Source of the DNA: Fluviicola sp. | GTDB lineage: Bacteria; Bacteroidota; Bacteroidia; Flavobacteriales_D; Crocinitomicaceae | Direction of reading: 5' to 3' | Length of the DNA: 64,000 nt | Assembly: GCA_002734085.1 (NCBI GenBank) | Contig: NVXV01000004.1 | Coordinates: 162,997 to 226,996 of the forward strand | Part shown: positions 1 to 64,000 of the stretch, piece by piece | Layout: every line of letters begins with the position of its first letter | Position numbering within the stretch: position 1 is the stretch's first letter | Notes under the pieces: generated by a model | Told to the model about the DNA's origin: nothing | The model's database searches: none | What the model saw: only the letters and a program-made list of their open reading frames with translations | Made by a program: the position numbers and the translations under genes

Positions 1-1
1 T

Positions 2-739
2 GGTGAGCCACTAGCTATTTATTCCAGCGAAAACTTCCCGAATAGTGAATATATATACGATCTAGAATGGTCTATCAATGGAGAAGTTCAACCTGGAAAT
101 GTATTAAAAATATATGAACCTGGAAAATTTGAAGTTTGTGCTTCAATTATTTACACTGACGGTACTGAAGGTGTTGCATGCAATGAAGTTATTGTTGGTT
201 ATCAGAAAAACGTACATAGCGTTCTTCGTCATATAATTACACAAGACTTAAATACTATCGCCTATCTAGATAGTCCTAATGAACCAATAGCATCAATCGA
301 TTGGTTGATTAATGATAGTGTTATTGCTACTTCAAGTTCTGAAAATTACAAAACTGGTTATTTAAATTTAAACGCATACAGGCTCGGAGCAAATATCACT
401 TTTGAAAACGGAGTAAATAGGAAAAAAGAAATTTTTGTAAATACGCTGAGTCCAAATAATTTTGTAGGTGATTTTAGTGTACTAGAAAATCAGTCCACTG
501 AACATTGGGATCATTCAGCGACTGTCATTGTTCGACATAATCAAAGAGAGTACAGAGCAATTCAAAATGGTTCTAATTCTGCTGTTATAACAATAAATGA
601 TGTAGATTCATTTAACAATAACTCATCTGGTGAGCAAGTGTCGATATTCAAAGGGACTTTAAACTGCTCATTTATTGATCTTGAGACACAAGAAATTGTT
701 GATGGTGAATTTGAATTTTCTTTTGGAATAGCGCATTAG
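2..739 (+). CDS. Partial (5' truncated by window) secreted/surface protein with PKD-like region
   Basis: Frame is open from base 2 through the listed ORF 305..739; WSINGEVQPG...GKFEVCASIIYTDG resembles PKD-like repeats. Confidence 0.6.
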   Translation, partial: GEPLAIYSSENFPNSEYIYDLEWSINGEVQPGNVLKIYEPGKFEVCASIIYTDGTEGVACNEVIVGYQKNVHSVLRHIITQDLNTIAYLDSPNEPIASIDWLINDSVIATSSSENYKTGYLNLNAYRLGANITFENGVNRKKEIFVNTLSPNNFVGDFSVLENQSTEHWDHSATVIVRHNQREYRAIQNGSNSAVITINDVDSFNNNSSGEQVSIFKGTLNCSFIDLETQEIVDGEFEFSFGIAH

Positions 740-776
740 ATTTTATTATATTTGCCTTTAAATTAGAACATTTACT

Positions 777-1868
777 ATGACAAAATTAACTCTACTCTGC
801 ACGTTTTTAATAGTTCAGCTTTTTTCATTTGCCCAACCAATTATTGACTCAGCAGATTTCATGAATACGAATGACACCGCTCGAGTTTCAATTGCAATGG
901 ATCAAAATATCGACTTTACTTCAACTGGACCTAACAGTGTCTGGGATTATTCATATTTAGAAGCAAACAGTCAAAGGCTAGAAAAAGCTTTTGATTTATC
1001 TGGCGCAGGTTTTTTAGTTAATGTTCAATTTGGACCTAATGCTCCTCTTGATTATCAATCTAGTTATTACAGACCATTTGACGGCCTTCCTTTTGATCAG
1101 TTAGGGCAATTCTTGCCAGTCAATATTGAAAATGTCAGTCGTGTCACAAAAATCAATAGCGATTCGCTTACATTAACGGGCTATATCATTACGGTTGATG
1201 GCAATGATGTTGCATTTAGAAGCGATACGATTGAAACTGGTTATAAGTTCCCAATGAACTATCAAGATAGCTGGAGTTCGAGAGGTTACTCTAACATTGA
1301 TTTCAACCCGTTTTTTAATGGTATTTTTATTCAATACAGACAAAGACAGAGTCTTATAGATGGTCATGGCACGTTAGAAACACCTTTTGGATTATTTAAT
1401 ACATTAAGAATTCATCATGAAATTCAAGAACAAGATTCTTTATATGTCGATATTTCAGGTTTCTCACAATGGATCCCTATAAACCGAACAACTCATATTT
1501 ACGAGTGGTGGAGTTCTGATGAACTTAGACCTGTAATGCAAATTCAAACAGAAGAGATTAATGGGAATGAAACAGTTACTGAGATATCGTACAGAGATGA
1601 ATACTTAGGACTTGATGCTGGGATCACAAATGAAAGTATCGAACTTTCTATGTATCCAAATCCTGCTAAAACTGAACTCACTATCGAAACTGAAAGTAAC
1701 ATTCAAGGTATAAAAATTTACAACACAAGCGGTGAAGTTGTATCTTCTACAAAAGACGTAAATAGTACTTCTGCTACAATATCAGTCAACGATTTGACTT
1801 CAGGAGTATATTTAGTATACACTTCGACGACCCAAGGGTTAAACATTTCTAAACTTGTTGTAGAATAA
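777..1868 (+). CDS. Secreted protein with T9SS type A C-terminal sorting domain
   Basis: Signal peptide; C-terminal MYPNPAKTELTIE...GIKIYNTSGEVV...GVYLVYTSTTQGLNISKLVVE. Confidence 0.85.
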   Translation: MTKLTLLCTFLIVQLFSFAQPIIDSADFMNTNDTARVSIAMDQNIDFTSTGPNSVWDYSYLEANSQRLEKAFDLSGAGFLVNVQFGPNAPLDYQSSYYRPFDGLPFDQLGQFLPVNIENVSRVTKINSDSLTLTGYIITVDGNDVAFRSDTIETGYKFPMNYQDSWSSRGYSNIDFNPFFNGIFIQYRQRQSLIDGHGTLETPFGLFNTLRIHHEIQEQDSLYVDISGFSQWIPINRTTHIYEWWSSDELRPVMQIQTEEINGNETVTEISYRDEYLGLDAGITNESIELSMYPNPAKTELTIETESNIQGIKIYNTSGEVVSSTKDVNSTSATISVNDLTSGVYLVYTSTTQGLNISKLVVE

Positions 1869-1886
1869 ATCAGTATCTTTGCAAAA

Positions 1887-2252
1887 AGGCAAATCAGTTT
1901 GTCGCTGTTCATCTTTTGATGAAGAGAGGAAAGTCTGGGCAGTATAGAGCGCCGTACTTCCTAACGGGAAGGGCCTGAATTATCAGGAACAGCTAGTGCA
2001 ACAGAAAATAGGTAGCCCTGATTGTAACATCAGGGTCATAGTGAAAAGGTGAGGTAAGAGCTCACCGTCCCGCGTCGTGAGGCAGGGAGCTAGGTAAACC
2101 TTACGGACTGAAAGACCATGTAAACCGGGGTTAAAGGGCTGCTCGCTCAACTCGGAGGGTAGGTCGATTGATTCCGATTGTGAAGTCGGAACTAGATAAA
2201 TGACAGACGTCCCAATTAATTTGGGAAACAGGACCCGGCTTATGATTTGCCT
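1887..2252 (+). ncRNA. rnpB: RNase P RNA (bacterial class A)
   Basis: Contains GAGGAAAGTCTGGGC (P4/CR-I), ACAGAAAATA, AGGTAAACC and GACAGACGTCCC...ACAGGACCCGGCTTA; ends aggcaaatca/tgatttgcct pair; T-run follows. Confidence 0.93.
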
Positions 2253-2314
2253 TTTTTTCTATTTTAGAACTCTTAAAAGATAAAAAATTAAGGCATTTTA
2301 GTAACTTTGAAAGC

Positions 2315-2956
2315 ATGAATTTTATTGATGAAAAACTTGAGGAATACGTTGTAAAACATACCTCTAAAGAATCTGATGTTTTGTACGACTTGAATCGTCA
2401 AACGCATATTAACGTGCTCCAACCAAGAATGCTTTCCGGACATCTTCAAGGCAGAGTATTAAGTATGCTCAGTCATATGATTAAGCCAAACCGAATTTTA
2501 GAAATAGGAACATATACTGGCTATGCAGCTATTTGCTTAGCAGAAGGACTTACAGAAAAAGGTGAACTATTTACAATTGATGTGAACTATGAGTTGGAAG
2601 ATATGGCGAAAAACTACTTTAAAAAAGCAGGATTTCAAGACCAAATAAAAATGATTATTGGAGATGCGTTAGAAGAGATTCCAAAATTAGATAAGAACTT
2701 TGATATGGTTTTTATCGATGCAGACAAAACTAATTATCTTAATTACTACAATCTCCTTATAGATGAACTACCTCAGAATAGCTATATAATAGCTGATAAT
2801 GTACTATGGTCTGGAAAAGTTTTAAATGAAAAAGAAATGAATGACCCCGATACAAAAGCGTTAAGCATTTTCAACAAAACGATTCAAGATGACACTAGAG
2901 TGGAGAATGTTTTATTTCCAATACGAGATGGTTTGATGGTGATTCGAAAAAAATAG
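2315..2956 (+). CDS. O-methyltransferase (class I SAM-dependent, CCoAOMT-like)
   Basis: LEIGTYTGYAAICLAEGL, DMVFIDADKTNYLNYYNLL, ADNVLWSGKV. Confidence 0.9.
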   Translation: MNFIDEKLEEYVVKHTSKESDVLYDLNRQTHINVLQPRMLSGHLQGRVLSMLSHMIKPNRILEIGTYTGYAAICLAEGLTEKGELFTIDVNYELEDMAKNYFKKAGFQDQIKMIIGDALEEIPKLDKNFDMVFIDADKTNYLNYYNLLIDELPQNSYIIADNVLWSGKVLNEKEMNDPDTKALSIFNKTIQDDTRVENVLFPIRDGLMVIRKK

Positions 2957-2960
2957 TAAT

Positions 2961-3983
2961 ATGGAGATAGTTGATTTACGTTCAGACACAGTGACTAAAC
3001 CTTCAAAAGAAATGAAGGAGTTTATGATAAATGCGCCAGTTGGCGACGATGTTTTTGAAGAAGATCCAACAATCAATGAATTAGAAGCCTACGCTGCAAA
3101 GATTTTTGGTAAAGAAGCTGGACTTTATTGCTCATCGGGAACACAAACCAATCAAATTGCTATAAATGTTTATTGCAGACCAGGAGATGAGGTTATTTGT
3201 GATAAAGATGCACACATTTATATGTATGAAGGTGGAGGAATCGCAAAAAACAGTGGTGCATCTGTTCGATTACTTGAGGGAGACAGAGGACGAATTACTG
3301 CTCAGCAAGTTAAAAGTGCCATAATGGATCCCTCAAATGTTCATTATCCTCTAACTTCTTTAGTCGCTCTTGAAGATACTATGAATAGAGGTGGTGGCGC
3401 TATTTACTCAATTGATGAAATCAAACGTATTCAAACACTTTGTAAAAATGAACGACTTCCACTCCACCTAGATGGAGCGAGAGTATTTAATTCCTTAGTA
3501 GAAACCAAGGTTGACTATGTTGAGTACGGAAACCTATTTAACTCCATCTCTATTTGTCTTTCAAAAGGTCTTGGAGCTCCCGTAGGATCTGTTTTGATTG
3601 GTAGTAAAGAATTTATCAAAAAAGCTAGAAGAGTACGTAAAGTTTTTGGTGGAGGTATGAGACAGGCTGGAATTATTGCGGCTGGTGGACTTTTCGCGTT
3701 AAAAAACAACATTGACCGATTAAAGATAGATCATGAAAGAGCAATTGCAATTGAATCAGCTTTCAAAAACTGTTCTTGGGTAGAAAATGTCCTAGAAACA
3801 CAAACAAACATTATAGTTGCAAATTTGAATAATGGTAAATCTGTTGAAGAAGTACTTAGTCAACTTGAGAAAAATCAAATCCTCGCGATGCCATTTGGCG
3901 GTAATATGATTCGAATGGTGACGCATTTAGATAATACTCCCGAACAAATTCAGCATGTAATTAACACGATTCAATCTATCTAA
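2961..3983 (+). CDS. Low-specificity L-threonine aldolase family (beta-eliminating lyase)
   Basis: VDLRSDTVTKPSKEMKEFM, HLDGARVFNS, SICLSKGLGAPVGSVLIGS. Confidence 0.9.
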   Translation: MEIVDLRSDTVTKPSKEMKEFMINAPVGDDVFEEDPTINELEAYAAKIFGKEAGLYCSSGTQTNQIAINVYCRPGDEVICDKDAHIYMYEGGGIAKNSGASVRLLEGDRGRITAQQVKSAIMDPSNVHYPLTSLVALEDTMNRGGGAIYSIDEIKRIQTLCKNERLPLHLDGARVFNSLVETKVDYVEYGNLFNSISICLSKGLGAPVGSVLIGSKEFIKKARRVRKVFGGGMRQAGIIAAGGLFALKNNIDRLKIDHERAIAIESAFKNCSWVENVLETQTNIIVANLNNGKSVEEVLSQLEKNQILAMPFGGNMIRMVTHLDNTPEQIQHVINTIQSI

Positions 3984-4624
3984 TGAAAGAACTCTATTCA
4001 AAAATAATATTATTCATTAGTATATTATCATTTGTTTTCTCGTGTACAAACGATTCCAACAAAAGTGAAACTGTTGATCTTGAAGAGTTTTTGCCACAGG
4101 CGAAGAAAGAATATAATTATAAAGAAGACACTGTAGTGCAAACCGAAGAACATATTCCCGATTCGATAGAACTTTTTATACAGTCAAGAATAAGTAATTC
4201 CGTTTTTGTTCAAAAAGAACAGTTAAGCAACAATAAGCATTTTCCAGATCGCTTAGATTTTCAGCAAAAATACTATCACGAGCTTACCGTAGATAGTGTT
4301 CTTTATGAATTAGCAATTTGGGAATTTGAAGATAGTCTTCACACCGTAAATGCATTTTATAACTGGATGGATTGTTTTGGAGAAAAATGTAAATCTCTCC
4401 GGATTGGAGAGTCAAAATGGATGTATAAAGGTGCATTCCAACTATTTGTAGGTGATACAAAACTCATTTACATTGCCACAAAGAACAACCTGAATCAATT
4501 ATTGTGGAGTGATTTATTTGAGCCTGAAATAAAGCAAAAATGGAATTATTCTCTTTACCAACCTTTGAATCGTAAAGTAAAATGGCTTGAACTAAAAGAA
4601 AAAGATTTAGTTACTGCTCAGTAA
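3983..4624 (+). CDS. Hypothetical lipoprotein
   Basis: Lipobox-like FVFSC near N-terminus. Confidence 0.6.
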   Translation: MKELYSKIILFISILSFVFSCTNDSNKSETVDLEEFLPQAKKEYNYKEDTVVQTEEHIPDSIELFIQSRISNSVFVQKEQLSNNKHFPDRLDFQQKYYHELTVDSVLYELAIWEFEDSLHTVNAFYNWMDCFGEKCKSLRIGESKWMYKGAFQLFVGDTKLIYIATKNNLNQLLWSDLFEPEIKQKWNYSLYQPLNRKVKWLELKEKDLVTAQ

Positions 4625-4847
4625 CAAAAATATTCTTAGCATCTGTTAATCGTAAACTAATAGCGAAATCGTTCAATCGGATGGCAATTGGATCACCAAA
4701 TGGTGAAATTGAGCGAATTTCAAAATGAGTCCCTGGAACTAGACCCATTTCTATTAATCTTTGGGAAATAGCGCTCTGCTCTACTCTAGCGACAATTCCT
4801 TTATCCCCTTTTTTAAGATTAACCAGATTTTTTTCAATCAATTTCAT
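4611..4847 (-). CDS. feoA: FeoA domain protein
   Basis: LKKGDKGIVARVE...RLIEMGLVPGTHFEIRSISPFGDPIAIRL. Confidence 0.8.
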   Translation of the reverse strand: MKLIEKNLVNLKKGDKGIVARVEQSAISQRLIEMGLVPGTHFEIRSISPFGDPIAIRLNDFAISLRLTDAKNIFVTEQ

Positions 4848-4974
4848 AATACAAAATTAACTCTAAAGCAACTTAAGTACAATACCATAAATGTGGTATT
4901 TATAGCATATATCAAAGTCTAAAACCAACCATTTACCATTTAAAAACGTTTTAATAATAGAAAAGTGAAAAGCT

Positions 4975-5331
4975 ATGAAGTCAAAAAACATAAAATCATT
5001 AAACTCTGCAGTATATGTGATGCGTCACTTTGTTGAGTTAAGTGCAGAATTGTTACCGCACTACGAGCGCATCACAAGAAACGAACCACACAGTATTGAA
5101 AAAATCGAAGAAAAAGAAAAAATAGATGCTGTTTATGAAGCGTATAGTGTCAATCCAAAAACAAGTGAATTTTTGTTAGGTTCAAACATTATTGCCTTAA
5201 TTTCAAAAGTGTATGATACACTTAAAAATCGATCATCAGAAAATGAATTGAAGGCACGTCGATACCTCAATGAATTTCAAATTGAGTATAAGCGCTTACA
5301 ACAAAATTGGTATACAACGCTGATGAATTAA
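4975..5331 (+). CDS. Hypothetical protein
   Basis: Intact ORF between well-spaced genes. Confidence 0.55.
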   Translation: MKSKNIKSLNSAVYVMRHFVELSAELLPHYERITRNEPHSIEKIEEKEKIDAVYEAYSVNPKTSEFLLGSNIIALISKVYDTLKNRSSENELKARRYLNEFQIEYKRLQQNWYTTLMN

Positions 5332-5431
5332 TCACTCTGTTAGTTCAAACCCTACCATAACACAAATCATTTCAATTGAATTCTTTATTTTAGATGAAGG
5401 TTCTTAAAAGGTTTTCACTACTTTTGAGCTA

Positions 5432-6055
5432 ATGGAAAAAGCGAAAAAAGAAAAACCCAAAAGTTGGCCAGTGATGGAATCCTTTTACACGATTCAAGGT
5501 GAAGGGTATTATTCTGGTCGTGCAGCTTATTTCATACGTTTTGGTGGTTGTGATGTTGGCTGTGTCTGGTGCGATGTCAAAGATAGTTGGGATAAAGAAA
5601 AACATCCTGAAGTTCATTTAGACACGTTGATTTCAGCTGTTGAAGCTACCCCAACGAATTTCGTTGTCCTTACAGGTGGTGAACCCGCAATGTATGACTT
5701 GACAACGTTAGTAGACGAATTAAAGAAACAAGGTAAGGAAATAGCAATTGAAACTTCTGGATGTTATCCGTTGATAGGAAATGTGGATTGGTACTGCTTT
5801 TCACCAAAAAAATTTAAAGCTCCTGATGAGGAGGCTTACGACCTAGCCGATGAACTCAAAGTTGTCATCTTCAATAAAAGTGACTTTGAGTGGGCTGAGA
5901 CGCATGCCGAACGTGTGAATCAGGGATGTGAATTGTTTCTTCAACCAGAATGGTCAAAACAGGAACAGTTTTTGCCAGAAATAATTGAATACGTCAAGAA
6001 AAATCCAAAGTGGAGAATTTCTCAACAGACTCATAAATTCATGAATATCCCATAA
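5432..6055 (+). CDS. queE: 7-carboxy-7-deazaguanine synthase (radical SAM)
   Basis: FYTIQGEGYYSGRAAYFIRFGGCDVGCVWCDVKDSW, VVLTGGEPAMYDL. Confidence 0.93.
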   Translation: MEKAKKEKPKSWPVMESFYTIQGEGYYSGRAAYFIRFGGCDVGCVWCDVKDSWDKEKHPEVHLDTLISAVEATPTNFVVLTGGEPAMYDLTTLVDELKKQGKEIAIETSGCYPLIGNVDWYCFSPKKFKAPDEEAYDLADELKVVIFNKSDFEWAETHAERVNQGCELFLQPEWSKQEQFLPEIIEYVKKNPKWRISQQTHKFMNIP

Positions 6056-6066
6056 AAACATACAAA

Positions 6067-8088
6067 ATGTTGAAATTATTTTCAGTTTCTATACTCTTAT
6101 TCTCATTTTTTCTTTCAGGTTGTGCAACAGCCCAAAGTGGTTATGGCACAAAGAACAAAAAAGCCATAAAGCTTTTTAACGAAGCTCGAAATGCTCCTCA
6201 GGAAAACATAGACTTAGATACAGGGCGACCTGACTTTCAAGCTGGAATAGACTTACTACAAAAAGCCCTCGATAAAGATGAGAATTTCCTAGAGGCACAT
6301 CAATTGATAGGTGAGTTTTATCGTTTAAATGGGGATTACGAAGAAGCGGTTGAACATTATAAAAAATCACTTAGGATTAATCCCAATGCTAACCTCAACG
6401 GTCTGTTATATCTAGACATTGGTGAGTTACAAATGCGTAACGGAGATTATGAAGATGCTACGAAGTATTTTGATATGGTGCTCAATAGTAATAGCCGTTC
6501 AATTTCACCTGAACTCATGCGCGCTTCTCAAAGATTGAGAGATAATGCTCAGTTTGCAATTGAAGCGATGAAAAACCCTTTAGATATTAAACCAATTAAT
6601 ATAGGTCCTGGTATCAATACGGAACATCCAGAATATTTTCCAACAATTACTGTTGACGGTCGAACTTTACTTTTCACAAGAGAGATTCCTAATAGCGACA
6701 ATACACCAAGAGGACAAGAAGATTTTTTCGTTTCTCAACTGAGTGAAAAGAATATCTGGATGGAAGCTATACCAATGCCAAATAACATTAACACATCCAA
6801 CAATGAAGGGGCTCCAACACTTTCAGCTGATGGACGCGAATTGATTTTTGTTGCTTGTGCCGATAGAACAGGATATAATTATGGTGAAAATAGAGAAGGA
6901 AATGGGTCTTGTGACTTATTTATCACTAAAAAGTTAGGAAGTAGATGGACAAATCCAAAAAACTTACCCGGAGGCGTAAACTCTGCTCGATGGGAGTCAC
7001 AGCCTTCATTATCAGCTGATGGTAAAACACTTTATTTTATCCGACGAGTTGGAGGAAGAGGAACGCTTAGAAGTGATATCTATATGAGTATTAAAAACGA
7101 TGATGGATCGTGGAGGAAACCGACTCCTCTTCCACAAAATATCAATACAGAATCAATGGAGTCCTCTGTTTTGATTCACCCTGATGGTCAAACGCTTTAT
7201 TTTTCTTCTAATGGACATATAGGAATGGGAGGTTATGACATATACATGTCGAGAAAAGATCCACTTGGAAATTGGGGAGATCCTGTAAACTTAGGATACC
7301 CAATAAATACAGAAAATGATGAAAACTCTTTACTCGTTGGTCCTGATGGAGAAATAGCACTTTTTGCTTCTGATCGTCCTGGAGGTTATGGAAAGTTGGA
7401 TATTTACTACTTCGAAATGCCAGAAGAATTACGTCCTGTCAAAACAACCTACTTTGAAGGTTTAGTTTATGATGCGACAGATAAAAAACCTTTAGGAGGT
7501 AAATTTGAATTAGTCGATCTTTCAACAGGGAAACAAGTTATTGAAGCTGAAGCTGATAATATTTCTGGTGAATTTTTAGTGGCTTTACCTACAGGAAGAA
7601 AATATGCTTTGAATGTATCCTATCCAGGTTATGCATTTTTTAGTAAGAATTTTGATATGATAGAGCAACCTGAAGAAGCTATCCATATGGACGTTCCTTT
7701 AATTCCTACAGGAAAGGAAGGGTCAATTACTTTAGCGAATGTCTTCTTTGATTTAGACAAAGCAATCATTCGAAAGGAGTCTTTTAACGAGCTAAACAGG
7801 TTAGTAAGTTTTTTAAAAGAAAACGAATCTGTAAAAGTTGAAATTGGAGGGCACACAGATACCCGAGGAGACGACCAAAGGAATCAAGAGTTATCAGAGA
7901 ATAGAGCAAAAGCTGTTTATGAATACCTCATTGAGAAAGGCGTAGATAAAAGTCGTCTTTCGTACAAAGGATATGGTGAATCTCAACCCATCTATACTGA
8001 CGAAGAAATTGAAATGCTTGAATCTGAAGAAGCCAAAGAAAAAGCACATCAAGAAAACAGACGTACAGAATATCGAATTGTAAAATGA
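6067..8088 (+). CDS. TPR-PD40-CRD-OmpA outer-membrane protein (PorE-like architecture)
   Basis: Lipoprotein signal, TPR, repeated PD40 (PTLSADGRELIF, SADGKTLYFIRR), OmpA C-terminal domain FFDLDKAIIRKESFNEL...IGGHTDTRGDD. Confidence 0.85.
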   Translation: MLKLFSVSILLFSFFLSGCATAQSGYGTKNKKAIKLFNEARNAPQENIDLDTGRPDFQAGIDLLQKALDKDENFLEAHQLIGEFYRLNGDYEEAVEHYKKSLRINPNANLNGLLYLDIGELQMRNGDYEDATKYFDMVLNSNSRSISPELMRASQRLRDNAQFAIEAMKNPLDIKPINIGPGINTEHPEYFPTITVDGRTLLFTREIPNSDNTPRGQEDFFVSQLSEKNIWMEAIPMPNNINTSNNEGAPTLSADGRELIFVACADRTGYNYGENREGNGSCDLFITKKLGSRWTNPKNLPGGVNSARWESQPSLSADGKTLYFIRRVGGRGTLRSDIYMSIKNDDGSWRKPTPLPQNINTESMESSVLIHPDGQTLYFSSNGHIGMGGYDIYMSRKDPLGNWGDPVNLGYPINTENDENSLLVGPDGEIALFASDRPGGYGKLDIYYFEMPEELRPVKTTYFEGLVYDATDKKPLGGKFELVDLSTGKQVIEAEADNISGEFLVALPTGRKYALNVSYPGYAFFSKNFDMIEQPEEAIHMDVPLIPTGKEGSITLANVFFDLDKAIIRKESFNELNRLVSFLKENESVKVEIGGHTDTRGDDQRNQELSENRAKAVYEYLIEKGVDKSRLSYKGYGESQPIYTDEEIEMLESEEAKEKAHQENRRTEYRIVK

Positions 8089-9038
8089 AATATTTCATTC
8101 GATTAATACGTCCAGCAAACTTGCTGATTATTGCTGCTACGATGTACAGCTTAGCCTGGTACTTCGATAGTATTTTTCTTTCATCTGGTAAACAATCCTA
8201 TTTAGGAACATTTGATTTCTTTTTACTTGTTTTCTCCACTGTACTAATCGCTGCTGCTGGAAATATCATTAACGATTATTTTGACATTAAAGCCGACCGA
8301 GTAAATCGACCTAATAGAATCATTATCTCTAAACACATAAAGAGAAGATGGGCGATACTCTTACATTGGGTAATTAACTTTGTTGCTTTTGCTCTCGCTA
8401 TCTACCTTAGCTATAGAAATAGTACTTTTTGGTATGTTTTTATTCATTTACTGTCTATTAATTTACTTTGGTATTATTCGATGCAATTGAAGAGAACTTT
8501 AGTCGTAGGTAATATAATAATTGCAGTACTCACTGCATTAGTTCCAATTTTAGTAGGTATATTTTACAATCAACAGGTAGATGGGAATGAATTAACTTAT
8601 ACATTCCCTTTTACACTTAATAGCGCTTATCAATATCCTATATACCTTGGTTTTAGTTTAGGGATTTTTGCCTTCATACTCAATTGGACACGTGAAATTA
8701 TCAAAGACATTGAAGACATCAAAGGTGACAAAATGATTAAGGCTAGAACAATTCCAATTATTTGGGGAGTGAGAAAAACGAAAGGAATGTCAATGACACT
8801 AATGCTTATAACTATTGGTCTGTCATTTTTTCTCTTTGCTGGAAGAAACTATATTATTGATTATATAGCCTTTTCACCATTAATTCTCAGTGCAGTATCG
8901 ATAATAATTACTTTTATCCTTCTTTTCAAAGCTAAAACTAAATCACAATTCAAAAGAAGTCATGGATGGGTCAAAATAACAATGATATTTGGACTTTTAC
9001 TTCCACTCTATTGGGCCATCATGATTCATTATTTTTAA
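8085..9038 (+). CDS. UbiA-family prenyltransferase (geranylgeranylglycerol-phosphate geranylgeranyltransferase-like)
   Basis: NIINDYFDIKADRVNRPNR; second motif REIIKDIEDIKGDKMIKARTIP; multi-TM; ATGA overlap with previous ORF. Confidence 0.88.
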   Translation: MKYFIRLIRPANLLIIAATMYSLAWYFDSIFLSSGKQSYLGTFDFFLLVFSTVLIAAAGNIINDYFDIKADRVNRPNRIIISKHIKRRWAILLHWVINFVAFALAIYLSYRNSTFWYVFIHLLSINLLWYYSMQLKRTLVVGNIIIAVLTALVPILVGIFYNQQVDGNELTYTFPFTLNSAYQYPIYLGFSLGIFAFILNWTREIIKDIEDIKGDKMIKARTIPIIWGVRKTKGMSMTLMLITIGLSFFLFAGRNYIIDYIAFSPLILSAVSIIITFILLFKAKTKSQFKRSHGWVKITMIFGLLLPLYWAIMIHYF

Positions 9039-9045
9039 CTTATAT

Positions 9046-9615
9046 ATGTTCAACAAAAAAATTGTTTTAGGTTCCTCTTCACCCAGAAGAATTGAATTAA
9101 TCAAAAATTTAGGATTTGTTTGTGAAGTCAGAAAAAAGGAGGTGGAAGAAATCTACCCCTCTGACATGGACGCAGAAAAAGTACCAGCATATTTATCGGA
9201 ATTAAAGGCACAACCCTTAAAAGACGCAATCCAAACAAATGAAGTATTACTCACTTCTGATACAGTTGTAGTTTTGAACAATCGTATTCTCGAAAAAGCT
9301 GAAAATGCCAAAGAAGCAAAAGACATGTTACTCGATCTGTCAGGAAAAAACCACGAAGTCATTACTGGTGTTCACCTCTATAATCCTGATAAAAAAATGA
9401 GTTTTACAGTAAAAACAAAGGTCTTTTTTAAAACATTGACACTTGCTGAAATTGATTATTATATCAAACATTTTCAACCTTTCGATAAAGCTGGAGCTTA
9501 TGGTATTCAGGAATGGATTGGTCAAATTGGGGTGCAAAAAATTGAAGGGTGTTTTTACAATGTCATGGGATTACCTGTGAATAAGGTTTGGGAAACGTTA
9601 CATAGGGAGTTTTAG
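9046..9615 (+). CDS. Maf-family nucleotide pyrophosphatase
   Basis: IVLGSSSPRRIELIKNLGF, LLTSDTVVVLNNRILEKAENAKEA, GKNHEVITGVHL, YGIQEWIGQIGVQKIEGCFYNVMGLP. Confidence 0.92.
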   Translation: MFNKKIVLGSSSPRRIELIKNLGFVCEVRKKEVEEIYPSDMDAEKVPAYLSELKAQPLKDAIQTNEVLLTSDTVVVLNNRILEKAENAKEAKDMLLDLSGKNHEVITGVHLYNPDKKMSFTVKTKVFFKTLTLAEIDYYIKHFQPFDKAGAYGIQEWIGQIGVQKIEGCFYNVMGLPVNKVWETLHREF

Positions 9616-9673
9616 GGAGTTGAGATGTTAGATGTTAGACTTTAGACTTGGAGAAGAGAATCTAGAGACGTTT

Positions 9674-9703
9674 GGAATATGTAGGAACGTTCCTACATAT
9701 TCC
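9674..9703. repeat. 30-bp perfect palindrome in convergent maf/nitroreductase intergenic region
   Basis: GGAATATGTAGGAACGTTCCTACATATTCC equals its own reverse complement. Confidence 0.95.
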
Positions 9704-9733
9704 CACGTACATTTATTATATTCCACGATACAA

Positions 9734-10417
9734 TCAATAAAAAACCGCAATCTCTTCCAAGTTCTTACGCTTTAGTTCAGGTACATACGTCGGATCTTTT
9801 GGATAGCCGACGGGCAAAAGTAAAAACGCTCGCTCATTTTTTGGTCTTTTGAGCAGGTCTGTAAGAAAATTCATTGGACTTGGCGTATGTGTCAATGTAA
9901 CTAATCCCGCATTATGAATGGCTGTGATCAACATTCCTGCAGCAATTCCAACTGATTCGTTTACGTAGTAATTATTGACTTTGTTTCCATCCGCATCAAA
10001 ATCGTAGGCTTTCTTACAAAGTACTATTAAATAAGGCGCTTCCTCCAAAAAAGGTTTGACTGCATCTGTTGCTAAAGGTTTTAAATCGTCTTTCCATCGT
10101 TCACTCATTCTACTTTCGTAAGATTCGCGTTCCTCTACTTCAGCTGCATCTCTAATTTTTTTCTTTAAATCAGGATTAGAAACCACACAAAATGTCCACG
10201 GCTGTTTGTGCGCTCCGGAAGGTGCCGTGGAAGCTGTTTTAATGATGTTTTCAATTACTTCCTGTGGAATACTCTCATCAGAAAAAGTACGCACAGAGCG
10301 CCTTTTATCCATTTGGTTATAAAAGTCAAGACTGCGTTGCGTCAATTCTTGTGTATCTACTTTTTCGTGATCATATAATATGTGCGTATGACCATCAATT
10401 GTTTTTGAGTGTTTCAT
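9734..10417 (-). CDS. Nitroreductase family protein
   Basis: RRSVRTFSDESIPQEVIENIIKTASTAPSGAHKQPWTFCVV. Confidence 0.9.
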   Translation of the reverse strand: MKHSKTIDGHTHILYDHEKVDTQELTQRSLDFYNQMDKRRSVRTFSDESIPQEVIENIIKTASTAPSGAHKQPWTFCVVSNPDLKKKIRDAAEVEERESYESRMSERWKDDLKPLATDAVKPFLEEAPYLIVLCKKAYDFDADGNKVNNYYVNESVGIAAGMLITAIHNAGLVTLTHTPSPMNFLTDLLKRPKNERAFLLLPVGYPKDPTYVPELKRKNLEEIAVFY

Positions 10418-10501
10418 CTTACCAATTTAATGCTCTAATATAGTTAGGATTGTGGGTTTGGCAAAGGGAGAAGATAAAAACGTGTTCTCCATTGAAAAAA
10501 A

Positions 10502-12547
10502 CAGATAGTATATTCATAAATTGGTATTTTTATGTGATGATTCACAGGAAGGTAAAGAGAGCCACCAACAGTAGGGTTGTTGTGAATTGCTTTCAAATTG
10601 GTATTTTTATGTGATGATTCACAGGAAAACTATGCAATGTCCTACCTTGACAACAGTTGTGAATTGCTTTCAAATTGGTATTTTTATGTGATGATTCACA
10701 GGCAGTTAGAGAAAAGATTCTTTACATGTTAGTTGTGAATTGCTTTCAAATTGGTATTTTTATGTGATGATTCACAGGAAACAAGGGAGGGTGCAACCTC
10801 TCCCATTAGTTGTGAATTGCTTTCAAATTGGTATTTTTATGTGATGATTCACAGGTTAAAGTCGGCAATTAATTCACTTAAATAAGTTGTGAATTGCTTT
10901 CAAATTGGTATTTTTATGTGATGATTCACAGGAATGAGTGATAAGTACCACTATACTAAAGTGTTGTGAATTGCTTTCAAATTGGTATTTTTATGTGATG
11001 ATTCACAGGAAAACATTTACAAGGCTGGAGGTTAATAGTGTTGTGAATTGCTTTCAAATTGGTATTTTTATGTGATGATTCACAGGTGAGCGATTTCCAT
11101 TTTTTGTTTTTGAGTGTTGTGAATTGCTTTCAAATTGGTATTTTTATGTGATGATTCACAGGTGTCTTTTTCGTTAGGTGAAGCACCAAGCGGTTGTGAA
11201 TTGCTTTCAAATTGGTATTTTTATGTGATGATTCACAGGTTCTATATTGAGATCCATAAACCAGCCACGGTTGTGAATTGCTTTCAAATTGGTATTTTTA
11301 TGTGATGATTCACAGGCATGAGTTCTTTCATTAGTGAATTCGCTACGTTGTGAATTGCTTTCAAATTGGTATTTTTATGTGATGATTCACAGGCCTATTT
11401 TCAATTTCAACTCTTTCTGATAAGTTGTGAATTGCTTTCAAATTGGTATTTTTATGTGATGATTCACAGGGTTTTTCTTTGGCGTATGAATCATTCTTTG
11501 GTTGTGAATTGCTTTCAAATTGGTATTTTTATGTGATGATTCACAGGTTTCTAGAATGGCGCAGTTGGCCAGACCTGGTTGTGAATTGCTTTCAAATTGG
11601 TATTTTTATGTGATGATTCACAGGCCATAGTTACAAATGTACAAGGGGTTCGTGGTTGTGAATTGCTTTCAAATTGGTATTTTTATGTGATGATTCACAG
11701 GAATTACTTTGTCCCGCCTGTGTCCCGGCTAGTTGTGAATTGCTTTCAAATTGGTATTTTTATGTGATGATTCACAGGATTTTCACAATCGCAACCCGCG
11801 TTACCGCCGTTGTGAATTGCTTTCAAATTGGTATTTTTATGTGATGATTCACAGGTCGAAGAATCTAGAATAGTTGAATTAACTTGTTGTGAATTGCTTT
11901 CAAATTGGTATTTTTATGTGATGATTCACAGGTGGACGACGTGCACGAGATTAAGGTCTATAGTTGTGAATTGCTTTCAAATTGGTATTTTTATGTGATG
12001 ATTCACAGGAGCCGTCAGCTCTAAGCTTGAAAGGACGCAGTTGTGAATTGCTTTCAAATTGGTATTTTTATGTGATGATTCACAGGCAAGCTGAGAAAGC
12101 GGCAGAAGGTGCAACTGTTGTGAATTGCTTTCAAATTGGTATTTTTATGTGATGATTCACAGGTCGACAAAAATCGAATACTGCAGGAAGAGAGTTGTGA
12201 ATTGCTTTCAAATTGGTATTTTTATGTGATGATTCACAGGTTCGTAGATATAGATGAGTCGGGAGAGGTAGTTGTGAATTGCTTTCAAATTGGTATTTTT
12301 ATGTGATGATTCACAGGATACAGGCCGTACAGGCTGCGTACTCTTCGGTTGTGAATTGCTTTCAAATTGGTATTTTTATGTGATGATTCACAGGCTTACC
12401 CTGGAAGGTCGTAAAACTGTCAGGTTGTGAATTGCTTTCAAATTGGTATTTTTATGTGATGATTCACAGGAGCCTACCTTTTGACATGTTGGTAGTAGAC
12501 GTTGTGAATTGCTTTCAAATTGGTATTTTTATGTGATGATTCACAGG
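10502..12547 (+). CRISPR. Type II-C CRISPR array: 27 repeats (47 bp, first degenerate), 26 spacers (23 x 30 nt, 3 x 29 nt)
   Basis: Repeat GTTGTGAATTGCTTTCAAATTGGTATTTTTATGTGATGATTCACAGG; crRNA sense assigned to + by complementarity to tracrRNA anti-repeat. Confidence 0.99.
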
Positions 12548-12548
12548 A

Positions 12549-12573
12549 GACCGCCCCGAAAAGGGCGGTTTTT
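12549..12573 (+). terminator. Rho-independent terminator immediately after last CRISPR repeat
   Basis: ACCGCCC cgaaaa GGGCGGT then T-run. Confidence 0.85.
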
Positions 12574-12702
12574 CTCGTTTATAGGGATTCACTAGAAATC
12601 AAAAATTAAAACATTCCGTATAAACACCTTGAACAATCTGACCATTATTTCTTTTCTAATGATGTACTTAGAAAATATTTTTTGAAACTTTTTGATAGTC
12701 AA

Positions 12703-12732
12703 TTGCGTACCCTTTTCACACTACTAATTTTA
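12703..12732 (+). promoter_or_regulatory. Putative cas1-cas2 promoter (Bacteroidota type)
   Basis: TTG (12703-12705) - N19 - TAATTTTA (12725-12732), just upstream of cas1 ATG at 12740. Confidence 0.5.
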
Positions 12733-12739
12733 TGACACC

Positions 12740-13630
12740 ATGATCAAACGCACACTTTTCTTTGAAAACCCTGCTTACCTTAGCACAAAAGATGAACAAC
12801 TTATTGTAAAGTTTCCCGATAAAGACGAAGTTCGAACAGTTCCGATAGAGGACATTGGTATGCTTATATTAGAACACCATCAAATTACTTTTACCAATCG
12901 GTTAATTGAAAAGTTGACGTATCAAAATGCAGCCATTGTTTGTTGTAACCAGCAGCACTTGCCTTTAAGTTTAATTTCTCCGTTGAGTGGTCATTCAGAA
13001 TTTAATGAACGACTTCGTTTTCAATTAGAAGCTTCCATTCCATTAAAAAAGAACTTATGGCAACAAACAATACAGGCTAAAATTAATAATCAGGCGAATG
13101 GATTGGCGATTCTCAATAAACAGAATGACAAGTTGCGAAAGTGGTCGAGGGAAGTATTGTCTGGTGACGCAACAAACAAAGAGGCCAATGCTGCTGCTTT
13201 TTATTGGGAACGGTTTTTTGAGATTTCCGATTTTTACAGAGGTCAAAAAGCAATGGCACCAAATAATTTGTTGAATTACGGTTATGCTATTTTAAGGGCA
13301 ATTTGTGCACGTTCCTTAATAGGAAGTGGATTATTACCCGCCTTAGGTATTCATCATGCGAATAAATACAATGCATATTGTTTGGCGGATGATATTATGG
13401 AACCTTATCGCCCTTTTGTGGATCAAGTGGTTTACAGCATTGTTGAACAAACAGAGAACATAGAAAAACTAACAAAAGAAATAAAGCAACAATTATTAAT
13501 CATCCCTGCAATTGATGTAAAAATAGATGGCAAGAAAAGCCCTTTAATGGTAGCAATGAGTCGAACTACTCACTCTTTGTACGAATGTTATGCAGGTGTA
13601 TCCCGAAAAATTTTATACCCCGTATTATGA
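12740..13630 (+). CDS. cas1: CRISPR-associated endonuclease Cas1, type II
   Basis: [95 protein letters not shown]. Confidence 0.97.
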
Positions 13631-13977
13631 GTAACGATGGATTTTTAACCCGATTAAATCAATATAGAGCTATGTGGATTCTTGTATTTTTTGATTTACC
13701 AACTGAGACGAAAGTAGAACGTCGTGTGGCTTCGAAATTTCGAAAGGCATTGATTACCGATGGGTTTTCCATGTTTCAATTTTCCATTTATCTACGTTTT
13801 TGTGCCAGTAGAGAAAATGCAGAGGTTCATATAAAGCGCGTAAAAATGCTACTCCCTAAAAAAGGAAAAGTGGGCATTTTACACGTGACTGATCGTCAAT
13901 TTGGAATGATGGAGTTATTCCATGGCATTAAAGAGGTTAAAAAGGAGCAGCCTAGTCAACAGCTGGAGATGTTTTGA
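13627..13977 (+). CDS. cas2: CRISPR-associated endoribonuclease Cas2
   Basis: [42 protein letters not shown]; likely start ATG 13627 overlaps cas1 stop (ATGA), inside listed ORF 13585..13977. Confidence 0.95.
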
Positions 13978-14037
13978 TAAATCCAAAACTTACTCTTCTC
14001 AATACGATACGACATTAATGTAGTTTATAAGGGAGCG

Positions 14038-17000
14038 TTAATACTCTCCTATTCTGACTATTTCACCCAAATGATTTAAACGAACCTTAATTATATTACC
14101 TATACTTTTTGGATTCCGTTTTCTTTTATAGGTCACATCTTCAATGTCGTTTAGCGTTGCTTCTAAATGATGCCTAAACCAATAATCTTTGCTTCCAATC
14201 TTTTGCACCCTAAACAAATTAGGGCTAATTTCATAATAATTCTTTTCGTCCTCTAAATCAATTCCATTAGGATCAAACATCTTCTCTTCATTAGGAAATA
14301 TAAACATTTCATTTTGTTTTAAAGTAAATAAAAATCTCCATCCATTTTTATGTTCTTTATTAATGATTGGTAAGTTTGCATTTACTCGAGCCACAGCTTC
14401 GTAAAAAGGAACTACTTCCTCATGAAGATCACCATTTTCATCTTCATAAATAGCAACATGGTGATTATTCCCAGTACTTACAAAATCTACTGCTTTAGTA
14501 CTCCCTTCTTCATCAATTATTTCTTTACCAAAATGATCTTTGGCAGAATGAAGGGCTTCTGCATTACTGACACCAGTAATAGTTACTCGTTTTATACATA
14601 TACCTTTGTCTTTGTTTATCCAAATTGGATTTTTTTCTATATCCGTAAAAGCATCTTTAGCGCTCCCCATTTCTTTTATTCTATTTTGCAGTATTGACTT
14701 AATTTTAGGATCAATAACTTTGTCGATTTTTAGATCGGGACCAATATCTTTGCGAATAGTAAAAATTTCCTCAAAACATTTAATATGTTTCAATTCACTA
14801 TTATTCCAAACAATCGGGTCCTTTTTTAAGGTTTTAGTATCGAACGCTTTTGTTGGATCATTTCTATACTTTAAAAGGTGATCTAAAACAAGTTGTCTGA
14901 TTTGCTTGTCAATGATTAATTCAGCTTGTTCTAAGTTGAGTTTTTTAGAGATTTTTACAGGCTTGGACAAAGGTCTTTTTATCTTTCCATAAACTGTTTC
15001 TTTGTGCATCTGCCCTCTAGGTGTTAATTGAATTTTTTCGTTAACTCCTTTTTTCTTTGATGTTTTATTTATGTTTTGCGTTACAACTTTATTTCGTGGT
15101 TTAAACGATATTAAAATCGATTCTATATGCCTTTTAGCTTCTTTTCTAAAATTAGGCATAGGAGATATAAAAACATTCTTGCCATTTTCGTTCTTATGCT
15201 TTATTTTCTTTTCAACATTCAAAATAGTTTTATGCATATCACTATTTTGATTTTTTCGAGCACTCAAGTTATTAATATATTGTATATGATTGTGCGTAGT
15301 AAACGCAACAGTTAATGCATCCATTGCATGATGTCTGTGGTCATTTCTTTTAGTCCAACTTGAAATCACTTCAACCTCTTTTTCCTTTTCCTGACCAACA
15401 TCCCATCTAGTTTGTTTTTCTGTCAAGCCAAGTGATCGGTATTTAGGTAAATTTAATTCTTTCATAACATTTACTAAATCCCAATCATTTCTAAGTTCAT
15501 CTGTTATTCTTCCTGTTGTTGAGACAATAGGATTTCTAATTAAGTCCTGAAGGATAGATTTTGCTTTTTTAGCAATATATTGACTGTTTCTTAAATCTCT
15601 TTCTATAAAATCTTCAGGTAGTTTTTCTTTTGTCATTTGCAATTTTTTATACTTACCTCTTGAGATTGCATTTGACTGATAAAGTGATTCCACTCTTCCC
15701 AGATACTGTTCTTTTTCACTTGCATAATCTTCAGTAATAAAGTCAATAGCAGTTCTATCACCTTTCTTAAGGTTTACATTTCTATATGCAAGTGTTTTAT
15801 TCGAAAAAGAATCGTCGAACAATAACGCTTTTGGAATGATATGCTCAATATCTATTTCTTTTGAGAATATTTTATCTTTTGAAATATATTTATTAGTAAA
15901 AAGTGATTTATAGTTATTATCTTTTAATTCCATCCAAAGCTTATAGCGAATAACATCATTTCTTGTAGGAACAAATCCAAATTCTTTTTTAATGATGTTT
16001 CGTACATCTTCATTCAATGAGGTGTTTGAATTTATAAATTTAACAGCATCTGCCTTTTCTTTTGCAGATTTCTTTAATTCTCTAGCTAACTCAATACGAA
16101 TCTCATCAGGCTTTCCATATTTATCCACTACCTGATTCACTAAGTTAATAACTTGATTAAGAATTTTCTCAACAACAGGGTTTCTTAGACTATTTTTAGG
16201 TAGTATATCTAACTTGTTTTTTAAAACTCGTTTATCATTATCCTCCTTACTTAAGGAGTTTGAGTGATTATATCCAGCTTCTTTACTAGCCTCATAAAAA
16301 TTCATACCCTCAGCTAAATAAGGCATAATCTTTCTTATAGCTTTAGTGGAAAGATTACCATAATCATCTTGTAACGAAACACTCGCTAAAAGATTTGCTT
16401 GTTCAGGAGTAAACCCAAATTTTTTACATAAATTCTTTTTTAGTGTAACACTATTATTACCATAAATCAATCGATCTTCTTTGCTCACTTTATCGTCTTC
16501 TTCAATAGAGTAAAGCAAATGCCACAATTGGTAACTTTCTTGCTTTTCAAACTCATTTCCCTCAATAAGAGCATCAAAATTTAAAATATTTACGTTTATC
16601 CCCAAACTTGGAAAAACTTCTTCTAATTCCTCTTTTATTTCTTTTGCATTTTTTTTATTCCAATCATGTCCATATCCTGCATTTAAAGCAATAGCTTGAT
16701 ATATATTGTAAAGAGCTTCATTCGTTCTATTTCCTTCTAATCCACTTTCAGTATAATTAGTTTTCCACTCTTTTGATTTCAATCCTAGCAATTTAAACAA
16801 TTCTTTTTCGGTAAGCTTCCCTCGAACATTCAACTCTTGAAAAAGTAGATTTCTATCTTCCTCGTCTAACACATAAAAATCTTTATCATTGGTTTGTTTA
16901 CCCTTTATTTTTCTAAACTCAAGGTTATTGATATTTTGCCAAATTTTGAACTCTTGAAATAAAGGGGAAGACTTAGGAATTACTTTCTGACCAATTGTTA

Positions 17001-18276
17001 TTTTTTTCGGCAGTCCACTTAACTTATTAAAAACTAATTCTCCATACTTATCTTTGTTGTCAATTTCCCAACTTTCAAATTGACAAAAACTAACAAGCCC
17101 TTTTTGAGATTTCAATTTGCGCTGATAGAAAATAATAACATCCCTTACTTGTTCCTTAAGTTCTTTTGTTAAAACTGAATAAAACTTTGCTTGAATTTCC
17201 CAAATCTTTTCGAACTCATCTAAATAGTCTTGTCTATAAAACACTTGACTTTTCAAAGAAGTATGTGGGTTTTCATGAATTTGATTATAAAGATACTCTC
17301 CAACTGTTAGTTTATTAAAGAGTAACTCTTTACTTCTATCACTAATCGCTCCTAAGTATCCACTTGACTTTTTTAACTCATTATTAATTTCAACAAGGAC
17401 AAAAGCAACTTGTTCAATGGTCAGGTTTTCTTTTATAGCATTTGCTCTCCATCCATAAGCTTCTATTTTTTTTTCATCTCGACTTCCTTTGTTTTCAGCA
17501 GTATAAATTTGTTTAATTGCTAAAAATCTTTTTTGAGTATTTTGCTTACCTTGATTCTTTAAAGAGTTATATAGGTTATCATCTAAAATATCAGGGTAAA
17601 ACTGTTTTTGAAATTCCCAAATAGCATCAAATTCATTTTGTAAATCAGACCTATAAAAATCCGGAATATATTTCTTCCCATTATTTAGTAGTTCTAAAAC
17701 ATATTGCCCTGGAGTGATTTCTCTTTCATAAAGTTCTTTAGCAATGGACATACCATCAATAACTTGTCCCTCATCTTCATTCGAAACTTTACGACTACTT
17801 TTATAGCCACGTTTTTTATTAATGGCCAAAAGAATACGTGCAAACTCCTCTAATTCAACTTTCTCTTTAGCACTTTTAGCTCTTAGCTTTAAAGTTTGAT
17901 GAGTTGTGTCTTTTCCTACCTCAGTTAGTGCTGTGTCGTTTTGTATAATGTTATTTTTCAATAAAATTTCTAGTAAGTTTTTCCTTCTTAACTTATATCT
18001 CTGTAGGTTTCTTCTGGCACCTCTCTTCAAAGTTCTTGCTGCATTAGGTGAAAGACCTTTTCCAGTGGCAAAATCTTCTATAGGATTTTTTGATTCAGAA
18101 ACTTTTCCACTTTTATCAATCTTAGAAAATGTATCATATTGAATCACTCTTACACCTAGTTTAACGATACTTGACTTTTCTTTATCATTTGATGCTTCTT
18201 TCACCAATGCCCACCCAATACTATTAGTTCCCAAATCAAGTCCTAAAACTGTTTTCATCTTGTTAAATTCTTTCAT
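14038..18276 (-). CDS. cas9: Cas9, type II-C, about 1406-1412 aa
   Basis: RuvC-I LGLDLGTNSIGWALV; Arg-rich bridge helix RTLKRGARRNLQRYKLRRKNLLEIL; RuvC-II EIRIELARELKKS; HNH DIEHIIPKALLFDDSFSNKTL; RuvC-III HHAMDALTVAF. Start may be the internal MKTVLGLDLG at 18258. Confidence 0.98.
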   Translation of the reverse strand: MKEFNKMKTVLGLDLGTNSIGWALVKEASNDKEKSSIVKLGVRVIQYDTFSKIDKSGKVSESKNPIEDFATGKGLSPNAARTLKRGARRNLQRYKLRRKNLLEILLKNNIIQNDTALTEVGKDTTHQTLKLRAKSAKEKVELEEFARILLAINKKRGYKSSRKVSNEDEGQVIDGMSIAKELYEREITPGQYVLELLNNGKKYIPDFYRSDLQNEFDAIWEFQKQFYPDILDDNLYNSLKNQGKQNTQKRFLAIKQIYTAENKGSRDEKKIEAYGWRANAIKENLTIEQVAFVLVEINNELKKSSGYLGAISDRSKELLFNKLTVGEYLYNQIHENPHTSLKSQVFYRQDYLDEFEKIWEIQAKFYSVLTKELKEQVRDVIIFYQRKLKSQKGLVSFCQFESWEIDNKDKYGELVFNKLSGLPKKITIGQKVIPKSSPLFQEFKIWQNINNLEFRKIKGKQTNDKDFYVLDEEDRNLLFQELNVRGKLTEKELFKLLGLKSKEWKTNYTESGLEGNRTNEALYNIYQAIALNAGYGHDWNKKNAKEIKEELEEVFPSLGINVNILNFDALIEGNEFEKQESYQLWHLLYSIEEDDKVSKEDRLIYGNNSVTLKKNLCKKFGFTPEQANLLASVSLQDDYGNLSTKAIRKIMPYLAEGMNFYEASKEAGYNHSNSLSKEDNDKRVLKNKLDILPKNSLRNPVVEKILNQVINLVNQVVDKYGKPDEIRIELARELKKSAKEKADAVKFINSNTSLNEDVRNIIKKEFGFVPTRNDVIRYKLWMELKDNNYKSLFTNKYISKDKIFSKEIDIEHIIPKALLFDDSFSNKTLAYRNVNLKKGDRTAIDFITEDYASEKEQYLGRVESLYQSNAISRGKYKKLQMTKEKLPEDFIERDLRNSQYIAKKAKSILQDLIRNPIVSTTGRITDELRNDWDLVNVMKELNLPKYRSLGLTEKQTRWDVGQEKEKEVEVISSWTKRNDHRHHAMDALTVAFTTHNHIQYINNLSARKNQNSDMHKTILNVEKKIKHKNENGKNVFISPMPNFRKEAKRHIESILISFKPRNKVVTQNINKTSKKKGVNEKIQLTPRGQMHKETVYGKIKRPLSKPVKISKKLNLEQAELIIDKQIRQLVLDHLLKYRNDPTKAFDTKTLKKDPIVWNNSELKHIKCFEEIFTIRKDIGPDLKIDKVIDPKIKSILQNRIKEMGSAKDAFTDIEKNPIWINKDKGICIKRVTITGVSNAEALHSAKDHFGKEIIDEEGSTKAVDFVSTGNNHHVAIYEDENGDLHEEVVPFYEAVARVNANLPIINKEHKNGWRFLFTLKQNEMFIFPNEEKMFDPNGIDLEDEKNYYEISPNLFRVQKIGSKDYWFRHHLEATLNDIEDVTYKRKRNPKSIGNIIKVRLNHLGEIVRIGEY

Positions 18277-18294
18277 CTATATAATATTTAATTT

Positions 18295-18810
18295 CTATAC
18301 ATCAATCCTAAAGCCCTGCCGATACCGATCAACAGCATCATCAGATCTACTATTATCTAGGTCCGCATTTAGAACATTTTCACGAGAAGTGAGTAATTCG
18401 GTGTAGAGTTGGACATAAATGGTGTCTCGAATATAATCATTATTTTTAATTTCTTTCAATTGATTAATATTTATAAAAACCTGTGTTTCAACTCCTGCAT
18501 CCAACATTTTAGCAGTTACTACATTTTCATAAGCTGGTAAATAACCAATCTTTCTACCTTGAACGTAAACTGCAATTGCAAAATGGTCATATTTATTATT
18601 AGGTTCTCGTTCTAATTTTGGAGATAAAGGTTCAGTAAAATCAATTTTCTGCAGTGCTTCTTGGTAGTAGATTGTTCCTTTTAAGTAATTATCATATATA
18701 CAAATCGGATTCATGTTTAAGTTATTCCTTTCCGAAGCACTTACTATTTTAGCTATAGAGAGTCCTGCACCTGTCAGTATTCCAGCTCGAATAAATTCTT
18801 TTCTTTGCAT
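18295..18810 (-). CDS. HIRAN domain-containing protein with Tat-like N-terminus, upstream of cas9 on the same strand
   Basis: EPNNKYDHFAIAVYVQGRKIGYLPAYENVVTAKMLDAGV is HIRAN-like; N-terminus MQRKEFIRAGILTGAGLSIAKIVSA; 18-bp gap to cas9 ORF; start chosen at internal M12 of ORF 18295..18843. Confidence 0.75.
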   Translation of the reverse strand: MQRKEFIRAGILTGAGLSIAKIVSASERNNLNMNPICIYDNYLKGTIYYQEALQKIDFTEPLSPKLEREPNNKYDHFAIAVYVQGRKIGYLPAYENVVTAKMLDAGVETQVFININQLKEIKNNDYIRDTIYVQLYTELLTSRENVLNADLDNSRSDDAVDRYRQGFRIDV

Positions 18811-18813
18811 ATC

Positions 18814-18838
18814 GTTTAATTTTCTGATAAAATTAAAC
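18814..18838. promoter_or_regulatory. Perfect inverted repeat just upstream of HIRAN-cas9 start codon (putative operator or 5'UTR hairpin)
   Basis: GTTTAATTTT ctgat AAAATTAAAC, 10-bp perfect arms. Confidence 0.55.
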
Positions 18839-18884
18839 CTCATGAACGTAATCTATTTACGTAGTAAAAAGTTTTAGTATTGTT

Positions 18885-18914
18885 TTGTTTAACTAGAAAT
18901 AATATTTACTTTAG
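18885..18914 (+). promoter_or_regulatory. Putative tracrRNA promoter
   Basis: TTG (18885-18887) - N19 - TACTTTAG (18907-18914), predicted start near 18919. Confidence 0.5.
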
Positions 18915-18918
18915 TAGT

Positions 18919-19004
18919 CCAATTTTGAAAGCAATTCACAATAAGGATTATTCCGTTGTGAAAACATTTGGGTCGCCCCTTGTCCATAATCAGGGGGCTT
19001 TTTT
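18919..19004 (+). ncRNA. tracrRNA
   Basis: Anti-repeat CCAATTTTGAAAGCAATTCACAA is complementary to repeat 5' half (one extra T); nexus-like TAAGGATTATTCCGTTGTGAAAAC; terminator GCCCCTTGTCCATAATCAGGGGGCTTTTTT. Confidence 0.93.
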
Positions 19005-19123
19005 ATTCAGATTTTTCAAATCATTTACCACCATCACTTTATCTCTAAATTTAATACTGACAGCTTTCCATTCTGAATATTCAATTAGTAAATGCAACAA
19101 AAGGTTTAAAATGAATGGTAATT

Positions 19124-19200
19124 GAGAAAGTTATTCTAAAGATTTTTTGACCTCACTCAAAAGAGGTCAGAAAAAATCTTTGGAAATAACTTTTTATCTC
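19124..19200. repeat. Long imperfect inverted repeat (about 31-nt arms, 8-nt loop)
   Basis: gagaaagttattctaaagattttttgacctc / gaggtcagaaaaaatctttggaaataactttttatctc. Confidence 0.85.
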
Positions 19201-19210
19201 AAAACTAGAA

Positions 19211-19249
19211 AGTCCAGTGTGTAATATTTTAAAACTACACATCTGGACT
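19211..19249. repeat. Second imperfect inverted repeat upstream of IS30 transposase
   Basis: agtccagtgtgtaatattttaaaactacacatctggact. Confidence 0.75.
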
Positions 19250-19295
19250 CAGTAGATAAATTCGTTTCTTTATCCTTTAATTACCACATTAAAAG

Positions 19296-20267
19296 TTGCA
19301 TATGAAACATTTATCTATTGAGCAAAGGTATCAAATAGAAGCCTATTTAAAGCTCAAACAGACCAAAGATTTTATCGCTAGGGAACTTGGGGTTGATCGC
19401 TCAACTATTTATCGAGAAATAAAGAGAAATAAGTTAAAGAGCGGAAATTATTCTGCTGCAAAAGCAGATGAATATTACAGAGATCGTAAGGATCGCTTTT
19501 CAACAAATAGAAAGTTTACTGAAGAGTGTCAAAAGGTAGCCTTAAAATACCTCAATGAACAATGGTCTCCTAAACAAATTGAAGGGTATTGTGCAAGAAA
19601 CAAGATAGAAATGGTTAGTCATGAGCGGATTTATCAGCTGATTAGAAAAGACAAACAGGAAGGAGGAAAGTTGTACACCAATCTTCGGCATCAACTCAAA
19701 TATAGAAAAAGAGCTGTCGGAAAACATTTTCCTATTGCTAATCGCACCACGATTGAAGAAAGACCAGAAATAGTAAACATGAAAACTCGATTTGGTGACT
19801 GGGAAATGGATACAATTATAGGCGCCAACCAAAAAGGTGTTATTCTAACCCTCACAGAAAGAATGACCAATTTTGTCTTCATAGAAAAGCTTGATTTAGG
19901 AAAAAATGCAGAAGGGTTAAAAAATCAAATCATAAATCTTTTGCTTCCATACAAAGATTTTGTGCATACAATAACAACAGACAATGGTCCTGAGTTCGCT
20001 CAGCATTTACAAATCAGTAAAAAGATAAAAGCAGCTATCTACTTTGCTCATCCCTACTGTTCTTGGGAGAAAGGATCTATTGAGCATGCAAATAAGTTAA
20101 TTAGACAATATGTGAAAAAAGAAGATGATTTAAGCATTTACACAAAAGAACAACTAGTTGAATTTCAACACAAAATAAATAACAGACCCAGGGAAAAGTT
20201 AGAATATGACTGCCCTAAGAATATATTTTATAATTTAGTAAACGGTAATGTCGCATTTGCCAGTTGA
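19296..20267 (+). mobile_element. IS30-family transposase (element ends not resolved)
   Basis: MKHLSIEQRYQIEAYLKLKQTKDFIARELGVDRSTIYREIKRN HTH; DWEMDTIIGANQKGVILTLTER; TTDNGPEFAQH; CSWEKGSIEHANKLIRQY (DDE catalytic domain). Confidence 0.93.
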
Positions 20268-20298
20268 ATCTTCCTTCATATCCCCTCACCAAACCATT

Positions 20299-20328
20299 TT
20301 GCACAACAAATATTTTTAACTACATTTG
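20299..20328 (+). promoter_or_regulatory. Consensus-like Bacteroidota promoter driving candidate sRNA
   Basis: TTG - N19 - TACATTTG (matches TAnnTTTG). Confidence 0.65.
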
Positions 20329-20332
20329 TATT

Positions 20333-20393
20333 AGGTGGTTAGGTTAGGTTGATTAGTAAGAGGGAATCGAACGCTCGTTCATTCCCTCTTTTA
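20333..20393 (+). ncRNA. Candidate intergenic small RNA, about 60 nt
   Basis: Promoter at 20299-20328 followed by GGTTAGGTTAGG segment and strong hairpin GAGGGAATcGAACG ct CGTTCATTCCCTC + TTTT; no ORF. Confidence 0.5.
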
Positions 20394-20577
20394 TTTTACT
20401 ATGTTTAAAAAGACTTAATTCGACAAATCCCGAACTTTTAAATATCGCATTGCTATTTAAGTACTAAGTTATCCCGATTTAGAGACCAACGTCGACTGCT
20501 TCGAAATGAAGAGTCAAAATTAAACACTCATTCGTCTCTCAGATCCTGCTGAACACTTCTCTTTACTACTTAAGCAT

Positions 20578-20833
20578 CCATTCAGACGCATCGTTTACCT
20601 CTTCAGATGAGGGCGTACATCGCTCAGACGCACCCAAAGCCTCTTCAGATGCTCTGGTGAACTGTTCAGACGGACTTGTACAACGTTCAGATGCACTCGG
20701 GAGTCGTTCAGATACACTTGAGAGGTGTTCATAACCACTTTGACATTGTTCATAACGATTTGGACAGTCTTCAGATGCACTTGGAAGGTGTTCATATCCA
20801 CTTGGACGGTCTTCAGATGCACTTGAAAGGTGT
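20578..20833. repeat. 21-bp minisatellite, about 12 degenerate tandem units
   Basis: Units like TTCAGATGCACTTGGAAGGTG / TTCATATCCACTTGGACGGTC; a multiple of 3, so several frames stay open. Confidence 0.93.
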
Positions 20834-21058
20834 GTTAGCGGATTACTCAATGCTACATTTCAATCAATTAGTCGCACAGTTTACACTCACAGTACCTTGA
20901 TTTAACAGGTGTTAACACTTTTCGGCATGGGATTGGATGTTTAAGCTTTTAGCCATTTCAAATCATCCTTCATCAACATAATTTAAAACGAAGTCAGTTC
21001 AATTGATAATGCGTGCATCGAGTCTGCTGAGATAAAAACACCGTAAAGTAAGTTAAAT

Positions 21059-21400
21059 TCAATACCGTAAGATATCATCCAAACAGAGCTTAAGCTCTTT
21101 TAATTGGGATTCGTTGATCTCCCCCACTTTTTTAATCAAACGGTCTTTTGAAATGGAGCGAATATGAAAAGTCATGACCTCAGATTTAGCTGTCAGGTTA
21201 TTTCGTTTGTTGGGCGATAGAATTATATTTCCTTTATAATTTTTGATTTTACTCGTTAAAGGACAGCAAATTACCACATTTAAATGTGTATTCATCAGGT
21301 TTCCACTCACCACTAATACAGGTCTTGTTCCCGCTTGCTCACTTCCTTTCGCTGGATTCAGATTTACCAACCATATTTCACATTGCTTAACCTTCTTCAT
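21059..21400 (-). CDS. PemK/MazF-family toxin
   Basis: CEIWLVNLNPAKGSEQAGTRPVLVVSGNLMN, VVICCPLTSKIKNYKGNIIL. Confidence 0.9.
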   Translation of the reverse strand: MKKVKQCEIWLVNLNPAKGSEQAGTRPVLVVSGNLMNTHLNVVICCPLTSKIKNYKGNIILSPNKRNNLTAKSEVMTFHIRSISKDRLIKKVGEINESQLKELKLCLDDILRY

Positions 21401-21635
21401 CTTCCTGATCTAATTGAGAAAGATAATCTTCCATCCCTTCTTCTGCTATTTGAGTAATATCTTCATCATTCCCCATTCTCTTATACGACTTCACATAATC
21501 CGCACGATTCAATTGGTCCAAATAAATACTCAACGCTTTTTCAATCAACTTGTTTTTAGGCATACCCAGCTCCTTTGCCTTCTGTTCTAAAAGCTTCAAG
21601 AGGTGATTGGGAAGTGAACTGGTAAATGTTGCCAT
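21387..21635 (-). CDS. Cognate antitoxin (ribbon-helix-helix/CopG-like)
   Basis: MATFTSSLPNHLLKLLEQKAKELGMPKNKLIEKALSIYLDQL; overlaps toxin start by 14 bp. Confidence 0.8.
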   Translation of the reverse strand: MATFTSSLPNHLLKLLEQKAKELGMPKNKLIEKALSIYLDQLNRADYVKSYKRMGNDEDITQIAEEGMEDYLSQLDQEDEEG

Positions 21636-21901
21636 TGATAATTATATTTATGTTTTGTAAATATAATACGTATTTATTGATTATGCAATTTTCTGCTACG
21701 TTTCGCCATCGTCGAAACGACTACTTGAGTCTGGAACCAAATCATTTCGACGAATGATAACGAGGAGAAGTTACACTGGTTCAGACGTAATCCCATAGAA
21801 AAAAACAAATGACGAACCTCTACTATCCAACTTTGTGGGGGGAGTATTCTTGACTGAAAACTATATTAAAAGTTATAGCAGGTTATAGCAGGAATAAAAA
21901 A

Positions 21902-21921
21902 GTGGGGGATTAATCCCCCAC
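21902..21921. repeat. 20-bp perfect palindrome downstream of icmF, next to a second hairpin (likely terminator region)
   Basis: GTGGGGGATTAATCCCCCAC followed by TAAAGGATAAATCCTTTA. Confidence 0.7.
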
Positions 21922-21944
21922 CCATAGTGTAAAGGATAAATCCT

Positions 21945-24900
21945 TTACATATTCCTTCTATACTGTCCACCAACATCAAACAACGCAGTGGTAATCTGAC
22001 CCAAAGAACAATATTTACAAGCCTCCATCAATTTATCGAACATATTCTCGTTCTTGATGGCTGCTTCTTGCACTTCTTTCAACCATTTATCAGCTTCTTC
22101 CTTTCTTGCTACATGCAAGTCTTCAAGCATATTGATTTGATATTCCTTTTCTGCAGGAGTTGCACGAATTACTTCTTTTGGAAGCATGGTTGGCGAGCCT
22201 TTTGAACTTTTAAAAGTATTCACACCAATGATTGGGAAATCCCCGTTGTGCTTGAGCGTTTCATAATACAATGATTCTTCTTGAATCTTAGAACGCTGAT
22301 ACATGGTTTCCATAGCTCCAAGCACTCCTCCTCTTTCAGTGATTCTATCAAATTCTGCAAGTACTGCTTCTTCTACTAATTCTGTTAATTCTTCAATGAT
22401 GAAAGAACCTTGAATTGGGTTTTCATTTTTCGCTAAACCAAACTCTTTGTTGATGATCAACTGTATTGCCATTGCTCGACGAACCGACTCTTCTGTTGGC
22501 GTTGTAATCGCTTCATCGTATGCGTTTGTATGCAATGAGTTACAGTTATCATATATAGCATAGAGTGCCTGTAATGTAGTTCTAATGTCGTTAAAATCGA
22601 TTTCCTGCGCATGAAGTGAACGCCCAGACGTCTGAATATGGTATTTCAGCATTTGAGCACGTTTGTTCGCTCCGTATTTTTGCTTCAATGCTTTTGACCA
22701 AATTCTTCGAGCTACACGTCCAATCACAGCGTATTCCGGATCGATTCCATTGGAGAAGAAAAACGATAAGTTGGGACCAAAGTCATTAATATCCATTCCA
22801 CGACTCAGGTAGTATTCAACATACGTAAAGCCATTGGAAAGCGTAAGTGCCAATTGTGTAATTGGGTTTGCGCCTGCTTCAGAAATATGATAGCCTGAAA
22901 TTGATACAGAGTAAAAGTTTCGTACTTTCTTTTCAATAAAATATTCCTGTACATCTCCCATCAATCGCAGTGCGAATTCTGTAGAGAAAATACAAGTATT
23001 CTGTGCTTGGTCTTCTTTTAGAATATCCGCTTGAACGGTTCCACGGACAACAGCCATTGTTTCAGCCTTAATCTTTGAATAAACATCAGCAGGTAAAACT
23101 TGATCTCCAGTTACTCCTAGTAACATCAATCCTAAACCGTCATTTCCTTCGGGTAAATCTCCTTGATATTCTGGCTGCTTTGTTCCTTTATCCGCAAATA
23201 TCTTAGCCACTTTCGCTTTCACCTCTTTCTCTAAACCATTTGCTTTGATGTATTTCTCACAAGCCTGATCGACCGCTGCATTCATAAAAAATCCAAGCAA
23301 CATTGGAGCAGGACCGTTTATCGTCATAGATACAGACGTTTTCGGATCACTTAAGTCAAAACCTGAGTAAAGCTTCTTGGCATCATCTAAACAACAAATC
23401 GAAACACCTGAATTACCAATCTTACCGTAAATATCGGGACGTTTGTCAGGATCATTTCCGTATAAAGTCACAGAATCGAACGCTGTTGAAAGTCGCTTCG
23501 CTGGCATTCCCAAACTCACATAGTGAAAACGTTTGTTTGTACGCTCTGGACCACCTTCCCCTGCAAACATTCTTGTTGGATCCTCCCCTTCTCTTTTGAA
23601 TGGGAAAAGTCCCGCCGTGTAAGGGAATTCTCCAGGTACATTCTCTTGTAAAATCCATCTTAAAGTATCCCCCCAAGAAGTATATTTTGGTAAAGATATT
23701 TTTGGAATTTGTAGATGAGATAAAGACTCTGTATGTGTTTTAATACTTAATTCCTTGTCTCTAACTTTAAATTTAAACTCTGGATTTTTATATTTTTCAA
23801 CTGTTTCTCCCCATTTTTCAATTGATTCCCAATTGTGAGGGTTCAAATTCATCTTTTCATTTTCAAATGCTTCAGTCAAACCTTTTATCAAACGATCTTT
23901 ATCTTCTATTTCGCTTGCCGCTAGATTGTCAATTGATTTTTGATAACCATAAAGTTTATTTGCCACTTCCACTTGCTGATCTACCCATTTGTCATAGGCT
24001 CTATTATTTTCTGCTATTTCAGATAAATATCTGGTTCTTTCGGGTGGAATAACGAAGATTTTTTCAGACATTTCTTGGGTAATTTCAAATGTCGAATTCA
24101 GCTCTGCTTTTGTGTTTTTATTCAGCGTATCAATCAATACCGTGTACAACGTATTCATTCCAGGGTCATTGAACTGAGAAGCAATTGTACCGTAAACTGG
24201 CATTTCGTCTACATTTGTGTCCCACAAGTTGTGATTGCGTTGGTATTGTTTACGTACATCTCTCAATGCATCAAGTGCGCCTCGTTTATCGAATTTATTT
24301 AATGCAATAACATCGGCAAAATCCAACATATCGATTTTCTCTAATTGTGTCGCTGCCCCATATTCAGGTGTCATAACATAGAGACTTACATCTGAATGAT
24401 CCAAAATTTCAGTATCAGACTGACCAATACCTGAAGTTTCAAGGATAATCAAATCGTATTCAGCCGCTTTAAGCACCAAAACCGCTTCTGCAACGTGTTT
24501 TGACAAAGCCAAATTCGATTGACGCGTAGCCAAAGAACGCATATACACACGATTACTGGAAATAGAGTTCATTCTAATTCTATCCCCAAGCAATGCCCCA
24601 CCTGTTTTACGCTTAGATGGATCCACAGAGATTACTGCAATATTTTTATCATCGAAATCCACTAAAAACCTTCTAACTAACTCATCCACTAGTGAAGATT
24701 TACCTGAGCCACCAGTTCCTGTGATTCCAAGAACAGGAGTATTTACTTTATCCGCAAGTTGATGTATTTCTTCGAGTAATGCTTTAGACTCTTCAGGATA
24801 ATTCTCCGCAGCCGAAATAACATGAGCTAAATTCGCATCATTTTTTTCTTTGAGCGTAGAGACGTCTACTTTCACATTTTCGCCTACTGGAAAATCAGAT

Positions 24901-25394
24901 TGTTGTACAAGGTCATTAATCATCCCTTGAAGTCCCATTTCACGACCATCGTCAGGGTGATAAATACGCGTAACTCCATAATCGTGAAGTTCCTTAATCT
25001 CCTCTGGCAGAATTGTACCCCCACCACCGGCAAAAATCTTGATTTGCGGCGCTCCTTTTTCTTGGAGTAAGTCGTGCATGTATTTTAAATATTCTGTATG
25101 TCCCCCCTGGTAAGATGTCATCGCAATTGCTTGTACATCTTCTTGAATCGCACAATCCACAACCTCTTCGACACTTCTATCGTGACCAAGATGAATCACT
25201 TCACATCCAGTGGATTGAATGATACGGCGCATAATATTTATTGCAGCGTCGTGGCCATCAAAAAGCGATGCCGCTGTTACTATTCTTACTTTATTCTTTG
25301 GTTTATAAGGGGCAATTTTTTCCATAATATTCTTCTGTGAACGTTCGCAAATATAAGCAGAATTCAATGATTTTAAAGACAAATCCAGTTGCAA
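21945..25394 (-). CDS. icmF: Fused B12-dependent acyl-CoA mutase with G-protein chaperone domain (isobutyryl-CoA mutase IcmF type)
   Basis: B12-binding domain ([32 protein letters not shown]), MeaB-like GTPase ([21 protein letters not shown]), mutase domain; likely start [11 protein letters not shown] inside ORF. Confidence 0.92.
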
Positions 25395-25521
25395 TTCATG
25401 ACGTTTTAATTTAAAATGGGATGGATAATACCACTAAACTCAATGATTTTAAAAAGATTAAAGAAAAACAATTACTTTTTGGACATAAATAGTATTTTTG
25501 ACAACAGATAAAAACACAATT

Positions 25522-25875
25522 ATGGAAGAACTAGACGATAATATAGAAATCAACAACCTCGAGACAAAAAAAGTCCCTAATAATGTTGGAATATTAGTTC
25601 TTGGGATATGCTCTATTTTTCCCGGATGTGTATGCTATGGTGTTCCAGGTATTGTCTGTGGTATTATTGCACTTGTATTGAGTACTAAGGCTAACAAGCT
25701 TATTCAAGCTAATCCTGGAATGTATGATGACAGTTCAAAACAATTAGTCAAAGCTGGAAGAATCTGTGCAATTATAGGATTATGCTTATCAATTCTTTTC
25801 TTCTTGTTTCTTATTGCTTACTTAATAATTGTAGGGACTGTAATAACAAGCGCTGGTCCTTTTTCTAGATTTTAG
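25522..25875 (+). CDS. CCC-motif/DUF4190-like membrane protein
   Basis: LVLGICSIFPGCVCYGVPGIVCGIIALVLSTKA and second TM pair; ATG at 25522 likely. Confidence 0.75.
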   Translation: MEELDDNIEINNLETKKVPNNVGILVLGICSIFPGCVCYGVPGIVCGIIALVLSTKANKLIQANPGMYDDSSKQLVKAGRICAIIGLCLSILFFLFLIAYLIIVGTVITSAGPFSRF

Positions 25876-25878
25876 TTT

Positions 25879-26169
25879 ATGTTTTTATCTATCGATGATC
25901 ACCTACTGAAGTGTTCATTTAAAGAACATTTAGGTATTGAATGTTTAGGTTGTGGTACACAGCGGTCTTTTTTGGCTTTAATGAAGGGAGATGTTGTTCA
26001 ATCTTTTATTTATAATCCAGGGGTTCTATTGATACTTTTGACTCTCCTCATTAGCTTCTTGGTTTGCAAATATTTTCCGAAATACTCCTTTAAAACCATA
26101 ATCACTAGCTTTTCAGTTACAGTATTGGCAATGACTGTGTCTTATATTCTTAAGCTTGTTGGGGTTTAA
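25879..26169 (+). CDS. DUF2752-family small membrane protein
   Basis: CSFKEHLGIECLGCGTQRSFLALMKGD motif. Confidence 0.85.
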   Translation: MFLSIDDHLLKCSFKEHLGIECLGCGTQRSFLALMKGDVVQSFIYNPGVLLILLTLLISFLVCKYFPKYSFKTIITSFSVTVLAMTVSYILKLVGV

Positions 26170-26275
26170 TCTAAATCGCAAAAAAGTAATCAAGCTGAAA
26201 TTTAAAGATTTCGCCGAATAGAATGAAGAAAAATCACATGGTTTAATTCTTATACTCCAGTCAGTCTTTAAAAAC

Positions 26276-27358
26276 TTACTCAATCAAATCAGGGTTCATG
26301 ACTTTCGTTTGATGACGAATAGACTCCTGGTGAATAGCATCCATTACTGAACGAACAAACTTTGGTGTTAACCTCAACTCCTCCGATTGACTTAAACGTT
26401 TTTCAATAATCTCTTTCCAGTGTTCTTGCTGAAGAATTGTTATGTCGTTCTCACGTTTATAAATCCCAACTTCTTCCGCTATTTTCATGCGTTCTGAAAG
26501 CATACTAAACATTTTATCATCCAGATCAGCAATTTTGCCTCGCATCAATCCGATAAAGCTCATTTCATCTTTGGAAAGATGTTCTTTTCTCAACTTTAGT
26601 TTTGACATTAAATCAACCAATCCGTCGGGTGTCACTTGTTGTTTTGGATCAGACCATGCTTGATCAGGGTTATTATGCGTCTCAAGCATTAAGCCTGCGA
26701 AATTTAAATCCATTGCCTTTTGGGCAACTTCTTGTAATCCATCTCGCCGACCAGAGATATGACTTGGATCACATATCAAAGGGATATCTGGCATTTTCTC
26801 AACCAATGCAATTGGAATTTCCCAGTTTGGAACATTTCTATACTTTGGGTGATTGTACACAGAAAACCCTCTATGGATGGCAATCAAATCATCTATTCCT
26901 GCCTGCTGAAAACGTTCTAAAGCACCAATCCAAAGCATTAAATCAGGGTTTACTGGATTTTTAACCATTACTGTAATCTTTGTTCCTTTGATTGCATCAG
27001 CAATTTCTTGCACAGCGAATGGGTTAACCGTAGTTCTAGCTCCTATCCACAAAACATCAACTCCCGCACCTAAAGCCAACTCAACATGTTTAGCATTAGC
27101 TACCTCTGTTGTAGTAGGTAAACCATTTTTCTTTCCAGCATTAACTAACCAGTTCAACCCTTCTTCGCCCACTCCTTCAAATGAATTTGGTCGTGTTCTT
27201 GGCTTCCAAATACCCGCTCTTAGAATTGCCGTAGTTGATTTTTCTGCCAAATCCTTAGCTACACTATGAACTTGTTCTTCAGTCTCAGCACTACAAGGAC
27301 CAGCAATTAGAAAAGGTCTTTTGTACTGTTTTGCAGTATTATTTAAATCTAGTATCAT
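26276..27358 (-). CDS. Bifunctional 3-deoxy-7-phosphoheptulonate synthase / chorismate mutase type II
   Basis: PFLIAGPCSAETEEQV, ILRAGIWKPRTRPNSFEGVGEEGLNWL, CM domain IADLDDKMFSMLSERMKIAEEVGIYK; start revised to 27358 because ORF start 27409 lies inside the upstream terminator. Confidence 0.93.
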   Translation of the reverse strand: MILDLNNTAKQYKRPFLIAGPCSAETEEQVHSVAKDLAEKSTTAILRAGIWKPRTRPNSFEGVGEEGLNWLVNAGKKNGLPTTTEVANAKHVELALGAGVDVLWIGARTTVNPFAVQEIADAIKGTKITVMVKNPVNPDLMLWIGALERFQQAGIDDLIAIHRGFSVYNHPKYRNVPNWEIPIALVEKMPDIPLICDPSHISGRRDGLQEVAQKAMDLNFAGLMLETHNNPDQAWSDPKQQVTPDGLVDLMSKLKLRKEHLSKDEMSFIGLMRGKIADLDDKMFSMLSERMKIAEEVGIYKRENDITILQQEHWKEIIEKRLSQSEELRLTPKFVRSVMDAIHQESIRHQTKVMNPDLIE

Positions 27359-27395
27359 CTCTTTAAAATAACACTCTATTCCTAGAGTTTGTTCC

Positions 27396-27427
27396 AAAAA
27401 AAATCCCATTCACAAATGCGAATGGGA
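27396..27427 (-). terminator. Attenuator terminator in the 5' leader of DAHP synthase
   Basis: Minus strand TCCCATTC gcatttgt GAATGGGA TTTTTTTT, between leader ORF and start codon. Confidence 0.85.
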
Positions 27428-27449
27428 CTTATATAATTTCAATAGACTC

Positions 27450-27503
27450 CTATTCGCTCAAAGCGTTAAGACTCCACCATTTTGTATTATTCGTTTTAAA
27501 CAT
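27450..27503 (-). promoter_or_regulatory. Trp leader peptide ORF (MFKTNNTKWWSLNALSE*)
   Basis: 17-codon ORF with tandem TGG TGG codons preceding a rho-independent terminator; upstream TATCTTTG -7-like box. Confidence 0.85.
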
Positions 27504-27561
27504 GTTTCAAAGATAAGAAAAATTAAACCTACAATTGTTTTTCATAAAGGAATTCTTAACA

Positions 27562-28617
27562 TTAAGTTTTTTTAGCTTTATAAGCCGCTTTCTCAGCTTG
27601 TTTCTTTTCCCACTTTTCTAAGGCATATTTTTGCATGTCTTCAACTTTGTCTTTTTCATCTACAATTTCAAAACCTAACAAAGTTTCAATAATATCTTCC
27701 AGTGTTGCAATTCCATCCATACCGCCATACTCATTAGTTACTATAGAGATTTGTTGCCTTTCTTTTATCAACTCTTCCCAAGCAATAAAAAGTGTAGTCT
27801 CTTTTGAAAAGGTCAATACATCGTTACTAATATCTTTCAATTTTAGTTCAAATTTATCCCGAGCTAATTGTTCAAATACATCAGACCGGAAAACAAACCC
27901 AGTAATATTATCTCGTGTTTGACTGTATATAGGGATTCTTGAAAAATATATAAACTTTTCATCATCCATAAAATCTTTCAGCATCATCTCCTGATCTGCT
28001 ATCACAACTACTGTTCTGGGTGTCATGATTTCAGAGAGCTTAATGCTTTTCAATCGAATCAGGTTTTGAATAATTCTATTCTCTTTCTCTCCAAAAATTC
28101 CTTCTGCTGTTCCAATACTCGCAAGCGCAGAAATTTCTTCTCGACTTGTACTCAATTTCTTATCTTTTCTTGCTAAAATTTTTGTCAATATTGCTGATAG
28201 AAAAACAAGTGGATAGGTAATAAAAATCATCACTTTAATAATACGAGCTGTAACCCCCATCAATTCACGGCTATAATTTGCTCCTAACGTTTTTGGGATT
28301 ATTTCAGTAAAAATCAGTATTAAAAGTGTTAGGACAGCTGAAACCACTCCAAAATAAGCATCTCCAAATACAATAGTTGCCTGAGCACCAACACCAGCTG
28401 CACCGACAGTATGTGCTACTGTATTTAAGGATAGTATTGCAGAAAGTGGTTTATCAATATCTTTCTTTAGTCCTAAAAATATTTTAGCATTGTTATCTCC
28501 TTTATTTGCTTTAGCACGTAAAAAAGAAACAGGAGTAGATAAGAGTACCGCTTCCATAATAGAGCACAGCGCCGAGGTAAATAAAGCTATAAATAAGTAT
28601 ACTAGTAATAGAACCAT
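27562..28617 (-). CDS. CNNM/CorC-like transporter (DUF21 + CBS)
   Basis: N-terminal DUF21 TM region; EIIPKTLGANYSRELMG; LSEIMTPRTVVV; TNEYGGMDGIATLEDIIETLLGFEI. Confidence 0.9.
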   Translation of the reverse strand: MVLLLVYLFIALFTSALCSIMEAVLLSTPVSFLRAKANKGDNNAKIFLGLKKDIDKPLSAILSLNTVAHTVGAAGVGAQATIVFGDAYFGVVSAVLTLLILIFTEIIPKTLGANYSRELMGVTARIIKVMIFITYPLVFLSAILTKILARKDKKLSTSREEISALASIGTAEGIFGEKENRIIQNLIRLKSIKLSEIMTPRTVVVIADQEMMLKDFMDDEKFIYFSRIPIYSQTRDNITGFVFRSDVFEQLARDKFELKLKDISNDVLTFSKETTLFIAWEELIKERQQISIVTNEYGGMDGIATLEDIIETLLGFEIVDEKDKVEDMQKYALEKWEKKQAEKAAYKAKKT

Positions 28618-28680
28618 TTTATCATTTTTTTAATTGAAGAAAATCAACTTTTTTAAAGGTAATTATTTTTTTCGGTTCGC

Positions 28681-29736
28681 TTATTGACTTTTCTGATCAA
28701 TAAAGGCATTGATTATCGCGCTTACTTCTTTTGCTTTGTCAACAATCATGAAATGTCCGCCATCTTCAATCAGGTGTAGATTTTTACTCTCGGTTGGAGG
28801 GAATATTCGATCGTCTGTACCACAGATATGGATTACCGTTTCAAGTTTCGTTTCATTCTCCCAATTTACAAGCTTATCTACTGCCCACTTGGTAAAACTA
28901 AGGTCTGTATCATCTAGTATTGCATCTAATTCTTGCTTATTATCTGTACCAAACATAAAATAAGATAATCGTTTTGGTGGATCATACATATTAGTTGATA
29001 AATAATCATTCATATCGTATTTTCCGATCAATTTAAAAAGTTTGGTTAACCCATCCTTGGTCTCGGCTGTTGAAACCAATACAGTAAGTTTCGGATTTAA
29101 TTTCTTACTTATTTCTGTTGCCACTAATCCTCCAAAACTCACTCCTAAAATACCGTATTCCTCAGACTGGTTAATAGATTCAGCCAATCGCATAGAGTAC
29201 GACTGAAGCGACTCATTTTCATAGGGTTCTATCCATTCTAACGGGATTAATTCACATTCTAGTTCTAACTCTTTAAAAACCCTACTATCGACACCTAAGC
29301 CACTTATTGCATAGAGTTTGAGTTTGTTCTTTGGTTTATATTCTTTAAGGTCAAAATTCCCCATTTCAAATATACTCGTGTTGAAGTTAGGTTTGTTCTT
29401 TGCAATTAATTCCCTACTAACATCAAAGTATTCGATATCTTTATCACTAGAGATATAATAGTCTTTATCCTCTATTGTAATACGAATTCTTATAGATGAA
29501 TCGCTAATAAATGCACTTGAATCATGTTGAAGTGAAGAAATATCTTTTTTGAATTTTTCAAGTTGCTCTTTAGACAATGTAAAAGACGTAGAGTCTTTAA
29601 TGATTTTCACTTTTTTGATCTTGTCTACATCAACAAAATCCGAAAACCTCATTCCTTTATCGCTTTTACAACCAATAAAAAAAGCAATGCTTAATAAAAT
29701 AATAAATATGACTCTCATTGTCCCAAATATCGACAA
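28681..29736 (-). CDS. Lipoprotein with alpha/beta hydrolase-like domain
   Basis: Lipobox FFIGC; YGILGVSFGGLVATEI nucleophile elbow; HLIEDGGHFMIVDKA. Confidence 0.7.
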   Translation of the reverse strand: MSIFGTMRVIFIILLSIAFFIGCKSDKGMRFSDFVDVDKIKKVKIIKDSTSFTLSKEQLEKFKKDISSLQHDSSAFISDSSIRIRITIEDKDYYISSDKDIEYFDVSRELIAKNKPNFNTSIFEMGNFDLKEYKPKNKLKLYAISGLGVDSRVFKELELECELIPLEWIEPYENESLQSYSMRLAESINQSEEYGILGVSFGGLVATEISKKLNPKLTVLVSTAETKDGLTKLFKLIGKYDMNDYLSTNMYDPPKRLSYFMFGTDNKQELDAILDDTDLSFTKWAVDKLVNWENETKLETVIHICGTDDRIFPPTESKNLHLIEDGGHFMIVDKAKEVSAIINAFIDQKSQ

Positions 29737-29807
29737 AATATTGATACAAACTCTATATAGCTATTTCTAACTATGAATGATTATTAACGTGAAATCAATC
29801 AACTTTT

Positions 29808-30902
29808 TTAAGGGATTTCAAAGTTTATATCTACAGCCACAGATTGATTTTCTTCACTAGAAAGAGAGAACGGCACATCAAAACTACCGTTCATAAAGTC
29901 ACCACTTGAGAAATTATAATCTCCATTATCATCGTATATTGCATTTACATAATAATTTCCTGGATGCATATAATTAAAATCAAAAGATGTTGATTGATCA
30001 GCATTAACAAAAACATAACGAGATCTAAAATCCAAATTTGCCGGATTAAAATTAAATCCATCAAACAGTGGCTCTGTTGTAATTATTAGTACAATCTTTT
30101 TATTCACATCAACTGTTGGTGGATTGGAAACAGTAATATTAACTTCGGAAACGCCTAGGTGAGGTTGTTGAGATTCTGGGTAAGGATCTGCCGCTGGAGA
30201 ATAGAAAATCGCCTCAGTGAGTCCGTCGAATGTTGTGCTAAAATCTTTAACAAGCTCCTTTTTTGGATAATCAAATAAGGTAATAGCTTCTTCGGTAGCT
30301 GTTTGATCTTTTAAAACAGACCTCCAAATCATGTGTGTTTCTGGTTCTTGTAATGTATTATACTGATTGGTATAAGTGTGCATGATTAAACTGTCTTGTT
30401 TAAAAGTAACATCCGTAAATACTCTATTTCCACCGGAAACTGGATCTACAAAACGATAGAATGACTCATTTTGTGTTTCGCTTAAACTATCAATAATCAT
30501 ATATGAGTTACGCTGCTGGCCTGCAAAACCTCCACCATTTCTGAAAGCAATTTTATAGCTGCAATCGTACTTTACTACAAAGAAACTCATGAAGATATCA
30601 TTTATAGAATCTAACTCATTTTTCGCAGAGACTTGAGCACTTGATATTGGTCTAAAGTCTACAATCCATTCATTAAAACTTCCTAAAGGTGTTGGAGACA
30701 TCACTGGTCCATTCCAGATTCCTGGTAATTTATCCATGATTCCAAATCCTTCTACATTAGAACTGGCTGATATGGCTTGCAGCTGGCAACCAGTTGGGTT
30801 TGGATCTGAATCTTCACAAACCGTTTCTTCTTTTTTACTTTTATCACAGTTAAATAATAGAATAGACGTAATGACGAGTAGTAGAATATGTGTGTATTTC
30901 AT
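29808..30902 (-). CDS. Hypothetical lipoprotein
   Basis: Lipobox ILLFNC; intact ORF. Confidence 0.65.
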   Translation of the reverse strand: MKYTHILLLVITSILLFNCDKSKKEETVCEDSDPNPTGCQLQAISASSNVEGFGIMDKLPGIWNGPVMSPTPLGSFNEWIVDFRPISSAQVSAKNELDSINDIFMSFFVVKYDCSYKIAFRNGGGFAGQQRNSYMIIDSLSETQNESFYRFVDPVSGGNRVFTDVTFKQDSLIMHTYTNQYNTLQEPETHMIWRSVLKDQTATEEAITLFDYPKKELVKDFSTTFDGLTEAIFYSPAADPYPESQQPHLGVSEVNITVSNPPTVDVNKKIVLIITTEPLFDGFNFNPANLDFRSRYVFVNADQSTSFDFNYMHPGNYYVNAIYDDNGDYNFSSGDFMNGSFDVPFSLSSEENQSVAVDINFEIP

Positions 30903-30963
30903 TGAATCATTTTAAATTAACGACAACGAAATTAGGGAATAGTTTTTTAATTTGGAAATGATT

Positions 30964-31001
30964 CAATTTGAAAATTAAGCAATTAACCAATTTCCAAATT
31001 A
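30964..31001. repeat. Copy A of repeat associated with four-helix-bundle gene
   Basis: caatttgaaaattaagcaattaaccaatttccaaatta; direct repeat of 31442-31479. Confidence 0.85.
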
Positions 31002-31352
31002 CCCCCTCCTTTTCGTTGAACTAATAATTTTTGAAAGAATCAAAATTAATTCTCTACATTTAGCTTGGAGATATTCAGAATTCGGATAATTTTTAGATTC
31101 TTGACAAAGCAACAACCAATACTCCGTTTCGTCAGCCTCCTTAGCGGAAATCTTTAATTTATGGATAAAGTCCGCTTTACTCTCAGCATTTTGAGCCTCT
31201 CGTATATTTGCACCGACAGATGTTCCTGATTTTAATAATTGACGGGCAATGACATACTTTCTTTTCTCTTCTAGAATTTCACAATAAGAGATGATTTCTA
31301 AAGCAAAATCAAACGATTTCTCGACTACTACATTTTTTTTATTCCCTTGCAT
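30999..31352 (-). CDS. Four-helix bundle protein (23S rRNA intervening-sequence protein family)
   Basis: SFDFALEIISYCEILEEKRKYVIARQLLKSGTSVGANIREAQNAESKADFIHKLKISAKEADETEYWLLL. Confidence 0.93.
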   Translation of the reverse strand: MQGNKKNVVVEKSFDFALEIISYCEILEEKRKYVIARQLLKSGTSVGANIREAQNAESKADFIHKLKISAKEADETEYWLLLCQESKNYPNSEYLQAKCRELILILSKIISSTKRRG

Positions 31353-31441
31353 AGATTTAAGTGTTTAGGTTATATCCATACAATTTAAATTATACTATTC
31401 AAAAAAGAAAGTCATTCCAAATATTTTTTTTGACAATTGTT

Positions 31442-31476
31442 CAATTTGGAAATTAGCTAATTAATCAATTCCCAAA

Positions 31477-31479
<3 letters not shown>
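31442..31479. repeat. Copy B of repeat associated with four-helix-bundle gene
   Basis: caatttggaaattagctaattaatcaattcccaaatta. Confidence 0.85.
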
Positions 31480-33108
<1,629 letters not shown>

Positions 33109-33137
33109 CTAAATTTTGTGCAAAGATAGTTTATTTT

Positions 33138-34664
33138 CTACTCATCATCCAACACCGCTCTCAACTTTTGACGCAACTGTCTATTATACGTCTCCATCAA
33201 GTACTTAAAGTAATTTTTAGTTGACTTTGCAATACATTTTGTATACTGCTTTAAACGATGTTCGATATGTTCTTGTAGCGCTTCCATGAGGTCTAATCCA
33301 TCATAAAAATCTGCTGCTTTATTTCTAATTGCTTCAAAGTGATTTTCTAAGGATTTTTCAACGGCGATTTTACCTTTTTCACCCTTATCGATGCAATCTT
33401 CGTATACTTTCTTCATTGCAAACTGATCCAGTACCTCAGTATCAATTCTTTCACGAATATGTTTCGGCAACTTATATTCGGCCTCAAAGGTTATATCTTC
33501 CTGTTCAGAAAGTCTAGATTCCAGGAATCGATCTGGGAAATGAAATGCATCCTTCCAGTTGATGTAATCTTGCCACAATCCAAATCTACGAACATTGTTC
33601 CCTAAGTCAATTAAACGGAACATGTCCTTTTTTGGTAAACGTCTTGAACCACGTCCAATCATTTGGTGATAAAGTGTAAGTGAACGAGTTGCTCGGTTTA
33701 AAATAATCGTTTCAACTGTTGGCTCATCAAATCCTGTAGTTAATATTCCAACAGAAGTCAATATCGCATCTGGCGTTTCTTTGAACCATTTTAAAATTTC
33801 TTTACGATCTTTATCAGAGAAAGTACTATCTAAGTGTCTTATCTTGTACCCTCTTTTATCAAAAGTTTCCTGAACACGTACACTTGTTTCAATTCCTGAA
33901 TTAAAAATCAATGTTTTTGTACCAACTGCGACTTCTTCATAAGCAAACAAGAGTTTTTCTTGCATGAAGTAGTTCCCATAAACTTGCTCAGAACTACTTA
34001 CAGTAAAGTCCCCATTCGAACCTATTTTCAACCCATGAAGGTTTACGTCATAAGTAAATGTTTCGGCATTAGCTAAGTACCCACTTTCTATTAACGATGA
34101 AATACTTTCTCCTACTTTCAATTCATCATAATGATCATTAAGTGGTAGTGCTTTATTTGAACTCAAAGGAGTGGCTGTTACACCCAGTATATTTGCTTGA
34201 ACGTAATATTGAAAAATCTTTCTAAAGCTATTGTAGTGGGCCTCGTCAACAATTACAAGTCCAATTTTCTTAATAAAGTTTTCATCTTCCTGAAGTCGAT
34301 TGTTGAGCGTTTCCACCATTGCTATAAAGCAACTATATTCGTCTTGATCATCAAGAGTCTTTACTTCGCTATTTATAATCTTGTTGGAAACACCAATTGC
34401 TGAAAGTTGTTTTGAAGTCTGGACAGATAGTTCTATTCTATGTGTTAGAATAAGCACTTTCTTTCCCCAGTCATCTATATATTGCTTCCCAATTTCAGAG
34501 AAAATTACAGTTTTACCACCACCAGTCGGAAGTTGAAATAACAAATTGAAGTCATTTCCGTTTTCTTTTAGTTCTTTTATTATTTGTTCAACAGTCTTTT
34601 TCTGAAAAGGATAAAGGGTTTTCGGTTCAAAAAGGGCTTCGTCTATCATACTAACTATTCTCAA
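33138..34664 (-). CDS. DEAD/DEAH box superfamily 2 helicase
   Basis: LPTGGGKTVIFSEIG, VDEAHYNSFRK, LGVTATPLSS, QMIGRGSRR. Confidence 0.9.
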   Translation of the reverse strand: MRIVSMIDEALFEPKTLYPFQKKTVEQIIKELKENGNDFNLLFQLPTGGGKTVIFSEIGKQYIDDWGKKVLILTHRIELSVQTSKQLSAIGVSNKIINSEVKTLDDQDEYSCFIAMVETLNNRLQEDENFIKKIGLVIVDEAHYNSFRKIFQYYVQANILGVTATPLSSNKALPLNDHYDELKVGESISSLIESGYLANAETFTYDVNLHGLKIGSNGDFTVSSSEQVYGNYFMQEKLLFAYEEVAVGTKTLIFNSGIETSVRVQETFDKRGYKIRHLDSTFSDKDRKEILKWFKETPDAILTSVGILTTGFDEPTVETIILNRATRSLTLYHQMIGRGSRRLPKKDMFRLIDLGNNVRRFGLWQDYINWKDAFHFPDRFLESRLSEQEDITFEAEYKLPKHIRERIDTEVLDQFAMKKVYEDCIDKGEKGKIAVEKSLENHFEAIRNKAADFYDGLDLMEALQEHIEHRLKQYTKCIAKSTKNYFKYLMETYNRQLRQKLRAVLDDE

Positions 34665-34771
34665 AAATTGGGCTACAAAAGTACACTCTTTTTCCTGAAG
34701 AAAAAAATTATTGTCAAATAATATAGGATTTATAAGGTTTTTAATTGGAAATAGTGACCAGTAACATCATC

Positions 34772-34821
34772 TCGCAGGGCGTGAATTTGTCCTCAGATAT
34801 TTTTTAGTTCGCTTTGCTCAC
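34772..34821. repeat. Left arm of about 50-bp inverted repeat flanking GxxExxY gene
   Basis: Reverse complement GTGAGCAAAGCGAACTAAAAAATATCTGAGGACAAATTCACGCCCTGCGAG matches right arm. Confidence 0.8.
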
Positions 34822-34942
34822 GGGGTTGTCCACAGATTACTCAGATTTCCACAGATTGATTAGGGTTCGCTATCGCTCAATGGGATGTTCACAGATTAGT
34901 TGGATTTTGGAAATAGAGTATTTAACCTGTGCTATTATTATG

Positions 34943-35317
34943 TCACAGAACTATTCTTTTATAGCCTAAGCTCTTTGATCCAAAATTTATTAATAGACCT
35001 ACTTTTTTATCTGTAGCTTTAAGGTAGTTAAGCACTTGACTTATATGAGCAGAAGATAGTTGATTTACTGCTTTTAGCTCTAGCACTATATTATCAATAT
35101 AGACAAAATCAGCGATGTAATGTTTATCCAGAATTTTCCCTTTGTATTCAATCTGGAGAGGTACTTCAATTGAATAAGGTATTTTTTTGGATTAAAACTC
35201 TCTGGATAAAGCTTCTTGGTAGACTTTTTCAGCAAAGCCATGTCCTAAAGTTTTATGAACCTCCATACACGCTCCAATTATTTTGAACGTTTCCGATTTA
35301 TATAGAAAATTCTTCAT
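34943..35317 (-). pseudogene. GxxExxY family protein interrupted by one in-frame TAA
   Basis: [123 protein letters not shown]; frame retained, stop codon at 35192-35194. Confidence 0.85.
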
Positions 35318-35433
35318 AGTTAGGTTTGATATAACAATTATATAATTCAACTGGCTAAATAAAGATAAGAAAGTTTTTTAATCGCTCCCACTATTTGTAC
35401 TAAAATTTTCAAGTATCATTTTGTTTTCAAAAA

Positions 35434-35490
35434 GTGAGTAAAGCGAACCAAAAAATCCTAAAAATCTGTGGACACCTTCACGCCCTACAA
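35434..35490. repeat. Right arm of inverted repeat flanking GxxExxY gene
   Basis: gtgagtaaagcgaaccaaaaaatcctaaaaatctgtggacaccttcacgccctacaa; more degenerate copies to about 35620. Confidence 0.8.
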
Positions 35491-35779
35491 TCCCACTAAT
35501 CCAAGTAATCTGTGGACAAAACCACACCCTACAATCACCATAAAATTCAACTAATTCTAAAAATCTACTTCGGCTCTCGCTCAGCACAAGTGTGGACAGC
35601 TTCACGCCCTACGATTACCACTCCTAATTCGTCACTAAGAAAGGCTTGCCCATTCGCCGTCACTATTCCGATCGTCACTAAAAAGATAGACTTCCAATAT
35701 AAGGTCGAAAAGTGAAACTTTTGTTACACCATTTAGAAAAGAATATTATTATTTTTGGCTTTCGAAATAAAATTAAGAC

Positions 35780-36730
35780 ATGAGCGATATACAAAAAGTA
35801 GAATGTTTAATTATTGGTTCTGGTCCTGCTGGATATACTGCTGCGATTTATGCTGCACGAGCTGATATGAACCCTGTAATGTATCAAGGACTTCAGCCTG
35901 GAGGTCAGCTAACAACAACCAACGAGGTAGAAAACTTCCCAGGATATCCTGATGGAGTGACTGGGCCTGAGATGATGATGCAGTTACAAAAACAAGCTGA
36001 GCGTTTTGAAACAGATGTTCGTCCAGGGTTTATTGAAAAAGTTGATTTTTCTGGATCAGTTCACAAATGTTGGGCAGATGACGGAACAGAAATTCATGCG
36101 AAGACGGTCATCATCTCAACGGGAGCTTCTGCAAAATATCTAGGCCTACCGTCAGAACAAAAATACCTTAAAATGGGTGGTGGTGTCTCTGCATGTGCTG
36201 TCTGTGATGGCTTTTTCTATAAAGGACAAGAAACAGTGATAGTCGGTGCTGGTGATTCTGCTTGTGAAGAAGCGCATTACCTATCAAAACTTTGTACAAA
36301 AGTGACAATGTTAGTTCGTAGAGAGGAGTTCCGTGCATCTAAAATCATGGAAGACAGAGTTAAAAACACAAAAAACATTGAGATCCTTTACAATACAGAA
36401 ACGGAAGAAGTACTAGGAGATGAAAATGGTGTTACAGGAGTTCGAGCAGTAAACAACCAAACCAATGAAACTATTGAAATTCCTTGTACAGGTTTTTTCT
36501 TAGCCATTGGTCACAAACCAAATACAGATATTTTCAAAGAATATTTGAATCTAGATGAGGTTGGTTATATCAAATACGAACAACCAGGTACTTCTAGAAC
36601 AAATGTTGACGGAGTATTCGTAGCAGGTGACGCAGCCGACAGAGTATATCGTCAGGCAGTAACAGCTGCTGGGACAGGCTGTATGGCTGCGCTAGACGCT
36701 GAGAGATACATTTCTGCTTTGGAGGGATAA
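35780..36730 (+). CDS. trxB: Thioredoxin-disulfide reductase
   Basis: IIGSGPAGYTAAIYAARA, CAVCDGFFYKGQE (CxxC), GVFVAGDAADRVYRQAVTAAGTGCMAALDAERY. Confidence 0.95.
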   Translation: MSDIQKVECLIIGSGPAGYTAAIYAARADMNPVMYQGLQPGGQLTTTNEVENFPGYPDGVTGPEMMMQLQKQAERFETDVRPGFIEKVDFSGSVHKCWADDGTEIHAKTVIISTGASAKYLGLPSEQKYLKMGGGVSACAVCDGFFYKGQETVIVGAGDSACEEAHYLSKLCTKVTMLVRREEFRASKIMEDRVKNTKNIEILYNTETEEVLGDENGVTGVRAVNNQTNETIEIPCTGFFLAIGHKPNTDIFKEYLNLDEVGYIKYEQPGTSRTNVDGVFVAGDAADRVYRQAVTAAGTGCMAALDAERYISALEG

Positions 36731-36740
36731 CATACTATTC

Positions 36741-36799
36741 TTTTTACACTGTAGGGACGACATAAGTAAGCATTTTATTTAGTCCCTACAGTGTAAAAA
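36741..36799 (+). terminator. Inverted repeat terminator after trxB
   Basis: TTTTTACACTGTAGGGAC ... GTCCCTACAGTGTAAAAA, 18-bp perfect arms. Confidence 0.7.
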
Positions 36800-36885
36800 A
36801 GCTTCAACCTAAAAGATCTTCACTTACAACATGAACCTATATCTATAAAAGTTGTACAACACCATGAATTTTAAAAACACATGGT

Positions 36886-37548
36886 ATGAAAACAACGCAT
36901 CTAGTTATATTATTAGTCCTTGGAGCAATATTGAATACTTCATTCTATTTCGCTCAAACAAAACTTATTTTTCACAAAAGCCATAGTGGAAGTGTCAAGT
37001 CATTCAAGATGGCATATGAAAAGAGTCTATTTGATATTGGGGCATCTAATTTTGGAATGGCACCCACAACTATTGTTAAAAATGCTGAGCTAGATAGTTT
37101 AATATTCTTAGATGATTCTACCACAATCATGATTACCTCAGAATATTGTGTAGATAGATCTCGATTTAATAGAGCTCCAAAAAGACCTAATAATTCTCCA
37201 GACTATAGCAACCGAGATACTGACAACTCTACACTTTGGCGTCCGGGTAAGGTCGTCATTCAAAATCACCCTGACTTTAATCGCAAAAATCCAATAGACA
37301 GTATTAAAAAAACGCTAAAAGTGAAGTACAATTTTGTAAATAGACCTGAAAGTGTAGTTTTTATTGATTCGTCAATAGGTCAGAAAGAAGATTTAAGCGC
37401 AAACAACCAGCTAGAAAAAAGAAATCCAAATAAAAACAAAGAAAGAGAGAAACCAAAGGCTAAAAGTGAAATTTTTAAAGGAATCTGGGTAACTATAGCA
37501 ATAATTGTTATTTCTACTTTATCAACTGGTGTTTTTAATAGGTGGTAA
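36886..37548 (+). CDS. Hypothetical protein with N-terminal signal and C-terminal TM
   Basis: Intact ORF. Confidence 0.6.
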   Translation: MKTTHLVILLVLGAILNTSFYFAQTKLIFHKSHSGSVKSFKMAYEKSLFDIGASNFGMAPTTIVKNAELDSLIFLDDSTTIMITSEYCVDRSRFNRAPKRPNNSPDYSNRDTDNSTLWRPGKVVIQNHPDFNRKNPIDSIKKTLKVKYNFVNRPESVVFIDSSIGQKEDLSANNQLEKRNPNKNKEREKPKAKSEIFKGIWVTIAIIVISTLSTGVFNRW

Positions 37549-37558
37549 AACAACTACA

Positions 37559-38755
37559 ATGCGTCAAATTAACTGCAGCTTATTTTTATATGCATTCATT
37601 ATTACAGCAATAATACTTGTTCCTTTTACTTTTTTCTTATCTCCATTTGATTCCAGTATTGGACAAGTATTGTTTAGTGATATTATAAATTGGATTTGGA
37701 ATAGTTACTCCAATCAAGAGATTGTTACTGCAATTACATCAGATTCAATCGGTATGTATGTACTATTTATTATCATCATTTTTATGTCACTGATTCTATC
37801 CTTCATCATATTGAAGCTTACAAGAGTACAATTTCAGACAAATTTCATAAAATTCGTAAAAGCTATTTCAACTATATACCTCTCACTTATTCTGTTCAAA
37901 TATGGTTGTGACAAAATTTTTCATGCTCAATTTTATACTCCAGAACCAAATATTCTCTATACAAATTTTGGGAAACTCGATCAAGATATTTTATACTGGT
38001 CTGTTATGGGCTTGTCTTGGAAGTATTCTTTGTTTCTTGGGGTTACTGAAGTGTTCATCGCTATTGGTCTACTCTTTCAAAAAACGAGAGTTTTATCGCT
38101 TTTCATTTCCCTGTTTACTTTTGTTCATATCGTTGTAATTAATTTCAGTTTTGATATTTCAGTAAAATTATTTTCTTCCTTTTTACTCATTATAAATGTT
38201 GCTTTGGTTTATCCATTTCTAAAAAGAACAATTTTATTTATGGCTGGAAAAGGAGTTAATCAACTTTCCGTTTATAAAATCATGCCTCAATTCTTCCACC
38301 CAAGAACGAAAGTCACTTTATCTATTTCTATACTATTTCTAATCGTTTCAGAAGGACTTGCCTCACATATCTCTACTTATAACTACACGCTCACCAATAA
38401 TGATCAATATAAGGTTCAAGGCGCATTCTCTATTAATGAGAAACATGAAATCTTAGAAAGAAATGAGCTAAAAAGAATCTATTTTCACAAAGATAATTAC
38501 ATTATTTTCCACTTTAAAGATGACTCTCAACTTGACTTTTATTATGAATGGGATAATGAAACAAATAGTCTTATCCTATTTGATTATGAAAAAAAAGCAT
38601 TTCGAATTGAATTAATAAAACATAACTCCAAAGAATTGGAGTTAAACTTAAAAGGACTTTTCGGTTTGAGAAAGTTATGGCTTACTCGAATAGACCATAA
38701 AATGCTCCCTGCACTTCAAGAGCAGTTTCATTGGAGCATTGAAGACATTCAATAG
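37559..38755 (+). CDS. Hypothetical multi-pass membrane protein (DoxX-like)
   Basis: Multiple hydrophobic segments; likely start ATG 37559. Confidence 0.6.
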   Translation: MRQINCSLFLYAFIITAIILVPFTFFLSPFDSSIGQVLFSDIINWIWNSYSNQEIVTAITSDSIGMYVLFIIIIFMSLILSFIILKLTRVQFQTNFIKFVKAISTIYLSLILFKYGCDKIFHAQFYTPEPNILYTNFGKLDQDILYWSVMGLSWKYSLFLGVTEVFIAIGLLFQKTRVLSLFISLFTFVHIVVINFSFDISVKLFSSFLLIINVALVYPFLKRTILFMAGKGVNQLSVYKIMPQFFHPRTKVTLSISILFLIVSEGLASHISTYNYTLTNNDQYKVQGAFSINEKHEILERNELKRIYFHKDNYIIFHFKDDSQLDFYYEWDNETNSLILFDYEKKAFRIELIKHNSKELELNLKGLFGLRKLWLTRIDHKMLPALQEQFHWSIEDIQ

Positions 38756-38765
38756 CCATAAGCCT

Positions 38766-39224
38766 TTATCCAATCAACGTATCAAAGCTTGGTACGTCTT
38801 CAAAATAATCCAACGATTGTTCCTGATGATTAATTTTTGCCACTATTGTATTCAGTCCGTTGGTTAATATCAACCAATCTACTTGCAACTTAAAATTGTA
38901 TTGAGCAATTTGATAGAATGTATTTTCGGAGAGTTTTACTTCTGGTGCTTTACACTCAATAATAGCAATTGGTTTTGATTCTTTATTAAAAATGACACCA
39001 TCACAACGTCGTTTGAGTTTATTTACTTCAATATTATATTCAGAAGCAATCAACCCCAGAGGAGTCTGTTTTTCATTAACTAAAAAGTGTAAAAAATGTT
39101 GTCTCACCCACTCTTCTGGAGTTAACTGAAGCTTTTTTTTACGAAAAATATCCCAAACAAAGACTTTCTCATCAGACTTTGTGAGTTGTAATGAAACTTT
39201 AGGAAGATTTAAAGGAGTAAACAT
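38766..39224 (-). CDS. Type I restriction enzyme HsdR N-terminal-like domain protein
   Basis: RRCDGVIFNKESKPIAIIECKAPEVKLSENTFYQIAQYN (PD-(D/E)xK-like ECKAP). Confidence 0.85.
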   Translation of the reverse strand: MFTPLNLPKVSLQLTKSDEKVFVWDIFRKKKLQLTPEEWVRQHFLHFLVNEKQTPLGLIASEYNIEVNKLKRRCDGVIFNKESKPIAIIECKAPEVKLSENTFYQIAQYNFKLQVDWLILTNGLNTIVAKINHQEQSLDYFEDVPSFDTLIG

Positions 39225-39228
39225 CGAA

Positions 39229-40299
39229 TTAATCTTTTAAATCGTATTCTGCCAGTATCACATTCCATTTGTAGCTCTCCGTTGCAGTTAATAACGCGGT
39301 ATTAATATTCTTTCTCAATGAATCTGAAACATTCCTACTCATTCCAATCGCATAGTATTGTGGGTTGAATTTTATATCTAACACCCTAAAATCATCAAGT
39401 TCTTTATTTTTACTAAATTCTCTTAAAAGAGGTAAGTCATAAACAGCAGCTTCAATTTCGCCATTTTTCAACGCTTCAATGAGCGACTCTTTGTTATCAT
39501 ACAGTTTTTTGTTTTCATAAAAATTATCTCTCAACCAATTATGTGTTCCTGAAAATTCAACTGTTCCAATAGACCTTTCTTTAAAATCTTCAATCTTATT
39601 ACTACTAGAACCTAATGTATCAACAGTTAAAGAAGAACTTATACTTGCTGTGAAACCTGAAATGATGATTATCGCGGTAAACATCCAAATAAGAGCAACG
39701 ATTCGACCACCAGTAGTTCTCGGGGATTTATCTCCATAGCCAACAGTTGTCATTGTTACAGCAGACCACCAGAATCCACTCCACAATCCTTTAATACCAT
39801 CTCCAAATTCTTCTTGATTCAGTTTTCTTTCAAAACGCCACTCTAAAAAACCAAAAATCAAAATCACCAAAGTCAATGCTCCTAAGGCACGAAAAAAATT
39901 CAAAGAAAAAAATGACTTTAAAAATAAGATTGAACTTTCAAAGCTAGATACATTCTTAGCCATCACACCCGAATGAGCTAAATAAAAAGGGACAGTGAAA
40001 TTCATCTTTTCGGAACGTTCACTAGTAATCGAAAGTGGATAAATCGCTAAATCAACTTTGTTTTCTCTCAATTCATCAAGTAATTGCTCCGATTTTAAAC
40101 TTTTCATTTCATGGTGAAATTCATTTTGATTAGTTATTTCACTCCATAGCCAAGCCATTGGTCCTTTAAGGTCTTCATCAACCTCATAAATAAATGGAGC
40201 TGCAGGACTGTAACCAATAATCAGTGAATCATTTGTTTTAGAATGAAGATTACAAAACAAGAAAAAAGAAATAAACAAAAGACATATTGAGAGTTTCAT
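39229..40299 (-). CDS. Prokaryotic ionotropic glutamate receptor-like (periplasmic binding domain split by K+-type pore)
   Basis: SBP halves around TM-pore-TM; pore SGFWWSAVTMTTVGYGDKSPRTTGGRIVALIWMFTAIIIISGFTASISSSLTV. Confidence 0.88.
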   Translation of the reverse strand: MKLSICLLFISFFLFCNLHSKTNDSLIIGYSPAAPFIYEVDEDLKGPMAWLWSEITNQNEFHHEMKSLKSEQLLDELRENKVDLAIYPLSITSERSEKMNFTVPFYLAHSGVMAKNVSSFESSILFLKSFFSLNFFRALGALTLVILIFGFLEWRFERKLNQEEFGDGIKGLWSGFWWSAVTMTTVGYGDKSPRTTGGRIVALIWMFTAIIIISGFTASISSSLTVDTLGSSSNKIEDFKERSIGTVEFSGTHNWLRDNFYENKKLYDNKESLIEALKNGEIEAAVYDLPLLREFSKNKELDDFRVLDIKFNPQYYAIGMSRNVSDSLRKNINTALLTATESYKWNVILAEYDLKD

Positions 40300-40507
40300 A
40301 TTTATTGATTTTCTACGAATTTAATAAATTTTAAAAAAGCTTCTGTATAAGGGTTTCAATAAATACTTCAAACAAATAAGAGGTTTTTTAGGTATTACTA
40401 AAAACGGAAAATTGCCGTTGCTACTATCACACTGCCTTTAGTCCTAGTAGAAGTGAAAAATTCAAAAAAGTTTCTTTTCTTTACAGTTCAAAACAAATAA
40501 AATAAAT

Positions 40508-41980
40508 ATGAGAAAATATTTTTCAATACTTGTCGCATCTGCGTTTTTCCTTTCGGCGAGCGCCCAAGAGCGAAAAATCGACTTCGTAGAATACGATTTA
40601 GATAATGGAATGCATGTTATTTTACACGAAGACAACAGTACACCAATTGTTGCTGTTTCTGTGATGTATCATGTTGGGTCTAAAAATGAGGATCCAGACA
40701 GAACTGGTTTTGCTCACTTTTTTGAGCATTTACTTTTTGAAGGGTCACAAAACATAGGTCGAAGTGAGTACAGTGAATATGTTGAAAGAAATGGAGGTAC
40801 TTTAAACGCTAACACTTCCCAAGATAGAACATATTACTATGAAATATTTTCATCTAATAATTTAGAACTAGGTCTGTGGTTAGAATCAGAACGATTGCTA
40901 CACGCTAAAGTAGAACAAATAGGAATTGAAACACAACGTGAAGTAGTTAAAGAAGAAAAGCGTCAGCGTGTCGATAATCAACCATACGGTTCTTTTATGG
41001 CAGAAGCGTTTGATCGACTATTTGAAGAACATCCATACAAATGGACTCCTATTGGCTACATGAAAGATTTAGATGCTGCACAGGAAGTAGATTACGTAAA
41101 CTTCTATCAAACTTTTTATGTACCAGCAAATGCTACCTTGTCAATTGCAGGAGATATCGACATTGAAGAAGCAAAGAAAATGATCGATAAATATTTTGGA
41201 TCGATTCCAAAAGGTCAGGCAATAAACCTATATCGTGATTACTTAATGTTAGACGACGAGGCATTCAAAGCTAAACATGATCTTGATAAATCAATTTTCA
41301 GCAAAGAAGGATTCTTCAATAAAAGTTCAAAAGAAGGATTAAAGGCCATTAAGAAGTATGAGGCAATGCCAACAAAAATACCTAGACCAGAAGTAAAGGA
41401 ACCTGCTCTAGAACAAGCTAAAGTAGATACGATCTACGACAACATTCAACTTCCAGCAGTATTTATGGCTTACCATTCTCCAGCGCAGAATACAAAAGAT
41501 TCTTATGCGCTAGAAATGTTAAACTCCGTATTAGCGGGTGGAACAAGTTCTAGACTGAATAAGAAAATCGTAGAAGAAAAAGAGCTGGCTGTTACTGCAT
41601 TTTCATTCAACTTTCCTTTAGAGGATCCTGGAATGGCATTAGTTGCTGCAATTGCTGCAAAAGACGTTGATCTTAAGAAACTACAAGATGCATTAGATAA
41701 GGAAATCGAATTGGCTAAAACAGAATTAGTCACGGAAGAGGAATTTCAAAAAGTTAAAAACCAATATGAAAATCAATTCTATTCTTCAAATAGTTCAGTA
41801 GCTGGTAAAGCCGAAAGCTTAGCCAACAATTACGTATACTACGGTAATACAAACCTTGTAAATGAACAATTGAGTGTTTATGAAGACATCACAAGAGAAG
41901 ATTTACAGAGAGTTGCAAAAAAGTATTTCAAAGAAGATGCTCGAGTTATACTTTACTATTTACCAAAAGACGAACAATAA
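40508..41980 (+). CDS. M16 family metallopeptidase
   Basis: HxxEH motif FAHFFEHLLFEGS. Confidence 0.92.
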   Translation: MRKYFSILVASAFFLSASAQERKIDFVEYDLDNGMHVILHEDNSTPIVAVSVMYHVGSKNEDPDRTGFAHFFEHLLFEGSQNIGRSEYSEYVERNGGTLNANTSQDRTYYYEIFSSNNLELGLWLESERLLHAKVEQIGIETQREVVKEEKRQRVDNQPYGSFMAEAFDRLFEEHPYKWTPIGYMKDLDAAQEVDYVNFYQTFYVPANATLSIAGDIDIEEAKKMIDKYFGSIPKGQAINLYRDYLMLDDEAFKAKHDLDKSIFSKEGFFNKSSKEGLKAIKKYEAMPTKIPRPEVKEPALEQAKVDTIYDNIQLPAVFMAYHSPAQNTKDSYALEMLNSVLAGGTSSRLNKKIVEEKELAVTAFSFNFPLEDPGMALVAAIAAKDVDLKKLQDALDKEIELAKTELVTEEEFQKVKNQYENQFYSSNSSVAGKAESLANNYVYYGNTNLVNEQLSVYEDITREDLQRVAKKYFKEDARVILYYLPKDEQ

Positions 41981-42045
41981 AAATTAGATATTCTATGTCT
42001 AGTAAGAAAGGCATTCAAAAATATCTTTAAAATAAATTTATACAG

Positions 42046-44154
42046 ATGAAAAAAATAATTTTAAGTTCAATTTTAGCACTATCAACTATCGTCTCTTTCG
42101 GACAAGTTGATCGTTCTAAAGCGCCTGTTCCAGGACCCGCTCCTGAAATCAATATAGCCGATCCAGATGTATTTACACTGGACAATGGAATGAAAGTGAT
42201 TGTTTCTACAAACGATAAACTACCAAAAGTTTCATTTAACCTTGTTATGGGTTCTGACCCGCGACTAGAAGGAGGTAAAGCTGGATTATCAGAATTAGCT
42301 GGTGATTTAATGCTTTCAGGAACTAAAAACAGAACAAAAGACGAATTAGATAAAGAAAAAGATTTTATCGGTGCTTCTCTTTTTGCAAGCAGTTCTAGCA
42401 TCTATTTAAGCTGTTTAACTAAGCATATGGATAAAGGATTAGACATCATGACGGATGTTATGAAGAACGTCTCTTTCCCAGAGGATGAGTTCACTCGTAT
42501 TAAAAAGCAGTACGAGTCTAATTTACTTTCTGTAAAAACAAATCCAAACTCGATGGCATCGAATGCTATGTCAAAAGCGAACTTCCCAAATAACCATCCT
42601 TATGGTGAAGTAATGACTGACGAATCTTTGGAACGTATTTCTCGTCAAGATGTCATAGATTTTTACAAAAAACAGTTTACTCCAGCAGGAAGCTATTTAG
42701 TGATTGTTGGTGATATTACACTTGAAAAAGCAAAGGCAGTTGCAGAGAAAAGATTCAGTGACTGGGAAGGTGGTGTACCGTTTGAGAAAGCATACAATCA
42801 AGGGTTTGTCCCAAAAGGAAACAGAGTGATTTTTGTTGAAAAACCAGGTGCGGTTCAATCTGTAATCAACGTATCATTCCCCGTAAAAATGAAGCCAGGA
42901 GATGAGGATCAAATTAAATTAAGCGTATTGAATAAATTATTCGGTGGTGGCGGTTTTGGTACGCGTTTAATGCAAAATCTTCGTGAAGATAAAGCTTACA
43001 CTTACGGTGCTTATTCGAGGGCAAATATAAATCGTCATGGTAGTTGGATATCTGCTGAAGGTAGTTTTAGAAATGAAGTTACGGACTCAGCGATTGTTCA
43101 GTTTCTATATGAATTCGAACGAATTACTGAAGAATTAGTTTCCGACGAAGAATTAGAATTAAATAAAGCATCAATGGCTGGAAGTTTTGCGAGAAGTCTT
43201 GAATCTCCAAGAACTATTGCCAACTTTGCACTCAATATTTTTAGAAATAATTTACCTGCGGACTACTACCAAACTTATCTTAAGAAATTAAGCACTGTTT
43301 CAAAAGAAGATGTTTTAGAAGTAGCAAAAGAATATTTCAAACCAAATAATTTAAACATTGTAGTTGTAGGTAATGGAGATATTTTAGAGAAACTCAAAAA
43401 GTTTGATGCTGATGGTAAAATAGAAATCTTTGATGCATTTGGAAATCCTAGTAAGAAGAAAGAATATCTTCCTGCTGATATTGCCAAAGAAGAAGTTATC
43501 AAAAACTATCTAATGGCTGTTACTCAAACTTCAAAAATGAAGAAAGCTCGTAAAGTGATGGATAAAGTTAAAACTATGGAACAGATTATTGGTGTTGAAC
43601 CACAGCAAGCTCCTGTTGAATTTACACTTAAGCGCTATTACAAAGCACCAAACATGTCTGCTCAAAGTATGGAGTACAACGGAATGAAAGTACAGCAAGA
43701 AGTGTTTAATGGAGAAGGTGGTGTTACAAAACAAATGAACCAACAGGGCGGAACAGATAAAACAGAGTTAACTCCAGAAGAAGTGGAAGAGAAAAAAAAG
43801 TTAGCTGGTCTTTTCCCTGAAATTGGATTATTAGACAATGGAGTTGACTTCGAATTACTTGGGATTGAAACCAAAAATGATGAAAAATATTACGTGGTTG
43901 AATACCGATCTGGTGAAACAACAACAAAATCTTATTATCATGTCGATAGCTATACAAAGAAGTATACAGAAACACTTACTGTTACTGAAGAAGGTCCACA
44001 GGCAACCTCAGCGACATTTAGTGAATTCGAAGCACATAATAAAATACTTTTTCCTCACAAAACAGTTCAAATGATTGAATCAGCAGGTATGACTGCCACT
44101 GTGAAGGAAATTAATATTAATGTTAAGATTGATGACGAGAAATTTAAGCTTTAG
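42046..44154 (+). CDS. M16 family peptidase-like protein (degenerate zinc motif)
   Basis: LDNGMKVIVSTNDKLPKVSFNLVMGSDPRLEGGKAGLSELAGDLM; no HxxEH at the expected position. Confidence 0.88.
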   Translation: MKKIILSSILALSTIVSFGQVDRSKAPVPGPAPEINIADPDVFTLDNGMKVIVSTNDKLPKVSFNLVMGSDPRLEGGKAGLSELAGDLMLSGTKNRTKDELDKEKDFIGASLFASSSSIYLSCLTKHMDKGLDIMTDVMKNVSFPEDEFTRIKKQYESNLLSVKTNPNSMASNAMSKANFPNNHPYGEVMTDESLERISRQDVIDFYKKQFTPAGSYLVIVGDITLEKAKAVAEKRFSDWEGGVPFEKAYNQGFVPKGNRVIFVEKPGAVQSVINVSFPVKMKPGDEDQIKLSVLNKLFGGGGFGTRLMQNLREDKAYTYGAYSRANINRHGSWISAEGSFRNEVTDSAIVQFLYEFERITEELVSDEELELNKASMAGSFARSLESPRTIANFALNIFRNNLPADYYQTYLKKLSTVSKEDVLEVAKEYFKPNNLNIVVVGNGDILEKLKKFDADGKIEIFDAFGNPSKKKEYLPADIAKEEVIKNYLMAVTQTSKMKKARKVMDKVKTMEQIIGVEPQQAPVEFTLKRYYKAPNMSAQSMEYNGMKVQQEVFNGEGGVTKQMNQQGGTDKTELTPEEVEEKKKLAGLFPEIGLLDNGVDFELLGIETKNDEKYYVVEYRSGETTTKSYYHVDSYTKKYTETLTVTEEGPQATSATFSEFEAHNKILFPHKTVQMIESAGMTATVKEININVKIDDEKFKL

Positions 44155-44183
44155 AATTATCAAATTTTAACGATTAGCATTAG

Positions 44184-44217
44184 AAAGCGGCACTTCTTTG
44201 AGTGTCGCTTTTTTTTT
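44184..44217 (+). terminator. Rho-independent terminator
   Basis: AAGCGGCACT tctttg AGTGTCGCTT TTTTTT. Confidence 0.85.
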
Positions 44218-44254
44218 AGTAAAATGGGTATATATCCAACCGTAATAAAGGCCT

Positions 44255-44878
44255 CTAATATTCGATAAAATTCTTTATTATTTGTCGACCATGAGGTGTA
44301 AGTATAGACTCAGGATGGAATTGAACTCCAAATAAAGGGAGTGATACATGAGACATAGCCATCAGAACATTTTCATTATTAAAAAGTAAGGGTTCGAATT
44401 CTTTTGGCAAGGGTGTTTCAACAGCCCAGCTATGATATAATCCAACATCAAAAAGATTTGGGAGTCCTTTAAATAAAAAATGCTGTTTTACTCTTTTGCA
44501 CTGTAATGAAACGCCATGCTTCACTTCTTTCATATTATAAAGCTTACCACCATAGACTTCTGCTAGCGCCTGCATACCTAAGCAAACACCAAGAGTAGGA
44601 CACTTTCCATCAACCACTCGAATTAACTTTAGCAAATCACCTGCATTTTTAGGTAGACCAGGACCTGGAGAAAGAATAATTTTATCATAAGAAGATAACA
44701 ATGAAAAGCTAAATTCATCATTTCTAAAAACATCTACCTGTACATTTAGACTTTCGACATAATGAACTAGGTTAAACGTAAAAGAATCATAATTATCGAT
44801 TATTAGTATCTTCAAGCTGCTTTTTAAATCAAAATTATTAAACTTGTGCAAAGCTAATTGAAAAATGAAGAAAATCAT
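44255..44878 (-). CDS. Aminodeoxychorismate/anthranilate synthase component II (start uncertain)
   Basis: ILIIDNYDSFTFNLVHYVESL, LSPGPGLPKNAG, LGVCLGMQALAEVYGG, GVQFHPESILTPHG; true start probably near LKILIIDNYDSF. Confidence 0.9.
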   Translation of the reverse strand: MIFFIFQLALHKFNNFDLKSSLKILIIDNYDSFTFNLVHYVESLNVQVDVFRNDEFSFSLLSSYDKIILSPGPGLPKNAGDLLKLIRVVDGKCPTLGVCLGMQALAEVYGGKLYNMKEVKHGVSLQCKRVKQHFLFKGLPNLFDVGLYHSWAVETPLPKEFEPLLFNNENVLMAMSHVSLPLFGVQFHPESILTPHGRQIIKNFIEY

Positions 44879-45242
44879 TAAAATACCAAATGCTCCTGCT
44901 CCGATTGGACCTTATAGTCAAGCCGTACTTAAACATGATACACTTTATGTAAGTGGTCAAATCCCACTTGACCCATTTGACGGTGAACTGAAATGCAACT
45001 CTATAGAGGTAGCTACAGAGCAAGTAATGAAAAATATTACCGCATTAATTGAAACAGCTGGATTTAAAATGGAAGATGTGGTAAAATGCTCAATTTTCTT
45101 AAAATCACTGGATGATTTCACTTTGGTAAATCGCGTGTACGAAAGTTATTTTCAAACTGACCCACCTGCCAGAGAAACTGTTGAGGTAAGTAAGTTACCT
45201 TTAGACGTACCTGTTGAAATATCTTGTATTGCTCAACGTTAG
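44865..45242 (+). CDS. RidA family enamine/imine deaminase
   Basis: PNAPAPIGPYSQAVLKHDTLYVSGQIPLDP, PPARETVEVSKLPLDVPVEISCIA. Confidence 0.95.
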   Translation: MKKIIKIPNAPAPIGPYSQAVLKHDTLYVSGQIPLDPFDGELKCNSIEVATEQVMKNITALIETAGFKMEDVVKCSIFLKSLDDFTLVNRVYESYFQTDPPARETVEVSKLPLDVPVEISCIAQR

Positions 45243-45251
45243 TTCATTATT

Positions 45252-45779
45252 ATGACAAAGATTCACATATTACTTATTTTAATTATCCCATTCATATTGT
45301 TTGGATGTAAAAAGAAATTAACAAACTTCAATTTAGACGATAATTTTCAAACAACAATTCCTTCTTCTAGTCCGGTTGATATTCCATTTACAATTCATAC
45401 ACAAGAGCAAGAAACAAATTCTGAGGCGGAATTTGAATCTCACGATACACGTAAAGACAAAATACAGCAAATTGTACTCAAAGATCTTGTAATTACTATT
45501 CTTGCTCCAGAAGGTGAAGACTTTTCTTTTCTTAGTAGTCTGGAGATCTACTTATCTTCAACAAATCACGCCGAAGAGAAAGTTGCCTTTGCTAACGACA
45601 TCTCAAATGATATTGGTAGCGAAATTGTATGTAACTCTGTTGGGCAAGATTTACAAAAGTTTGTAAAAGATGATAAATTTAAAATTCGAATCCGTACAGT
45701 AACTGATGAAGTTATTACTCAAGACATAGACATTAATATCTATACTAATTTTTTTGTTGATGCTAAACTTATCAATTAG
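45252..45779 (+). CDS. Hypothetical lipoprotein
   Basis: Lipobox ILFGC. Confidence 0.7.
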   Translation: MTKIHILLILIIPFILFGCKKKLTNFNLDDNFQTTIPSSSPVDIPFTIHTQEQETNSEAEFESHDTRKDKIQQIVLKDLVITILAPEGEDFSFLSSLEIYLSSTNHAEEKVAFANDISNDIGSEIVCNSVGQDLQKFVKDDKFKIRIRTVTDEVITQDIDINIYTNFFVDAKLIN

Positions 45780-45785
45780 AATATA

Positions 45786-47741
45786 TTGAAAAAGACAAGC
45801 AAAAAATTATCGATTATCATTGTCAACTACAATGTTGAGTATTTTTTAGAGCAATGTCTAAACTCCGTTTTAAAAGCTACTAAGAATATAGATGCTGAAG
45901 TTTTTGTAGTAGATAACAACTCTATTGATGGCTCTGTCGATTTGGTTAAGGAAAAGTTTCCAGAAGTTATTTTGTATGATAATCAAGAGAATTTAGGATT
46001 TTCAAAAGCCAACAACCAGGCAATGCGGGAGTCTAAAGGTGAATATATTCTACTTTTAAATCCAGACACTGTTGTAGAAGAGGATACTTTTCAAAAATGT
46101 ATTGACTTCATGGATGATCATCCAGATGCTGGAGGGTTAGGAGTTAGAATGATTGATGGTAAAGGAAAGTTTTTACCAGAAAGTAAACGAGGGTTACCCA
46201 CACCATCAGTAGCTTTCTATAAGATTTTTGGCTTATCTCGACTTTTCCCTAAAAGCAAGCAATTTGGCAAATATCACTTAGGATATTTAGATGAATTCGA
46301 TACAAATGAAATTGAAATCTTGAGTGGTGCATATATGTTTATGCGCAAAGATGCACTTGAAAAGGTTGGGTTGTTAGATGAAGCTTTCTTTATGTATGGA
46401 GAAGATATAGATCTCTCCTACAGAATAACACAAGGAGGTTTTAAGAATTACTATTTTCCAGAGGCTCAAATCATACATTATAAAGGAGAAAGTACAAAAA
46501 AAAGCAGTATTAATTATGTTTTTGTGTTCTATCGTGCAATGGTCATTTTTGCACAAAAACATTTTAGTCAAAAAAATGCTAAACTTTTTTCTTTTTTCAT
46601 CAATTTAGCCATCTATTTCAGAGCTGGATTGGCCCTATTTAGTCGTTTTATTAAAAAGACATTTCTTCCCGCCGTCGATATAACAGTTATTATTTTTGGG
46701 CTAATATTATTGACTAAGATTTGGGAAAGAGAACATATTGAATTTCCCATTGAAATTCTGAAATTTGCAATTCCTGGATACGCTGTAGTTTGGTTTTTAT
46801 CTGTATTATTCTCTGGAGGATACGACCTACCGATAAAGCTAAAGACATATATCCAAGGTGGATTAATTGGTACGGGACTGATTTTAATAGTCTATGCCTT
46901 ATTGCCAAAAGAAGTTCAGTTTTCTCGCTTATACATACTACTTGGTGCAGGTTGGGTTATTTCCTATTACTTAATTTCCAGAGTTTTTCTGCACTTTGTT
47001 TTGAATGAAAAATTTGACTTAAAAGGTATAAAAAGTAAAAGTTTTGCAATTGTTGGAGATGAACAGGAAGTTGAGCGTGTAAAACAAATCTTGATCAACA
47101 CCACTCAAAAAGTCAATAAAATTCACAGCGTTTCGCCTACAAAGCAGAAGAACGAAAATGACAGCGGATCAATTGAACAACTTGATCAAATCATTCATAT
47201 TCATAAAATTGAAGAAGTGATTTTCTGTGCTAAAAACAATACAGCTGAAGTCATAATTAAGTGGATGTCTCATATATCATCATCCGATATTGAGTTTAAA
47301 ATTGCCCAACCCAATAGTCTCTATTTAATTGGAAGTAATTCAATTGACACTTCTGGAGACCTTTATGTATTAGAAATTGACAAGATTACGAAAAGCTCAA
47401 ATAAACGAAACAAACGTGCTTTCGATTTTATTGTGAGTTTGCTTTCATTTTTACTTACTCCAATACTTATTTGGTTTTTTAACAATAAGTCAAAGTACTT
47501 TAAAAATATATGGCAAGTTTTAATCGGACAAAAATCTTTGGTTGGCTATTCTTTAGATCCTAAAAATCACATGCTTAAATTACCTAAAATTAAAGACGGT
47601 ATTTTAACTCCAACTGAAAATGAAAAAGATGAAAGTGATTATTCATTAAGTGCTAAGCTAAATTTAATTTACGCGAGAGATTATTCTATCTTTACAGACT
47701 TACAAATTGTCATTACAAATTGGAGTAAGTTAGACCGATAA
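45786..47741 (+). CDS. Family 2 glycosyltransferase with C-terminal membrane/nucleotide-binding-like region
   Basis: LSIIIVNYNVEYFLEQCLNSV, LLLNPDTVVEEDTF; TTG start proposed by ORF track. Confidence 0.85.
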   Translation: MKKTSKKLSIIIVNYNVEYFLEQCLNSVLKATKNIDAEVFVVDNNSIDGSVDLVKEKFPEVILYDNQENLGFSKANNQAMRESKGEYILLLNPDTVVEEDTFQKCIDFMDDHPDAGGLGVRMIDGKGKFLPESKRGLPTPSVAFYKIFGLSRLFPKSKQFGKYHLGYLDEFDTNEIEILSGAYMFMRKDALEKVGLLDEAFFMYGEDIDLSYRITQGGFKNYYFPEAQIIHYKGESTKKSSINYVFVFYRAMVIFAQKHFSQKNAKLFSFFINLAIYFRAGLALFSRFIKKTFLPAVDITVIIFGLILLTKIWEREHIEFPIEILKFAIPGYAVVWFLSVLFSGGYDLPIKLKTYIQGGLIGTGLILIVYALLPKEVQFSRLYILLGAGWVISYYLISRVFLHFVLNEKFDLKGIKSKSFAIVGDEQEVERVKQILINTTQKVNKIHSVSPTKQKNENDSGSIEQLDQIIHIHKIEEVIFCAKNNTAEVIIKWMSHISSSDIEFKIAQPNSLYLIGSNSIDTSGDLYVLEIDKITKSSNKRNKRAFDFIVSLLSFLLTPILIWFFNNKSKYFKNIWQVLIGQKSLVGYSLDPKNHMLKLPKIKDGILTPTENEKDESDYSLSAKLNLIYARDYSIFTDLQIVITNWSKLDR

Positions 47742-47824
47742 TAGAGATAATTCACTTGCTTTTACCGATTTTTCCCTTATTTTTGTGCATCTCAAATTTA
47801 GACTAAAATTCTATAATATATAAT

Positions 47825-49165
47825 ATGTCACAAGTAGAAATTCGCCTTCCAAAAATGGGAGAAAGTGTTACCGAAGCAACGATAACCAATTGGTTAAAAG
47901 GTGTCGGTGACAGCATTGAAATGGATGAACCACTAGTTGAAGTTGCAACTGATAAAGTCGATAACGAACTTCCTTCAGAAGTTTCTGGGACGGTTACAAA
48001 AATTCTTTTTGATCAAGATGAAGTTGCTCAGGTTGGAGATGTGATTGCTATTATTTCGACGGATGGAGATGTTGCAGTTGAAAACAAGTCTGCTGCACAA
48101 AACACTCCTGAGGAAGTAAAAGAAGTTTCTGCTTCAGTGGAGTCTGCTGTTGAATCTGTTTCTACTGGCACTGCTAGCGAAATGGACAAGAATGGCCCTA
48201 GCGGAAAATTTTACTCACCTTTGGTTCGAAGTATTGCTTCCAAAGAGAATATTTCAATGGAAGAGCTGGAATCAATTGATGGTTCTGGTCAAAATGGAAG
48301 AGTTACGAAAAAGGACGTACTCGGGTATCTTGAGAATAGAGCAAATGGAACTGCTCCAGCAGCGTCAAAAACAGAAACCTCTACAGCTATTAGTGAGTCT
48401 AATTCTCATAGCAAACCAGCTTCAGCTCCTAAAGCTAAAAGCGTTCCTTCAATGCCTGGAGATGAAATCGTGGAAATGGACAGAATGAGAAAGATGATCT
48501 CTGAACACATGGTTTCTTCTAAACAAACTTCACCACACGTAACCTCATTTGTTGAAGCGGACGTTACAAATATTTGGAACTGGAGAAATAAAATAAAAGC
48601 AGAATTTAAAGCTAGAGAAGGTGAAAACTTCACCTTCACACCAATTTTTGTTCAAGCTGTTGCGCAAGCAATTAAAGACTTTCCAAAAATAAATATTAGT
48701 GTTGATGGGGACAAGATTATTCAGCGACGTGATATAAACATTGGGATGGCTGCTGCTTTACCTTCTGGAAATTTAATAGTTCCAGTTATAAAACAAGCAG
48801 ACCGTTTAAACCTTTATGGATTGGCTAAAAAAGTAAATGAACTAGCTAATAACGCCAGAGATGGCAAATTAACATCCGATGATATTCAAGGTGGAACTTA
48901 TACGTTGACAAATGTTGGTACATTCGGTAATGTGATGGGGACACCCATTATAAACCAACCTCAGGTCGCTATTATGGCAACAGGAGCAATTAGAAAGGTG
49001 CCTGCAGTTATTGAAACACCAGAGGGAGATTTTATAGGAATTCGATACAAGATGTTCCTTTCTCATTCCTACGACCACAGAGTAGTAGATGGTGCACTTG
49101 GCGGTATGTTTGTTAAACGAGTAGCCGAGTATTTAGAAGGGTTTGATCCTGAAACTAAACTATAA
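47825..49165 (+). CDS. 2-oxo acid dehydrogenase E2 component (dihydrolipoamide acyltransferase)
   Basis: Lipoyl domain EVATDKVDNELPSEVSG, E3-binding domain, catalytic SHSYDHRVVDGALGGMFV. Confidence 0.95.
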   Translation: MSQVEIRLPKMGESVTEATITNWLKGVGDSIEMDEPLVEVATDKVDNELPSEVSGTVTKILFDQDEVAQVGDVIAIISTDGDVAVENKSAAQNTPEEVKEVSASVESAVESVSTGTASEMDKNGPSGKFYSPLVRSIASKENISMEELESIDGSGQNGRVTKKDVLGYLENRANGTAPAASKTETSTAISESNSHSKPASAPKAKSVPSMPGDEIVEMDRMRKMISEHMVSSKQTSPHVTSFVEADVTNIWNWRNKIKAEFKAREGENFTFTPIFVQAVAQAIKDFPKINISVDGDKIIQRRDINIGMAAALPSGNLIVPVIKQADRLNLYGLAKKVNELANNARDGKLTSDDIQGGTYTLTNVGTFGNVMGTPIINQPQVAIMATGAIRKVPAVIETPEGDFIGIRYKMFLSHSYDHRVVDGALGGMFVKRVAEYLEGFDPETKL

Positions 49166-49189
49166 AATGAAAACTATTTAAAACATAAT

Positions 49190-49227
49190 AATCTCGTTTA
49201 ATGAATTTTAAACGAGATTTTTTTATT
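49190..49227 (+). terminator. Rho-independent terminator after E2 gene
   Basis: AATCTCGTTTA atgaatt TTAAACGAGATT TTTTT. Confidence 0.8.
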
Positions 49228-49236
49228 TTTACGGAC

Positions 49237-51375
49237 ATGAAAAAACTAGCATTACTTTCAGCAGCAATTTTATTTGCAATTTCGAATTTGTACTCACAAA
49301 TGACGGATCAACAATTAGAGGCTTTTGTTGAATCGGCATCACAAAAAGAGTTAGTACAGAAGAACACTCTTCTTTTACTAGATGGATTCTTTAAAAAGTC
49401 ACTTATCGTAGCTGATAAACTCCTAGAAATCGAACCAAATAATGCTAATTTTAATTATAGAAAAGGATATGCTCTCCTCAAAGCGGTAGGAGGATTTAAA
49501 GAAGCTATTCCTCATTTAGAAATAGCTATTACCAATTCTAGTAAAATTTATGATGTTTTTTCTCCAAAAGAAAAAAACTCCTCTATTGATAGTTATTATT
49601 ATCTTGGAAGATGTTATCACTTAGATGGTAATATACCTAAAGCCAGAGAAAATTATGAATTGTTTCAAAACAAAGCACCAAGTGTTTCAGAACTACTACC
49701 AGATGTTGAGTTAATGCTAGCTCAATGCGGTGTAGCAGAACATTTCCTTGAAAACCCTAGAAATTACGAAATGGTAAACCTCGGTAAAATGATTAATTCT
49801 AGTGCTCCTGAACATTCACCAATCATCTCCCTTGATGGTCAAGCCCTTTACTATACATCAAGAAGACTTAGAGAAGATAAATCTAACGAAGATATTATCA
49901 ACCCTAAAGATAATATGCATATGGAAGATATTTATGTTTCATATAAGAAAAACGGTAAAGAGTGGCAAGAACCAGAACTTATGGATTTTTGTTTACCAGA
50001 ACGAAATGAAGCTACCGTAGCTGTAAGTACAGATGAAAGATTCATTTATGCTTTTAAAGATGACGCTGGAAACGGTGATATTTTTTATTCAGAATTTAAG
50101 GATAGTAGATTCAAGGAATTACAACCCTTAGAAACAGAAGGTATAAATACAGAGGCCTGGGAACCGCACTTAACCGTTAGCCCAGATGGTCGAGTAAAAT
50201 TCTTTTCTTCGGATAGAGAGGGAGGTTTTGGAGGTAGAGATATCTACAGAGTTGTGAAGCTACCAAACGGTGATTGGAGTCAACCTCAAAACTTAGGACC
50301 CGGAATAAATACAAAGTATGACGAAGATTCTCCGTTTATCTCTGTTGATAATAAAACCTTATATTTCTCTCATAATGGTGAGAAAAGTATGGGCGGATTC
50401 GACGTTTTTGTTACTGTTTTAGGAGACGAAAATGAATGGAGTGATCCGATTAATTTAGGATATCCTCTAAACTCAATGGGGGATGATATTTATTATACTA
50501 CAACAGCAGATGGTCTTACTGGATACTTGAGTTCATACAGAGAAGATGGCGTTGGAGAAAAAGATATCTACGAAATTAAGAATGATTATTTAGGTCTAAA
50601 CAATGTTGCCGTTCTAACAGGTAAAATAACAACTACTACTGACGAATCTATTCCAGAAGATATAGCTTTTACTCTAAAATGTCTTAATTGTGGGAATGAT
50701 TATGAAAGGGTAATCTATCCAAGAGTTAGTGATGGTGGTTTTTTTGCTAGTCTACAACCGTGCAGAACGTACGAAATGGTATTTCATTATAATAATGGTG
50801 AAACAGAGTTTCATAGAGAAACTTTTGACACAGAATGTGATTTAGGTTATGAAGAAGTGGTTAAAGATATACTGTTAGACCTTCCTACAATGTCAGTTAT
50901 CGATGAAGATAAACAGGAAGAGGAAGAATTCCTTTATGCACCCGTTGTACTTAAACATAACTTTGACTACAACAACAATAAGCTTAGTTTAGAAAAAGGA
51001 TCTTTAAAAGCATTACTCGATGAACTAATTAGTCAAGCTGAAGCTGGAAGAGAAAACTTTGAAATAACAGTTAATGCTTCTGCATCTAAAGTTCCAACAA
51101 GAACATTTAAGAACAATATGGAATTGGCTAACACTCGTGCCAATAACATGACAGCCTTATTGAAGGAGTTTATTGACAGTAATGAAACCTTAAAAGGTAA
51201 AGTTGTAGTTAAGACGAACAAAGTTGGTGTGAATGGTCCGGCCTATAAATATGGAACACATGAAGACATTGAAAAATATGTTCCTTTCCAATTTGTTGAA
51301 ATAAAAGTGAATGGTGACTTAGGTGAAAATGTTGAAACAAAAACACTTAAATCAAAGGACGCTGAATTGAAATAG
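49237..51375 (+). CDS. TPR-PD40-OmpA-like protein, paralog A
   Basis: PD40 motifs (PDGRVKFFSSDREGGFGGRDIYRV); start revised to ATG 49237 (MKKLALLSAAILFAISNLYSQ). Confidence 0.85.
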   Translation: MKKLALLSAAILFAISNLYSQMTDQQLEAFVESASQKELVQKNTLLLLDGFFKKSLIVADKLLEIEPNNANFNYRKGYALLKAVGGFKEAIPHLEIAITNSSKIYDVFSPKEKNSSIDSYYYLGRCYHLDGNIPKARENYELFQNKAPSVSELLPDVELMLAQCGVAEHFLENPRNYEMVNLGKMINSSAPEHSPIISLDGQALYYTSRRLREDKSNEDIINPKDNMHMEDIYVSYKKNGKEWQEPELMDFCLPERNEATVAVSTDERFIYAFKDDAGNGDIFYSEFKDSRFKELQPLETEGINTEAWEPHLTVSPDGRVKFFSSDREGGFGGRDIYRVVKLPNGDWSQPQNLGPGINTKYDEDSPFISVDNKTLYFSHNGEKSMGGFDVFVTVLGDENEWSDPINLGYPLNSMGDDIYYTTTADGLTGYLSSYREDGVGEKDIYEIKNDYLGLNNVAVLTGKITTTTDESIPEDIAFTLKCLNCGNDYERVIYPRVSDGGFFASLQPCRTYEMVFHYNNGETEFHRETFDTECDLGYEEVVKDILLDLPTMSVIDEDKQEEEEFLYAPVVLKHNFDYNNNKLSLEKGSLKALLDELISQAEAGRENFEITVNASASKVPTRTFKNNMELANTRANNMTALLKEFIDSNETLKGKVVVKTNKVGVNGPAYKYGTHEDIEKYVPFQFVEIKVNGDLGENVETKTLKSKDAELK

Positions 51376-51452
51376 TAAAAAAAAGGTACGTTTTATGTAA
51401 CCTAATTACCAGTTAATTGGTATTAGTTAGTGTTAACTCAATACTTATTGAC

Positions 51453-53891
51453 ATGAAAGTATTCTATATACTGTTAGTTTTATTCAGCTTTTGTTACAAC
51501 AATTTATTATCACAACAATTTACAGATGAGCAAATTGACGAGTTAGTTAAAAATGCGTCAGAAGATGAATTAGTCGAAATAAATACAATACTCAATTTAG
51601 AGGGGAGCTTCAATCAAGCAAGGAAAGTTGCAGCTAAACTACTAGAGTTTCAACCAGAGAGTGCAAACTACAATTATCGTCTTGGATATGCTATGCTCAA
51701 CTCTAGCGTAGATTTCAACAAATCGAAAGAATATTTGGAGAAAGCTGTAAAAAATATTTCTAAGAACTATGATATGATTTCCAAAAAAGAACCAGGAGCG
51801 CCAATCGATGCTCTTTTTCATATGGGAAAATCCTATCATTTTAATAATGAAATTGAAAAAGCTAAAGACTACTACAATAAATACATTGAAACTGCCTCTA
51901 AAAAATCAGATCACATTGAAGATGCTAAATTGAGACTTCAACAATGTGATATTGCAATTAAATTCTTAAATGAAAAGAAGGATTATACAGTTGAAAATTT
52001 AGGACCAATTATCAATAGCTCTTATCCAGAATATAGTCCTGTTATATCTCTAGATGGTTATGCCATTTATTATACTTCAAGAAGAATCAGAAAAGACTCC
52101 TCAAATCTTGAAATTATTGAGCCTGGTACAAACTTACACTTAGAGGATGTATATGTTTCTTATAAAGATAATGATGGTGAATGGCAAGAACCAAAACTGA
52201 TGGAGTTTTGCAAGGCAGAAGATAACGAAGCTACTGTAGCAGTTAGTACAGATGAAAGGAGGATTTACGTATATAAAGATGAAACAGGAAATGGAGATAT
52301 ATATTTTTCTGATTTTGAAGGAAGTAAATTTAAAGAACTTGAAAAATTAGATGTTGATGGCGTAAATACAGATGCTTGGGAGCCACATATTACTGTTACT
52401 CCAGATGGTCAACAAAAATATTTTTCTTCTGACCGTGAAGGTGGTTTTGGAGGGAGAGATATTTACAGAATTGTAAAGTTACCAAATGGTGAATGGAGCG
52501 AACCTCAAAATTTAGGTCCAAACATTAATACCGAATATGATGAGGATGCGCCATTTTTAGCGGTAGATAACAAAACGATGTATTACGCTACGAACGGTCC
52601 TAAAAGCATGGGGGGATATGATATATTTATGACTGTTAGAGATGAAAATAATCTGTGGAGTAAGCCAGTCAACTTAGGTTATCCTCTTAATACTACAAGT
52701 GACGACATATACTATACTACAACCGTTGATGGTTTTACTGGATATATTACCTCATTCAGACCTGATGGACAAGGAGAAAAGGATATTTATGAGATTAAAA
52801 ATACGCATTTAGGAATCAACAATGTTGCTGTACTTCGAGGGGAAATTGAAACAACGACAGGGGAACCAGTACCAGAAGATGTAGCGTTTACTTTGCGATG
52901 TGTGGACTGCGAAAAACAATTTGATATAGAGTTTTTTCCTAGAATTTCAGATGGTTCATTCATATCTTCTTTAATACCATGTCATGAGTACAAACTTTTT
53001 GTTCATCACAATAAGGGAGAAACTCAAATACATGAGGAAACATTTAGTACTGAGTGCAGTGAAGATTTTGAGGAGGTCTACAGACATATTATGCTGGATG
53101 TCCCAACAATGACAGTTATAGAGCCTCAAGAGCTATTATCCTCTTACTCTCCAATATCAATGAAACACTATTTTGGTTATAACAAAAACAAGTTAGATCC
53201 GAATGAAGGTTCCCTCAAGATATTTCTTGATTCATTAGAGAATCAAATTAAAAATGGTAGAACAGATGTTACACTAACCATTAATTCTTCTGCTTCGAAA
53301 GTAACTACAAGGAGATATAAGGATAATCAGGAGTTAGCAAGAACCAGAGCTGAAAAGTTAAACACTTTACTTGATATCTATTTTAATCAAAAGGGATTAT
53401 CAGACTCAATTGACATTTCCATTAAAAATGTAGAGGTATCAGGACCTGATTACCATCGAGATTATAGAGATGTTGAGAAATACATTCCTTACCAATATGT
53501 TAGTATTTCATTAGAGGGCGTTAATAGTGTCTCTGAAGATATGGTTACTCTGGAGTCAAAAGATGAGAACATTACACATGTTGCAGCACTCAGTAAAACA
53601 ATCAGTAAAGGAAAAACGTCTACAGATAACAACGGTGATACGTTTACGAGTGGTCAAATGGTTGAAAGCGATTATAGATTTAACGTAATTACTGGAGTCT
53701 TTAGAAGAATTGATAACGCTGAAGGAATGGTACGCAGCGCAAAAAACAAAGGATTTGACGCCAAAATAATAGGCAAGAGAAATGGGCTTCACGTAGTTTC
53801 AGTCGGATCGTCGAACTCTTTCGGTGAAATTAAGTCTATTTTAAGTCGAGCACGTGAAGAAGTTGCTGAATCTGCTTGGATTTTAAATTGA
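51453..53891 (+). CDS. TPR-PD40-OmpA-like protein with C-terminal SPOR-like domain, paralog B
   Basis: Collinear with preceding ORF; extra tail YRFNVITGVFRRIDNAEGMVRSAKNKGFDAKIIGKRNGLHVVSVGS; start revised to MKVFYILLVLFSF. Confidence 0.85.
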   Translation: MKVFYILLVLFSFCYNNLLSQQFTDEQIDELVKNASEDELVEINTILNLEGSFNQARKVAAKLLEFQPESANYNYRLGYAMLNSSVDFNKSKEYLEKAVKNISKNYDMISKKEPGAPIDALFHMGKSYHFNNEIEKAKDYYNKYIETASKKSDHIEDAKLRLQQCDIAIKFLNEKKDYTVENLGPIINSSYPEYSPVISLDGYAIYYTSRRIRKDSSNLEIIEPGTNLHLEDVYVSYKDNDGEWQEPKLMEFCKAEDNEATVAVSTDERRIYVYKDETGNGDIYFSDFEGSKFKELEKLDVDGVNTDAWEPHITVTPDGQQKYFSSDREGGFGGRDIYRIVKLPNGEWSEPQNLGPNINTEYDEDAPFLAVDNKTMYYATNGPKSMGGYDIFMTVRDENNLWSKPVNLGYPLNTTSDDIYYTTTVDGFTGYITSFRPDGQGEKDIYEIKNTHLGINNVAVLRGEIETTTGEPVPEDVAFTLRCVDCEKQFDIEFFPRISDGSFISSLIPCHEYKLFVHHNKGETQIHEETFSTECSEDFEEVYRHIMLDVPTMTVIEPQELLSSYSPISMKHYFGYNKNKLDPNEGSLKIFLDSLENQIKNGRTDVTLTINSSASKVTTRRYKDNQELARTRAEKLNTLLDIYFNQKGLSDSIDISIKNVEVSGPDYHRDYRDVEKYIPYQYVSISLEGVNSVSEDMVTLESKDENITHVAALSKTISKGKTSTDNNGDTFTSGQMVESDYRFNVITGVFRRIDNAEGMVRSAKNKGFDAKIIGKRNGLHVVSVGSSNSFGEIKSILSRAREEVAESAWILN

Positions 53892-53920
53892 AAGAATTGA
53901 TATTTGTATAACGTTAATAT

Positions 53921-53947
53921 AAGCGGGTTGATTGACCCGCTTTTTTT
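53921..53947 (+). terminator. Rho-independent terminator
   Basis: AAGCGGGT tgattg ACCCGCTTTTTTT. Confidence 0.85.
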
Positions 53948-53959
53948 ATATTATTCTTT

Positions 53960-54820
53960 ATGAAATTGAATATTCAAAAACCGCTTGCCATTTTTGATCT
54001 TGAAACAACTGGTTTAGATATATCGGCAGATCGCATTGTAGAAATTGCAATACTGAAAGTTTCTCCAGACGGCAAAGAAGAGAAGTACGAAAAGCGTATT
54101 AATCCAGAAATGAATATCTCTGGAGAAAGTACATCTATACATGGTATATCTAATGCAGATGTGAAAGATTGCCCTACTTTCTCTGAGTTAGCAGATGAAA
54201 TCGCTACATTTATTGGGGAAGCTGACCTCGCCGGCTTTAATTCTAATAAATTTGATATACCTCTATTAGCAGAAGAATTTTTACGAGTAAAACACCCTTT
54301 TAAAACTGGTGAGCGGAAATTTATCGATGTTCAAAACATTTTTCATAAAATGGAACAGAGAACACTAGTGGCTGCTTATAAGTTTTATTGTGATAAAGAC
54401 CTAACAAATGCGCACAGTGCAGATGCAGATGTTATAGCTACTTATGAGGTGCTTAAAGCACAAATAGAACGTTATGAAGAAGTTGAAAATGACGTCAGTT
54501 TTTTAGCTGAATTTTCAACTCAAAATAAAAATAAAATTCTGGATTTTGCTGGTAGAATTGCACAAAATGAAAACGGTGAAGCTATTTATAACTTTGGAAA
54601 GCATAAAGGAAAAACAATTGCAGAAATAGCTGAATCTGAACCTGGTTATTATGGCTGGATGCTTAATGGTAATTTTCCTCGCTACACAAAAGCTGTTTTA
54701 AAGCAAGAAATGGAAAGCATTAAAGCCAAACGTCAGGAACAAAAGAAAATACAAGCTGAAAAAGAAGCTGAAAAAATGGAAAATAAAATTGAAGCCTTAA
54801 AAAGTAAATTTGGAAAGTAA
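53960..54820 (+). CDS. DnaQ-like 3'-5' exonuclease
   Basis: AIFDLETTGLDISADRIVEIAI (ExoI), LAGFNSNKFDIPLLAEE (ExoII), NAHSADADVIATYEVL (ExoIII). Confidence 0.92.
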   Translation: MKLNIQKPLAIFDLETTGLDISADRIVEIAILKVSPDGKEEKYEKRINPEMNISGESTSIHGISNADVKDCPTFSELADEIATFIGEADLAGFNSNKFDIPLLAEEFLRVKHPFKTGERKFIDVQNIFHKMEQRTLVAAYKFYCDKDLTNAHSADADVIATYEVLKAQIERYEEVENDVSFLAEFSTQNKNKILDFAGRIAQNENGEAIYNFGKHKGKTIAEIAESEPGYYGWMLNGNFPRYTKAVLKQEMESIKAKRQEQKKIQAEKEAEKMENKIEALKSKFGK

Positions 54821-54853
54821 ATTCTAAATTTAGAACTCTAAACTTTTCTAAAA

Positions 54854-55465
54854 ATGAAAATCATTTGTATTGGAAGAAATTATGTGAATCATGCCAAAGA
54901 AATGAACTCTCCAATACCGGAAGTTCCCATGTTTTTTATGAAGCCAGATACAGCCATTCTTCCTAAAAAAAATCCATTCTTTTACCCTAACTTTACAAAA
55001 GAGCTGCATTACGAATGTGAGTTAGTCGTCCGAATCAATAAAGTAGGTAAAAATATTTCGGCGAAATTCGCAGACCAATACTATGATGAAATCGGCTTAG
55101 GCATTGATTTTACTGCACGAGATCTTCAACGCAAGTGTAAAGAGAAAGGACATCCCTGGGAAATTGCCAAAGGTTTCGACCACAGCGCTCCGATGGGAAA
55201 TAGGTTTCTCCCAGTTAAAAACCTTGACCTAAATCAACTTGAATTTAAATTAAAAAAGAATGGCGAAATTGTTCAACACGGGAACTCAAAAGACATGATT
55301 TTCTCAATTAATAAGCTCATTGAATATGTTTCTCAATTCATGACTCTCAAAATTGGAGATCTACTTTTTACAGGTACTCCTGAAGGCGTTGGAGAAGTTC
55401 AAATTGGAGATCATTTAGAAGGTTTTATTGGAGATGAGCAATTGCTTTCTTTAAACGTTAAATAA
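54854..55465 (+). CDS. Fumarylacetoacetate hydrolase family protein
   Basis: ICIGRNYVNHAKEM, ELHYECELVVRI, LLFTGTPEGVG. Confidence 0.92.
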   Translation: MKIICIGRNYVNHAKEMNSPIPEVPMFFMKPDTAILPKKNPFFYPNFTKELHYECELVVRINKVGKNISAKFADQYYDEIGLGIDFTARDLQRKCKEKGHPWEIAKGFDHSAPMGNRFLPVKNLDLNQLEFKLKKNGEIVQHGNSKDMIFSINKLIEYVSQFMTLKIGDLLFTGTPEGVGEVQIGDHLEGFIGDEQLLSLNVK

Positions 55466-55596
55466 ACATTCATTCGGATTTTTTTGAATTGACTAAACTT
55501 ATTGCTTTAAAAGACATTAATTTATATCGTGTTAAATTATTTTTGTTTTGATCAAAATTTCACATACTTTTGATTTATAATAATTTGCAACACACT

Positions 55597-57339
55597 ATGA
55601 AAGTTCTAAAAGCTACTATCACAACATTTTTCTTCTCTTTAATTACGTCTTTTGGTATTCATTCTCAGACTAATATTGTTAGCACGAATACAACTGCCGA
55701 AGAAATTTTACAAGGGAATTATAATCCGAATGATTACAATCCAACTATAAATATAGATGCGCCATCAGACATTGTAAATACAATTTACAGTTCAATAAAT
55801 GCTGATTCAATTAAAAGCTACTTAGAAGTACTCAGTACGTTTACCAATCGAAATTCAGGTTCCGATACTGTATCTAATTCTTATGGAATTGGAGCTGCAA
55901 GAAGATGGATTTATCAAAAATTCCAGGATTTTTCCTCTCAAAACGAGAATAGACTTGTCACTTCCTACCTACAATTTGACAGAGATATTTGCGGTATGGA
56001 TCAGCATAGAAATGTATTCACTGTATTACCTGGAACAAATAACTCTGACCACAAAGTAATTATTATTGAAGGTCATTTTGATAGTCGCTGTGAAAATGTA
56101 TGTGATGTTCTTTGTGATGCGCATGGAATGGAAGATAACGGCAGTGGGACAGCCTTAGTAATGGAATTAGCACGAGTTATGGGCAAACTGAGTCTTGATA
56201 ATACAATTGTTTTTATGGCTACTACAGCAGAGGAACAAGGTCTGTATGGTGCGGATGCTTTTGCTGATTATGCATTGGATAAAAATATACCCATTAAGGC
56301 TGTTTTCAATAATGATGTCATTGGTGGAATAATATGTGGTGAAACTTCTTCTGCGCCAAGTTGCCCAGGTGAAAACCATATTGATAGTACACAAGTGCGA
56401 ATATTCTCTGGAGGTTCATTTAACTCTCCTTCAAAACAACTAGCACGTTTTACAAAAATGGAATATCAAGACGAACTCGAACCAATCGTGAGCGTGCCCA
56501 TGATGATCTCTATCATGTCGGCGGAAGATCGAACAGGGAGAGGGGGAGATCATATTCCTTTCAGACAAGCTGGTTTCCCAGCGATTCGATTTACGTCAGC
56601 AAATGAACATGGCAATGCTTCCAATGGCCCCGATTATCATGACAGACAACATACAACTGATGATATACTCGGAGTTGACACAGAAGGAGATATGATATTA
56701 GATAGCTTTTTTGTAGACTTCAATTACTTAGCTAGAAATACCACAATAAATGGAAATGCTGTTGCGATGGCTGCGATTGGTCCTAAGACACCTGATTTCG
56801 CAATAAGTAGCTTTAACGAAGATATTACAGTAGAAATAACTGATCAAACACAATATGATACATATATGTTATTAATAAGGTCTAACATGAACGATTTCGA
56901 TACTGTATTTACATTTTCCGGTTCATTGACACATACGGTTAGCTTGCCTGAAGATGTTTACAGAGCAAGTGTATGCTCCGTTGATGAAGATGGAATAGAA
57001 AGCTTGTTTTCAAGAGAAGAATTCATAACTACTACCGTTGGAGTCGGAGAAATACTAGAAGAAAAAAAGGGAGTTGAATTATTTCAAAACCGACCTAACC
57101 CTTTTGATGAAGCAACTACTATAAGTGCTTTTATCGAAAATCCACAGAAATATCAATCCACTTATATAATAATTACAGATTTAACTGGTAAACAAGTAGA
57201 ACGAATTGATTTTACTGCAAAAAAAGGAATCAATGAAGTTCTCTACAATCACGGTTATAAAAAAGTAGGTACGTTTTCGTACACGCTATATTTAAATAAC
57301 AAACCTTTTCAAACGAAAAAAATGGTGTTTGCTTATTAG
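55597..57339 (+). CDS. M28 family metallopeptidase with T9SS-type C-terminal domain
   Basis: VIIIEGHFDSRCE, GMEDNGSGTALVMELARVM, ATTAEEQGLYGADAF; C-terminal ELFQNRPNPFDEATTISAF. Confidence 0.9.
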   Translation: MKVLKATITTFFFSLITSFGIHSQTNIVSTNTTAEEILQGNYNPNDYNPTINIDAPSDIVNTIYSSINADSIKSYLEVLSTFTNRNSGSDTVSNSYGIGAARRWIYQKFQDFSSQNENRLVTSYLQFDRDICGMDQHRNVFTVLPGTNNSDHKVIIIEGHFDSRCENVCDVLCDAHGMEDNGSGTALVMELARVMGKLSLDNTIVFMATTAEEQGLYGADAFADYALDKNIPIKAVFNNDVIGGIICGETSSAPSCPGENHIDSTQVRIFSGGSFNSPSKQLARFTKMEYQDELEPIVSVPMMISIMSAEDRTGRGGDHIPFRQAGFPAIRFTSANEHGNASNGPDYHDRQHTTDDILGVDTEGDMILDSFFVDFNYLARNTTINGNAVAMAAIGPKTPDFAISSFNEDITVEITDQTQYDTYMLLIRSNMNDFDTVFTFSGSLTHTVSLPEDVYRASVCSVDEDGIESLFSREEFITTTVGVGEILEEKKGVELFQNRPNPFDEATTISAFIENPQKYQSTYIIITDLTGKQVERIDFTAKKGINEVLYNHGYKKVGTFSYTLYLNNKPFQTKKMVFAY

Positions 57340-57349
57340 GGATCAGTAA

Positions 57350-58492
57350 CTAAGCATATAGTTTCTGAAATATCTTAATATCGTCTGAACTCATTTCTGT
57401 TTTTCGACGTATCATCATATTGTTGGCTACTTCTATTGACTTGTCAAAATCAAACTTTTCAGCATTTTTATGGCCTCCCCAACTAAAATTCGGAATATAT
57501 TTTGGAGGAAAGTCAGCGCCAAAAACATTTGCTGAAACACCAATTACTGTAGCTGTATTGAACATTGTATTAATTCCTGTTTTCGCATGATCTCCCATTG
57601 TTATCCCCATAAATTGAACATCGGTTTGCTCTAGCTGATTCAGGTTGTAATCATGTGTTTTAACAGTACCGTAATTATTCTTTAGGTTCGAGCAATTTGT
57701 ATCTGCTCCAATATTACACCACTCACCAATCAAGGAGTTTCCAATAAATCCTTCGTGGCCTTTATTTGAGTAACCATGAAAAATAACATTATTCACCTCC
57801 CCTCCTACTTTACAATGAGGTCCAATTGTAGTACACCCATAGGACTTTGCTCCCATTTTTAGTACTGCATTATCGCAAAGTACCAGACCGCCTCGAATTA
57901 ATGCTCCTTCCATTACTTCTGCATTCTTGCCGATGTAAACCGGAGCATCTTTCACATTGATAATAGCCCCCTCAATCGTTGCTCCTTCATCTATGAAGAG
58001 ATTTTCTTCTGGTCCAATAAGTATATTTGATTTACTGAGAATAAAGCTTTGTTTTTCTTTCGTGTAAAAAGCAAAATCTGCCTTAAGTACAATATCATTA
58101 CACTGATACAAGTTCCATCTTTCTTTCATATAAATTAAAGAGTTAAGTGCCTCGTATCTTTTGTTTTCAGTTGAACATTCAGCTCCACGGTGGCAAACAA
58201 ATACACCATTCACAACCAATGTTTCATCTATCTTAATCGTTTGAATGAGATTAACCAACTCTTCATTGGGTATAACAGCTCCATTGATCCAATAATTATC
58301 CTCTTCTTTTTTTAATGGAAATTTATCACTTAAATAATCTTCTGTTTCGTATGAAACTTTTGCTTTTGGAAAATACAATTTATACCGTTCATCATTTGTA
58401 AACATCCCAACCCTTAAATTTCCCACAGGTCTCGTAAAAGTGAGTGGAGCAAATGTTAAATGATTCTCTAAATCCTGTAATATAATGTTCAT
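57350..58492 (-). CDS. GlmU-family sugar nucleotidyltransferase/left-handed beta-helix protein
   Basis: MNIILQDLENHLTFAPLTFTRPVGNLRVG; hexapeptide-type repeats in C-terminal half. Confidence 0.88.
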   Translation of the reverse strand: MNIILQDLENHLTFAPLTFTRPVGNLRVGMFTNDERYKLYFPKAKVSYETEDYLSDKFPLKKEEDNYWINGAVIPNEELVNLIQTIKIDETLVVNGVFVCHRGAECSTENKRYEALNSLIYMKERWNLYQCNDIVLKADFAFYTKEKQSFILSKSNILIGPEENLFIDEGATIEGAIINVKDAPVYIGKNAEVMEGALIRGGLVLCDNAVLKMGAKSYGCTTIGPHCKVGGEVNNVIFHGYSNKGHEGFIGNSLIGEWCNIGADTNCSNLKNNYGTVKTHDYNLNQLEQTDVQFMGITMGDHAKTGINTMFNTATVIGVSANVFGADFPPKYIPNFSWGGHKNAEKFDFDKSIEVANNMMIRRKTEMSSDDIKIFQKLYA

Positions 58493-58508
58493 TTCCAAGT
58501 GTTTTAGT

Positions 58509-60407
58509 TTACATTCTATTCGGCACTTCAATACCAAGCATCTTCATTGATGAATGAATTACTTTACCAATATTATATGATAAAACGATTCGTGCTTTCT
58601 TCAATGATTCATTTTCTTCATTCATGATACTATGAGATTGGTAAAAAGTATTAAATGATTTCACCAATTCATAAGCATAATTTGCAATCAGTGCCGGACT
58701 ATGATTTTTTCCCGCTTCACTAACTACTTCTGGATATTCCGAAAGTAATTTTATCAACTCCTTTTCAGGTGCATTTATTTTAAGAGAATTCAATGATTCC
58801 ACAGTGTCAAATTTAGAAATAAGTGACTGAATTCGAGCATGTGCATACTGAATAAAAGGTCCTGTGTTTCCATTTAATTCAATAGACTCATCTGGATTAA
58901 ACTTCATTCTTTTATGCGGATCAACTTTCAATAGATAGTATTTTAATCCACCCATTCCAATCATTTCATATAACTGACGACGTTCTTTATCAGACATTCC
59001 TTCTAAGTGACCACGTTCTTGCGTACTTTCCGTTGCCATATTCACAACTTCGGCCATCAAATCATCAGCATCCACTACTCTACCCTCTCTTGATTTCATT
59101 TTACCGTCAGGTAAGTCAACCATCCCATAAGATAAATGATAACAGTTCTCTGCCCATTCGTAACCCAATTTCTTTAAAATCAAGAACAACACTTGAAAAT
59201 GATAGTCTTGCTCATTTCCTACAGTGTAAACAATTCCTTTTAAATCTGGAAAATCTTTGAAACGATCTATGGCTGTACCAATATCTTGTGTCATATACAC
59301 AGCCGTTCCATCACCACGAAGTACTAGTTTCTCATCGAGGCCTTCGTCTGTCAAATCAGCCCAAACAGAACCATCTTCTTTTTTAAAGAAAACGCCTTTT
59401 TCCAATCCTTCATTGACAATATCTTTTCCAATGAGGAAAGTATCCGATTCGTAATATAATTTATCGAAGTCAACTCCCATTCTTTTATAGGTACTTTCAA
59501 ATCCTTCGTATACCCAACCGTTCATTGTTGTCCATAACAAGTATACCTCAGGATCTCTAGCCTCCCATTTTATAAGCATATCTTGAGCTTCTTCAAGCAA
59601 TGAAGCTTCATCCTTTCCAAATTCCGCTAATTTTCGATAAAGTTTATCTTTTTTCTTCTCATCAGTCTCTTCCTCATAAACTTTAAACAATCCTTTAAGC
59701 TTTGCAGCTGTTTCTTCGTCACATTCGCGAAAACCCTCATCTCTCCATTCCTTCACAATCTGAAACGATTCATTTGTTAACTGATGATCAAACTCAATAT
59801 AATATTTACCAACGAAGTGATCTCCTTTCATGTTAAGAGATGCTGGAGTCTCGCGGTTTCCTTTTTCGTCTACTGGTGCAAACTTTTGCCAGGCCAACAT
59901 ACTTTTACAAATATGAATTCCACGATCGTTAATAATTTGAGTTTTAATGACTTTATGGCCATTTGCTTTCAAAATTTCGGCTACACTGTATCCTAAGAAG
60001 TTATTTCTCAAGTGACCTAAATGCAAAGGTTTATTGGTGTTCGGCGAAGAATATTCAACCATATAAGTTTCTCCAGAAGGACTTGAAGCCAAACCATAGT
60101 TCTCATCCTTGTGAAATATTTTCAATCTTTCTAGCCAATATTCGGACTTTAAAATAATATTCAAGAACCCTTTAATTACATTAAAAGATTCCAATTCAGA
60201 CAAATGTTTCTGAAGAAATGTTCCTATTTTTTCACCGGCCTTTTCCGGAGAAGTTTTCATCATTTTCACAAAAGGAAAAGTCACCAACGTTAAATCTCCT
60301 TCAACATCTTTCCTTGTCTTTTGAAATTGAATTTGACTTTCGCTAATTTCTTGTCCAAACAGCTCCGTGCTGTGATCCAGAATCAGTTTTATGATCTGAT
60401 TTTCCAT
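58509..60407 (-). CDS. argS: Arginyl-tRNA synthetase
   Basis: EYSSPNTNKPLHLGHLRNNFLG, YTVGNEQDYHFQVLFLILKKLGY, YAHARIQSL. Confidence 0.96.
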   Translation of the reverse strand: MENQIIKLILDHSTELFGQEISESQIQFQKTRKDVEGDLTLVTFPFVKMMKTSPEKAGEKIGTFLQKHLSELESFNVIKGFLNIILKSEYWLERLKIFHKDENYGLASSPSGETYMVEYSSPNTNKPLHLGHLRNNFLGYSVAEILKANGHKVIKTQIINDRGIHICKSMLAWQKFAPVDEKGNRETPASLNMKGDHFVGKYYIEFDHQLTNESFQIVKEWRDEGFRECDEETAAKLKGLFKVYEEETDEKKKDKLYRKLAEFGKDEASLLEEAQDMLIKWEARDPEVYLLWTTMNGWVYEGFESTYKRMGVDFDKLYYESDTFLIGKDIVNEGLEKGVFFKKEDGSVWADLTDEGLDEKLVLRGDGTAVYMTQDIGTAIDRFKDFPDLKGIVYTVGNEQDYHFQVLFLILKKLGYEWAENCYHLSYGMVDLPDGKMKSREGRVVDADDLMAEVVNMATESTQERGHLEGMSDKERRQLYEMIGMGGLKYYLLKVDPHKRMKFNPDESIELNGNTGPFIQYAHARIQSLISKFDTVESLNSLKINAPEKELIKLLSEYPEVVSEAGKNHSPALIANYAYELVKSFNTFYQSHSIMNEENESLKKARIVLSYNIGKVIHSSMKMLGIEVPNRM

Positions 60408-60421
60408 TTTTTATATATTGA

Positions 60422-61381
60422 CTACGCTTTATTTTCAACTGTTTCTACAACCTCTTTCATTAAGTCATAGGCAACTTCCGCCATTTTATTTATTTTTTCA
60501 TCCAAACATGGATTTACTTCAACAAATTCAATACAGCGTACTTTTGGGTGATTGGCAAAATGCCTCAAAATCTGACTTGATTCTTCTGGAGAGAGTCCCT
60601 TATCTACGGGAGTCCCCGTTCCATGAGACACAAGCTTTGGATCCATAGAGTCTACGTCAAAAGACAGATAAATCTCATCACAATTCTCATATTTCTTTTC
60701 TAGTTGATCAATGATGCTTTTAACTCCTGCTTCACGCAATTCATCCACTGAAATGTTCTTCAACCCGGTACGCTCCATCAATTCGATTTCTTGCTTTTCT
60801 AAATCTCTTAGACCGATAAACGCCAAGTTTTCAGCTTGGATTTTTGGAGCGATTCCCCCAATATTTTTCATCTCATTCCAGTATTTAATAGTCTCCTCCT
60901 TGGGGTCATTTTGCTTGGATTCAATATTATCTTCATTTAAAGCTGTAGCAAGTGGCATCCCGTGCATATTCCCTGAAGGTGTAGTATAAGGAGTGTGTAA
61001 ATCACCATGAGCATCAACCCATAAAACACCGATTCTATTATTTGGATTTGCCATTTTCAATCCCGCAATAGTACCTCCAGCAGAACCATGATCAGCTGCG
61101 ATTACTAGAACGAAATCATTTTGATTTCTTGCATTTTTCACAATATCAGCTGTTCTTTTATAAACTGTAGCCAATCCATTTGCCCGTTTACCCCAAACTA
61201 AATCAGTTGGCTGGTCTAACAAATGATTTTCTGTTTCAACAAAAATATTCGGATATTTTCCAAAAATAAAGTGTTCTCTTTGATGGTCAACAACTCGCAT
61301 CGCTCCAGGTCCGAGACTTGCTCCTCTGGTGCCTGCAGAAATTTCAGATTCGTTTATAATAAATGTAATTGACTTTCCCAT
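60422..61381 (-). CDS. Arginase/ureohydrolase family protein
   Basis: IAADHGSAGGTIAGL, VLWVDAHGDLHTP, LSFDVDSMDPKLVSHGTGTPV. Confidence 0.93.
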   Translation of the reverse strand: MGKSITFIINESEISAGTRGASLGPGAMRVVDHQREHFIFGKYPNIFVETENHLLDQPTDLVWGKRANGLATVYKRTADIVKNARNQNDFVLVIAADHGSAGGTIAGLKMANPNNRIGVLWVDAHGDLHTPYTTPSGNMHGMPLATALNEDNIESKQNDPKEETIKYWNEMKNIGGIAPKIQAENLAFIGLRDLEKQEIELMERTGLKNISVDELREAGVKSIIDQLEKKYENCDEIYLSFDVDSMDPKLVSHGTGTPVDKGLSPEESSQILRHFANHPKVRCIEFVEVNPCLDEKINKMAEVAYDLMKEVVETVENKA

Positions 61382-61581
61382 AACTATAATTTGTAAAGCT
61401 TTATATAAAGTGAAACAAAGATAAAAAATTCATGTTCTCAAGCATTCTAATTCAAAGAATAGTTTGTGTACAACAAAACCAGAAGTACTTGTATTGATAA
61501 ACATCCGTGAAATTTTATATTATCTTCGTAACGTTATTGAGCAAAAATCGTTTTCCAAAGTAGAATCATCAAAAAACTGAA

Positions 61582-62223
61582 ATGACACAAATAAAATATG
61601 TAGCAATAGCAATGATTAGCTTACTTCTAATTGTAAGTTGTGGAGTACAAAAAGAAAGTAACACCCCTTTTGAAGGTAAACTAGTCTATTCAGTTAGTTC
61701 TGTAGAAAACAACCCGAATGATGCAGATAGCATTAATTATCAAGTAGTTTATGCAAAGGACTCGCTATTGAGAATCGAAAGCTTTACTCCAATTGGCAAA
61801 CAAATTTACATCAAACACATCCCAAAAGAAAGAGCTTATATCTTGATGGATCTCTACGAGAAAAAGGTGGCTATCCAAACCATAACGGACACTATTGATC
61901 GATCAGATAAATACTCATTCAAATCGAAAATGGGAAGTAAAACATTTGCAGGAAAAAAAGCGAAGAACATAGCTGTTACGTTTAACGAACTAGATACAAC
62001 TATAGTCATGAACTACATCGAAGACATCTCACCTCAATATACCGAAGCGATTGAAGGAATCCCTGGTTTACCTGTAAAATATAGCGTATACTCAAAGGGA
62101 TTATGGATTACTTATGAATTAATTTCTTTTGAAGAACGAGAAATTTCTAAAGATAAATTTGGAATTCCTAGCGACCATGAAATCATGACACTTGACGAGT
62201 TTATGAAAATAATGCAAAACTAA
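61582..62223 (+). CDS. Hypothetical lipoprotein
   Basis: Lipobox LLIVSC; GLPVKYSVYSKGLWITYEL. Confidence 0.65.
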   Translation: MTQIKYVAIAMISLLLIVSCGVQKESNTPFEGKLVYSVSSVENNPNDADSINYQVVYAKDSLLRIESFTPIGKQIYIKHIPKERAYILMDLYEKKVAIQTITDTIDRSDKYSFKSKMGSKTFAGKKAKNIAVTFNELDTTIVMNYIEDISPQYTEAIEGIPGLPVKYSVYSKGLWITYELISFEEREISKDKFGIPSDHEIMTLDEFMKIMQN

Positions 62224-62308
62224 CAGTTGACTGTGGAAACCCTTTTCTATTCTGTCGAATAACCATCTATTCATTCATTATATTCGTAGAATAATTTGGG
62301 CTAAGAAA

Positions 62309-64000
62309 ATGGCAAAAGGAAACGTTTTAAAAGAAAAAAACAAGAAAAGTTCTAAGAAATCCACTAAAAGTAAAGAGGGTTTTAAACTATCTGGACTTTA
62401 CTCGAAAATAGACAAGCGTAAAGCAAAGTCTATTTCTGGCTCTATTTTGTTATTGTTTTCAATCTATTTATTTATTGCTTTTACCTCCTACCTTTTCACT
62501 TGGAAGTCTGATCAAAACTTGATTTTACAAACAAGCTTTTTTGATTTTATGTTCGGAGATACAGATGTACCAGTGTCAAATTGGCTCGGTAAATTTGGGG
62601 CTTGGGTGTCACATATTTTCATTTACAAATGGTTTGGTGTGGCTTCTTTTGCATTTAGCTTTTTATTTTTTATTACTGGAACACGTTTATTGCTCAATAT
62701 TCGATTGTTACCATTAAGAAGAACACTTGGAATTGGTTTGGTTGGAATTATTTGGTCGTCTATCTTCCTGGGACTCTTTTCTGCAAACGTTAATTATTTA
62801 GGTGGAACTTTTGGTTTTATTACAAACGAATGGCTGACTGCAAGTTTTGGTGGATTCGGTGCATTTTTACTCGTGCTCGTAATATTATTTGTTGCTGTGG
62901 TTATTCTTTTCAATCCTGATTTCAAGGCTTTGTTTGACAAATTTTTATCCAGAAAAGAAAGTTCAGATGAGAATGATGAAGCCGAAAACAGTTTGTCGGT
63001 CGAAGACATCAATATTGTCAATACCATAGATGAAGATGAAATCAAGGAGGAAGACGATCCTGTAGAAATTGATTTTGATAATGACGATGATGATGAAAAC
63101 GAAGATGACTCAACTTTAGAAATTGACGATGATGATGATGACTCTTCTGAAAAAGAGGACAATGATGAAGAGGATAGTAGTGATGAAGAATTTTCTGTCG
63201 AGGTTGCTCCTGAAGAGAAAGAGTTGTCTGAATCAGATTTAAACAAAAAATTAGAAGAATTCGGAGCATATGATCCAAAACTAGACTTAGCAAGTTACAC
63301 CTTACCTCCTATCGATTTGTTACAGAAATTTGAATCTACAAAAGGTGGTGTAGACAAGGAAGAGTTAGAAGGGAATAAAAATAAAATTGTTGAGACTTTA
63401 GCGCATTATAAAATTGAAATCTCGAAAATAAAAGCGACAATTGGACCAACAGTTACATTGTATGAAATCATTCCAGCTCCAGGTGTGCGTATTTCAAAAA
63501 TAAAAAACCTAGAGGATGATATTGCTTTGAGTTTAGCCGCACTTGGAATCCGAATCATTGCTCCTATCCCAGGAAAAGGAACTATTGGAATTGAAGTTCC
63601 AAATAGTAAGCCTGAAATTGTTAGTATGCGTTCTTTGATCGCTTCTGAAAAATTCCAGAATTCAGACGCTGAGCTACCTATTGTTTTAGGAAAGACAATT
63701 ACCAATGAAACGTTCTTGTTTGATCTGACAAAAATGCCTCACTTGCTTGTAGCTGGAGCGACAGGACAAGGTAAATCAGTTGGTTTAAATGCAATTCTAA
63801 TTTCACTACTTTACAAAAAACATCCTGCTCAGGTAAAATTTGTCTTAATTGATCCTAAAAAAGTTGAATTAACGCTTTATAATAAAATTGAACGCCACTT
63901 TTTAGCAAAACTTCCAGGTGAAGAAGAGCCGATTATTACTGATACGTCAAAAGTTGTAAACACACTTAATTCACTCTGTGTTGAGATGGATGAAAGATAT
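62309..64000 (+). CDS. ftsK: FtsK/SpoIIIE DNA translocase (3' end beyond window)
   Basis: ATG 62309 open to window end; N-terminal TM segments, acidic linker, LLVAGATGQGKSVGLNAILISLLY Walker A; absent from ORF track because no stop in window. Confidence 0.93.
   Translation, partial: MAKGNVLKEKNKKSSKKSTKSKEGFKLSGLYSKIDKRKAKSISGSILLLFSIYLFIAFTSYLFTWKSDQNLILQTSFFDFMFGDTDVPVSNWLGKFGAWVSHIFIYKWFGVASFAFSFLFFITGTRLLLNIRLLPLRRTLGIGLVGIIWSSIFLGLFSANVNYLGGTFGFITNEWLTASFGGFGAFLLVLVILFVAVVILFNPDFKALFDKFLSRKESSDENDEAENSLSVEDINIVNTIDEDEIKEEDDPVEIDFDNDDDDENEDDSTLEIDDDDDDSSEKEDNDEEDSSDEEFSVEVAPEEKELSESDLNKKLEEFGAYDPKLDLASYTLPPIDLLQKFESTKGGVDKEELEGNKNKIVETLAHYKIEISKIKATIGPTVTLYEIIPAPGVRISKIKNLEDDIALSLAALGIRIIAPIPGKGTIGIEVPNSKPEIVSMRSLIASEKFQNSDAELPIVLGKTITNETFLFDLTKMPHLLVAGATGQGKSVGLNAILISLLYKKHPAQVKFVLIDPKKVELTLYNKIERHFLAKLPGEEEPIITDTSKVVNTLNSLCVEMDERY

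Follow-up and report, generated by a model that had tools for sequence, protein, structure and literature searches.

A HIRAN-domain gene recurrently adjoins cas9 in type II-C CRISPR loci of Bacteroidota and is a candidate Cas9 accessory

A gene for a small HIRAN-domain protein adjoins cas9, on the same strand, in a type II-C CRISPR locus of Fluviicola sp. (the window, by which we mean the whole stretch of 64,000 nucleotides that was analysed), and the same arrangement is found for all eight intact members of its closest family, which come from five bacterial families and eight genera and were recovered by searching about 1,700 genomes of Bacteroidota. We regard it as very probable that this gene is a functionally linked accessory of the Cas9 locus. 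Our overall reading, to which we assign a probability of about 0.5, is that it represents an optional II-C accessory of Bacteroidota, expressed with cas9, whose small product acts on the effector side by capturing strand ends; the strand-end mechanism, taken by itself, is tentative and stands somewhat below even odds.

Literature searches found no report of a cas9-linked HIRAN; HIRAN in combination with cas1 returned none, and HIRAN domain in combination with CRISPR returned none whose title and abstract concerned cas9 loci. A 2024 study by Zhang is reported to identify new genes associated with II-C Cas9 and, an earlier listing there being possible, we call the cas9-linked HIRAN an undescribed accessory only provisionally. 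Cas9 has few accessory proteins, and the example of PcrIIC1 shows that they can raise its DNA binding, cleavage and targeting range. If our reading is correct, many divergent Cas9s are encoded together with a strand-end binder, which would be relevant both to the release of cut DNA by Cas9 and to the making of spacers by II-C systems that have neither Csn2 nor Cas4; the signature of the HIRAN family, described below, permits a direct test.

The HIRAN gene and its CRISPR locus

Within the window, cas9, cas1, cas2, array and tracrRNA are all present. The array (10.5-12.6 kb) is followed by cas1 and cas2, then by the convergent cas9-HIRAN pair and the divergent tracrRNA, an order that is inverted relative to the usual one. 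The features are as follows.

10502-12556 (no strand): CRISPR array, 47-nt repeat, 77-nt period, from repeat analysis
12740-13630 (+): cas1 (type II), TIGR03639 301 bits
13585-13977 (+): cas2, TIGR01573 74.5 bits
14038-18276 (-): cas9, type II-C, 1412 aa, TIGR01865 493.6 bits, with RuvC_III and HNH_4 matches
18295-18810 (-): HIRAN-domain protein gene, probable 171-aa form starting MQRKEF, PF08797 48.4 bits; homologues begin at the equivalent Met
18406-18687 (-): HIRAN domain proper, six-frame Pfam match G000:C36:181402-181683
18844-18863 (-): imperfect palindrome resembling a promoter or operator, TACGTAAATAGATTACGTTC, on the 5′ side of HIRAN; other loci have related elements 5′ of cas9
18920-19006 (+): tracrRNA, with anti-repeat CAATTTTGAAAGCAATTCACAA, conserved core ATTATTCCGTTGTGAAAACAT (18948-18968), terminator hairpin and T run, from core conservation, fold and repeat complementarity

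The window Cas9 carries the RuvC/HNH motifs DLGTNS, DIEHIIP and HHAMDA. The tracrRNA core is found next to most of 80 named cas9 loci, the tracrRNA folds with z = -3.07 and is complementary to the CRISPR repeat, and its region was not recognised by Rfam. Neither csn2 nor cas4 is found among the ORFs of the locus, and no extra ORF is seen between array, cas1, cas2, cas9 and HIRAN.

The HIRAN ORF, read from the farther of two ATGs, at 18843 (18295-18843, minus strand), encodes 182 aa and matches the Pfam HIRAN model PF08797 over residues 53-146 (48.4 bits, E 8.5e-13, against a curated cut-off of 24.7 bits); a Pfam scan of the source genome finds this HIRAN copy only. Translation probably begins at the second ATG, at 18808-18810, for a product of 171 aa, because homologues start at M[K/N/Q]RxxF and because the promoter-like palindrome abuts the first ATG. 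The first-pass annotation had described a small HIRAN protein on the cas9 strand, separated from the cas9 ORF by 18 bp and lying between cas9 and the tracrRNA, and in each of these respects it is borne out, the tracrRNA core being on the opposite strand. The interval it had assigned, 18258-18843, has its start inside the cas9 ORF; the gene itself occupies 18295-18810 or, with the upstream ATG, 18295-18843. The cas9 gene may in turn start at 18258 (MKTVLGLDLG) instead of 18276. A single-sequence AlphaFold model of the window protein reached a pLDDT of 32.6 and was not used.

An IS30-like transposase (19296-20267), preceded by a long hairpin (19121-19201), lies directly past the tracrRNA. It is followed by a short tandem array of units of about 21 nt (spacing 21; 20600-20845) and then by a MazF-like toxin with a small antitoxin-like gene (21059-21635, minus strand); in G001, a genome of the same genus, a similar pair separates cas2 from cas9 (L115, 705-1281, minus strand).

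Recurrence and expression with cas9

The conserved synteny that the first-pass annotation had named as a check on its proposal is precisely what the eight intact family members display, and wider searches extend it. An order-level scan of 399 genomes with the Pfam HIRAN model, compared with a scan for the window Cas9, showed that three genomes from a different genus (g15) have a HIRAN gene immediately upstream of cas9 and that G130, with a 4-bp ATGA overlap, and G149 have one immediately downstream; a truncated copy occupies the same place in G103. A class-level search, in which a profile (A2) made from six of these sequences, window included, was run over 395 genomes, gave 33 positive genomes. 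In 9 of the 32 positives other than the window genome a cas gene lies within a few hundred base pairs of HIRAN (in G622 with one small gene between), compared with fewer than 0.2 in total expected, by a rough estimate, from random placement. As cas9-linked members served as seeds for the profiles, the share of linked genes in these wider samples is biased towards linkage; the newly searched genomes were not themselves picked for it. The intact arrangements beside cas9, cas1 or cas2 are listed here.

tracrRNA-HIRAN-cas9-cas1-cas2: G644 and the g15 genomes G144, G313, G399
cas9-HIRAN-cas1-cas2: G621, G622, G149
cas9-HIRAN, with cas1-cas2 on the other strand: G747, G130
tracrRNA-cas9-HIRAN: G645
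HIRAN just past the tracrRNA: G436, G643
cas9...cas1-cas2-HIRAN: G561

In all cas-adjacent loci but one, HIRAN lies on the cas9 strand. No HIRAN gene was detected in any of the 80 named cas9 loci most similar to that of the window; therefore HIRAN is optional, and Cas9 does not need it.

In a tree of 37 rows the window protein falls within a nine-row clade (94/92) of which eight members are cas9-linked, the ninth being a sister in a genome (G586) where no cas9 was found. The eight linked members have 20 invariant columns in common and carry a signature consisting of an N-terminal M-x-[R/Q]-x-x-F, IYxNY, AYENxV and a C-terminal DD/DN-x3-YR. A profile of these eight, run against 376 phylum-level genomes and against two more orders, recovered no clade member that lacks the cas9 linkage, the weaker matches being other HIRAN groups. 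A second clade (89/96), with six more cas9-linked and three unlinked members, is also enriched for cas9. Mapping HIRAN onto a Cas9 tree of 106 rows takes 12 changes, of which supported branches force at least 10. Therefore, the pairing was acquired, or maintained in the face of loss, on many occasions. The HIRAN proteins of g15 (L117, L118, L120) carry at the C-terminus a further domain, roughly 160 aa long, that is of no recognised kind. A phage origin was considered and rejected, no relative being present in IMG/VR or INPHARED; one distant match is on a plasmid.

The spacing of the genes suggests joint expression. The HIRAN start overlaps the cas9 stop by 4 bp (ATGA) in two members (L020/L208 and L175), as compared with the 18-bp gap of the window. 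The HIRAN gene of the window, of G644 and of the g15 genomes occupies the interval between tracrRNA and cas9, a distance that is usually about 130 bp from the tracrRNA core in HIRAN-less loci, and in the window and g15 loci it is placed between an AACGTA-N7-TACGTT-like element and cas9. Given the short gap, the overlaps and this placement, HIRAN is likely to be co-transcribed with cas9; together with the same-strand recurrence, these observations make shared transcription and an accessory role likely. The palindrome-like element (core ATAGATTACG) recurs in the stretch from tracrRNA to cas9 in several II-C loci of Bacteroidota, both HIRAN-bearing and HIRAN-less (the window, L118, L120, L122, L133, L073, L119, L124, L127), including positions 5′ of cas9 where no HIRAN is seen (L122, L133 and L073, with variants at L119, L124 and L127), and is a candidate cas9 operator.

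In several II-C loci a Y1-type (RAYT-like) transposase gene is located near cas9 or separates cas9/HIRAN from cas1; in four of them it lies beside HIRAN (L174 3787-4404, L207 1277-1873, L176 125-376, L195 7815-8420). It is conceivable that the HIRAN gene plays no part in CRISPR and was simply brought to the vicinity of a defence locus by mobile DNA, in keeping with these transposases, with the IS30-like transposase that adjoins the window tracrRNA, and with the one strand exception among the cas-adjacent loci (L192 in G718), which is divergent, belongs to a clade (g79) that is otherwise unlinked and is probably due to chance. We consider this very unlikely, however, in view of the repeated same-strand operon placement, the ATGA overlaps, the conserved cas9-linked signature and the scatter over Cas9 lineages; moreover, Y1-type transposases also occur in four of 80 HIRAN-less loci (L043, L064, L069, L093).

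The N-terminus and the putative DNA-end pocket

The first-pass annotation had likened the N-terminus to a Tat-type signal, which would export the protein away from Cas9. Part of this likeness is real: an R-x-x-F-[LIV] motif and a stretch of weak hydrophobicity (15-residue mean KD 1.1-1.65) are conserved in nearly all cas9-linked members. The twin arginine is not, as RRxF[LIV] occurs in register in none of the 11 cas9-linked proteins tested (the window has QRKEFI) and the N-terminus of L176 has no R altogether; Tat export of the cas9-linked proteins is therefore not supported. HIRANs with a similar N-terminus also occur far from any cas gene, and two of these (L244, L245) have an intact twin-arginine leader (MFTRRAFLK), which suggests that they form an exported HIRAN group. 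The leader of the cas9-linked proteins may have been inherited from an exported ancestor. That these proteins are themselves exported or membrane-anchored, by Tat or by a signal anchor, and act in a manner unrelated to Cas9 would explain the conserved leader and its full TRRAFLK form in the unlinked proteins, but seems improbable to us given the missing twin arginine, and a DNA-binding fold encoded within a cas9 operon is better suited to the cytoplasm, where we infer the HIRAN protein to reside.

The family profile matches the HIRAN structures of HLTF (E ~1e-5) as well as lp_0118 (1.9e-10). Residues Y59 and N82-N83-x-Y85 of the window protein (numbered on the 182-aa ORF) align with HLTF Y72 and N90-N91-x-Y93; in HLTF, Y72 and Y93 border a cavity that holds an ssDNA dinucleotide, and NN90,91AA is the HIRAN point mutant (PMC4666394). 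Binding to ssDNA is shared by the HIRANs of HLTF and Rad5, the latter of which has in addition a protein partner, PCNA (PMC7804152). Within the family the pocket residues vary, the Y93 position being H in three of the eight members and the N91 position H in two. On the strength of this alignment, DNA-end binding is predicted for the window protein.

Possible roles and comparison with known systems

We propose that the HIRAN protein would be made together with Cas9 and act on the effector side, where its pocket may capture free single-stranded 3′ ends or short ssDNA that Cas9 produces or exposes, for example the released non-target strand or prespacer overhangs. Cut invader DNA could thereby be turned over, processed at its ends or handed over more readily. 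A partnership with Cas9 is part of this proposal. In the three loci where cas1-cas2 lie on the opposite strand (window, L175, L208) HIRAN remains with cas9, and therefore an effector-side role is favoured over one in adaptation.

Type II loci can encode small proteins that handle DNA ends, Csn2 in type II-A and Cas4 in type II-B. The HIRAN protein could be an adaptation accessory of roughly this sort, binding prespacer 3′ overhangs for Cas1-Cas2, which would accord with ssDNA binding by the HLTF HIRAN, with the absence of csn2 and cas4 among the locus ORFs, and with the position of HIRAN between cas9 and cas1 in L174, L180 and L207; in L179 it follows cas2, which fits adaptation equally. We think this possible but on the unlikely side, since the three loci with opposite-strand cas1-cas2 keep HIRAN at cas9, overlapping it or 18 bp off. 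Any functional analogy with Csn2 or Cas4 would in any case join proteins of unrelated folds, and the HIRAN gene tracks cas9 rather than cas1-cas2 when the strands oppose. A broader and rather doubtful extension of the strand-capture reading is that HIRAN-bearing II-C loci constitute a distinct variant, in which a 3′-end-binding protein would capture Cas9-cut strands and pass them to processing or to Cas1-Cas2, thereby coupling interference to memory without Csn2 or Cas4.

Alternatively, the protein might bind Cas9 and raise its target binding or cleavage, the HIRAN fold contacting protein or guide RNA and not DNA ends. There is a precedent in II-C loci in PcrIIC1, a PIN-domain protein that binds a C-terminal helix of Cas9 (PMC13153721, PMC12669027); the Rad5 HIRAN binds protein too (PMC7804152), and the ATGA coupling to cas9 suggests matched amounts. 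We nevertheless think this role unlikely, if plausible, as the linked Cas9s are very divergent and most of the linked HIRANs belong to one clade, which makes a single conserved Cas9 contact harder to envisage. PcrIIC1 is likewise an optional accessory in Bacteroidota type II-C cas9 loci. Identity with PcrIIC1 itself was rejected, as HIRAN is the only Pfam match in the window protein and a PIN domain is not matched.

HIRAN-HipA operons have been described (PMC8262856, PMC11706625), in which the HIRAN protein is proposed to serve as a HipI-like antitoxin next to a HipA kinase, and the PADLOC model that matches the window protein is PDC-M03B. HipI and PDC-M03B are thus also bacterial HIRAN proteins of defence or toxin-antitoxin settings. 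An antitoxin role is nonetheless exceedingly improbable and largely refuted for the window HIRAN because the HipA kinase partner is missing: no HipA-like ORF was recognised among the translations read near the gene or in the listed cas9-linked gaps.

The comparison that bears on the strand-end reading is with the HIRANs of HLTF and Rad5, to which the window protein is tied by a Pfam match over the cut-off and by identical residues at the positions of Y72, N90, N91 and Y93. Unlike them, it is a small stand-alone protein with neither ATPase nor RING, and it combines a Tat-like N-terminus and a C-terminal DD/DN-x3-YR tail with a gene position next to cas9.
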